37,872 nucleotides of DNA, from the IMG/VR virus record IMGVR_UViG_3300009431_000059, positions 1 to 37,872 of that record; one strand, given 5' to 3'. The notes below the pieces were generated by a model. The model made no database searches. It was not told the origin of the DNA and saw only the letters and a list, made by a program, of their open reading frames with translations. A program made the translations under genes and the position numbers. This document shows positions 1 to 37,872 of this stretch, piece by piece (positions within the stretch are counted from its first letter, which is position 1; each line of letters begins with the position of its first letter). This DNA comes from a virus.

Positions 1-48
1 TGCTCCTTCTCCTTTTTCTGCAACAGCTCTTTTTAATTTGTATTTTCT
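1..48. repeat. Terminal direct repeat, left copy
   Basis: Bases 1-48 match bases 37825-37872 at 47 of 48 positions; base 38 is T here and C in the right copy. Both copies lie in the same reading frame of the tail-fibre gene, so joining them restores one uninterrupted ORF. The plainest reading is a circular or circularly permuted genome whose assembly ends overlap. The one mismatch (Lys versus Arg codon) suggests either population variation or an error. Confidence 0.9.
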
Positions 49-1545
49 AATTAATCCCTTGCACTTTAAAGCAACTCTTTTTTCAATTTCATCTAATTCT
101 TCAATTTGCTCTTTTGCTCTTTCATCTGAAGAAACAATAGGGGAGTTGGTTAAGTATATATCTTTCCATTCCTGCCCTGAAGCACCTAGGTCATAAGCAG
201 AGCTACTGGACGGAAGGAAATCTGCTGCAAGCTCGGCAAGCCCTTCAACTGCTGAACCAATACCAATTTTGAATATTTTAGTTCCGCCTTTTTTTCCCAG
301 CGTAGCATAAGCTGTTGTTTCATCAACTGCTGAAGTAGCTCCAAGTTTAACTATATCCTCAACTGCTCCAGGGATGTTCCTATCTACTTCTATTTCATCA
401 CCAAATCTATGTCTACCTTTTCCAGTGTATATAGCAAAATCATTAGTTCCATTATCCATATTCTCAATATAAATACCATAATTGTTTGTTATTGCTCCTC
501 CACCAGAAACAGGTGGATCTCCTATATATACACCATAAGAATTAGTTACTGTGCCTCCTTCAATCAAAGCTTTCAGAAATGCACCATAGAGATGTGTCAT
601 TATACCAGAATTTTGATATTGTGGTATAAATTGGAATCCTGCATAATGATCTAAGTTATTTGATCCTTGAACTTTAACTCTACAATCATACGAATTATAT
701 GCAGTTGCAGCATTTTTATTGAATGTACTCGCATCAACAAAACAATGCGAGTTTCCTGCTCCCGACATTGATCTAGACACTAAAACTTGAGGATCATCAC
801 TTGTGTCACTATTTTCCCCAATGTGGATCGGAGCTAGAGGAGTTATGTTTTTATTTTGAAAATTAGATGCAAAATACCTGGAAAGGTTAGCCCATAAAGC
901 ACCTACCACAACACCTGTTCCATCATCTGCTGTTGCTAAAAATCTATGATGTGTCAATCCATCTTCTTTGTTTCTATAGCCTTTTATTTTTACAACATCA
1001 TCTTCAAGCAACCATGTTGCTGTTTGTAGCTGTGCTATAGTATCAAATGTAGTTCTATTTTCTTGAAATTTCTTTAATAAAAACTTACCGTTTGCATGAT
1101 CAAGATATCCAATATATTGAGAATTTGCTACTAAATCACCTGCGATTACATCTCTTTCAACCCCGTCACCTTCAATTTTTATTGTATATTCAACTGCATT
1201 GAATCTTAATAATACATTAGATCCAGAGTTTGTATTTGTTACATCTGGAATTAAGATAAATTGATATTCAAAAACTGTTACTGAGCTAGATCCAGTTATT
1301 GCAATATCATATTTTTCATCTAACCCCTCTATTGCTCTAATCCCTTGAATTTTATATAATCCATTTTTTTGAATATTATTAAAATATTCTGCTTTATTTT
1401 TAGTTCCTGCTTGTGTAACTGATCCGATAAATTCAATTTCTTTATTTTCTTCATTCCCTCCACCTACATCTCTAATCTCATATTTATTAGGTTCTGAAGT
1501 TAATTTATCAGAAAAATTTTGTATATTTCTAGTTTCTGGTGCCAT
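1..1545 (-). CDS. Tail fibre/receptor-binding protein with C-terminal S74 chaperone (N-terminal part)
   Basis: The ORF starts at ATG 1545-1543, overlapping the upstream stop as TAATG, and stays open to base 1; it continues at 37872 and ends at 37624, giving about 581 residues. The middle is beta-rich and Gly/Asn-rich, as in trimeric fibre shafts. At residues 473-478 the motif SDERAK has the Ser and Lys spaced as in the S74 intramolecular chaperone of endosialidases and phage fibres, where they form the self-cleavage dyad. Release would give a C-terminal chaperone of about 109 residues after trimer folding. It is the last gene of the late operon and lies just after the baseplate genes, the usual place for the host-recognition protein. 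The fibre assignment is firm; the ligand is unknown. Confidence 0.85.
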   Translation of the reverse strand, partial: MAPETRNIQNFSDKLTSEPNKYEIRDVGGGNEENKEIEFIGSVTQAGTKNKAEYFNNIQKNGLYKIQGIRAIEGLDEKYDIAITGSSSVTVFEYQFILIPDVTNTNSGSNVLLRFNAVEYTIKIEGDGVERDVIAGDLVANSQYIGYLDHANGKFLLKKFQENRTTFDTIAQLQTATWLLEDDVVKIKGYRNKEDGLTHHRFLATADDGTGVVVGALWANLSRYFASNFQNKNITPLAPIHIGENSDTSDDPQVLVSRSMSGAGNSHCFVDASTFNKNAATAYNSYDCRVKVQGSNNLDHYAGFQFIPQYQNSGIMTHLYGAFLKALIEGGTVTNSYGVYIGDPPVSGGGAITNNYGIYIENMDNGTNDFAIYTGKGRHRFGDEIEVDRNIPGAVEDIVKLGATSAVDETTAYATLGKKGGTKIFKIGIGSAVEGLAELAADFLPSSSSAYDLGASGQEWKDIYLTNSPIVSSDERAKEQIEELDEIEKRVALKCKGLIRKYKLKRAVAEKGEGA

Positions 1546-2207
1546 TATATCCCCTCCGGTACTATAAATTGATCCAATTCTTGCAATTCCCCTGTCGAAG
1601 AGTCATCGCTAGTATTTTGTTGTAATCTGAATTGGAAACCATCCCAAGGCTGTAAAACCATCTCTTTGTCATCATAAATCTCTGTAAATCCTGTACTGTC
1701 ATAATCTCCTGCTTGTTGATATACAGCCCAAACTTTTCTAAATCGGTTCCACTTTAATCTACACCCTGCAGAATATAGTTTATCCAGATCTCCAAGAAAA
1801 TCATCTGTTTCGTCGCCTGGATAGATTATGTCTAGCTCAAGAAAACCACTTTCTCCTGTATACTTCCAACCTTCTTTTACATTATCAGGATATTCACCCA
1901 AAATAGAATTTATTAAATGATAAAAATTATTTAAAGTTGGTACAAAATAAATACTTGAGTAAAAATATTTTAATCTTCTACGGTATTGGATGTCTGTCTG
2001 CCCTGTATCACGAGGGACATTGATATTAAATCCTATTCCGTCAAGGTCTGGTCCTTCTGCTATATCTATTACATGATTATTTTGCTTTGATTCTAGGAAA
2101 TTGTCAAAGTCATCATATAATTTACCCATAACATTGTAAAATTTTTCAACTTCAGATTGTTGCATAACAGCAGGTAATTTTGAAAACATAACATCTTTAT
2201 TACTCAT
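1545..2207 (-). CDS. Baseplate wedge / tail protein I-like
   Basis: A 220-residue protein directly after baseplate J and before the fibre, the position held by gpI/YmfQ-type tail proteins in contractile-tail phages, which link the wedge to the fibres. It has an N-terminal helical segment with an LDGIG-like turn near residue 55, a run of charged helices (QYRRRLKYFYSS), and a C-terminal part ending in an acidic tail. Its start overlaps the J stop by 4 bases. I rely on position and general pattern more than on a diagnostic motif. Confidence 0.6.
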   Translation of the reverse strand: MSNKDVMFSKLPAVMQQSEVEKFYNVMGKLYDDFDNFLESKQNNHVIDIAEGPDLDGIGFNINVPRDTGQTDIQYRRRLKYFYSSIYFVPTLNNFYHLINSILGEYPDNVKEGWKYTGESGFLELDIIYPGDETDDFLGDLDKLYSAGCRLKWNRFRKVWAVYQQAGDYDSTGFTEIYDDKEMVLQPWDGFQFRLQQNTSDDSSTGELQELDQFIVPEGI

Positions 2208-3307
2208 AATATCACCGCATTGGGTTTTTCAGTTGAACTTAGATCTATGCTTGTTAACCAAGTTAAATTACCTTCTTCTCTCATTTCTATAACTATGCTT
2301 GTTATTCCAGAAATATCGATTTGACTTTCTATATAATTTGATGCTAACCATGATGTTATACTTGCCCCTACTCCTGCATTATTTATATATTCTGAAAGTG
2401 CTGTTTCAAATCCAGTAGTATCAAAAATTCCTGTAACTGTATATTGCAATTCAATATTTATTGTAGTAGGTCTAGTAAAATATATATCTCTATCCTCTCC
2501 TTGTAAATCTTGAACTGTTACTATAGTATTACCAAATCTTTCTATCGCTGTATCTGTTTTTTCAAAGATTGTAGTCGCTATTTCTAAATCAACCCCACCA
2601 TCTACGATGCAATGTACTGAATGTGGTGGTAATCCATTTACAATAATTGCTTGGTCGTTTTCTTCTACTACAACACTTTCTACGCCGTCAAGCTCTATCA
2701 AAGCTCTATAAATACCGTCAATATTCCAATATCCTTTACCTGCTCTTCCTGCTAAGAATCTAGCTCTAAAAGCTGTATCTGTTTCTTGATCTTGTCCTCC
2801 TGCTGCATCCGCTGTATTTGATCCTGTATTTATTCCTGAAATAGGTGTTACTATTTCTGTTAAACTTCCTGCCATTATATTCCCATTTACACCTGCGTTT
2901 ACTGCTTCCATTTCTAGCTCTAATACACCAGATCCATCTACATTTCCACTTGTAATATTAATAAAAGCTATTCCGTTTAAATCTTCAACTTGTAAAGCTC
3001 CTATTGCTACAAATGTAGCAGGTGTTGAATCAATTGTTTTCCATGTACATGTAGCTTTTGAAGGTTGTTTTCTGATAAAATTATAGTTACTCAAAAATCT
3101 ATCAAGAAAAACTCCTTCTGCTGTATAAATATATTTGTTATCAATAAAATCTTGGACTTGATTATATTTATTGAAAAGCTCTACTAATAAAGGAAAACTA
3201 AATTTATACCAATTGCTTGATTCAGTTGTATCTACTTCTGATCCGAATTGTGTTTCCATTTCAGATCTCCAAGAATTCACTAAATCTTGAAAAGTTTCTA
3301 TAGCCAT
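2204..3307 (-). CDS. Baseplate protein J-like
   Basis: A 367-residue protein with the baseplate J pattern: an N-terminal helical part that mentions a membrane-distal linker, a repeated beta domain, then the signature around residues 145-180 (PISGINTGSNTADAAGG followed by QETDTAFRARF). J-like proteins form the wedge of contractile baseplates (P2 gpJ, Mu gp47) and trigger sheath contraction. The start ATG overlaps the stop of the gp25-like gene by one base, and its own stop overlaps the next gene by 4 bases, so the wedge genes are translationally coupled. Confidence 0.9.
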   Translation of the reverse strand: MAIETFQDLVNSWRSEMETQFGSEVDTTESSNWYKFSFPLLVELFNKYNQVQDFIDNKYIYTAEGVFLDRFLSNYNFIRKQPSKATCTWKTIDSTPATFVAIGALQVEDLNGIAFINITSGNVDGSGVLELEMEAVNAGVNGNIMAGSLTEIVTPISGINTGSNTADAAGGQDQETDTAFRARFLAGRAGKGYWNIDGIYRALIELDGVESVVVEENDQAIIVNGLPPHSVHCIVDGGVDLEIATTIFEKTDTAIERFGNTIVTVQDLQGEDRDIYFTRPTTINIELQYTVTGIFDTTGFETALSEYINNAGVGASITSWLASNYIESQIDISGITSIVIEMREEGNLTWLTSIDLSSTEKPNAVIL

Positions 3308-3705
3308 TATCCCACCCCAATTTTAAAGGTCTGACTTTCGTTTGACCATATTGTTTTGTATTCAAATTCTATTTTTATTTCTCTGTTTAATTTATTTTTT
3401 TCTACTTCCATCTTTGTTATTTTAGTTATATACTGTTTGTAATATTTCAAAATTTTACTTTTATAATGCTTTTTTATTTGCTGTTCTGTTGTATCTTCAT
3501 CAAGAATATATGTAAAATCTATTCCTTGATTTTGGTCAAAATCTAATTCTCCAGAAGTAATAGTTTCTCCGTTACCATTTTTGTGTGATATTCTTATGTT
3601 TAGAAATATTTCTAGCTGCTTTGTTAACGCTTCAGAGTCTTCTATGAATCCCAGATCGTTATTTATTAAATATAAATCACACTCATTGAATGCTATATCT
3701 TTCAT
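3307..3705 (-). CDS. Baseplate wedge protein, gp25/W-like
   Basis: A 132-residue protein between the spike and J genes, exactly where gp25/gpW-type wedge proteins sit. It begins with a short beta segment containing DLYLINNDLGFIED, typical of phage proteins that read out a gp25-like fold, and then EALTKQLEIFLNIRI, which resembles the gp25 helix that precedes an E/D-rich turn. The C-terminal half has beta strands with Lys/Glu. It would nucleate sheath attachment to the baseplate. Evidence is moderate, from position and local similarity. Confidence 0.6.
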   Translation of the reverse strand: MKDIAFNECDLYLINNDLGFIEDSEALTKQLEIFLNIRISHKNGNGETITSGELDFDQNQGIDFTYILDEDTTEQQIKKHYKSKILKYYKQYITKITKMEVEKNKLNREIKIEFEYKTIWSNESQTFKIGVG

Positions 3706-3714
3706 TTCTCACCT

Positions 3715-4215
3715 CTACGTTGGTGGATTAGTGTTTCCACTTCCTGGACTTCCAGTCCAAGTATAAAAATGTTTATGATCTTTGAAATTTATGCCATCGA
3801 TCTTAAGATTTCCAGTGATATTTACATCACCTGTAAATTCAAAATCAAACCCTACTGGGTTTTGTTCATTGTCTTTTTTTGTATGAATATTAAAAGGTAA
3901 TGCAAAAGCATTAGTTAAGTTGAAAGTTTCAGTGCTTAAAACTTGACCTTTTACACCTCTTGCGAGGTAATTACTGAGATCCATTTGAGTAAAAAAAACT
4001 GTCACAACATCTCCCACACTGCTTTTAAACTTTAAATTTGCAGACTTAGAACCCATGTAGCAAACGGGGACATCTGTTATTACAGGGAAATCAATATTAT
4101 CAAATACGATTGGCTTAATATCCGCATACATTCCGTTTAATTTTACTATCTCGCAAGGCAAAGATACTTTTATTTCATTGAAAAATAAATTTATAATTTT
4201 CTCTAAATCTGTCAT
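3715..4215 (-). CDS. Baseplate spike, Gp138 N-terminal (OB-fold) type
   Basis: A 166-residue protein with an N-terminal OB-like domain (residues about 15-100: segments GMYADIKPIV, PVITDVPVCYMGS, VGDVVTVFFTQMDL) as in the phi92 gp138 / short-tail-spike family. A beta-strand stretch (GDVNITGNLKIDGINF) and a C-terminal HKH segment with Pro/Gly-rich end follow, likely the membrane-piercing tip; the HKH motif could hold a metal ion as in related spikes. Neighbours (hub upstream, gp25 and J downstream) fit a minimal contractile baseplate. Confidence 0.75.
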   Translation of the reverse strand: MTDLEKIINLFFNEIKVSLPCEIVKLNGMYADIKPIVFDNIDFPVITDVPVCYMGSKSANLKFKSSVGDVVTVFFTQMDLSNYLARGVKGQVLSTETFNLTNAFALPFNIHTKKDNEQNPVGFDFEFTGDVNITGNLKIDGINFKDHKHFYTWTGSPGSGNTNPPT

Positions 4216-4218
4216 AAT

Positions 4219-4575
4219 TTACCCCTCGAAATACCCTTCAACTTTTTTCATCTTCAATCTCAAAGATGCTGTTTTGTAATCGTCAGGCAAAGTTTGCCAA
4301 TCATCTATTGCTTGTTCTATATCTGAGTTTTTTATATCACCAGGATCTTTTTCAATTTTCAAATACTGCTTAACAATGTTTTTTACTTGCTGATTATAAA
4401 TATAATTTGTTACTGGTGCCATTTCAGTCCTAACTATTTTTACGAGTATTTTTTCAACTTGCCCCGTCGCAACCATTCCCCAACTTAAAAAAATTGATAA
4501 CATTGCTACTATTGCTGTTGTATCTGTTGCAAATTTTGCTACTCTAGTATATCTATTTTCTCTATTTTCTGACAT
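4219..4575 (-). CDS. Small single-pass membrane protein in baseplate module (holin candidate)
   Basis: I choose ATG 4575 (118 residues) because GGAGG lies 7-8 bases upstream; longer starts would overlap the hub gene. One hydrophobic segment (residues about 17-40, rich in Ala/Ile/Leu/Trp) follows a basic N-terminus, and the rest is a charged helical cytoplasmic or periplasmic domain. A membrane protein amid baseplate genes is odd; it might be a holin, a holin partner or a membrane-docking factor. No family motif is recognised. Confidence 0.6.
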   Translation of the reverse strand: MSENRENRYTRVAKFATDTTAIVAMLSIFLSWGMVATGQVEKILVKIVRTEMAPVTNYIYNQQVKNIVKQYLKIEKDPGDIKNSDIEQAIDDWQTLPDDYKTASLRLKMKKVEGYFEG

Positions 4576-4577
4576 TT

Positions 4578-5363
4578 TTATACCTCCATAACTTTCACAA
4601 AATATTGACCTACCCAATTATCTAAATCAAGTTCAATAACTTTGCAGAAAGAATTCAAATTTTCTGTTTCTACTTTTATTACACTATTTTTTCTTATTTC
4701 TGGATTTGCTAAAGCTTCAATTACATAATCATAATCTTTTCCAGTTTCTTCAATTTGAAGCGGTGCTTTTAATAATCCTGCTCCAAACTTTATTATATAA
4801 GATGTTTCTTTAACTTCAATATCAGTATCATATATATATATGAAGTTCCCTTCTATTCTGATATTGATATTTGCTTGCTGAACAAGCTTTTTCATAATAT
4901 TAATGCCTTTTCCGTATGCTACGTATCCATTTTGTTGTAATATATCACTCTTGAGTTCTAATGTTTTTATTATGTATCCTAATTCATTTGCTATGTCTTG
5001 TATTATGAATGATGTTTTCTTGTTTTTGTAACTCTTTGAAATTTCAGAAAAACCATTAACATCAATTTCAATTATTTTTAATTTTGTAATCTCTGTAACG
5101 TCATCAGGAAAACTAACTGTCTTTGTATCAACTGTTCCATTTACTAGTGTTCCACCTATCTTATCAAATCCAAAATCAAAGATAGCTTGAGTTCCTTTTA
5201 GTATTTTATTCTGAAATTTTTTTGTTAAATTTGGTAGTGATATCTCTAAAAATGATGGGTTATTATCATTCTTATCTTGATATCTCCAATCAAATTCATA
5301 TTCTTCATTTGTAATTATTAAACCTGCTATTTGCAATTTTGCTGTACTAATTATTTTAGACAT
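4578..5363 (-). CDS. Baseplate hub protein (gp27 / late control D-like)
   Basis: Start taken at ATG 5363 (261 residues), which overlaps the stop of the plug gene; an alternative in-frame ATG at 5402 would add 13 residues inside the upstream gene. The protein has two beta-domains and a central Ile/Lys-rich helical part (SFIIQDIANELGY, then GKGINIMKKLVQQANINIRI) typical of hub proteins, which carry a LysM-like or helical insertion between barrel domains. It would form the ring joining tube and spike. Assignment by position and domain pattern. Confidence 0.65.
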   Translation of the reverse strand: MSKIISTAKLQIAGLIITNEEYEFDWRYQDKNDNNPSFLEISLPNLTKKFQNKILKGTQAIFDFGFDKIGGTLVNGTVDTKTVSFPDDVTEITKLKIIEIDVNGFSEISKSYKNKKTSFIIQDIANELGYIIKTLELKSDILQQNGYVAYGKGINIMKKLVQQANINIRIEGNFIYIYDTDIEVKETSYIIKFGAGLLKAPLQIEETGKDYDYVIEALANPEIRKNSVIKVETENLNSFCKVIELDLDNWVGQYFVKVMEV

Positions 5364-5742
5364 TGTTATCATCCCACAAGTTATAATCAAACTCCACTTC
5401 ATTTACTCCTCTGTCTTGCAATTTCAAAAAAACTGATTCAGAAATATTAGATAAATTTGGTTCTTTCTCTGATCCATCATCAGAGCTTGGAATTATATAT
5501 TTATCAGGAAAATTAGGATTCAAATTCCCTTGCAGATCTTCCATTACATTCCAGAAAAGAGGGAATCCAAATATCATTCTTTCAGAATCATGAATTAATT
5601 CCCCATTTTCTGTATAAAGATCAACAAAAAATCTATCAGCATTTTGATTATACCTAAACCCAAATTGAAAAGCACCATTGGAGAATTTTATTTTTGTCTT
5701 ATATGGTATTTTATCCTTTTTAATTTCTATTATCTCAGCCAT
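5356..5742 (-). CDS. Baseplate plug protein (Pam3 gp18-like)
   Basis: A 128-residue beta-rich protein. The segment FGFRYNQNADRFFVDLYTEN followed by GELI and GFPLFW matches the pattern of the small baseplate plug proteins (YN..DRWFFDLYD.NG..L) found next to Dit-like and hub genes in contractile phages of the cyanophage Pam3 type. It likely seals the hub pore before ejection. Neighbour order (Dit-like, plug, hub, spike, gp25, J) supports the call. Confidence 0.7.
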   Translation of the reverse strand: MAEIIEIKKDKIPYKTKIKFSNGAFQFGFRYNQNADRFFVDLYTENGELIHDSERMIFGFPLFWNVMEDLQGNLNPNFPDKYIIPSSDDGSEKEPNLSNISESVFLKLQDRGVNEVEFDYNLWDDNNV

Positions 5743-5744
5743 TT

Positions 5745-6248
5745 TTATTCCTCCAAAAGTGCCCTTTCTTCAATTTCTTGTGCAAATAATTCATTTATAA
5801 CATTATCCGATAACTCTTGTTCAGTTAGACTCTGAAAGCCTTCTATAGTTTCCTCTTGCAAGACTGGTATTTCTTCCTCTTTTATTTCTACTATTTTTTC
5901 AAATTCTACAGTAGTTATTTGCTTAAAAGTAATGTCAAAGCTTATATTATTATCATATCTGTCTGATTCACTAATATCAATTATTATTAGATTTTCGTAT
6001 TCTTGATCTTGTAGTAGTGTCACTAATCCTTTTTGTTCTGAAAGCTCTATCAATCTAATGAAATTTTCTTCTCTGTCATCTTTAGTCAAAGAGCAATTTA
6101 ATGTAAATTCGATTAATTCTTCTTTTACATGTCTTGCTATATCTGAAAACTCGGATGATTGCACTGACTCAGATGTAACAGTAAATTGCTTCCCTCTTGG
6201 AACAAAAGTACTATAATCTAACTTTATGTCATTTATAAAAGTATCCAT
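5745..6248 (-). CDS. Dit-like baseplate/tail protein
   Basis: The start is ATG 6248, overlapping the tape-measure stop as TGATG and preceded by AGGTGG; a TTG three bases upstream is less likely. The 167-residue product opens with beta strands (FVPRGKQFTVTSESVQ) and an amphipathic middle (ISFDITFKQI), a pattern seen in the Dit-like N-terminal domain of phages with Pam3-type baseplates, where it surrounds the hub. The C-terminal third is Glu-rich and probably flexible. Moderate confidence. Confidence 0.6.
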   Translation of the reverse strand: MDTFINDIKLDYSTFVPRGKQFTVTSESVQSSEFSDIARHVKEELIEFTLNCSLTKDDREENFIRLIELSEQKGLVTLLQDQEYENLIIIDISESDRYDNNISFDITFKQITTVEFEKIVEIKEEEIPVLQEETIEGFQSLTEQELSDNVINELFAQEIEERALLEE

Positions 6249-8065
6249 CAAGCACCACCTAGGGCTGCAAGAGTGTCATTATTGTAATCTTGAACTGCTT
6301 TGTTTGCTGCTTTCTCAACAGCTTTTCCAAGTTTTTTAGATTCAATATTATTGTTGACTGGAATAGTTATATTTACATTACTTGAACTTTTTTTATTATT
6401 AATATTATTAATTGTTTTATTTTCTAATCTAGAGTTTTGAGTTATAGAGCTATTGTCTTCTAGATTGTTTTCTTTATTTCCAAATCCAAATATTCCTTTT
6501 ACAAAAGAAGTTCCTTTTTGAACCAGATCTCTAAAAGGTTTGAATTTTTTATATAGCAAAGTCAACCCTGTTATCCCAATAGCAACCCATCCAAAAGGGT
6601 TTGTTAAATTAAGAAGAGTCAATGCAGCTGTAAGACCTCCACTGGTAAGTGTAGCAAAAGTAATACCACTTGATAGCAATGCAGTTTGTAAAGTTGCTGC
6701 TAGTGCTGTAGCCTTATAAGCTCCATACGCCGCTGTAACTCCCCATATGGCAGAAGTCAAGACATCCGCTGCAATAGAACCACTGTTTAGGAAGTTCAAA
6801 AACTTTGTTCCCACTAATATAGTTCCAGTTATTATTTTTGCACCTGCATCAATCGCAGGATTTAAGAAATCTCCGACTTCTATCGCTAAACCTTCAGTCG
6901 CTGATAATAAGCTTCTAATTGTTCCTCCGAGTCCAGATTCCATTATTTTTGCCATCATTTTAGATGTTTCAGTTGCCTTTCTCAACTCTTTATTATATTC
7001 AACTGTTTTTTCTGCACCTTCTGCAAGCAATACATTAACCGCTTTTTGTGCAAACTCTCCAAACACTTGTGCAGTAGTAAATTTTCTTTGTGTAGCTGTC
7101 ATGTGTGAAGTTGCTTTGTCAAAATCCATGATAACATCTTCTAATTGTCTGAAATTACCATTTGCGTCTGCTACTTTTACACCCATTCTTTCAAGTTGAT
7201 CTGCATTTTTTGCCATATCTCTAAGAGTTGCATTTAATGCTGTTCCTGCTGCTGATCCATTGTCAAAACCTGTTGATATAGCTGCAATTAGTGCAGTTGT
7301 ATCCTCTATATCAAATCCCATAGCATTAGCATTAGAGCCGACATTAAACAATGCGCTCGCTAGGAAATTCGCATCAGCTGCCGAACTTGCTTGAGCTTTT
7401 GCGATTACGTCTGAAACTCTTACTGATTGATCAGCTTCTAAGTTGAAAAGTCTTAAAGATTTAGATAATATCTCAGAAGACCTTCCCATGTCTAGTGTGG
7501 CAGCACTTGCAAGCCTTAAAACTGCTGGAGTTGCACTATATATTTCATTTACTTTAAATCCTGTTTGTGCTAAATTCGCCTGTGCTGTCCCAACCTCTCT
7601 TGCTGCAAAAGCTGTAGTAGAGCCTAATAGTTTAGCTTGTTTAACTAATACTGGGAATTGATCTTCACCTGCTTCTCCAACCAGAGATCGAACTCTCAAC
7701 ATAACATCTTCAAAACCTATGAAGGTTTGTGTTGCTTTTTTTACTCCTCCAATTACCGCTGCACCTATAGCTAGATTTTTGATTGTATTGACTAAGTCAC
7801 CTGCTTCTTGATCAGATTCTCTCAATTCATCATTTAGACTTTCGTTTTCATGCCTTGCACCTCTAAATCCGTCTCTTAATCTATCAGTTGCATTCGTAGC
7901 TCTTTGTATGCTTCTGCTGTTTGTTCTGTTTAGTTCAGTATTCAAACTTCTGTCAGCTTGCTGTGTAGCTCTTATTCCTGACCTCAATCTTGTTGTTGCT
8001 TGTTCTGTTGCTCTAATAGCTGTACCCCTAACGGTTGGCTGTATAACATATTGTAATCCTGCCAA
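6248..8065 (-). CDS. Tail tape measure protein
   Basis: About 605 residues from TTG 8065, chosen because AGGAGG lies 8 bases upstream; GTG 8074 is possible but sits only 3 bases from the Shine-Dalgarno. The N-terminal third is Arg/Gln-rich helical coil, followed by the TP901-type tape-measure core (FEDVMLRVRSLVG..., repeated small-residue helices) and then a hydrophobic Ala/Leu/Thr region (near residues 430-500) able to form the membrane channel. The C-terminus is Asn/Lys-rich. At about 1.5 angstrom per residue it predicts a short tail of roughly 90 nm. It follows the frameshifted chaperone pair as in most tailed phages. Confidence 0.9.
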   Translation of the reverse strand: MAGLQYVIQPTVRGTAIRATEQATTRLRSGIRATQQADRSLNTELNRTNSRSIQRATNATDRLRDGFRGARHENESLNDELRESDQEAGDLVNTIKNLAIGAAVIGGVKKATQTFIGFEDVMLRVRSLVGEAGEDQFPVLVKQAKLLGSTTAFAAREVGTAQANLAQTGFKVNEIYSATPAVLRLASAATLDMGRSSEILSKSLRLFNLEADQSVRVSDVIAKAQASSAADANFLASALFNVGSNANAMGFDIEDTTALIAAISTGFDNGSAAGTALNATLRDMAKNADQLERMGVKVADANGNFRQLEDVIMDFDKATSHMTATQRKFTTAQVFGEFAQKAVNVLLAEGAEKTVEYNKELRKATETSKMMAKIMESGLGGTIRSLLSATEGLAIEVGDFLNPAIDAGAKIITGTILVGTKFLNFLNSGSIAADVLTSAIWGVTAAYGAYKATALAATLQTALLSSGITFATLTSGGLTAALTLLNLTNPFGWVAIGITGLTLLYKKFKPFRDLVQKGTSFVKGIFGFGNKENNLEDNSSITQNSRLENKTINNINNKKSSSNVNITIPVNNNIESKKLGKAVEKAANKAVQDYNNDTLAALGGA

Positions 8066-8077
8066 AACACTCACCTC

Positions 8078-8577
8078 CTAACAGAATTTATTCGCGGCGA
8101 GAATGAATTCTTCGTACTCAAAATCAGAACAGTTTATTATATATTCTAATGAGACAGAATATCCAGACTGGGCAAGTTTGAAATATGTTTCCCATCTGCT
8201 CTGTCTCATCAGGAAATATTCTTTTGCTTCTTTTTTTGAGTTTTTTATTATCTCTTGATAGAAGGTTTGTGAAAATCCATTAATTCCGCAACTAAAATAT
8301 CTAGAGCCTCAGGGTCATTTTTGAAGAATATTTCTATTAATTGTGGGTAATTCCCTTCAAATCCTTCAATCGATATTCCTGATACACATTTTTCGAATAC
8401 AGTTCCAACAAAAATCAACAAAGCTGCAAACGGATCTTGCTTTGATTGCTCATTGAATTTTGTTACAGCTCTATAATATTCAAATTTGTTAGTGTGTGCC
8501 TTTAATGCGAATTCTCTTTTCTCTTCTTCACCTTTTGTATTTATCATATTTATTTTGCTTATATTTCCATCTCTCAT
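8078..8577 (-). CDS. Tail assembly chaperone, -1 frameshift product (GT-like)
   Basis: After the last codons of the 109-residue chaperone, the -1 frame is open from about 8300 to the TAG at 8078-8080 and encodes about 70 residues with native codon use (starting FSQTFYQEIIKNSKKEAKEY). It has no good start codon or ribosome site, while the shift window is bounded upstream by a TGA in the -1 frame (about 8316) and downstream by the 0-frame TAA at 8248. Slippage is most likely near the run GGATTTTC (about 8284-8292). This matches the lambda G/GT arrangement that recruits the tape measure to tube protein. The exact slip site is inferred. Confidence 0.7.
8248..8577 (-). CDS. Tail assembly chaperone (G-like)
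   Basis: A 109-residue protein between the tube and tape-measure genes, the position of lambda G and its analogues. It is helical and charged, with a C-terminal segment (DPEALDILVAELMDFHK). A second reading frame opens over its last codons and continues without an obvious start of its own, so the pair looks like a G/GT frameshift system (see the 8078-8577 entry). Confidence 0.75.
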   Translation of the reverse strand: MRDGNISKINMINTKGEEEKREFALKAHTNKFEYYRAVTKFNEQSKQDPFAALLIFVGTVFEKCVSGISIEGFEGNYPQLIEIFFKNDPEALDILVAELMDFHKPSIKR

Positions 8578-8590
8578 TTAATTCTCCTTT

Positions 8591-9010
8591 CTAGTTTCCA
8601 GTATAATCCATGCTGTAGATTTCAAATGTAATTGTATCAGCATTTCTATCATTTGCAACATCTTTTGTGAAACACTCACTAGCTGAACCACCTTGCGGGA
8701 AAAACTCTGAGGAATCATCAACCCATTGTAAAAAATAAGGTGTTTTCTTGAATAATAAAGTTTCTCTTAGCCAAGTTTCACCAGGGCTTCCAACAGCAAC
8801 CTCTACTGATATTTTCCTTGCTTTATCTACTTTGTTTTTTACAACTCTTCCACCTCCGAAGCCAGGTTCAGAAATCTCTTCAGTATCACTGATGGGTTCA
8901 GAAATTATATTTTTTAAGTGTTCGCTCATTACTATCGCACCCAAATTTGGATGTTCACAAGCTACATTTTTTTTACTTTCATCTTTTGTGATATTTGTAA
9001 ATTGTCCCAT
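8591..9010 (-). CDS. Tail tube protein
   Basis: A 139-residue beta-rich protein directly after the sheath gene and before the tail chaperones, the canonical place for the tube of contractile tails. It contains a charged central loop (KNKVDKARKISVEVAVGS) and the strand TITFEIYSMDYTGN at the C-terminus, as in DUF3277-type phage tube proteins. A good ribosome site (GGAGG) precedes ATG 9010. Confidence 0.75.
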   Translation of the reverse strand: MGQFTNITKDESKKNVACEHPNLGAIVMSEHLKNIISEPISDTEEISEPGFGGGRVVKNKVDKARKISVEVAVGSPGETWLRETLLFKKTPYFLQWVDDSSEFFPQGGSASECFTKDVANDRNADTITFEIYSMDYTGN

Positions 9011-9025
9011 TTATAAATCGCCTCC

Positions 9026-10096
9026 TTAGTTTACCCACTCAAGTAACTCTTGACCTGTAACAGTTATTTTTTCCATTGGTATTGTAGGAACAAAAGTAAA
9101 TTCAACATCTGTTAGTTCTCTTGCGCTTCTCATAGCTGAAGTAATTTCAGGTACAAATACTTCAAACTGATACCCTCCACCTTCAAACTCATTAATTAAA
9201 CCTACCGAACCTGCAAAATTCAAGGCTTGTGATATTGCTTGTCTAACTAAAGCTCTTCCAACTTCTCCCATTGGAACTATATCATTTTGCTTGAACATTT
9301 GATGCAGTGCATTAGCTACATTATACACAACATTATCTCTTATAATAATAGTATCTATATAAGAAGCTGTGCCGCTTACGTTTGCTGTTGTTCTTGATCC
9401 TGTAGTTTCTCCTAATCCTCTTACATTCCTATATCCATTCCATCCAGCATCTTCTAGTGTCGAAACTTCTGCATCTGTCAACGAATCTACAGTTTGTCCA
9501 GTTAATGTTTTCCACTTAAACGCGATTAACTCAGCGCTTGATGCAACTCTTCCCGACCATGCTGCGCTACGGTATTCAGGAGTTGTTGAACCATCATAAA
9601 TGCCGAAAATTCTTGCTGATTTTTCCGGATCTGTCAATGCTTTTGCTTGAGTTTCTGTATATATACCTGATATTCTTCTATTTGTATTACCCCATGTTGC
9701 AAACCATGTATTCCATGCTACTGATTCAAAAGTTGGAACTAGGTTATAAAAATCATTTGCATCTTTTGCAGCCTCTATTGCTGCTGTTATTAACGAGACA
9801 TCTGCATTCGAGTCTGCTTCAACTTTACCTATAACATAGTAATATTCTGCTAAAACTGGGTTTCCTGAAGCATCAACTTGTCCTAAAAATGCTGTAACTG
9901 CTGCAACTAAATTAGGTGCTGTAATTACATTATCTGTTAAATAAGTAGTTAATTCCTCTAATGTTGTAAATTTCTTAATATCAATATCTGCTTCATCTGT
10001 AACAATAATACTTTTGTTTAAAAATCCAAACTGAAACCTTTGTGCAGCTTGCACAGAAACAGAGATATCTCTGTTTCTAAAAAATAATCCTGGCAT
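9026..10096 (-). CDS. Contractile tail sheath protein (DUF3383-like)
   Basis: A 356-residue protein with the order expected of sheath proteins: an N-terminal arm (ISVSVQAA), an alpha/beta domain with an Ala-rich helix, a variable central domain (RTTANVSGTASYIDTII), and a C-terminal beta arm ending in EKITVTGQELLEWVN. The C-terminal region ISQALNFAGSVGLINEF resembles DUF3383 sheath proteins. Length is at the short end for sheaths. Together with baseplate J and tube it marks the phage as a myovirus. Confidence 0.8.
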   Translation of the reverse strand: MPGLFFRNRDISVSVQAAQRFQFGFLNKSIIVTDEADIDIKKFTTLEELTTYLTDNVITAPNLVAAVTAFLGQVDASGNPVLAEYYYVIGKVEADSNADVSLITAAIEAAKDANDFYNLVPTFESVAWNTWFATWGNTNRRISGIYTETQAKALTDPEKSARIFGIYDGSTTPEYRSAAWSGRVASSAELIAFKWKTLTGQTVDSLTDAEVSTLEDAGWNGYRNVRGLGETTGSRTTANVSGTASYIDTIIIRDNVVYNVANALHQMFKQNDIVPMGEVGRALVRQAISQALNFAGSVGLINEFEGGGYQFEVFVPEITSAMRSARELTDVEFTFVPTIPMEKITVTGQELLEWVN

Positions 10097-10506
10097 TATT
10101 CAATACCTCCCGTTCTTATTATTTCACTAATTTCCTTTGCTCTATTCGGTGTTTGTTTAGCCCATTTGCTATTTAGCATTTCAATAGATGCTTTTTTATA
10201 TTCATTTTCTTTAAGAAAAATTATTGTTTTTTTAAATTTATTAACTCCACTAACACCCAGCTGATAAGCCATATCTAATATAGCTGATTTTCTTATATTA
10301 TCTATGTTTTCATACCAGTAAAAATTCAATAATTCTTTGTTTAGTTTCTCAACTCTGAAACTCAGCAAAACCTCCGACTCTTCTTTTGTTATCCAAGTAA
10401 ACCCATATCCAAAAGTCGGATTTCCTAAGTGGTCCAGGTATGCTTTTTGCCTAAACCCTTCATGCTCTCTCAATAGTTGTTTTGCTATTGATATTAAATT
10501 ATCCAT
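10096..10506 (-). CDS. GH24 lysozyme (T4-type), endolysin or tail lysozyme
   Basis: A 136-residue muramidase. Catalytic residues fit T4 lysozyme exactly in spacing: Glu16, Asp25 and Thr31 in HEGFRQKAYLDHLGNPTFGYG, matching T4 Glu11/Asp20/Thr26. The C-terminal lobe (ILDMAYQLGVSGVNKFKKT... RAKEISEIIRTGG) is complete. No signal peptide or membrane anchor, so it would need a holin. It overlaps the sheath and tail-terminator genes by 1 base each and is thus made with late structural proteins, which leaves open whether it is the endolysin, a virion lysozyme, or both. Confidence 0.92.
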   Translation of the reverse strand: MDNLISIAKQLLREHEGFRQKAYLDHLGNPTFGYGFTWITKEESEVLLSFRVEKLNKELLNFYWYENIDNIRKSAILDMAYQLGVSGVNKFKKTIIFLKENEYKKASIEMLNSKWAKQTPNRAKEISEIIRTGGIE

Positions 10507-11018
10507 TATTCTCTCTCCACCCTTTGAATTTCTTCACTATCTTCATCAAGCTTAAATTCTATTGCTTGCATATTTGTAGTTTCTCTTATTACTTCTTCAG
10601 TCCAATCGATTGTTATTTCAACTGTTTTTCTGAATCTGCTTTTCACTTCCTCGAGAGCTGTATTATCTGTAATTGATCCAATATTAACTATTCCAAATCC
10701 ATTATCAATCAAATCTTCTCTATAAGTAAACTCAATTTCATCAACTAATGATCTCATTAATTCTGATACATTTGAAATACTATCATGATAAGCATCATAT
10801 TGAATTATAGACTCTATCCTTTTTGTTTTTGTTTCTCTAACTTCATCTACATTAAAAATTTCTCTTTCAATATTTGAAATCAAATCTCTATCTTCATCTA
10901 TAACTTGATAAGTAAAAAAAGGATATGCAGGTAATTTTTTTCCTTGATTTGAAGCAATTATTGTTTTGCTAGTAAGGTTATTTAAAAGTGTAGTAAGTTC
11001 TTTTAATTTATCAACCAT
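10506..11018 (-). CDS. Tail terminator / neck protein (LIC_12616-like)
   Basis: A 170-residue protein with the segment LPAYPFFTYQVIDEDRD near residue 30 and a later SIIQYDAYHDSISNVSELM stretch, the pattern of phage neck/tail-terminator proteins of the LIC_12616 kind, whose conserved feature is a YPF.TY turn followed by beta strands. It would cap the tube and join it to the head. Position immediately upstream of the sheath gene (apart from the lysozyme) agrees. Confidence 0.65.
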   Translation of the reverse strand: MVDKLKELTTLLNNLTSKTIIASNQGKKLPAYPFFTYQVIDEDRDLISNIEREIFNVDEVRETKTKRIESIIQYDAYHDSISNVSELMRSLVDEIEFTYREDLIDNGFGIVNIGSITDNTALEEVKSRFRKTVEITIDWTEEVIRETTNMQAIEFKLDEDSEEIQRVERE

Positions 11019-11025
11019 AATCCAC

Positions 11026-12411
11026 CTACTCTGTCATATTTATGAAAGTTGGTGCATAAAAATCTTTTCCGCCTGTTAAGTAACTGCTATTCTCATAGTG
11101 TACATTAAAATCTCGAGAAGCTAGATAATTGAAAAGCATACAAGCTGTTCTGTTATCTCCGTCACTATTTAGACCTACCAAAGTGTCATGTACATCAGTT
11201 TGCCCCCATGACTCATATATTTCTCCAGCAATGAAAGGCATTGTTGCAAATCCGAACCCTGCTTCTGTTCTTAAATTACTGATAAGAGTTGTTAGTTTAC
11301 CTTCATAATAAGCTGCTGAATTTCCAAGCTCTTCATCTTTTTCACCTTGCATCCAAGCCATCCAGTCTACAGACGTATTAGCGGTTATTGATTTTGCTTT
11401 CAATGTTTCTGCTACAAGATCATCATAAATCGATCCTGCCCCTGGGTCCCATCTTGAAATCTCTTGTCCGCCTTCGGAAATATTAACAACTGCTACAATT
11501 GAGTTAGTATAATTTCTAGCTAATGCAGCACCAGTATAGAATCCAAAATTTGTTTTAGTTGCTCTATATTCAAATCTTTTGTTGTCAGGACTCCAGTACA
11601 TCACATTATCAGGAAACTCAGTATCTAAGTTAGGATCATCAAAGCCTTCCATATTAGATTGCCCTGAGCAAGCAAGGAACTTGTAATCATCATATTGAGC
11701 AGGGTTATTAACTCCTAATTGTTCATCATTGAGCCATTCATCCCATATTTTTAATTCTTTGTAGTATCCAACATATTTATTAAAAGTGAATAATAAATCT
11801 TCACCCAGAGTAAATTGAGTTATGTCAATAAATTTATTACTGTCTATTGCTGCCACACTATTTCTTTTCCCATCAATAAAAACTTCCATAGTTCCAGAAC
11901 TAGCTCCTGCATTTTTTCTATATCTAATCTGAACTTTAATTTCTGCCGTAAAATCATCAGAAACATTCAACAAAGGATCATGCAAGCACCATTTTGATGC
12001 GGGTTGATTCTCATTAAACAGAATACAATAATTATCAGTGCTAAATTTATGATACAAAGTATTCTTGTTTCCGCCGGTACTCAAAAAACTAAAACTAGGA
12101 ATAAACGTTTCTTCTGTATTAGAAGGTTTAAGTGTATATTCAGCTGTAAATTCTGTTAATGATAAATTTTGAATATCTAACTGTGATCCATCTACAAAAT
12201 TAGCTTTTTCGGTGTCAAAAGTAACATTTGTTACCACTCCATTATTTGCAGAGCCTCCAGTTCCTTGATTTACTGCATCATTTGCAAAAGGCATGTAAAC
12301 TAATGGGTCTGGTACAGATTCTGAAACCTTATTTTCTCCAACATAAACATCAGCCTCAGAAGAACCTAGTAATATTTTATCTATATCTGAGTTTCCTATT
12401 TTCATAACCAT
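11026..12411 (-). CDS. Virion sialate O-acetylesterase-like (SGNH) protein with LamG-like domain
   Basis: A 461-residue protein. The N-terminus (IGNSDIDKILLGSSEADVY) resembles short virion-anchoring segments. Residues about 35-225 form a LamG/concanavalin-like beta domain (ends near ELKIWDEWLNDEQLG). From about residue 240 a carbohydrate esterase of the SASA/DUF303 family follows: GQSNMEG at 250-256 with nucleophile Ser252, a GGQ turn, and QGEKDEE at 355-361. It would remove acetyl groups from a host surface glycan during adsorption. Its place among neck genes rather than beside the fibre is unusual and suggests a head or neck appendage. Active-site His is likely in the C-terminal 70 residues but not pinned. 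Confidence 0.8.
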   Translation of the reverse strand: MVMKIGNSDIDKILLGSSEADVYVGENKVSESVPDPLVYMPFANDAVNQGTGGSANNGVVTNVTFDTEKANFVDGSQLDIQNLSLTEFTAEYTLKPSNTEETFIPSFSFLSTGGNKNTLYHKFSTDNYCILFNENQPASKWCLHDPLLNVSDDFTAEIKVQIRYRKNAGASSGTMEVFIDGKRNSVAAIDSNKFIDITQFTLGEDLLFTFNKYVGYYKELKIWDEWLNDEQLGVNNPAQYDDYKFLACSGQSNMEGFDDPNLDTEFPDNVMYWSPDNKRFEYRATKTNFGFYTGAALARNYTNSIVAVVNISEGGQEISRWDPGAGSIYDDLVAETLKAKSITANTSVDWMAWMQGEKDEELGNSAAYYEGKLTTLISNLRTEAGFGFATMPFIAGEIYESWGQTDVHDTLVGLNSDGDNRTACMLFNYLASRDFNVHYENSSYLTGGKDFYAPTFINMTE

Positions 12412-12415
12412 ACAA

Positions 12416-12685
12416 TCAACCTACTATATTATACTGAATTTTGTCATCTTTCTCTGGCAATGCATCGTATTCCGCTTGAGTTAAAACAACAACTTCTTTT
12501 ACTTCATCAGAAACTACTACTTTTTCTTTAGTTTTATCAATTAAAACCAAATCAGTAGTTGCTTTTCCTTCAGAAATCAGCTGATCTGCTTTTATTTTTA
12601 AAGTTGAGATAACATCTCCCGCTTTAAATCCATTAGTGTCTTGAAGATATCTAATAGATATTGTTTCTGTACTATAAACTGTCAT
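12416..12685 (-). CDS. Small virion-associated protein, unknown
   Basis: An 89-residue protein with beta/alpha character; the tail LTQAEYDALPEKDDKIQYN matches a short C-terminal motif common in phage fibre and appendage proteins. The first half (AGDVISTLKIKADQLISEGKATT) resembles a segment of the 16194-16880 protein (FKKGDVVLVNDTTATTMIAAGQATT), so both may share a small head-decoration fold. Tightly packed between the esterase gene and a connector gene. Function not recognised. Confidence 0.5.
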   Translation of the reverse strand: MTVYSTETISIRYLQDTNGFKAGDVISTLKIKADQLISEGKATTDLVLIDKTKEKVVVSDEVKEVVVLTQAEYDALPEKDDKIQYNIVG

Positions 12686-13032
12686 TAGCTTTCACCTGCC
12701 CATTTTTTGAGAATGTAAACTCTTAAATCTGCTATTTCCTTGTAAGGTTTTAAAGTTTTTAATTGAAACTCTTCCCCACTTGACACTCTCACAATTTTTT
12801 TATCAATTATTCCATCAAGATCATATTTTGTATATAATTTTAAATCATTCAAGGAAAGATCACCCTCTGGGAATAATCTCAAATCATTTCCTGTGACTGG
12901 AAAAGGTGCAGCTTTAAAGTCTATTGCTGCTGCTTCTGCAGGTATAAACTCACCATCTGCTCCATAAGTTCCATTATCACTTATTATCTGAAAATCTTTT
13001 AAGTGTCTTGGTAAAAGCCTTACTATATCCAA
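12685..13032 (-). CDS. Head-closure / neck connector-like protein
   Basis: A 115-residue protein. The segment LRLFPEGDLSLNDLKLYTKY and a final YKEIADLRVYILKKW strand resemble small head-completion/stopper proteins of siphoviruses and myoviruses, in which a Pro-Glu-Gly-Asp loop precedes KLYT. It lies among the connector genes with 1-base overlap to the next gene. Specific family not confirmed. Confidence 0.5.
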   Translation of the reverse strand: MDIVRLLPRHLKDFQIISDNGTYGADGEFIPAEAAAIDFKAAPFPVTGNDLRLFPEGDLSLNDLKLYTKYDLDGIIDKKIVRVSSGEEFQLKTLKPYKEIADLRVYILKKWAGES

Positions 13033-13034
13033 GA

Positions 13035-13289
13035 TTATTCACCTTCTTCTGCCTCTTTTTCTTCAATTTTTTTTGCTAAAGTATCATATCCAATATTACC
13101 TGGAAAAGCTATTCCAAGTTTAATTGCCTTTTCTTTTAATTCTTCAATGTTTTTTTCTTCTTTATCTACTGTTAATTCTTCAAGTTTTTTTATTCTTTTT
13201 TCTTGATTATCAATAACTTCTAATAATTTTAGTGCTATTTGTCCTGCTTCTTCAGTTCCTTTTATTCCATATTTTTTTAATACACTCAT
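13035..13289 (-). CDS. Small coiled-coil protein with HeH/SAP-like C-terminus
   Basis: An 84-residue highly charged protein. Residues about 20-45 form a Lys/Glu coiled coil; residues 46-78 (IEELKEKAIKLGIAFPGNIG followed by DTLAKKIEE) resemble the helix-extended loop-helix (HeH) units often found beside phage head-tail joining genes. Its start overlaps the stop of the gp10-like gene by 1 base. Role unknown, possibly assembly. Confidence 0.5.
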   Translation of the reverse strand: MSVLKKYGIKGTEEAGQIALKLLEVIDNQEKRIKKLEELTVDKEEKNIEELKEKAIKLGIAFPGNIGYDTLAKKIEEKEAEEGE

Positions 13290-13747
13290 TATTTTCTCCT
13301 TATCTCAAAACTAACTGACTGAATCATAGATCCAGAGTCAATTAGTGGATTATTTTTGCCTTTTTTCTTTATTGTGCTTTCTTTATTTTTGTAAATATTG
13401 AATTTTTTCATGCTCTTTATGCTCAGTTGAACCTGTCCAACAACATATAAGCCTATAGCTTTTAGAGCCTGATTTCCTGTTTTTTTGCCTTGAATTATCA
13501 ATGAAATTTGAGTATCTATATAATTTTCAATCTTTTCTTTTGCTTTTTTTGTCTGTGTTGCTCTTCGAAAAAAAGGTCTGGATCTTATATTTATAGTTCC
13601 GAACTCATTCCAGGCAGCGTACTTTTGAACATTAACTCCATCAACATTTTTTTCAGACAAGAAACCTACGACTACTATATGATTATTTACATAATCTAGT
13701 TGTTTATCTAGCCTTTCTAAGTCTGCATGATCCTCCACTATTCTCAT
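13289..13747 (-). CDS. Head-tail joining/tail completion protein, gp10 / Mu gpG-like
   Basis: A 152-residue basic protein with the motif KYAAWNEFGTINIRSRPFFR at residues 42-61, typical of tail-completion and virion-morphogenesis proteins (consensus AxxxEFGT..IPARPF). The remainder is a Lys-rich helical and beta region ending SGSMIQSVSFEIRRK, which is also usual (LIDTG.L..SI). It overlaps the upstream connector by 4 bases (ATGA-type) and the downstream gene by 1. Confidence 0.75.
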   Translation of the reverse strand: MRIVEDHADLERLDKQLDYVNNHIVVVGFLSEKNVDGVNVQKYAAWNEFGTINIRSRPFFRRATQTKKAKEKIENYIDTQISLIIQGKKTGNQALKAIGLYVVGQVQLSIKSMKKFNIYKNKESTIKKKGKNNPLIDSGSMIQSVSFEIRRK

Positions 13748-14292
13748 ATTGCTACGCCGAACGTATCATAAATCATTGTATAAAAAGCCTGTGAAGAATC
13801 CATCCATTGCGTGAATTTATAGCTTATTGTATCAATCTTATAACTATCAAGACCACCGTTTTCAACTTGACTAGCCCACGCCTGTACAGCTCCCGCAATT
13901 AAGGCTGTTATGCAAGGGTCAAGTTGTGGTTCTCCTGTCCCGAATTCTTTATACCCCGCTGTATTCTCGACCTCTATTTCCTCATTAGGACAGGGGCAAA
14001 TATCATCAAATATCAAATGTGGAGTGTTTTTCAAATTTCTTTCAGAATATTCTTCAGATTCTATGATTGAATCATTGTACTTAACTTCTGATATATTACT
14101 CACAGGCTTTCTGAGTAGCCAGGCATATGATGTTCCTACGCCTTTTATATAATCTGTCTGCGTAGCTTCTGCAAGACTATAACCCAGCATTTTTTCAATC
14201 TTACATATAACAGCATCAGCATAAAAGCTTGCTATTTCATCATCTTCAATGCCAGTTAATTTTTTTATTAAGTCTAAATCATATATTGCCAT
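13744..14292 (-). CDS. Head-tail connector (adaptor) protein
   Basis: A 182-residue protein following the capsid gene, the usual place of the gp6/gp15-type adaptor that docks on the portal. The first 40 residues form the helices typical of this family (LIKKLTGIEDDEIASFYADA), then a beta region, and a final helical segment (ITALIAGAVQAWASQ). Two close Cys residues (CPCP, residues about 100-103) are unusual. Confidence 0.65.
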   Translation of the reverse strand: MAIYDLDLIKKLTGIEDDEIASFYADAVICKIEKMLGYSLAEATQTDYIKGVGTSYAWLLRKPVSNISEVKYNDSIIESEEYSERNLKNTPHLIFDDICPCPNEEIEVENTAGYKEFGTGEPQLDPCITALIAGAVQAWASQVENGGLDSYKIDTISYKFTQWMDSSQAFYTMIYDTFGVAI

Positions 14293-14305
14293 TTTCTCAC
14301 CTTCT

Positions 14306-14339
14306 AAGTATAGGGGCTAGAAATTTAGCCCCTATACTT
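14306..14339 (-). terminator. Perfect 14-bp hairpin between capsid and connector genes
   Basis: Arms at 14306-14319 and 14326-14339 are perfect complements around a 6-base loop. The 5' side contains GGGGCT. On the minus strand (the operon direction) it is followed by A/G rather than T, so it may be an mRNA-stabilising or partial processing structure downstream of the capsid gene; on the plus strand it is followed by a T-rich run and would terminate antisense transcripts. Confidence 0.6.
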
Positions 14340-14344
14340 TATTT

Positions 14345-16180
14345 TTAAGCTAATGAATCTTGTTTAACAATTACAAAATTCTCAGGAAGTTTAACTTCCA
14401 TTCCTGCCCCTTTTTCCATCCAATATTTAGTAAATCCTTTTGACGTTACTTTGTCTTCAAGAGATATAGTCATTTTGTTATTTACTATCCCTTGAACTCC
14501 TTCTCTTATATCTCCAAATAACATGATAGGTGTATCATCTACTGTACTTGAACCATTTGCAGGATCAATATCGATAAGACCACTATTATCATCTTCTACT
14601 AAGATAACTGGTCTATTCATTAATGTTCTCTCACCAGTTCTTTGCAAGTCTCCAATATAGAAAGTTTTATCTGCATTTTGTAGATTTGTGATATAATTCC
14701 ATGTTGCTCTTCTCATTGACCATTTTGATTTTTCTGCAATTTCTGATCTTACACTATAGTAAATATCTTTTATTTTTTTTGCAAACTCTCCATCATCAAG
14801 GTCTGCTCCACCTGTTTTGATATCAAGAGTTACTATATTTGTTATATCAGTGTTATTCAAAATTCCTAAAGGCTCATTTGTTCCAGAACCATTTAGTAAT
14901 TTGTTTGCCATATTTAAAGCCATTGCATATTCTGCTCTTTTAAGCAAGAAAGGTAAGTATCCTACGTAATTGGTTGCAAGTAACTTATTTGATACTACTG
15001 GCAATACATACCATTGGTATAATTCAACAGTTACATTATCTAGAGTTACAGTAGTCGTCTCAACTCTTGCATCTGTTTCACCTACAATACCAGTTGTAGG
15101 CAATCCAAGTTCTTCTCTTGATATTTTCAAACTATTGTCAGTAATTGATAAAAAGTCAACTTCTGCAAGTAAAGGATTTGCAGCCTGTAATCTTTCAAGA
15201 ATTTTCATTACATAAGTAGGTTTAATCGCATCAGGTACACTTCCAGTAGATGCTGCAAAGTTTGCTTTTATTTCTTCCGACAGTTTAATTTCGCCATCTG
15301 CAGTTAAATAAACTTCTTTACCTTTTGTTTGAACTTGAGAAAATACAGAATACATTTCTTCTATTTCTGTAAACTCTTTTGCATTTTCTTGAGAGTAATT
15401 TTTACCTAAAGTTTTCATAACTTCATTAATTTCAGAGAATTTATCCTCTAATTCTGCTTTACTCATACTCTCAGGTAAATCATTAAATTTTGTAGACATT
15501 TCCTCAAACTTCTCTTTTAATCCGTTAATTTCTTCCTCTGTATTTGCTGTAAACATTTCTTTTTTAAACTTTTTAGTTTCTGCAGCAAATGCAGCTTGAA
15601 TTTGTTCTAAAGTTAAATCCATTCTTTTTTCCTCCATATTATTATTTTCTTCTTCACTAAAAACATTCGTTACCTTTGACCCCTCAACTGCTCCTCTCAT
15701 TACGATAGAACCCTCGTAAGCATCAAATTCTTTTATCAATACATATCTTTGACTATCATCTTCTGTTACAACTTCCTTCCTAGTTATATAACCTCCAACC
15801 GAAAGATCAAATTTAGCCCCCATGTCCTTCATTAAACTGTAAAGAGCATGGGCAGCAGGGTTAATAGGGTTGCCATTTTCTAGCAAACTTAAATCTAATT
15901 GAGCTACTACTTTAAATCCTTCTGAATCACTCTTTCCTTCCATAGTCCCAACTGGAACTTGACTTCCCATGTGTTGATACAGAATGAATAATTTTTTTCT
16001 ATTATTTTTTTTCAAAGAATCTTTTGCAAATCTAAAAATTCCATGAGCAAGCTTTTTGTTTTCATATTTAACAAGAATACCCTCAAAACTTCCTTTTTCT
16101 CCTGATTCAGCAAACTTTATTTCTTCTTTAAAGTCTACTCTTTTATTTTCTTGTTTTTTAAATTGCTCTATAGTTAGCAT
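14345..16180 (-). CDS. Fused HK97-type prohead protease and major capsid protein
   Basis: One 611-residue ORF. Residues 1-175 form an S78 prohead protease: His70 in LYQHMGSQVPVGT and Ser127 in AKFDLSVGG are the expected catalytic residues, with AYEGSIVMRGA following. Residues 187-300 form a charged coiled coil like the HK97 delta (scaffold) domain. Residues 300-611 show the HK97 capsid fold (GETDARVETTTVTLDN E-loop region, A-domain to C-terminus). An internal ribosome site, GGAGG at 15631-15635, lies 8 bases before ATG 15622 (Met187), which would make free capsid protein of 425 residues. Protease-capsid fusions are known but uncommon. Confidence 0.92.
   Translation of the reverse strand: MLTIEQFKKQENKRVDFKEEIKFAESGEKGSFEGILVKYENKKLAHGIFRFAKDSLKKNNRKKLFILYQHMGSQVPVGTMEGKSDSEGFKVVAQLDLSLLENGNPINPAAHALYSLMKDMGAKFDLSVGGYITRKEVVTEDDSQRYVLIKEFDAYEGSIVMRGAVEGSKVTNVFSEEENNNMEEKRMDLTLEQIQAAFAAETKKFKKEMFTANTEEEINGLKEKFEEMSTKFNDLPESMSKAELEDKFSEINEVMKTLGKNYSQENAKEFTEIEEMYSVFSQVQTKGKEVYLTADGEIKLSEEIKANFAASTGSVPDAIKPTYVMKILERLQAANPLLAEVDFLSITDNSLKISREELGLPTTGIVGETDARVETTTVTLDNVTVELYQWYVLPVVSNKLLATNYVGYLPFLLKRAEYAMALNMANKLLNGSGTNEPLGILNNTDITNIVTLDIKTGGADLDDGEFAKKIKDIYYSVRSEIAEKSKWSMRRATWNYITNLQNADKTFYIGDLQRTGERTLMNRPVILVEDDNSGLIDIDPANGSSTVDDTPIMLFGDIREGVQGIVNNKMTISLEDKVTSKGFTKYWMEKGAGMEVKLPENFVIVKQDSLA
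15620..15635 (-). promoter_or_regulatory. Internal ribosome binding site for free capsid protein
   Basis: On the minus strand GGAGG (15635-15631) precedes ATG (15622-15620) by 8 bases inside the protease-capsid ORF, exactly at the linker between protease and delta domain. This spacing is optimal and the position is meaningful. It would let capsid protein be made in excess over the protease fusion without proteolysis. Confidence 0.7.
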
Positions 16181-16193
16181 CTATTGCCCCTTT

Positions 16194-16880
16194 CTAGTAA
16201 TCTCCGAGATATCTCCAAAATATAGTAACTGTACCTGAGATAGTCAGATCCTCTGTGGCTGTCCATGTTTCCGCAAAGTTTAAGAATATTTTATTTGCCG
16301 TAGCTGCTCCATTTAATACTCCTGCTTCTGCTTCTACATAGTTGTTTGAGACTGAACCACCCGAGGTTATAGCCGTCCCCGTAAATCCATCCATGACATC
16401 TTCGAATGTTGCTGTTCCACTCAATACATCAATAGCACCTGAGGCAACCACGCTACCTACCCCAATATCTGGGGTTCCTGTCTCTGTTGGTGCTAATATG
16501 GTCACATCTGCTGTTACATCTACAATGTCAATAACACCTTCTTGAAAAGTGTATAGCTCCTTACCAAAGCCAAGTGCTGCTCCTGCAATAGCTTGTGTAA
16601 ATTCTGCAACTGTCAGAGTAGTTTTTCTTAGCTCTCCTTCTCCCTCTTCTGCTGCTACAACTCCTGTTGATGCTGTTCCAATTTCTGTAAACTCTAATCT
16701 TGTTGTTGCTTGTCCTGCTGCAATCATAGTTGTTGCAGTAGTATCATTTACTAATACTACATCACCTTTTTTAAACTGAAATCCTGAAGTAGTATTATCT
16801 TTCAAGATTTTTACTGTTGTGTTTGCAAATATAAATGTTGAAAATATAACTAATGCAAATATAATAAGAATCTTTTTCAT
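16194..16880 (-). CDS. Head-region structural protein with N-terminal signal peptide
   Basis: A 228-residue protein. Residues 1-19 look like a classic Sec signal peptide (two Lys, a hydrophobic Ile/Leu/Phe core, then IFA with cleavage after Ala19). The mature part is beta-rich, with Thr/Gly/Ala-rich repeats (TADVTIL, VASGAIDVLSGTATF) of the sort found in capsid decoration proteins, and ends in DLTISGTVTIFWRYLGDY. It lies directly upstream of the capsid gene. A signal peptide on a head protein is surprising: it may be a membrane-exposed superinfection or receptor protein, or the segment may be removed otherwise. Function inferred from position only. Confidence 0.7.
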   Translation of the reverse strand: MKKILIIFALVIFSTFIFANTTVKILKDNTTSGFQFKKGDVVLVNDTTATTMIAAGQATTRLEFTEIGTASTGVVAAEEGEGELRKTTLTVAEFTQAIAGAALGFGKELYTFQEGVIDIVDVTADVTILAPTETGTPDIGVGSVVASGAIDVLSGTATFEDVMDGFTGTAITSGGSVSNNYVEAEAGVLNGAATANKIFLNFAETWTATEDLTISGTVTIFWRYLGDY

Positions 16881-16900
16881 TCTTTTTTACCTCCATCTTT

Positions 16901-17266
16901 TTATTTTTTGTTTGTTCCTAGAACATTTCTTTCTGCTCTATCTTCAACCCTTTTATTCATCCATAAAAGAGCTTCCTCAATAGCTGTTAATGCTAAAGCA
17001 TTTTCTCTACAAGCAAAATTTCCTTTTTGAAAAGCTTGTAACCTGTGTCTTACTATTTCTAGTAGGTCCACATCTAAAACTCCACCTCTAGAATCTTCTA
17101 AAGTTCTAGGTCCTTTCTGGAATTTTATTTCTGTAACTGTTTCATCCCTTTCTTGGTCGCATTGATGATATACAGCATAATCATGGTAAGCTCCACCAGG
17201 TCCAGCACCTCCATAAACCTGAACATCATTTAATTTGTTTCTCTTTTGAATAGTACTTAGTTCCAA
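16901..17266 (-). CDS. Helical-hairpin phage protein (ENALALT family), possible nucleotide-sponge anti-defence protein
   Basis: Start set at TTG 17266 (121 residues): AGGAGGT lies 6 bases upstream, whereas longer starts run into the previous gene. It has an N-terminal beta part ([18 protein letters not shown]), then EIKFQKGP, and a helical hairpin: [16 protein letters not shown] and [19 protein letters not shown], ending [13 protein letters not shown]. This pattern is widespread in phages. The second helix resembles that of Acb2/Tad1-type hairpin proteins that bind cyclic-nucleotide defence signals, but I cannot confirm homology. It could instead be a structural or assembly protein, given its place between head genes. 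Confidence 0.6.
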
Positions 17267-17285
17267 TTTAAAACCTCCTATATTT

Positions 17286-18035
17286 TTATTCATAAACTGC
17301 CACACAGTAACAATTAATCTTGTTTCCTGCAGACAAATTAGGATCATGAGGATATCTTGCCATCTCGTTTCCTAAGTCAAACTTTTGATTCATTTTCTTT
17401 ATCACTCCATCTATCGCCACATGATTATCTCTTACCGTCTTGCCTCCGTGTGTGTGCAGCCAAGTTTTATTTTTAATACCTGCCTCTTGTGCTGTTGCAT
17501 TGCTTGTATTTTGTATAGAATCAAAAGTCTCAGTTCTTGCAATAGTTCTTGCTCTACCTTGCGACATTCCTTTTATTTCTTTTTGTAGTATCTTAGCAAT
17601 TTCTCTATTGTTCAATCCTTCTTTTTGCCCTTTTGCCACTATATTATTTATTCTATTTCTTGTTGTATTAGTTATGCTTTTTACTCTCTTAGCTAGATAC
17701 TTACTATTGTATTCCTGTAATACCTTAGAGCTTATAGCTTTAATTGTATCGTCCGCAAGTTTCCACCCATACAAAGTATTAACAAATCCCCCTGTGTTAC
17801 CTGCAGTAGTGCTGTAAATCTGAAATAAAGCCTTTTTCATAGATCTTGAAAATTTCCCTAGCAGAATCTTAAAAGGATTCTTAGCAGCAAAATATTGTTT
17901 ATTGTCTTGCTCAAATTGTTTTGCTAGGTCTAGGAATACTTTTGCAACTACTTTTGTATTTCTTCTAGTTTCTCTTTCTGAAAACTCCCTAGTTTTACGA
18001 CCTTTTATTTGTTGTGATCTTGTAGATTTTGCCAT
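17286..18035 (-). CDS. Phage head morphogenesis protein (SPP1 gp7 / Mu F-like)
   Basis: A 249-residue protein overlapping the portal stop as TAATG. Its C-terminal half has the minor-head family signature: [17 protein letters not shown] near residue 165, then [19 protein letters not shown], and the Cys-rich end KINCYCV. The N-terminal half is basic and helical. Minor head proteins of this type are packaged with DNA and bind the portal. Confidence 0.9.
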
Positions 18036-19288
18036 TATTCTTCATCCTCAGGCGGTTCTTTCTCTCCTGCAACAACATCATTTAAAGGCACAGCCATGCT
18101 AGGAACTAACAAAGTATCTCCATTTTTAACACTCTGATACTCTTTGCCTGTAATATCGCTTAACTCTGCTCTATATTCATTTACACTCAATCTATCCTTT
18201 GCAGGCTCTAGAGCTTTTATTCCTTCTGAAACATTAGTTTGGAGTGCAGGGATTGAATCAGTTTTAAACCAAATAAACTCACCTTCTTTTAACCAAGGCT
18301 CTAAAAATATATTTAATCTCCCTGCTACATCTTTATAAAAAGCAATTAACTTTTCTTCATATAATTCTTTTCTTGCTTCTTTTCTATTTTGATACGTGCT
18401 TTCTCCTGACCCTGTTAACTCAGGAGCTACACCCAAGCTAGATACAACCTTTTTATGTGCTTTATCTTCTCCCAAATTCCAATCAGAGTCTTTTGCCTCT
18501 GAATCATCAGGAGTAAATTTAACATTTCCACTTACTAAAAGAGCTTTCCCTTTGTCATTCATGTTGTTTTTAGCTTGCACTTTCTGCTGAAACTTTTCTT
18601 CTTCATCTGGTGGGATAGGTCTATCACTTGTGTACACTCCTGACCTTCTACCTGAGTTTCTAACTACCGAATTGTTCCATTGCCAAGCATTATATACATA
18701 AGAACCAGCTAGAGCCATACCTCTTTGCAGTGTCCTTCCACTTTGTGCTGAAGTATCTGTATTACCCATAGAGTTATCATTATATGGATTTGGTTGTTTA
18801 ATCCACATAAAATTCTCTAATTCTTTTTGATCTGTTATATTTCTAGAAGGTGTACAATTTAATATCTCTATTCTAACAATTCTACCAGAATCTTGATATA
18901 CATTAAAATTATCAGGATTATGTAATAGTAAATCTGGCTTTGCAAAAGATAACCCAACCACTTTTTCCATTAAAATACCATTATCTTTTCCATCATACCA
19001 CAGCATCCAGTATTCAAGAAAATCACCCATAGTATTTATAGAGTTAGGCATAAATAGTATCTGATTAATTATTTTATTTGTAGTTTCTATCAAATTTCCT
19101 TCTTTGTCTCTTTTAAAAACTCCCCACTCTACAACTTTTGTCGCATCAGCTTTCTTTTTCTCAGCTATCGTAAAGGATGGGTTGTCGTAAATCTTATCTA
19201 TATATTCATCTGTATCGAAAACTTCACAACCATAAGAAAATGAGGTTGCTCCTCCAAATAATCTTTTAAAAGAACTCCAAAAACTCAT
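18035..19288 (-). CDS. Portal protein (HK97/SPP1-like)
   Basis: A 417-residue protein with the portal features: an N-terminal clip region, GIVRIEIL strands, and the helical stretch GVAPELTGSGESTYQNRKEA (consensus phage portal G.P...LG....Y.N.EE), followed by the long helix and NIFLEPWL. It begins the classic portal, minor head, protease-capsid order. Residues 374-417 are acidic. A good ribosome site (GAGGAG) precedes ATG 19288. Confidence 0.93.
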   Translation of the reverse strand: MSFWSSFKRLFGGATSFSYGCEVFDTDEYIDKIYDNPSFTIAEKKKADATKVVEWGVFKRDKEGNLIETTNKIINQILFMPNSINTMGDFLEYWMLWYDGKDNGILMEKVVGLSFAKPDLLLHNPDNFNVYQDSGRIVRIEILNCTPSRNITDQKELENFMWIKQPNPYNDNSMGNTDTSAQSGRTLQRGMALAGSYVYNAWQWNNSVVRNSGRRSGVYTSDRPIPPDEEEKFQQKVQAKNNMNDKGKALLVSGNVKFTPDDSEAKDSDWNLGEDKAHKKVVSSLGVAPELTGSGESTYQNRKEARKELYEEKLIAFYKDVAGRLNIFLEPWLKEGEFIWFKTDSIPALQTNVSEGIKALEPAKDRLSVNEYRAELSDITGKEYQSVKNGDTLLVPSMAVPLNDVVAGEKEPPEDEE

Positions 19289-19290
19289 AT

Positions 19291-20163
19291 TTACATCTCC
19301 TCAAGTAATATGTCAAATGCTGCAAATGCTCCCATATCATTCGAACTTACTTCGCTTATTCTAATAACTATATCCGTCAAAGGTGGTATTCGATCTGGAA
19401 ACGATCTTTCATCTTTAAAGTAACTTGATCCACCTGCGCTTACACTACCTTCAAAAGAAACATTAAAAACTTTACCAACTCTTCTTGATCTATACTGAAA
19501 AACTGCAACTCCTGTGCTTTGTGCCCTATCTATTCCTACAATACCTTTTTTAAGATATCCTGTTTTATTCGCAGGAACGGTGTAAATAGCCATTAATGTT
19601 TGATTTGAACTTGTCATGACAGCTTTAACTGAACTATCTGGACTAGGAACACCATTCAATACAGTTGCCTGGTCATCATAAACATACACAGTTCCGTCAA
19701 CATTTTCATCGGTTTCCCCTTGCATATTTCCAGTTCCATTATTAACAATTCTATATACTCTCCATAAGGGAGTTGTCAGACTAACAGGCGCTTGACCTTG
19801 CAGTGTAATAAATTGTACAACTTCAAGTCCATTCTCGTCTAACCCAAAGACTATAACTTCCATTGTATCATTTACAGATCCAGAAGAAATTCTATCTATG
19901 TCTGCATCACCTAGGAATGGATCAACCGTTATAACATCACTAAAATTATATATGCCTCCATACTCCCAAATGTCTTCTGGATCTGTATTAGTTTGTATAT
20001 CTCTATTTACACCGAATTTATCTATGCTTGTTGCTTTTATTACATTACCTCTTGAAACTTCTAATTCAAACTGGTTGAAAGTATCGATACTCTTGTATAT
20101 TCCCGCGATCATCATTGTTGCTATCGATAGTGCAAGTACCACGTTTATTAGTTTTTTCTTCAT
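19291..20163 (-). CDS. Structural protein with N-terminal membrane anchor or signal
   Basis: A 290-residue protein, first gene after the late leader terminator. Residues 7-24 form a hydrophobic segment behind a Lys-rich start, with no clear signal-peptidase site, so an uncleaved anchor is likely. The rest is beta-rich and resembles proteins seen among marine phage structural genes (PEDIWEYGGIYNF near residue 60, YTVPANKTGYLKKGIVGIDR near 205, FDILLEEM at the end). A membrane anchor on such a protein is unusual. A (GAA)6 tract separates the strong GGAGGG from the ATG by 21 bases. Confidence 0.65.
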   Translation of the reverse strand: MKKKLINVVLALSIATMMIAGIYKSIDTFNQFELEVSRGNVIKATSIDKFGVNRDIQTNTDPEDIWEYGGIYNFSDVITVDPFLGDADIDRISSGSVNDTMEVIVFGLDENGLEVVQFITLQGQAPVSLTTPLWRVYRIVNNGTGNMQGETDENVDGTVYVYDDQATVLNGVPSPDSSVKAVMTSSNQTLMAIYTVPANKTGYLKKGIVGIDRAQSTGVAVFQYRSRRVGKVFNVSFEGSVSAGGSSYFKDERSFPDRIPPLTDIVIRISEVSSNDMGAFAAFDILLEEM

Positions 20164-20190
20164 CTTCTTCTTCTTCTTCTTCGTCCCTCC
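20164..20190 (-). repeat. (GAA)6 microsatellite between Shine-Dalgarno and start codon
   Basis: On the minus strand GGAGGG (20190-20185) is followed by six AAG/GAA trinucleotides and then ATG at 20163. The tract sets a spacing of about 21 bases, far from the usual 5-10. Repeat-number change would move spacing by threes without changing the coding frame. The purine tract itself could also act as a weak ribosome site. Confidence 0.7.
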
Positions 20191-20198
20191 GTTTTGTC

Positions 20199-20234
20199 AA
20201 AAAAAATAAAAAGACGTAGCCCGTTAAAGCTACG
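20199..20234 (-). terminator. Leader terminator before the late operon
   Basis: On the minus strand CGTAGC (20234-20229) pairs with GCTACG (20220-20215) around an 8-base loop, followed by a run rich in T (20214-20199). It lies about 55 bases downstream of the promoter at 20294-20322 and before the first late gene, so late transcription must pass it. Confidence 0.85.
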
Positions 20235-20287
20235 CCGTGTTGGTCTGCCTGGAAAAGTGCTTGTAGCTCCACAAGCCTAATTTCTAT
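20199..20287 (-). ncRNA. Putative late-leader RNA (about 90 nt)
   Basis: The promoter at 20294-20322 would start RNA near 20287, and the terminator at 20199-20234 would end it, giving about 90 nt. It contains a 6-bp hairpin (20259-20276, GCTTGT with ACAAGC) and the terminator hairpin, and no convincing ORF. Comparable arrangements are the lambda pR' leader (6S RNA) ending at tR', which Q protein overrides. Start site inferred. Confidence 0.55.
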
Positions 20288-20293
20288 ACATCT

Positions 20294-20322
20294 ATTATAC
20301 TACATTATTCAATATAATTCAA
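20294..20322 (-). promoter_or_regulatory. Late promoter
   Basis: The -35 TTGAAT (20322-20317) and -10 TATAAT (20299-20294) are separated by 17 bases. The five bases before the -10 are TGTAG, shared with three other promoters in this genome. It lies just after the stop of the 198-residue gene and before the leader terminator and the structural operon. Confidence 0.75.
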
Positions 20323-20338
20323 CTATTTAATTATATTT

Positions 20339-20935
20339 TTATAGTATTATTTTCAAAGTGTTTCTTAATATTCTGTTTTCTTCTTTTATTCTTATTATTA
20401 TATCTTCCAAACCTTGCTTTTCTCCTTCTAAAGCTGTTTTTTTATCTTCTAAGGATAGTTTTTCATCTTTTAATAACTTTTTTATATGATCCCAACTTTC
20501 AATAGCTTCATTTCCTAATTTCACCGGCGCTTCTTCTTCTTCTTCTCCAATTATTACTCCTAGTAAGGTGTATATAACATCCCAAATGTCTATAGAATAC
20601 CCTAAACCATCCTCTACAGTAACCCAGTTTTTTTCTAAAGAGTTTAGAGAATTTCTGAAATAATTGTATTTTACAAAAGCATATTCATATTTATTTGATT
20701 TAGTATCTTCTTTTTTTAGCATAATAATTCCTATGCAACCCCTGTTTTTAAGAGTTCTGTCAATATCTATATCTTCATTAAAAAAAGAAAATCCACAGGA
20801 TGTATCTTCATATTTAATTAATCCTATTTTATTTTTATCAATTGAGGTTATTATTACACTTTCTTGTAGTTTTTTTATAAAAACCTCGTCTCCAATTTTA
20901 AATATCTTATCCGATCCTTTTATCTTATTTATCAT
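20339..20935 (-). CDS. Hypothetical protein with C-terminal coiled coil
   Basis: A 198-residue protein with no recognised family. The N-terminal region (IFKIGDEVFIKKLQESVIIT) looks like a small SH3/KOW-like beta barrel; the middle has a hydrophobic IDIWDVIYTLLGVII segment followed by five Glu; residues 150-198 are a coiled coil. It is the last gene before the late leader and follows the regulator operon, so a role in late control, for example as an antiterminator, is possible but unproven. AGGAGG precedes ATG 20935. Confidence 0.55.
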   Translation of the reverse strand: MINKIKGSDKIFKIGDEVFIKKLQESVIITSIDKNKIGLIKYEDTSCGFSFFNEDIDIDRTLKNRGCIGIIMLKKEDTKSNKYEYAFVKYNYFRNSLNSLEKNWVTVEDGLGYSIDIWDVIYTLLGVIIGEEEEEAPVKLGNEAIESWDHIKKLLKDEKLSLEDKKTALEGEKQGLEDIIIRIKEENRILRNTLKIIL

Positions 20936-20989
20936 TTTTCCTCCTTCTAGCTCCCTGCTTCGCTTGCTTACCCTCTTCCAGTGCTACTG

Positions 20990-21043
20990 CTATACATAGA
21001 ATAGAGCTATAAATACTATAAGTGCCATTATTTTAAAATCCAT
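20990..21043 (-). CDS. 17-residue hydrophobic micropeptide
   Basis: ATG 21043 overlaps the previous stop (TAATG) with AGG 5 bases upstream; the ORF ends at TAG 20990. The product (MDFKIMALIVFIALFYV) is one hydrophobic segment. The same frame runs on after two TAG codons into the next gene. It may be a real tiny membrane protein, such as a phage lysis or toxin-like peptide, or a chance ORF. Confidence 0.35.
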   Translation of the reverse strand: MDFKIMALIVFIALFYV

Positions 21044-21294
21044 TATGACCTCACCATCCATATTTCATTGTCAGTTACACTTTCGTCAATCTCATACTTA
21101 ACTTCCATAAAAGTCTCCTTCTTCTTATCAAATCTAGTATAAGAATGCAAGTTTGTTGTCAATTCATCATTAGTCACTGAATTGAATATTAACTTGTCAT
21201 ACTCCCAGTTCAGTTTACCTGCAAATATCTTTCTATAGAGCTTGTCTATAGAATCAGAAGTATACACTTTGACCGGTATTTTGAATGAGTCCAT
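21043..21294 (-). CDS. Hypothetical protein
   Basis: An 83-residue alpha/beta protein without recognised motifs. It follows the RHH regulator gene by 1 base (TAAAATG) with AGGAGG just upstream inside that gene, so the two are co-translated. It contains charged strands (IPVKVYTSD, EVKYEIDESVTDNEIWMVRS). As the partner of a small RHH protein it invites comparison with toxin-antitoxin pairs, but no toxin family is visible. Confidence 0.5.
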   Translation of the reverse strand: MDSFKIPVKVYTSDSIDKLYRKIFAGKLNWEYDKLIFNSVTNDELTTNLHSYTRFDKKKETFMEVKYEIDESVTDNEIWMVRS

Positions 21295-21295
21295 T

Positions 21296-21451
21296 TTATC
21301 GCCTCCTTGGTTTGTTTTTATCCCATTCCTTGTACAGAAAATCTACTTTTTCTGATACAGTGCTTCCAGGCACCTCCATCACTTGAGTTAGTAATTTACT
21401 CTTTAACCTCACTTGCTTACTTTCTCCAGTTCCTTTATGATTCTTTTTCAC
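21296..21451 (-). CDS. Ribbon-helix-helix DNA-binding regulator
   Basis: A 51-residue protein starting at GTG 21451 with AAGGAGG 5 bases upstream. Residues 13-45 fit an Arc/MetJ ribbon-helix-helix unit: a basic beta strand (KQVRLKS), then helix A (KLLTQVMEV), and helix B (TVSEKVDFLYKEW). The Lys-rich N-terminus and Arg-rich C-terminus fit DNA binding. Two copies of CTGTCAACA overlap and flank its own promoter, which suggests autoregulation. The same operon leads into the late leader. Confidence 0.75.
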   Translation of the reverse strand: MKKNHKGTGESKQVRLKSKLLTQVMEVPGSTVSEKVDFLYKEWDKNKPRRR

Positions 21452-21467
21452 TTCAACCTCCTTTTTG

Positions 21468-21509
21468 CTGTCAACACTATTTTAGCTTATTTTCTTTGTC
21501 CTGTCAACA
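21468..21509 (-). promoter_or_regulatory. RHH promoter with direct-repeat operators
   Basis: The -35 TTGACA (21507-21502) and -10 TAAAAT (21484-21479) are 17 bases apart. CTGTCAACA occurs at 21501-21509 (covering the -35) and again at 21468-21476 (just past the likely start site). The repeats are 33 bp apart, three helical turns, as expected for two dimers on the same face. Confidence 0.75.
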
Positions 21510-21510
21510 G

Positions 21511-21541
21511 TAAATAAAAAAGAGCAGGATTTCTCCTACTC
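21511..21541 (-). terminator. Terminator after large terminase
   Basis: On the minus strand GAGTAGGA (21541-21534) pairs with TCCTGCTC (21529-21522) over a GAAA loop, followed by a T-rich run. It overlaps the terminase stop codon and separates this unit from the RHH promoter. Confidence 0.85.
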
Positions 21542-22776
21542 TAAAAATCATAAACTTTAAAATTACTTACTTGATAATCCTCTAATGCGTACCAAATAGC
21601 ACTAAAAGTATGTGGATCGATATTAAATTGATCTGGTATTATAACATCATTTTTATCTTGCTTAAATACTAAATCTTTTAATTCTATGTAACAATTAGGG
21701 CTATTATCTAATATTATTATCTTCTTGAATCTCTGCATTTTTTTAGTATTTTGCAGCCTACTACCTGCTTTTTTTGCCTCAGTAGCTTTCCACATATTAA
21801 ACCCTTGTTGTTGATAATATGCAATAGTTTTCGGCTCTGCTCCATCTGCATATATAAGCTCACCAGTTTCTTTAAACTCTTGAATATAGTCTTTTATTAT
21901 ATCATCTGTCATATAGTTTTGATAAAATTCATAATATACATATAACCATTCTTTGTCTTGATCTATACAAGTTCTCATAAGTGCTGTCTTTGATCCAGTA
22001 TACCCAAAATCCATACCTGCATTAAATAAAGGTCTTTTTATCATGCTTATAGCTTCCATACCTTCTTTTTCTGCCATAGATACAATATGTTTTAGAACTT
22101 TAACACCAATAGTTCCGAACTCTCCTAATCTAGCTACTCTATATAAGTCAGGATCTGTAAATTCTAATTCATCCAATGTCTCTATATATTCATCTGTAGC
22201 AAAAGGGTTGTCGTCAACTGTGCTTTGATGAAAAAATATATGTTTTTTATTTATCTTGTCATTCTCAAAGAAATGTTTATACATCCACATTGATTTACTT
22301 ATCGGATTTGTAGTCATTATCCAGTGAACACTTAAAAAAGGGTGTCTTGCTCTCCCTTTAATCTCTTTATAATCTGCATAACTAAACTCAGAAACTTCTT
22401 CCATCCAAACTATAGATACATCTGGAAGTGATTTTAATTTTTCCTTATCGTCAAGTCCTTTAAAAATAAACTCTGATCCTGTTAGTTTATTTTTTATGTA
22501 TAAAGGGCTTTTTTTAAACTCAAAGAACATCCCCATTTGATGCCTATTAATAACTTTTTTTAACAGCCTATAACATGAATCCTCAAGAGTTCCGTACACC
22601 TTTCTTGTTACAAGTATCAATCTCTCTTCTTCAAAAGATTTTTTTATTAATTTAAAGGCAGTAGTATCACTTTTTCCTGATCCATATCCACCATAAACAA
22701 AATACTCTCTATGACTCCAATCCTCCAGGTATTCCATAAAGCTTTCAGATATACCTATATTTATAGGATCACTCAT
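21541..22776 (-). CDS. terL: Terminase large subunit (PBSX/Terminase_3 type)
   Basis: ATG 22776 (411 residues) is preferred, with AAGG upstream; a TTG at 22785 is also possible. Walker A is GGYGSGKS at residues 29-36, Walker B is IVWMEE at 122-127, with the TTNP coupling motif later (IMTTNPIS). The nuclease domain begins at GMDFGYTGS, whose Asp is the first metal ligand. It packages DNA as an ATP-driven motor and cuts at headful or site ends. It is separated from the portal by about 2.2 kb of regulator and leader genes, which is unusual since they normally adjoin. Confidence 0.95.
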   Translation of the reverse strand: MSDPINIGISESFMEYLEDWSHREYFVYGGYGSGKSDTTAFKLIKKSFEEERLILVTRKVYGTLEDSCYRLLKKVINRHQMGMFFEFKKSPLYIKNKLTGSEFIFKGLDDKEKLKSLPDVSIVWMEEVSEFSYADYKEIKGRARHPFLSVHWIMTTNPISKSMWMYKHFFENDKINKKHIFFHQSTVDDNPFATDEYIETLDELEFTDPDLYRVARLGEFGTIGVKVLKHIVSMAEKEGMEAISMIKRPLFNAGMDFGYTGSKTALMRTCIDQDKEWLYVYYEFYQNYMTDDIIKDYIQEFKETGELIYADGAEPKTIAYYQQQGFNMWKATEAKKAGSRLQNTKKMQRFKKIIILDNSPNCYIELKDLVFKQDKNDVIIPDQFNIDPHTFSAIWYALEDYQVSNFKVYDF

Positions 22777-23257
22777 TTTCTTCAACCTTTTTCTTTTTGA
22801 CCGGCATTGAAGTTATATTGAATACTACTGTTTGATCCGGAATCTCTTCTTTTGGTTTGTCCCATCCTTCTAATTTTGCTATTTGACCTGCAATCGCAGA
22901 AACTGCTTTTAAATCAGCACTGTGATATTCACTTTCTTTCGTAGTTATCTCACCCATAAAGCTAGTAGACAAAAGCACCGGTGTCGGTTCTACTCCTAAA
23001 GCCATGTAGAAAGCTCTCTTTAGCTCTTTCAAGAGTTCGTCACGCTTCATTATAGCTTTTTCCTGATGTATTTTTTGTAACTCTTCGTACCTTGCCCTTA
23101 TATTGTCTTGTGCAAAAAGTCTACTTGCTTTCTCTATAATAGTTTTTTCTTTCATTTTAGAAGTGTTATAATAATTCTTATAAGCTTGTGTTTGCTTAAT
23201 TCCTGAAATTATATCATTTACAAAACCTTCTTGTTTTGCAGTCAATTTCTTCTTCAT
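22769..23257 (-). CDS. terS: Terminase small subunit
   Basis: A 162-residue protein from ATG 23257 (a TTG at 23266 is possible). The N-terminal region LTAKQEGFVNDIISGIKQTQ... AYKNYY followed by KASRLFAQDNIRARYEEL is the Terminase_2 helix-turn-helix pattern, which recognises pac/cos DNA. The middle helices (RDELLKELKRAFYM) oligomerise. It overlaps the large subunit by 8 bases. Confidence 0.88.
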   Translation of the reverse strand: MKKKLTAKQEGFVNDIISGIKQTQAYKNYYNTSKMKEKTIIEKASRLFAQDNIRARYEELQKIHQEKAIMKRDELLKELKRAFYMALGVEPTPVLLSTSFMGEITTKESEYHSADLKAVSAIAGQIAKLEGWDKPKEEIPDQTVVFNITSMPVKKKKVEENE

Positions 23258-23279
23258 ATCAATCAACTCTTTTATTTTA

Positions 23280-23285
23280 ATTATA
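23280..23285 (-). promoter_or_regulatory. Terminase promoter (-10 element)
   Basis: A perfect TATAAT preceded by ATGTAG, the phage-wide pattern, about 23 bases before the small terminase start. No good -35 exists at 17 bases (only TTTTTT, which is the T-run of the terminator upstream), so it may rely on the TGTAG element or on a factor. Confidence 0.55.
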
Positions 23286-23301
23286 CTACATTTTTCAAAA
23301 T

Positions 23302-23325
23302 AAAAAAAGGGGCTATCAGCCCCCT
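23302..23325 (-). terminator. Terminator after holin-like gene
   Basis: On the minus strand GGGGCT (23323-23318) pairs with AGCCCC (23314-23309) across a 3-base loop, followed by seven T. It directly follows the holin-like stop and ends the ncRNA/holin unit. Confidence 0.9.
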
Positions 23326-23900
23326 TAGAATTTATAAATTAAATCTGCTCCTGTTTCAATCCCTTGTTTCATTCCAGCTCTAACATAAGCTATTATCTCA
23401 CCTTTTTTTATTTCATCTTTTACTTGCTTCCCTATTACATTTATAGTTCCATTATCAGTCAGATTTGGATTCCTGTTATATTTAGAATCTATTGCTTTAT
23501 TAACAACTTTTTCAACAGCAATCTTTGCAACTTCTTTTGCTTTTTCTGTAACTTGAGCTTTCATTTCTTTTTTATTCTCTGATTGAAGGTAATTTATATA
23601 TTTCACAGCTTCTTCAAGCCACTCTTCAATCTTTTCTTCAGATATAAAACACTTAATCAATATTCTAGCTATAACAGGCATAGAATTTATCTTTTGCCTT
23701 AAAATACTTTTGAAGTGTACAAGTTTATTGTATCCGCTGTTTTTTATTTCTTTCTCAACTTGCAATGCTACCTGGTAGACTAACCCTATCAAAACTGCCT
23801 TTTTATCCTTTCCTGCCTTAACCCATGCCTGTGCAAATGCAAATACAAACAATCCAATTATTGCTATATTTTGCCAATTCATTAATGAAAATTCTTTCAT
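23325..23900 (-). CDS. Holin-like membrane protein (LL-H type)
   Basis: A 191-residue protein with one transmembrane segment at residues 8-27, then a long charged helical region. The part AVLIGLVYQVALQVEKEIKN and IEEWLEEAVKYINYL resembles LL-H-type holins (single N-terminal segment, AV..aE....G then IE.AV..LN). It is preceded by a 15-bp hairpin and an AAGGAGGG ribosome site, and lies between a structured RNA and the terminase genes, not beside the lysozyme. Holin role is inferred. Confidence 0.6.
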   Translation of the reverse strand: MKEFSLMNWQNIAIIGLFVFAFAQAWVKAGKDKKAVLIGLVYQVALQVEKEIKNSGYNKLVHFKSILRQKINSMPVIARILIKCFISEEKIEEWLEEAVKYINYLQSENKKEMKAQVTEKAKEVAKIAVEKVVNKAIDSKYNRNPNLTDNGTINVIGKQVKDEIKKGEIIAYVRAGMKQGIETGADLIYKF

Positions 23901-23915
23901 TTACTCCCTCCTTTT

Positions 23916-23953
23916 AATTAAGTTGAGGAGCTGAGAAACTCCTCAATTTAATT
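23916..23953 (-). promoter_or_regulatory. 15-bp hairpin upstream of holin-like ribosome site
   Basis: Arms 23916-23930 and 23939-23953 pair at 14 of 15 positions over an 8-base loop; the 3' arm is followed at once by AAGGAGGG. It might be the 3' end of the structured RNA, a processing site, or a translational control for the holin-like gene. Confidence 0.6.
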
Positions 23954-24266
23954 AATGAAAAAATAATGAGATATAAACAAAACGATATCGTTTGCCATAA
24001 CCTCATTGAATCCGCATAGTACTTTTTTACACTTAAAATAAGGTGCGTGAAGGTTTCTCAACCTCTATTGCGAACTCAATGAGACAGCCGAATAATCGGC
24101 ATCTCAGACACAGATAAGAGCTGATTCTATCATTTAACTTACACATTTACGCCAAGCACTCCGCAAAATTGCATTGCTTAATTCTCTCTTGTCTATACAA
24201 AACATTTTTTTCTTATTGCGCACAAAACTAACATATAGTTATTGCATTTCTGCAAATTATTTTTGA

Positions 24267-24335
24267 TGCTCAAGCGAGGAGTCGAACCTCAATCAATAGA
24301 ATAAATCTAGTTCTGACCACTCAGAAAACTTGAAC
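24267..24335 (-). tRNA. tRNA-like element with shortened anticodon arm
   Basis: On the minus strand GTTCAAG pairs with CTTGAGC as a 7-bp acceptor (one G-U), followed by A as discriminator. The T arm TGAGG/CCTCG carries a canonical TTCGACT loop. The D arm TTCTG/CAGAA closes a loop with GG. The anticodon arm is only TAGA/TCTA around five bases, so no standard anticodon can be read; total length is 69 nt and CCA is not encoded. It may be a decayed tRNA, a tRNA mimic, or a piece of the larger RNA. Confidence 0.5.
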
Positions 24336-24409
24336 AAGTTGTAGTTTTACTTGTTTGCGCAAGGTTTGTTTACCGACGTATAACTTTAAAGACTGTTAAT
24401 CTTCCATAT

Positions 24410-24447
24410 AAAAAAATCTCGATACCCCTCTGACAAGATACCGAGAT
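24410..24447 (-). terminator. Strong intrinsic terminator in the non-coding region
   Basis: On the minus strand an 11-bp stem (24447-24437 with 24426-24416, including G-U pairs) and 10-base loop are followed by seven T. From the promoter start at about 24528 it would give a 119-nt RNA. Confidence 0.85.
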
Positions 24448-24534
24448 TATAATTATCTCTAACGCCAGAGTATAAAACCACCGAGCCTAAACTAGTGGGC
24501 GTAAAGCTTATTCACTCTACCCAATTACATTACT

Positions 24535-24563
24535 AGTATACTACATCTTTTTTATCTTGTCAA
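24535..24563 (-). promoter_or_regulatory. Consensus promoter for non-coding RNA
   Basis: TTGACA (24563-24558), 17 bases, TATACT (24540-24535), with GATGTAG directly before the -10. This is one of the two strongest promoter sequences in the genome, and it drives RNA with no protein gene for 600 bases. Confidence 0.85.
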
Positions 24564-24617
24564 TACTTTAATTTAATTATTTCTATTATAAACTCTTTCG
24601 TTTCAAAACCTGCTGTT

Positions 24618-24899
24618 TTATAAATATTCCTGAAAAACCTTAAGTCCCATCCTTTCATAAAAATTTTTTAGTTTTTCAAAGCTAATGCTCCCCTCTTCAG
24701 GTTTTGCTACAATTAATATTTCTCCTTGATAGCCAGTTTTTCTAATTTCAAATATAGCTTTTTTAATTAATTCCTTTGCTTTGTTCATTCTTCTGAACTC
24801 AGGCAAAACATATAAATTATAAATATGAAAATAATCTTCATCTGAGTCTTTTTCAAAAGAATATACACAGCTTCCATATTTATTTTTTATTCTTTTCAT
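24618..24899 (-). CDS. Small GNAT-like acetyltransferase
   Basis: A 93-residue protein starting directly after the MazG stop (TGA ATG). It has a short GNAT core: strand FHIYNLYVLPEFRRMNKAKE, where LPEFRRMNKAKELI is the acetyl-CoA binding beta4-alpha3 (usual R/Q-x-x-G-x-G/A) with Asn in place of the first Gly, then EILIVAKPEE and FYERMGLKVF, a typical GNAT end (FYE..GF). It lacks the first helices of full GNATs. Substrate unknown; phage GNATs can modify host proteins or RNA. Confidence 0.75.
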   Translation of the reverse strand: MKRIKNKYGSCVYSFEKDSDEDYFHIYNLYVLPEFRRMNKAKELIKKAIFEIRKTGYQGEILIVAKPEEGSISFEKLKNFYERMGLKVFQEYL

Positions 24900-25124
24900 T
24901 CATTCTTCCATCCCCTCCAACCATCTCTGAGCTACTGCTGCAACCTGCACTAGCTCTTCTTTCAAATTATCCACATCACCCTCCTGAATAGCTTTCGCAA
25001 CTTCTCCTACTTCTTCGACTAAGATCATCAGCTTTTCAGAATCAGTTTTCCCAAAGTTAGGATGCAGCTTGTTTTGTCTTTTTCTTTCAAAAAATATTAG
25101 TTCCTTGATTTTATTTTCTGTCAC
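24900..25124 (-). CDS. MazG-like nucleotide pyrophosphohydrolase
   Basis: A 74-residue protein starting at GTG 25124, with GGAGGAG upstream. The motif EEVGEVAKAIQEGD followed by LKEELVQVAAVAQRWLEGM is the MazG-like helical bundle (metal-binding Glu in EEVGE and EEL). Such single-domain phage MazG proteins hydrolyse NTPs or ppGpp-type alarmones. The second motif has Val-Gln where longer MazG have E..D, common in this short family. Confidence 0.82.
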   Translation of the reverse strand: MTENKIKELIFFERKRQNKLHPNFGKTDSEKLMILVEEVGEVAKAIQEGDVDNLKEELVQVAAVAQRWLEGMEE

Positions 25125-25157
25125 TTTCTCCTCCCCATTGTTCAGCTATTGCTTTCG

Positions 25158-25715
25158 CTATACCTGAAAAAGTTTTACTCCTGTTTTTTGTCTTTCTTTC
25201 CCACCTTTATTAAACCAATTTCCAGGAATTTTTGTAGATTCTGAAATATCTACTATATTTGTAGCTTTTAATTTTGGTAATCCTTTTAACCGAAATTGAG
25301 TCCTTTTTTTAAATGGATGACCAAATTGCCACGGTTGTATTATTTGAGAGTGTTTAGGTAAATTATATATAGTGCTTGGTAAGGGATTTTCTATTGCTAT
25401 TTTTTCAATAGGAGCAGTGAGTAGACTCATAAAAAAACCTTTTGCTATTAATCCTTTTGCTAATCTTTCTTGGTTTAATTTTTTTTTAGGATATAAATGT
25501 CTCGCTCCTGCATTACTTAGATAAGTGCAAGGCGGATGTGCTATCATCATATCCCAATGCTCTCTGTAAGCTACTTTTAAAGCATCGTCTTTTATATGCC
25601 ACTCTGGATGACCGCCACTGCATTCTATCAAATCACAGCTATATGCCTCGTGCCCTAATCTTCTTAATTCTATTGTTACAGCTTGGCTTTCTTCACACGC
25701 TACTAATATCTTCAC
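25158..25715 (-). CDS. SAM-dependent DNA methyltransferase-like protein (C5-type)
   Basis: A 185-residue protein. It opens with LVACEESQAVTIELRRLG, the AdoMet loop type common to phage C5-like methyltransferases, then SCDLIECSGGHPEWH. The catalytic-type motif is AHPPCTYLS with Cys63, and ENP at residues 109-111 is the counterpart of motif VI. Length is short: no clear target-recognition domain. Its start overlaps the VRR-NUC stop by 4 bases. It could protect phage DNA or act with the nuclease next to it. Confidence 0.75.
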   Translation of the reverse strand: MKILVACEESQAVTIELRRLGHEAYSCDLIECSGGHPEWHIKDDALKVAYREHWDMMIAHPPCTYLSNAGARHLYPKKKLNQERLAKGLIAKGFFMSLLTAPIEKIAIENPLPSTIYNLPKHSQIIQPWQFGHPFKKRTQFRLKGLPKLKATNIVDISESTKIPGNWFNKGGKERQKTGVKLFQV

Positions 25716-26491
25716 CCAACTACCTCCTTGACCTTCTCTAAGCTATCCACAACATATATCAAGCACCCGACCTTTCTCAACTGCTCTATAAATTCAACCT
25801 GAACTCCTGACAGCACCCCTGTGGGTGTTTTTATCTCCCAGAGGATATATTTACCATCTTTAACGCTCAAAATATCAGGAAATCCACGTGAATAGCTTTT
25901 ACCGCCCACTCTGCAGTTGTAGCTTGAGACATTTCTGCCCCTAACCCCATTGATCCTCATTGTTGCCCAACCTTTGCTGATCAAGTACTCAATTATTTCA
26001 TTTTGTATATCATGCTCTACCTGCTTTGTAGCAGCTTTTTTCTTTCTAGTGTAGTACTCACAAGGTATATTTTCCATACAAGGATTTGCCAGATATTTAT
26101 ATTCGCAATCTACACATTGTCCCCCTTTTTTTTGCATTCCTATCTCAATCATTTTACTTTTAATTCTTCTAATATCATTTTTTATTAAACCCCAATTAAC
26201 CCCTTGAAAATCTTTATAAACCGAACTACCTTTTCTTATAAATCTAACACAATTAAATATAAATTGTCTCATTGTATTGCCATGACTAAATCCTTCCCAG
26301 TCTTTATGTTCTGGGAATTTATTTAAAATATTTTTAGTAAATTCATCTTGGTAACAAACTTTGCTTTTGTTTATAAAAAACTTTGCCTCAATTCCTTCTT
26401 TTTCAAAACTTTTATCTATGTTATTTATTACTCCAATTAAGCTGTTAACTTGATCTATTCTTACCTGTCTGTCTGATAGTTTTATTTTCAT
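25712..26491 (-). CDS. VRR-NUC nuclease with Cys-rich N-terminal domain
   Basis: A 259-residue protein. Residues about 155-255 are VRR-NUC: EHDIQNEIIEYLISKGW, then RGFPDILSV (Asp) and YILWEIKTP (E-x-K), a PD-(D/E)xK active site, then QVEFIEQLRKVG. The N-terminal 150 residues are unusual: helical with a Cys cluster (CVDC, then C and C within 17 residues) likely to bind zinc. In phages VRR-NUC cuts branched or flap DNA. The ATGA overlap with the methyltransferase gene couples the two. Confidence 0.82.
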   Translation of the reverse strand: MKIKLSDRQVRIDQVNSLIGVINNIDKSFEKEGIEAKFFINKSKVCYQDEFTKNILNKFPEHKDWEGFSHGNTMRQFIFNCVRFIRKGSSVYKDFQGVNWGLIKNDIRRIKSKMIEIGMQKKGGQCVDCEYKYLANPCMENIPCEYYTRKKKAATKQVEHDIQNEIIEYLISKGWATMRINGVRGRNVSSYNCRVGGKSYSRGFPDILSVKDGKYILWEIKTPTGVLSGVQVEFIEQLRKVGCLIYVVDSLEKVKEVVG

Positions 26492-26878
26492 TTAAACCTC
26501 CTTCGTTAATTCTGGGTTTTCATGTATATTTCCTATAATTTTCAAATGCTTTCCAGGTTGCATTCCAGTATAGGATTTATATTTACTTGTACTTTTCAAG
26601 CCTAAACCACATTTTTTAGGTTGATATACAACTATATATTTTCCATTGTTTCTAGTGGATGATGGGTGCTTAAAATATACTATATCACCCTCATAAATTT
26701 CTTTTTCATCAATATCTTTAATGCCTGTATATTGTTCTTTCACACACTCTTCATACTCTCCAAAACTTTGAGATTCTGCTTTAAATCCTATTTTTTCACC
26801 ATGTTCAGATTTGTTTAAATCTAAAATTTCAAACTCTTTTCTTTCTTTATCCCAAAATCTAAATTTAATATACCTCAT
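26492..26878 (-). CDS. YopX-family protein
   Basis: A 128-residue protein with the full YopX pattern: MRYIKFRFWDKERKEF at the start, EQYTGIKDIDEKEIYEGDIV in the middle, and IGNIHENPEL near the end. The family occurs in many low-GC phages; its function is not known, though the fold binds like a beta-barrel. It starts after GAGGTG and sits one base before the VRR-NUC gene. Confidence 0.92.
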   Translation of the reverse strand: MRYIKFRFWDKERKEFEILDLNKSEHGEKIGFKAESQSFGEYEECVKEQYTGIKDIDEKEIYEGDIVYFKHPSSTRNNGKYIVVYQPKKCGLGLKSTSKYKSYTGMQPGKHLKIIGNIHENPELTKEV

Positions 26879-26901
26879 TATTTAACACCTCTTCCCTTGG
26901 G

Positions 26902-27246
26902 TTAAGAATGTTTTTGTTTTAACACAAATTTAAACCCAATTTTATACTTTTTCAAATATTTATTAATTCTTTTAATCATTAATATACCTTCTTCCTTAAA
27001 TGACGTTTTTGATTTTTCATTATACATATGCTTGAAAGTTTTTATATACGTCCATTCATCGTTTTTATAAAAATACATTAAGAACAACCATATGCTATTA
27101 GAAGATATATCAAAAAGAACCCCTAAACTCTCCGCTTCATCATTAGAACATATATCAAACATCTCATTTATTATAATTTCACGTTCTGTTATATCAATTA
27201 AAACCTTATCATCACATTTCACCCTAATTACCTCCTCGTAGTTCAA
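26902..27246 (-). CDS. Hypothetical protein, likely frameshifted at its N-terminus
   Basis: A 114-residue frame from TTG 27246, but the coding pattern begins upstream: the same frame reads on as NTYDTFDIRAVISRSAIDEL back to about 27310, while an ATG at 27328 is in another frame. The two are joined if a six-A run (27308-27313) had five A, which gives an N-terminus MSRQNKNTYDTF. Either a sequencing error, a true frameshift or slippage. Product mostly alpha/beta and acidic, unrecognised. Confidence 0.6.
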   Translation of the reverse strand: MNYEEVIRVKCDDKVLIDITEREIIINEMFDICSNDEAESLGVLFDISSNSIWLFLMYFYKNDEWTYIKTFKHMYNEKSKTSFKEEGILMIKRINKYLKKYKIGFKFVLKQKHS

Positions 27247-27334
27247 TTTTAATTCATCTATTGCACTTCTGCTTATAACTGCACGAATATCAAAAGTATC
27301 ATATGTATTTTTTATTTTGTCTGCTCATTATATT

Positions 27335-27562
27335 CTACTTTTTTAAAATATATTTCATTCTAATATATTCTATCAACTTCTTATTTTTCTCTCTATATAA
27401 TTCATCTTTTGATATTGTTTTAGAATCTAAGATGTCACAACTTCCCTCAATTCCTTCTTTTTATATCTTTTCTGGTCAAAGAATACACAATAAACAAGAG
27501 TCTTTCCAGTCAGTAGTTTTATTAGTAATAACATTAATTTAATTATAAGTATCTTCATTCAA
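27335..27562 (-). pseudogene. Decayed small gene
   Basis: A frame beginning at TTG 27562 reads as normal phage coding over about 75 codons (TTDWKDSCLLCIL, then GIEGSCDILDSKTISKDELY to the stop at 27335), but has stops at 27539-27541, 27476-27478 and 27461-27463. Codon use is typical of the genome, unlike the overlapping 43-codon frame from ATG 27558, which I think is chance. Cys-rich beginning suggests another zinc protein. Confidence 0.45.
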
Positions 27563-27812
27563 TCACCTCGTAACTATGCAACATACAAACATGTCCAATT
27601 CTAATATCAGTAGCAGGTCCACTACTTTTTCCTAATAACTCACATTTATAATAATGTTTGCCATTACAATTTTTATTAACTAAGAATTTACAATTCTTAC
27701 ACTTTTGATGCCCAGTGCTTTTTATGTAATTATTTCTAATCTTCCAAGCCTGATATTTTGATATCTTTGCTTTTTTCTTAGCTTCCTTCACATTACAATC
27801 AAATAGTTGCAT
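27555..27812 (-). CDS. Small Cys-rich (zinc-knuckle) protein
   Basis: An 85-residue protein. Residues 37-75 hold a Cys pattern: KCKNCKFL, NKNCNG, YKCELLG and GHVCMLHSYE, with His nearby, giving two likely zinc sites. The first 30 residues are basic helices, able to bind DNA. AAGGAGA precedes ATG 27812 within the end of the upstream gene. Unknown function; similar small Cys proteins are common in phage accessory regions. Confidence 0.6.
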   Translation of the reverse strand: MQLFDCNVKEAKKKAKISKYQAWKIRNNYIKSTGHQKCKNCKFLVNKNCNGKHYYKCELLGKSSGPATDIRIGHVCMLHSYEVIE

Positions 27813-28356
27813 TTCTCCTCCTAAATTCTCTATTTAAAATATCCCTAAAAATAATACACTTTTCAAAATTTTCATCTTTGATTTCTTTGTAAAGCTCATT
27901 TTTAATCCTAAATTCTCTATACTCTGATGATTTTTTATGCTTCCATCCTTCCAAGTCAAATTCAGTTTTCTTTTTTTCTTCTTCATTGACAGTAACATTT
28001 TTGGTTTTACTTTTTATTTCTTTAATTAAGCAGTTTATGACTTTTTGCATTCTTTTTTGATCTAAATAACTATATTTTTCTACATTTCTTTTGAATATCA
28101 TGAATTTAATTAGACTACTAGATAATTCCAACTTAAATTCAATTAAGTCTGAATTAATTCCAACTCTACTATTTCCAACTAAACTTTTATAATTCTTAAA
28201 ATCTTCTGGATCAATACTTACATCAAAACTCAATTTTTTATCTAAAACTTTAATTAAGTTATTAAAAATTTGCCTATTTCCCTGTGGTTTTTTTGTTCTG
28301 AAAAAAACTTCTCTTGAGTTGTTATAAAAATCAACTTTTATTTGTTTTGTTTTCAA
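27799..28356 (-). CDS. Hypothetical basic protein
   Basis: A 185-residue protein starting at TTG 28356, which overlaps the upstream stop (TTGA). It is Lys/Asn/Ile-rich with Lys about 18% and a Lys-Glu-rich middle; no motif recognised. It begins MKTKQIKVDFYNNSREVFF and ends with an Arg-rich helix. Its overlapping start suggests coupled expression with the zinc-ribbon protein before it. Confidence 0.55.
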   Translation of the reverse strand: MKTKQIKVDFYNNSREVFFRTKKPQGNRQIFNNLIKVLDKKLSFDVSIDPEDFKNYKSLVGNSRVGINSDLIEFKLELSSSLIKFMIFKRNVEKYSYLDQKRMQKVINCLIKEIKSKTKNVTVNEEEKKKTEFDLEGWKHKKSSEYREFRIKNELYKEIKDENFEKCIIFRDILNREFRRRNATI

Positions 28357-28964
28357 GTTTGCTCTTTTGTATAAATCTCTTTTATTCTCTTTTTTTCCAT
28401 TTTTTTAATATAATTTTTACTATATTCTGTTTTGTCATCTTTTAATGGCACAAATTTAGCTTCTCCACACTTTTCACATTTATAATAATTAGAATATTTC
28501 GATAAATGATATCTTGGATCATAGTCGTGTTCGAAGTTTTCAGTATTTAAAAACCAGGAATGTTTTTTATCTTCACACTTTTCTTTTTTTATAGTATACC
28601 ATTCGTGTTGGTAGTCATATTCAATATCAAAATGTTTATAACACTCTTCACATTCATATTCTGCTTCCTCTTGCCCTTCGTCAAAATAATAATGCAAATC
28701 ACCTAATTCTTTTAAGCAATAGGGGCAAACTGGATCACTGACCATGTCCAAATCAACTTCTCTTGCTTTCTCTTTGTACTCGTTGTAGTTGTTTAATACA
28801 CCCTTGTCCCATTCTTCATATTCCTCTTTTAACTCTTCTTTTTCCTCTTGATCCAATTCCTCAAATTCATCTTTCGTTAAGCACTCCACATCTTTTAAGT
28901 ACTCTTCAAAAGTTTCATAATATATTTCATCATTATGCTCTTTCCATTCTTCAAATGTAAACAT
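28353..28964 (-). CDS. Acidic protein with zinc ribbons
   Basis: A 203-residue protein. Residues 1-70 are very acidic (runs such as EELDQEEKEELKEEYEEW), possibly DNA-mimicking. Then CPYC (about 80) and CEEC (about 106) form one ribbon, and CEKCGEAKF (about 165) a second half. The start ATG 28964 follows the upstream stop directly. An acidic plus zinc layout is unusual and might suit an inhibitor of a DNA-binding host protein; this is inference. Confidence 0.6.
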   Translation of the reverse strand: MFTFEEWKEHNDEIYYETFEEYLKDVECLTKDEFEELDQEEKEELKEEYEEWDKGVLNNYNEYKEKAREVDLDMVSDPVCPYCLKELGDLHYYFDEGQEEAEYECEECYKHFDIEYDYQHEWYTIKKEKCEDKKHSWFLNTENFEHDYDPRYHLSKYSNYYKCEKCGEAKFVPLKDDKTEYSKNYIKKMEKKRIKEIYTKEQT

Positions 28965-29057
28965 TTATTCCTCCTCATTATATTTCCATGTTTTTTTACA
29001 AATTTCATAAAACTTACAAATATCTTTGCATTTGCCTTTTTTGTTGCAATTACTCAC
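28965..29057 (-). CDS. 30-residue Cys-rich peptide
   Basis: A short ORF from GTG 29057 (AGGAT upstream) to TAA immediately before the next gene's ATG. The product has Cys at positions 4, 10, 14 and 20 amid Lys residues (CNKKGKCKDICKFYEIC), suitable for one metal site. Its stop merges with the AGGAGG of the next gene, as in true coupled genes. Too short to classify. Confidence 0.4.
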   Translation of the reverse strand: MSNCNKKGKCKDICKFYEICKKTWKYNEEE

Positions 29058-29094
29058 TCTAATCCAAATCCTTTCAATGAAATCCTAGTTTTAT

Positions 29095-29412
29095 TTACAC
29101 TACTTCTTCAAAATTTATAATTAAAAATCCGTTTCCGAACTCATAAGCCAACTTACCTTTCTGGACTGCTTGTTTAAAATTTGCGTTTGGGTTAGGATAA
29201 ACGCCACATTTAACCCATTCCTCGAAAATTAAATCACCATGCTTAAATTGTTGTTTTGTAAAAGAATCATCTAAGTTTTCAACAAAAGTATCATACCCTA
29301 AATCAGAATCTAATTTAGTAGAAACTGTACCACCTAATATTTCATCAAGTTTTTCCAGTTCTTCGTCAAAGTTGTCATCAGTTAAAATCGTATTACTGTA
29401 TTTCAATTTCAT
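29095..29412 (-). CDS. Hypothetical acidic protein
   Basis: A 105-residue protein from ATG 29412 (GTG 29415 and TTG 29406 are also possible). Acidic in the first half (DDNFDEELEKLDEIL), alpha/beta in the rest with an end GFLIINFEEVV. No recognised family. Belongs to the replication operon. Confidence 0.55.
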   Translation of the reverse strand: MKLKYSNTILTDDNFDEELEKLDEILGGTVSTKLDSDLGYDTFVENLDDSFTKQQFKHGDLIFEEWVKCGVYPNPNANFKQAVQKGKLAYEFGNGFLIINFEEVV

Positions 29413-29441
29413 CACCCTTTTTAAATTTATGGTTTGTTTTA

Positions 29442-29639
29442 TTATAGCATTTCCACATCATCCACGTGTGCTTTACATCCCTTACACTCTTCGGCGGTTG
29501 AATCTGTCTGCAAATCTACCAGACCAAAACAGAACACTCTATTGTCTTCTGACCCATATTCACCCGTTGTAGTTTTAGCCCCAATACAGTGCTTGTCTAA
29601 TTTCTTACCTCTTAACTGTGACCTATTTATTTTTTTCAT
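29442..29639 (-). CDS. Small hypothetical protein with Cys residues
   Basis: ATG 29639 follows AGGAGAT by about 8 bases and the DnaC-like stop by one base, giving 65 residues. It has Cys at the ends of short segments (KHCIG, VFCFGL, ECKGCKA), which may form a zinc site with CKGC. Function unknown. Confidence 0.6.
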   Translation of the reverse strand: MKKINRSQLRGKKLDKHCIGAKTTTGEYGSEDNRVFCFGLVDLQTDSTAEECKGCKAHVDDVEML

Positions 29640-29640
29640 A

Positions 29641-30441
29641 TCAAAACATCTCCTCTCTGTTCTTTCCTCTCCTGCTTTCCCAGTCAAAAACAAAATCAAT
29701 ACAAATTTCTTTGATTCTATCAATTATCTTATCAGATCCATTAAATTTTAAATGATTTGCAAGCTCTTTAAGATTGTTATTTGTACTCACAATCAATTTT
29801 ACATTGTTCATGTATATTTGATTAACTAAGTTGTATAGCTTCTCTCTAGCAAACTCTGACAGCTTCTCAGAGCCTAAATCATCCAATACTACCAAGTCAA
29901 CTTCACTAACTGCTTTAAGTAACTTTGTTTCAAGTGCTTTGTCTTCTGAATCTTTGTCAAAACTATCAGTTATCATTCTCAAGTATGAACTCACATTCCA
30001 ACAAAGACAAGTTTTGTTTCTTTCTTGCAGTTCATTAATAATGCAGTTAGTATAATAAGTTTTTCCAGTTCCAGGGATTCCACTCATTAAAATGCCAACC
30101 CTTTTATTTTCAAAATCATCAAACTTTTTGCAAAAATTATAAAATCTTTTTCTGTAAGCTTCTTCTTTTTCAGTTTTAGTATTGCTAATTTTAAAAGTGT
30201 TACTCTCAAAGTTTTTATCAAAGATGCTCATTTTAGAATATTTTTTTACTTTTGCTTGAATTCTTTCTCTGTGCTCACATTTACACTCAAGACTAGATTC
30301 AAATTGATAATCATGCGGTATATATGTTTTAACTGCATTGCATTTTGGGCATCTTGATATTATCTTGCTGCAAGCTCCTTCAATATCTTTTATTTCAAGT
30401 TGAATTTCTGAAACCTTAATCAATTGAATCCCACCCTCCAT
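29641..30441 (-). CDS. DnaC-like helicase loader ATPase
   Basis: Start uncertain: ATG 30441, or TTG 30423 which has GGAGGG 11 bases upstream; ATG 30489 is unlikely. Residues near 30-55 carry CPKC and CKC, the zinc site of phage DnaC/DnaI-type loaders. Walker A is GIPGTGKT, Walker B VVLDDLGSE, sensor-1 IVSTNN, and the arginine finger near DRIKE. It places the host DnaB-type helicase on origin DNA, working with the DnaD-like initiator just upstream. Confidence 0.9.
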   Translation of the reverse strand: MEGGIQLIKVSEIQLEIKDIEGACSKIISRCPKCNAVKTYIPHDYQFESSLECKCEHRERIQAKVKKYSKMSIFDKNFESNTFKISNTKTEKEEAYRKRFYNFCKKFDDFENKRVGILMSGIPGTGKTYYTNCIINELQERNKTCLCWNVSSYLRMITDSFDKDSEDKALETKLLKAVSEVDLVVLDDLGSEKLSEFAREKLYNLVNQIYMNNVKLIVSTNNNLKELANHLKFNGSDKIIDRIKEICIDFVFDWESRRGKNREEMF

Positions 30442-31222
30442 ATACTTTTTTTTCTTCAACTTCTTCTTCAACCTCTTGATAGTTTTCATCTAGGTAATCT
30501 ATATATCCTGAGTTGAAAAAAGTAGATCCATTCTGATATTTCAACTCAGGAAAATCTTTTTTTCTATTCTTAACATCTTTGATATACCTCTCAATGCATC
30601 TTTCTAATTCTTCACCTAATTTAAACAATCTTTTTTTAGAAGCATCTTTGATAGTGCCTTTCCCTTTTTTTAGTGGATACATTTTCCAAATTTTTTCGAA
30701 AAAAGAGTCAATATGTTCTGTACTTTCTTTTTCTTTTACTTTACTTTCCTTTACTTTCTTTTTACTTTGTTGATTAATGTCTACATTTAAGCATAAAATG
30801 CATACATTTACTTTTTCAATGTTGTATTTAGATGTTATGTCAACCAATAAATATTCTTGTAAAAACTCAATTTCTTTTCTTCTTTCAGTAGCACTACAGT
30901 AGTTGGACTGTATTCTTTCTGATGTTAAAATGCTGTATTTTTCATATAATTCTTTGTTGAACAATCCTTTTTCAATGCAATCATTTAACACTAAAATGTA
31001 TACATCGTATTCTACATTGTTATCATCAGAAAATAAAATGTTAAAATCTTCATCTATTTGCAGATAATATCCATTTTCTCTATAGACTTCTTCAAGCAAT
31101 CTTAAAAAAATTGCATAACCTAAAAGTCCATGTTTAGCTTTTATTATTTTTATCTTTTTATCTTGCAGCATATCTACGTCATGGCTAAAGTAGTCTATTC
31201 CTACTTTCCCTTTTCTAGCCAT
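30416..31222 (-). CDS. Replication initiator, Lin1244/Lin1753 (DUF4373) N-terminal, DnaD-like
   Basis: A 268-residue protein. The N-terminal winged-helix part (GIDYFSHDVDMLQDKKIKII) is the DUF4373 pattern of phage initiators, with KHGLLGYAIFLRLLEEVYRENGYYL following. A Lys/Glu-rich linker leads to a C-terminal YPLKKGKGT... region seen in DnaD-like primosome proteins. It overlaps the DnaC-like gene, the usual initiator-loader pair. The origin may lie in or near this gene, but I see no iterons. Confidence 0.85.
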   Translation of the reverse strand: MARKGKVGIDYFSHDVDMLQDKKIKIIKAKHGLLGYAIFLRLLEEVYRENGYYLQIDEDFNILFSDDNNVEYDVYILVLNDCIEKGLFNKELYEKYSILTSERIQSNYCSATERRKEIEFLQEYLLVDITSKYNIEKVNVCILCLNVDINQQSKKKVKESKVKEKESTEHIDSFFEKIWKMYPLKKGKGTIKDASKKRLFKLGEELERCIERYIKDVKNRKKDFPELKYQNGSTFFNSGYIDYLDENYQEVEEEVEEKKVYGGWDSID

Positions 31223-31223
31223 A

Positions 31224-31376
31224 TTAAACCACCAACTTTTTTAGCGTTACTACTCCATTTTTTTCTTCCCATATTATTCGGTCTTTTTTTTCTAGCTTCA
31301 TTTTTTTAACTATCTCTTTTGGAATAGATGTAGTGTTTTGATTTCCGTTAACTTCTTGTACTTTAGTTAATAGCAT
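31224..31376 (-). CDS. AbrB/MazE-type transition-state regulator
   Basis: A 50-residue protein from ATG 31376 with GGAGGGG upstream. It reads as a single swapped-hairpin unit: TKVQEVNGNQNTTSIPKEIV followed by KKMKLEKKDRIIWEEKNGVV. The SIP-K-E-I-x-K pattern is diagnostic of SpoVT/AbrB. It is the first gene of the replication operon and may repress the promoter 23 bases upstream. Confidence 0.85.
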   Translation of the reverse strand: MLLTKVQEVNGNQNTTSIPKEIVKKMKLEKKDRIIWEEKNGVVTLKKLVV

Positions 31377-31398
31377 AAAATCCCCTCCTCTCATTTAC

Positions 31399-31427
31399 AG
31401 TATACTATATAATAACATTAATGTCAA
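31399..31427 (-). promoter_or_regulatory. Replication-operon promoter
   Basis: TTGACA (31427-31422), 17 bases, TATACT (31404-31399). The spacer ends TATAG, close to the TGTAG of the other phage promoters. It follows the hairpin at 31451-31477 and precedes the AbrB gene by 22 bases. Confidence 0.9.
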
Positions 31428-31450
31428 TAATAAAATTAATTTATTTCATA

Positions 31451-31477
31451 AAGAAAGCGGATTTCTCCGCCTTTCTT
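31451..31477 (-). terminator. Probable terminator of early operon
   Basis: AAGAAAG-CGG (31451-31460) pairs with CCG-CTTTCTT (31467-31477) with one bulge over a 6-base loop. On the minus strand only a short T run follows, so it is a moderate terminator, or a bidirectional one. Confidence 0.6.
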
Positions 31478-31649
31478 AAATTTCAAACTCTGGCAAACTC
31501 TCAAAAGCTGCTCTTGTTATTGTAATCATTTCAACCTCAAACGGTTCATCTATGTCATCCAAGTCGATAAAACCTTGTAATGTTTCCTTATTTATTTCTT
31601 CTAAAATTAGATCTTTTAATTCTCCAGTTAGTATCTTAAATACTGTCAT
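31476..31649 (-). CDS. Small acidic hypothetical protein
   Basis: A 57-residue protein from ATG 31649 with AGGGAGGA upstream. Sequence is acidic and beta/alpha (MTVFKILTGELKDLILEEI ... TRAAFESLPEFEI). No family recognised. Last gene of the early operon; its stop lies in the terminator hairpin. Confidence 0.6.
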   Translation of the reverse strand: MTVFKILTGELKDLILEEINKETLQGFIDLDDIDEPFEVEMITITRAAFESLPEFEI

Positions 31650-31664
31650 TTTTTTAATTCCTCC

Positions 31665-31856
31665 CTAATATAATTTTTCTTCAGTCAAATAAACATTGAT
31701 AACTTCAGCATCATAGTGCTTTTTTCTTAGTTCCTTAACTGTGTTTTCAGCAGCTGTTTTGTTTTTCGTGATCCAGGCATCTAAGAGCTTGTCGCACATT
31801 TTATAGATGCCTTCTCTGACATATTTCTTTCTGTTTACTTTAACGGCATAATACAC
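31665..31856 (-). CDS. Small basic hypothetical protein
   Basis: A 63-residue protein from GTG 31856, overlapping the upstream stop (TAGTG), with AGGTGA as ribosome site. Helical, Lys-rich, with a segment LDAWITKNKTAAENTVKEL. Ends in a beta strand and Glu-Lys. Unknown function. Confidence 0.55.
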   Translation of the reverse strand: MYYAVKVNRKKYVREGIYKMCDKLLDAWITKNKTAAENTVKELRKKHYDAEVINVYLTEEKLY

Positions 31857-32191
31857 TATAATTCACCTACTTTCGCTATTCTTGCAAGCTTTTGATGTCT
31901 AATGCTAGATACTTTAGTTCTGCAAGCTTCACAATAGTGGTGAAGGGGTTTGTAATCAACCCCGTTTTGGCTAGTGAAACTTTCATGACATACACAGCAT
32001 TTAACTTTACTAGTGCCGTGCTTTTTTTTATTGTATTCTTTATATGCTTTAGCTACATAATTTTCAATGAGTTTTGGATTCAGTTTTATATATTTTGCTC
32101 TCATTGTTTTCTCAACTGTTTCTTCATCAATTCCTTTTGCTAATTCTGAGTATACATCGTAATACGCTTCTGGATATTTCAGTTTAGGCAT
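31856..32191 (-). CDS. Zinc-finger-like hypothetical protein
   Basis: A 111-residue protein with AAGGAGG before ATG 32191. The first 60 residues are helical; residues 65-95 hold two CxxC pairs (CCVCHESF and CEACRTKV) with HH between, a treble-clef-like zinc site. The last residues are basic. Possibly DNA or RNA binding. It sits downstream of the RecT/MBL genes. Confidence 0.6.
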   Translation of the reverse strand: MPKLKYPEAYYDVYSELAKGIDEETVEKTMRAKYIKLNPKLIENYVAKAYKEYNKKKHGTSKVKCCVCHESFTSQNGVDYKPLHHYCEACRTKVSSIRHQKLARIAKVGEL

Positions 32192-32203
32192 GATTTTACC
32201 TCC

Positions 32204-32935
32204 TTAGAATCCATACAGATCGAGGTCTAATTCCAACCCCGATCTAGCAATAACAGTTTCAATCCCTGTCTGTTCTGAGATTTCTTTTTTGAATATTTCA
32301 GAATCAGAATTTTGACTACTCAAGTGCAATAATACTATTTTGTTGCACTTACTCAAGTTATTTGAAGTGAAGAAATCTTTTAAATTTTCTAAACTCATAT
32401 GACTTTTTTTAACTCTTTTGGCGTATACTGGATGTATTTTTTCATTATTATGATTTTCTTGAAGTATTTTATCTGAATAGTTACATTCAATAAAGATATA
32501 ATTCAAATCTTTAAATTTGTATTTTAGATAGTATGTATCTGTTGCAAATAGTAATTTTTCACCTGTGCTTATTTTTTTTATTAAGAAGCCTAGAGGCTCT
32601 CTTACATCGTGTTGCACATCAAAGGGTAGTATGACGTAGCCACCTAGTGTGAATTGCTTCAAATGAGCTATCTCATGCGTTTTGTGGTTATTTATTTTTA
32701 ATGCTTCGAATGTACCTTTACTGCTGTAAATATTAATTCCTGCGAGTGCCAAAGAGTTAATTGATTTAGCATGGTCCATATGCTCATGTGTCAACAAACA
32801 TCCTTTTATTCCAGTGAAATCAAAATCAAGAGCTTTTTTTATATCTTTTATATTAACTCCCGCATCCAGAATCAGGGAATTGTCAATTATATAACAATTC
32901 CCTTTGCTGCTTGATCCCAAGATTTTGACTTGCAT
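32204..32935 (-). CDS. Metallo-beta-lactamase-fold hydrolase (YycJ/WalJ-like)
   Basis: A 243-residue protein, ATG overlapping the RecT stop (TAATG). The metal motif THEHMDH gives His50, His52, Asp54 and His55; further ligands are likely in DVQHD and ATDTYY, and HLSSQNSD. The overall pattern SSSKGNCYIIDNSLILDAG is that of YycJ/WalJ-type MBL proteins, some of which have nuclease or phosphodiesterase activity. In many low-GC phages such a gene follows RecT, so it may supply the 5' resection or processing step for RecT annealing. Confidence 0.85.
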   Translation of the reverse strand: MQVKILGSSSKGNCYIIDNSLILDAGVNIKDIKKALDFDFTGIKGCLLTHEHMDHAKSINSLALAGINIYSSKGTFEALKINNHKTHEIAHLKQFTLGGYVILPFDVQHDVREPLGFLIKKISTGEKLLFATDTYYLKYKFKDLNYIFIECNYSDKILQENHNNEKIHPVYAKRVKKSHMSLENLKDFFTSNNLSKCNKIVLLHLSSQNSDSEIFKKEISEQTGIETVIARSGLELDLDLYGF

Positions 32936-33738
32936 TAAAATCCTGCTCCATCATCTTCAAGTTGTTCTTTAGCTTCTTTCCTTTCCTGTTCTAATATTGC
33001 TTTTTTTTCTGCCTCGGAAGGTTCATTTGTTTCTTTTATTTCTCCTGTTTCTTCATCTATTATTTCAACAGCTTCTTCTTTTTCATCAATATCAATTATT
33101 TCCTTATTTGCATTTTCTTCAATTTCCTGCTCAACTGTTTTTTCTTCTTTTACTGAATTAGTAACATCGATTAATTCATCCTGAGTTGGAAGCCCACAGG
33201 AGATCTCAGGAGCACTAACTCTTATCAAAAACGCAGCAGCTCTATACATCATCATTTGCTCTGGCATTGTTTGCCACTTTGATATTTCATTACCTTTTCC
33301 ATCTTTCTTAGAATACCAACCTTCCCCTTTTGCCATCTTGATAGTAACTTTTGATCCTATTATTTTTTCTTTTGTAGATTTTTCAATTGCATAAGCAATG
33401 CAACCCCAGTCATCTTTACCTTCTATTCCTGAAAACTCAAACCTTATTGGTGAGAATCTTCCGCAACTATTAAATGTTGCTATAAGAAACTTTGACGACC
33501 ATCCAGGATTTCCTTTTACAATATATAAGTTCTGCATCACCATGAAGGGATCTGCGTTCATTCTGTGCGCCATGTTTAAAGCTATAACACAGTTAGAAAC
33601 ATTTTGTCTAAATTGCTGTGGCACTAATGTACTTGAAGCTAATAATTTTGCTGCCCTCATTGACATTTCAAAATTTTCTAAAGTATTAAACCCTGGTTGT
33701 ACTTCGTTTTTTTTAATTCCCTGAACTTCATTTCCCAT
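32935..33738 (-). CDS. recT: RecT-family single-strand annealing protein
   Basis: The start is ATG 33738, overlapping the upstream stop (TAATG) with AAGGAG 10 bases upstream; a GTG at 33747 is too near the ribosome site. 267 residues, with RecT pattern: QNVSNCVIALNMAHRMNADP, FMVMQNLYIVKGNPGWSSKF, and WQTMPEQMMMYRAAAFLIR, then GLPTQDEL. It anneals ssDNA for phage recombination. The C-terminal 60 residues are acidic and Glu-rich, a flexible tail typical of interaction with host SSB-related factors. No RecE-like exonuclease is found in the genome. Confidence 0.93.
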   Translation of the reverse strand: MGNEVQGIKKNEVQPGFNTLENFEMSMRAAKLLASSTLVPQQFRQNVSNCVIALNMAHRMNADPFMVMQNLYIVKGNPGWSSKFLIATFNSCGRFSPIRFEFSGIEGKDDWGCIAYAIEKSTKEKIIGSKVTIKMAKGEGWYSKKDGKGNEISKWQTMPEQMMMYRAAAFLIRVSAPEISCGLPTQDELIDVTNSVKEEKTVEQEIEENANKEIIDIDEKEEAVEIIDEETGEIKETNEPSEAEKKAILEQERKEAKEQLEDDGAGF

Positions 33739-35684
33739 TATTTGCACTCTCCTTCAATTTTTAATTCTTGTTGCCCTTCAACAACTTTTAAATTTATTAT
33801 TTGCGTCTCTATTTCTGGTATTTTACTTGTACTCTCTCTATTGTCAACAAAGATAGGTGCATTAATTCTATAATGATCCGACATAGTTTTAATTATATCT
33901 AACCCTATTTGAACTTTACCAGCAGAATTTACATCTTTATAAGGAACTCCTTTTAATAAAGGCACGCAAATATCATTAATTCCACCATTTATTTGAGTTT
34001 CAAAAAGCTTGAACTCAACTAACTCAAACTTATTATTTATCTTTTTTTCTAACAGCTCAACTTTTTTGATAGTGAACTGTTCAAGAAGAAAATCAATCTC
34101 TTCAAATTGCAACTTCTTGTTTGTTAATTCTTCTTGCTCATCTTGAAGTTCTTGTATCCTTTTTTGAGTTTTTTCATTTTGAGTTTTTTCATATAACTTT
34201 TCTTTTATTACATTAATTTCATTCTCAATTGTTTTAATATTTTCTTTTAAATTTAGTACAATAGAATCATTAAACAAAGATTCTGATATTGAATTAATTT
34301 TCTTTTTTAATTCAATATACTCTTTGTTCTTACTTGCATCAAATTCATCAGGTTTTTCAAGTTTTGCTTTCTGATCTGCAAGTTCTTTTTCAAGTTTTGC
34401 TTTCTGATCTGCAAGTTCTTTTTGTTTATCTTTATTCTTTCCTAAGTCTTCATTTTTCTTTTTATTTTCTGAGACTTTTGTTTTTCCAGAAACTTGAATT
34501 TCATGTATTTTACTATTTTTTTCTCTGTTAAAGTTATTTTCTAGTTTAGATAACTGTTCTTTGATGTTATTGTCAGACAATTTCTGTTTGCATGTTGGGC
34601 AAACAAATTCTTTATCCGGTTTCTCAAATTTTTCCTGCTTTAATTCAATGACTTCTTTTCTAAGTCTTTTGATCTCTTTATCTTTTACATTTATTGTTTT
34701 CTGAATAAATTCTTCAGATTCCTGCAATAAATTTATTTCATTATCTATCTGTGATATTTTATTTTCTTTTGACATAATAACTTTTTTTTCTTCATAATAA
34801 TCTTTCATATAATCATTTTTTAGATTATTCTCAAGTTCATTTAATTTATTTTTTAACTTATTTTTCTTCTGAAGTTCTAAGTCGATATTTCTCTTTTTTT
34901 CTTCTTCTGTTTTTATTTCTGCTTCTATTTTTTTAATTTCTTTTTCTTTTTCTTCTTTTTGTTTTTCTAGTAATGCAAAATCCAAACTTAAATCAATTAA
35001 TGATTTTGAAGCTTCATCAATCCTAGTCGGGATCACATCTATTTCTTTGTTTAATAATGATATTTTAGATGACACTGTTTTTTTTATATTATCAATACTT
35101 CCAAATTTTTCAAATGCAGGTAGTAGTTTTTCCAAGTCAGAATTAGATCTTATTATATCTTCATCAGTCTGAACATCAACCATATCAAATAGCATCTTTC
35201 TTGCATCTTGCCATTTAAGTATTTCTGAAAAATAATTTGTTTTTGTTACTAATTTAAAGAGGTCTTCATCACAAATATCTGCAATAAATTCATTGTATTC
35301 TTTTTTCTTTGCAGGAACATCATTTATATAATAAGTAGTTGTGTGACCTCCAAATAATTCACTTTTTGAACCTCTCGGCTTTGTCCACTTTTCTTTATAT
35401 ATTTTTTTTAGTTCTGTCTTGTTCCCATCAATCTCCAACTCACCCAACACTGCGTGCTCCAAATGGTGGATAGGGTTGTTTTTTTTATCCAGAGTTTTTA
35501 TATTGAAATCTTTCTTATCAGAACTATCTTTATCAAATAGCAGCCACGAAAAAGCATCTGCTACAGTTGTTTTGCCTGTTTCGTTATCACCTGAGATTGT
35601 TGTTTCTCCTGAGAATTTAATCTCTATTTTTTTGCATTTTTTGAAATTATTTAGGACCAGCCTATTAAGTTTTACAGTTTTCAT
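33738..35684 (-). CDS. Rad50/SbcC-like SMC ATPase
   Basis: A 648-residue SMC-type ATPase. Walker A GDNETGKTT at residues 32-40, long coiled coils on each side of a zinc hook CPTC (residues 362-365, in FVCPTCKQKL), a signature-like VNSAGKVQIGL near residue 585, and Walker B APIFVDNRE near 618. The size suits phage Rad50-like proteins without SbcD; a partner nuclease could be the MBL protein. An 11-residue unit ELADQKAKLEK is repeated twice (residues about 423-444). AGGAGG precedes ATG 35684. Confidence 0.88.
   Translation of the reverse strand: MKTVKLNRLVLNNFKKCKKIEIKFSGETTISGDNETGKTTVADAFSWLLFDKDSSDKKDFNIKTLDKKNNPIHHLEHAVLGELEIDGNKTELKKIYKEKWTKPRGSKSELFGGHTTTYYINDVPAKKKEYNEFIADICDEDLFKLVTKTNYFSEILKWQDARKMLFDMVDVQTDEDIIRSNSDLEKLLPAFEKFGSIDNIKKTVSSKISLLNKEIDVIPTRIDEASKSLIDLSLDFALLEKQKEEKEKEIKKIEAEIKTEEEKKRNIDLELQKKNKLKNKLNELENNLKNDYMKDYYEEKKVIMSKENKISQIDNEINLLQESEEFIQKTINVKDKEIKRLRKEVIELKQEKFEKPDKEFVCPTCKQKLSDNNIKEQLSKLENNFNREKNSKIHEIQVSGKTKVSENKKKNEDLGKNKDKQKELADQKAKLEKELADQKAKLEKPDEFDASKNKEYIELKKKINSISESLFNDSIVLNLKENIKTIENEINVIKEKLYEKTQNEKTQKRIQELQDEQEELTNKKLQFEEIDFLLEQFTIKKVELLEKKINNKFELVEFKLFETQINGGINDICVPLLKGVPYKDVNSAGKVQIGLDIIKTMSDHYRINAPIFVDNRESTSKIPEIETQIINLKVVEGQQELKIEGECK
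34353..34418 (-). repeat. 33-bp perfect tandem duplication in the SMC coiled coil
   Basis: Two identical copies of 33 bp (34353-34385 and 34386-34418) encode 11 residues each, in frame. They extend the coiled coil by three helical turns. Perfect identity at DNA level suggests recent slippage or duplication. Confidence 0.9.
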
Positions 35685-35892
35685 TGTTGCCTCCTTTTAT
35701 TTTAAAATACATAATCAATGGATTCTTTGAACGTGTCAAAATGCCAAATACATAATCAATGGATTCTTTGAACGTGTCAAAATGCCAAATATTTACTATT
35801 TGCCCATGAATCACTTCATGAACAATGTATTTCTCTTTTTTGTAGCAATAGTATTTACTTCTTGAAGTTTCAGCTTGCCATATTTGCTTCAT
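35665..35892 (-). CDS. Small hypothetical protein with altered C-terminus
   Basis: A 75-residue protein from ATG 35892 (a GTG at 35901 is possible). It is basic and aromatic with a segment YCYKKEKYIVHEVIHGQIV. A 41-bp tandem duplication (35705-35786) shifts the frame in its C-terminus, so the last 20 residues are translated from the second copy in a new frame. Without the duplication it would end at TAA just before the SMC ribosome site. Function unknown. Confidence 0.55.
   Translation of the reverse strand: MKQIWQAETSRSKYYCYKKEKYIVHEVIHGQIVNIWHFDTFKESIDYVFGILTRSKNPLIMYFKIKGGNNENCKT
35705..35786 (-). repeat. 41-bp perfect tandem duplication
   Basis: Two identical adjacent copies, 35705-35745 and 35746-35786. 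Since 41 is not a multiple of 3 it changes the reading frame of the overlapping gene and moves its end into the SMC start. Confidence 0.92.
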
Positions 35893-35893
35893 G

Positions 35894-36070
35894 TTAATCA
35901 CAATCCTTAAGTCTTAAAATAACTTCTCCAAGTTTTCCTTCTATCCACTCAAGTTTTTGCCCTTTTTTAGGTATCCCGATATGTCGTAATACCGACACTG
36001 GTATTACACACTGTATGTTATTTGCATTTTTTGTTGCTTTGCTTACTTTCAAAACTGCACCTTTTGCCAT
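35894..36070 (-). CDS. AbrB-like DNA-binding protein
   Basis: A 58-residue protein from ATG 36070 with GGAGG upstream. It has the SpoVT/AbrB arrangement: NNIQCVIPVSVLRHIGIPKK followed by GQKLEWIEGKLGEVILRL. A second AbrB in the genome (see 31224-31376), which suggests early versus replication control. Confidence 0.78.
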   Translation of the reverse strand: MAKGAVLKVSKATKNANNIQCVIPVSVLRHIGIPKKGQKLEWIEGKLGEVILRLKDCD

Positions 36071-36074
36071 TGTT

Positions 36075-36647
36075 TTACCTCCTTTTCATTATATCAAAGT
36101 ACACTTTTGCAGCAACTTCACAGTCGTACAAAGGGTTATGAGTGCTGCCGTATTCACTGATTTCAAGATTATACTTTTCTACATAAGCATCAGGACTATC
36201 TGCTTTTTCTCCTTCTATGTCAAGTATAGTCGATAACTCGATCGGAGTGTACGGAGCTTCAAAAGCACCTATCAGGTTCAACCTCACAAGCTCTCTAAAT
36301 AGAAAAGCCTCAACAGGCTGTCCCATATGCCACAGCACTTCACATTCTGATTTATACTTCAAATAAAATTCTGCAAAGTCTTTCAACATCTCTTTGTACT
36401 CTCTTTCCATTTGTGGTTTTTTCCCAATCTGTGTATCAAATAGATTGTTTACATGTGTTACAGGAAAATCCAAAACAGGTAATACTTTCTCTTTCACCCA
36501 ATCGTCTGTTACAAACTCATTTCTAAGTCTATAGCAGACTTTATCGATCTCTTTTCCTTCTTGGTCATACACAATTACAGCAACTGCAAAAGGTTTCCCC
36601 CACAATCCGTTTGTTTCCGCGTCGATACTCATTATCTTTTTATTCAT
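36075..36647 (-). CDS. DEDDh 3'-5' exonuclease (DnaQ / Rv2179c-like)
   Basis: A 190-residue protein. Motif I SIDAETNG contains Asp9 and Glu11; motif III THNPLYDCEVA has His170 and Asp175, the DEDDh spacing; motif II is likely around HMGQPVEAFL. It may proofread or degrade RNA (Rv2179c-like). It is the second gene of the early operon, with GGAGAGG before ATG. Confidence 0.85.
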   Translation of the reverse strand: MNKKIMSIDAETNGLWGKPFAVAVIVYDQEGKEIDKVCYRLRNEFVTDDWVKEKVLPVLDFPVTHVNNLFDTQIGKKPQMEREYKEMLKDFAEFYLKYKSECEVLWHMGQPVEAFLFRELVRLNLIGAFEAPYTPIELSTILDIEGEKADSPDAYVEKYNLEISEYGSTHNPLYDCEVAAKVYFDIMKRR

Positions 36648-36718
36648 CTTAACCTCTCCTTTTTCTTAAGCTATCTCTTCAGTGCAGGGAGCTTATCTCC
36701 TACAGACTAGCCGGTTGA

Positions 36719-37011
36719 CTAGTTTCGAATCTTTATTTTTAAGATGATGTTTTTCAGCTCTTCATCATCTGCATATATAAAATCAAATTCGTGTATATGT
36801 GCTAATATTTCATATAAGTTAGTTTCTCCGCTGGCGATATTTAAAGCATTGCTTGCTTCTGTTTCAACAACTAAAGACACATCTCTGTACCAATTGTTAT
36901 TTTTTTATAAAATCTTGCGAAAGTTTTTCTGTCGTTCCTGTACAAACAAATTTCATTTCCTTTTTTCAGGAATTTCCCAAGTATATAAAGCCCTCTGTTT
37001 AGTTTTCTCAT
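36719..37011 (-). pseudogene. Early gene with a -1 frameshift at an A7 run
   Basis: ATG 37011 has AGGAG upstream and is the first gene from the early promoter. The 0 frame ends after 46 codons (stop 36871-36873), but the -1 frame continues with native codons (NNNWYRDVSLVVETEAS and on) to TAG at 36719. The switch falls in a run of seven A (36900-36906), after codons TAT AAA AAA. With one base re-read the product is about 97 residues. It may be programmed slippage, a mutation or a sequencing error. Confidence 0.65.
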
Positions 37012-37057
37012 TTTAATCATCTCCTAAGTTTTATTGACCTTCTCTCGATCTATAAGT

Positions 37058-37086
37058 ATTATACTACACCTTTTTGAAAAAAACAA
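37058..37086 (-). promoter_or_regulatory. Early operon promoter
   Basis: TTGTTT (37086-37081), 17 bases, TATAAT (37063-37058), with GGTGTAG before the -10. It is divergent from the promoter at 37136-37164; both lie in an AT-rich 150-bp region, a natural control point. Confidence 0.8.
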
Positions 37087-37135
37087 CCTTTTATTTAAAC
37101 TTTTTCATTTTTTTTAACGTTTTTTTGTTTAGCTA

Positions 37136-37164
37136 TTGCTTTTGTTAACTTTATAGAGTATAAT
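37136..37164 (+). promoter_or_regulatory. Promoter of the single plus-strand gene
   Basis: TTGCTT (37136-37141), 17 bases, TATAAT (37159-37164). The gene starts 24 bases downstream after AGGAGGT (37179-37185), whose end is only 2 bases from ATG. Confidence 0.8.
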
Positions 37165-37187
37165 ACCTATAGATTGATAGGAGGTCG

Positions 37188-37601
37188 ATGAAAACGAGAG
37201 ACAAAATGATTGAGAAATTAGAGAATAGTTCTATATCAGATTTACTAACAATGTGCCGAGCTTTAAACACTTGTGCGCACGGTTGGGCAAAAAAAGAGGA
37301 TTTAATAAATCATCTTATAGCTCATTATGATCAATTCGAAACATCTGCATCACTAGACCAACTACAAGTACAGTTAAGAGCTAGATGCAAAAACAGAAGT
37401 AATAAAATTAAGAAAATTATAAATAAATATCAACATAAATCAAGCTTGTATGAAAAAAACCTACTACAAGCAACCACAATGGGTCATTCTGCGATTTCAA
37501 AGATTGATTGGGTGAAGAAATATGCTAAAAGATTCGATGAACTATACGAGGCAGGAGAACATGATTTAAAAGAGATAGAGAAGCAATTATACAAAAACTA
37601 A
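37188..37601 (+). CDS. Hypothetical basic protein, SAP-like N-terminus
   Basis: A 137-residue protein, the only convincing plus-strand gene. Residues 14-45 (SISDLLTMCRALNTCAHGWA and then KKEDLINHLI) resemble a SAP/HeH helix-loop-helix, a DNA-binding unit; the remainder is Lys/Arg-rich and helical. It faces the early operon from a divergent promoter, so a regulator of early or lytic choice is possible. No family confirmed. Confidence 0.65.
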   Translation: MKTRDKMIEKLENSSISDLLTMCRALNTCAHGWAKKEDLINHLIAHYDQFETSASLDQLQVQLRARCKNRSNKIKKIINKYQHKSSLYEKNLLQATTMGHSAISKIDWVKKYAKRFDELYEAGEHDLKEIEKQLYKN

Positions 37602-37625
37602 AAAAGGGCTTGATGCCCTTTTTTT
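37601..37625. terminator. Bidirectional terminator between convergent genes
   Basis: AAAAAGGGC and GCCCTTTTT pair over a TTGAT loop, with T-runs on both strands. It serves the plus-strand gene and the tail-fibre gene, which converge here. Confidence 0.9.
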
Positions 37626-37872
37626 ATATTGCTGCTATTATGAAACAAAGTAATTCTTCATATCTAATCTTATATGCCTCCCCTGCTTCCTTTAAAACTG
37701 TTCCTTCCTTGTCGATGATTTCATCCCATTCATCAAAGCATAATATTCCGTAATCAAATGCATTTAGTCCTTCTTCTGAAAATGCTTTATCGACTTCTTG
37801 AGCTATTATTCCGATATGGGTTCTTGCTCCTTCTCCTTTTTCTGCAACAGCTCTTTTTAATCTGTATTTTCT
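37624..37872 (-). CDS. Tail fibre, C-terminal S74 chaperone part
   Basis: This is the C-terminal part of the fibre gene whose start lies at 1545, in frame across the circular join. It encodes the end of the S74 intramolecular chaperone, with the family pattern ARTHIGIIAQEVD followed by FSEEGLNAFDYGILCF and the closing YEELLCFIIAAI. It ends at TAA 37624-37626, inside the shared terminator. Confidence 0.88.
   Translation of the reverse strand, partial: RKYRLKRAVAEKGEGARTHIGIIAQEVDKAFSEEGLNAFDYGILCFDEWDEIIDKEGTVLKEAGEAYKIRYEELLCFIIAAI
37825..37872. repeat. Terminal direct repeat, right copy
   Basis: Matches bases 1-48 with one mismatch (37862 C versus 38 T). See the left copy. Both are coding in the same frame. 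Confidence 0.9.

Follow-up and report, generated by a model that had tools for sequence, protein, structure and literature searches.

A gene-free stretch ahead of the terminase genes of a phage reads as three adjacent RNA modules: a short terminated RNA, a defective tRNA and a probable branched leader of the packaging genes

The window analysed here is a whole virus record (IMGVR_UViG_3300009431_000059) of 37,872 bases, with nearly all of its genes on the minus strand. Its two ends carry a 49-nt repeat with one mismatch (positions 1-49 and 37824-37872), and a tail-fibre-like reading frame exits at the left end of the contig and resumes at the right, so that the contig is most likely a complete, circular phage genome of ~37.8 kb. 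Positions 23901-24617 form the largest gap in this genome and its sole large non-coding stretch, no other coming near that size; an apparent 890-nt gap at 655-1544 is the tail-fibre-like gene running across the contig end. ORFs of at least 40 amino acids (aa) are absent from both strands of 23901-24617, the longest small ORF being 37 aa, which bears out the proposal of a first-pass annotation that the region is free of protein genes within a tightly packed genome.

The stretch is flanked by the gene for a GNAT-like acetyltransferase and by the gene that precedes terS. On one side are early-type genes (GNAT, MazG-like and methyltransferase), and on the other, a gene for a 191-aa protein (23325-23900, minus strand), followed by those for the terminase subunits, with which the packaging genes begin (21541-23266, minus strand; small subunit 22769-23266, large subunit 21541-22785). 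The 191-aa protein has an N-terminal hydrophobic stretch and is weakly related to a protein encoded in a phage lysis cassette (possibly holin-like); a terminator (23326-23307) follows its gene. Elsewhere in the genome, a 148-aa protein (16901-17347) matches the Acb2/Tad1 hairpin domain PF24729 at 28.6 bits, where the cut-off is 27 bits, and may possibly be a counter-defence sponge.

On the minus strand, the region opens with a sigma-70/A-type promoter, TTGACA-17-TATACT (24563-24535), which bears out the consensus promoter of the first-pass annotation and matches at 11 of 12 positions; transcription would start near 24528. Genome-wide, eight promoter-like sites match at 11 or more of the 12 positions, against 1.85 expected, and the same hexamers and spacing recur at 31427-31399, just upstream of a MazE/AbrB-like gene (31224-31394). 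Three hairpins follow the presumed start (24520-24501, 24498-24478 and 24470-24457), and then an intrinsic terminator that the first pass had overlooked, referred to here as terminator 1 (24448-24408), with a 14-bp stem, a 6-nt loop and a U-run (-16 kcal/mol). It is the strongest terminator-like site found genome-wide, lies about 115-120 nt past the inferred start, and also closes the upstream gene block. For their respective kinds, promoter and terminator are each near the top of the genome, and both are on the coding strand. With an intrinsic terminator ~115 nt past the start, the default product would be a short RNA of ~120 nt (24528-24408), the 5' module, whose folding z-score is -3.3. By eye, an H-type pseudoknot (AGAGU/ACUCU with ACGCC/GGCGU) could be drawn in this module; it would compete with hairpins that have better support, and is not claimed.

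Further along the same strand, positions 24335-24267 resemble a tRNA, with a 7-bp acceptor stem, a D-arm with an AGUGGU loop, a T-arm (UGAGG-UUCGACU-CCUCG) and a discriminator A. A focused search of a 101-nt stretch with the Rfam tRNA model (RF00005) gave 31.3 bits against a cut-off of 29; Rfam scans of longer stretches do not report the element, which is presumably lost at their filters. ARAGORN does not call it by default, and does so at 95% of the default threshold, at which only one in 1500 shuffled sequences was called; a strict acceptor/T-arm descriptor matches it, and matches nothing in shuffled sequence. Low-threshold calls of a tmRNA were spurious, and that reading was dropped. In place of the 5-bp stem, 7-nt loop, U33 and purine 37 of a decoding-competent anticodon arm, the element has either a 5-nt loop, or a 7-nt loop with a C.U stem mismatch, U37 and the anticodon UUA. 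Such an anticodon would read UAA, the commonest stop codon of this phage (32 of 50 genes), and a working decoder would thus be harmful; judged from its sequence, the element is unlikely to serve in translation. A long hairpin into which the element could fold instead (-22.5 kcal/mol) is more stable than the cloverleaf (-17.5 kcal/mol), so that this may be a tRNA that has decayed and lost its function. A 7-bp helix, UUGCGCA/UGCGCAA (24362-24356 with 24222-24216, probability 0.86), encloses the element together with a GAAA hairpin at 24255-24242, while the middle segment as a whole carries no folding signal (z -1.1).

The 3' module (about 24110-23955) has the strongest folding signal of the three (z -4.9). 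It comprises a hairpin at 24105-24081, a three-way junction closed by 24080-24069 paired with 24016-24005 and containing a GAGA hairpin (24064-24051), and a second terminator-like hairpin (24006-23957; -11.6 kcal/mol, then UUAUUUUUU), which is weaker than terminator 1. A near-perfect 17-bp hairpin follows (23955-23914, within 23956-23904), directly 5' of the ribosome-binding site AAGGAGGGAG of the 191-aa gene. The two GNRA hairpins of the region, UUGCA-GAAA-UGCAA and AGGUU-GAGA-AACCU, were already noted at first pass, as were other hairpins, and all were found again in place on the minus strand. GNRA hairpins with stems of at least 5 bp number two on this strand, against 0.3 expected from shuffles, and zero on the plus strand. 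The 8-bp long-range pairing that had been described at the junction (24076-24083 with 24002-24009) is likewise present, and proves to be longer: its 12 bp, at a probability of 0.87, extend to as many as 14 when G-U pairs are counted, and close the three-way junction.

How far these parts belong to one molecule can be judged from their folding. Over the whole region the z-score is -3.8 on the minus strand and -2.6 on the plus strand, and several coding windows of the same genome reach -4 to -7, so that the fold is only moderately unusual and unremarkable beside those windows. Folding the three modules separately loses 5.1 of the 154.5 kcal/mol, whereas each of 60 random two-cut partitions lost more (at least 6.7, with a median of 15.4), in a calculation that does not capture pseudoknots or tertiary contacts. 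The modules are thus predicted to fold independently, and this cheap cut, together with the strength of terminator 1, argues for modules over one interlocked, ornate RNA. Of the ~600-nt structured non-coding RNA first proposed here, the structured, non-coding region on the minus strand is well supported; its being a single RNA fits poorly with terminator 1 and the independent modules.

The only homologues found are two other contigs, identical over this region and 99.95% identical nearly everywhere else. Searches of the closest TerL relatives (PM1, A403, PBP180 and Funu2) and of a further 80+80+80 loci by blastn, nhmmer and covariance model found no homologous RNA; sequence searches recognised no homologue in more than 230 phage and prophage loci with related terminases, covariance models gave no match in the 83 of these that they covered, and a nucleotide search of annotated phages and plasmids gave none. 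Two single-sequence covariance models (R1 and R2) returned no convincing relative. Among host genomes, the sole match of the 3' model (391 genomes) falls within a glutamine-synthetase-like gene and is spurious, and the matches of the 5' model, in four of 398 genomes, are chiefly to the terminator hairpin, with unrelated chromosomal genes around the three whose surroundings were examined.

Elements resembling the one described here do occur ahead of terminases. In 182 non-redundant related loci, the strict tRNA-like descriptor found 12 matches (shuffled sequence, 0), ten of them upstream of a terminase on the sense strand and the remaining two being ordinary tRNAs; the position therefore favours tRNA-like elements. 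ARAGORN fails to call several of these ten, and some, in L137, L037, L098 and L008 (Bacillus phage PM1), have no ordinary D and anticodon arms. Full or mini (acceptor plus T-arm) versions were seen in the Firmicutes phages L008 (~2984-3030 and 3391-3451), L034 (~70-130 and ~240-290), L037 (~4922-4963), L137 (~3240-3285), L098 and L126, upstream of the terminase and in the sense orientation; many of them go uncalled by ARAGORN. Between L034 and L098, the T-stems are altered on both sides (GUUAG/CUAAC to GUAAG/CUUAC, and CUAGG/CCUAG to CUAAG/CUUAG), which supports a real hairpin there. Related phages also have ordinary tRNAs at this position. In viral contigs, mini tRNA-like hairpins sought with a degenerate pattern showed no enrichment, with 12 filtered matches against 26 in a scrambled control, among the matches listed, most of which reflect tRNA arrays. 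Other non-coding structure was encountered upstream of terminases: a GC-richer, hairpin-rich stretch of ~500 nt with a terminator, common to L029 (~3574-3822) and L043 (~2380-2930), in part 94% identical and without an Rfam match; and, before terS in L008 (~2700-3030), two structured, direct-repeat-like units with a common GUCAAGGGUCGCCGUC, a piece of which is 87% identical to L143.

Taken together, the region reads as three adjoining RNA pieces: first a short RNA with its own terminator, then a broken tRNA, and last a branched leader ahead of the packaging genes. Building on the promoter, the terminators, the tRNA match, the helices and the gene order, all of which can be read from the DNA, our main interpretation, with a probability of about 0.45, is that this is a leader at the early/late junction, serving the packaging/lysis side, with default termination, read-through and processing of a non-decoding tRNA. 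RNA polymerase would start at the 24563-24535 promoter and by default halt at terminator 1, releasing the ~120-nt structured RNA. Regulated read-through of terminator 1 and of the weaker terminator 2 would yield a transcript that adds the non-decoding tRNA and the branched 3' domain, and that enters the 191-aa gene behind the hairpin ending at its ribosome-binding site. The tRNA-like element would most likely be cut by RNase P (and RNase Z), detaching the RNA upstream of it from the mRNA that carries the gene. Transcription, regulated read-through and RNase P cleavage are the predicted steps of this model. From terminator 1 to the next gene there is no promoter of comparable quality, so that any transcript of that gene begun at 24563-24535 must traverse both terminators. 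Against the model, the late genes could use an unrecognised promoter instead, and a scan of gene products recognised none as a Q-like or LoaP-like antiterminator; antiterminator proteins diverge fast.

A somewhat less probable explanation, though one to be taken seriously, is that an ordinary gene for a small RNA of ~120 nt, a defunct tRNA gene and a structured 5' leader of the usual kind have come together by chance, in a place where phages frequently acquire tRNAs. The independent folding of the modules, the lack of signal in the middle segment and the ordinary tRNAs found at the same position in related phages would all follow, whereas the survival of the acceptor stem and T-arm, when the anticodon arm is broken, is odd for random decay. 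Conservation is neutral on this point, as the three contigs are identical here and 99.95% identical nearly everywhere.

It is unlikely that the promoter instead drives a single ornate RNA of ~570 nt (24528 to ~23957) from a class not yet described, with a tRNA in its middle as in some GOLLD RNAs; polymerase would then read through terminator 1, as an internal hairpin, and the RNA would end at terminator 2. The strongly folded 3' domain, contiguous with a terminator-like end, is what such an RNA would show, as are the excess of GNRA hairpins, the helix enclosing the tRNA-like element, and the occupation of the genome's sole gene-free stretch of such size. GOLLD RNAs, found in phages and hundreds of nucleotides long, sometimes have tRNAs in their linker, and ROOL RNAs, also from phages, often lie close to tRNAs (PMC12286853). 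Set against this are a 14-bp stem and U-run 115 nt past the promoter, the modularity of the fold, an overall z-score unexceptional for this genome, and the lack of a relative in the 83 related phage loci and in the 391 (3' model) and 398 (5' model) host genomes.

A DNA-level site, such as a cos/pac end, a replication origin or an operator region, whose inverted repeats mimic RNA hairpins, is improbable. The position upstream of terS, a perfect palindrome (AAACGATATCGTTT) and the 17-bp inverted repeat near the gene start would suit it, but the structure is strand-biased (z -3.8 against -2.6), its long helices require G-U pairs on the minus strand, the U-runs and tRNA are on that strand only, iterons are absent, and terS is another 630 bp away. 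Least credible by far is a diverged ROOL or GOLLD, the families put forward at first pass on account of size, phage setting and nearby tRNA genes: the whole of Rfam gave nothing at gathering or relaxed thresholds except the tRNA of the focused search, and neither the 416-position GOLLD model (RF02032; gathering score 150 bits) nor the 574-position ROOL model (RF03087) matched when searched alone at E up to 10, the latter being a slightly weaker result, as no positive control registered in that search. The remark about tRNA genes was truer than its author knew, since a degenerate tRNA, overlooked at the time, lies inside the region itself.

It is a more speculative suggestion, and a doubtful one, that the region represents a new large class of phage RNA with an embedded non-decoding tRNA at the early/late junction, and that the tRNA-like elements in front of terminases in Firmicutes phages are processing or regulatory modules. 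If the main interpretation is right, the leader of a phage's packaging genes contains a tRNA that does not decode and that has a structural or processing role, and the recurrence of tRNA-like elements before terminases would suggest that phages make general use of host RNase P in expressing their genes. Elements of this kind, inside supposed giant RNAs, escape standard tRNA scans run at default settings.

Comparison with known systems places the region between several of them. It shares with GOLLD (RF02032), which assembles as a 14-mer nanocage, a phage setting, a length of hundreds of nucleotides and an internal tRNA, but differs in having no sequence or structure match and a strong terminator inside; with ROOL (RF03087) it has in common the phage setting, a similar length and tRNA proximity, though not a covariance-model match. 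Compared with tRNA (RF00005), the element keeps the 7-bp acceptor, the D-arm and the canonical T-arm and T-loop, and departs in its defective anticodon arm and short D and variable loops. RNase P recognises the stack of acceptor and T-arm, and also cleaves other RNAs that present such a stack (PMC4919913, PMC11143913). The intact part of the element is this very stack, which RNase P measures in model substrates made of acceptor stem and T-arm hairpins (PMC11143913, PMC4919913); unlike these, the element retains D and anticodon arms and has no encoded CCA, and its cleavage is a prediction. For the region as a whole, the closest counterpart is the late leader of phage lambda. At lambda pR'/6S RNA/tR', a strong promoter makes a short structured transcript that runs to an intrinsic terminator, with the packaging/lysis-side genes farther on, and the same order of strong promoter, short structured RNA, terminator and distant late genes is found here, with no promoter of similar strength in between. 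A Q homologue or Q-binding site, as in lambda, was not identified, and, as a further difference, the terminator of the phage described here is separated from the genes by a tRNA and a second branched domain.
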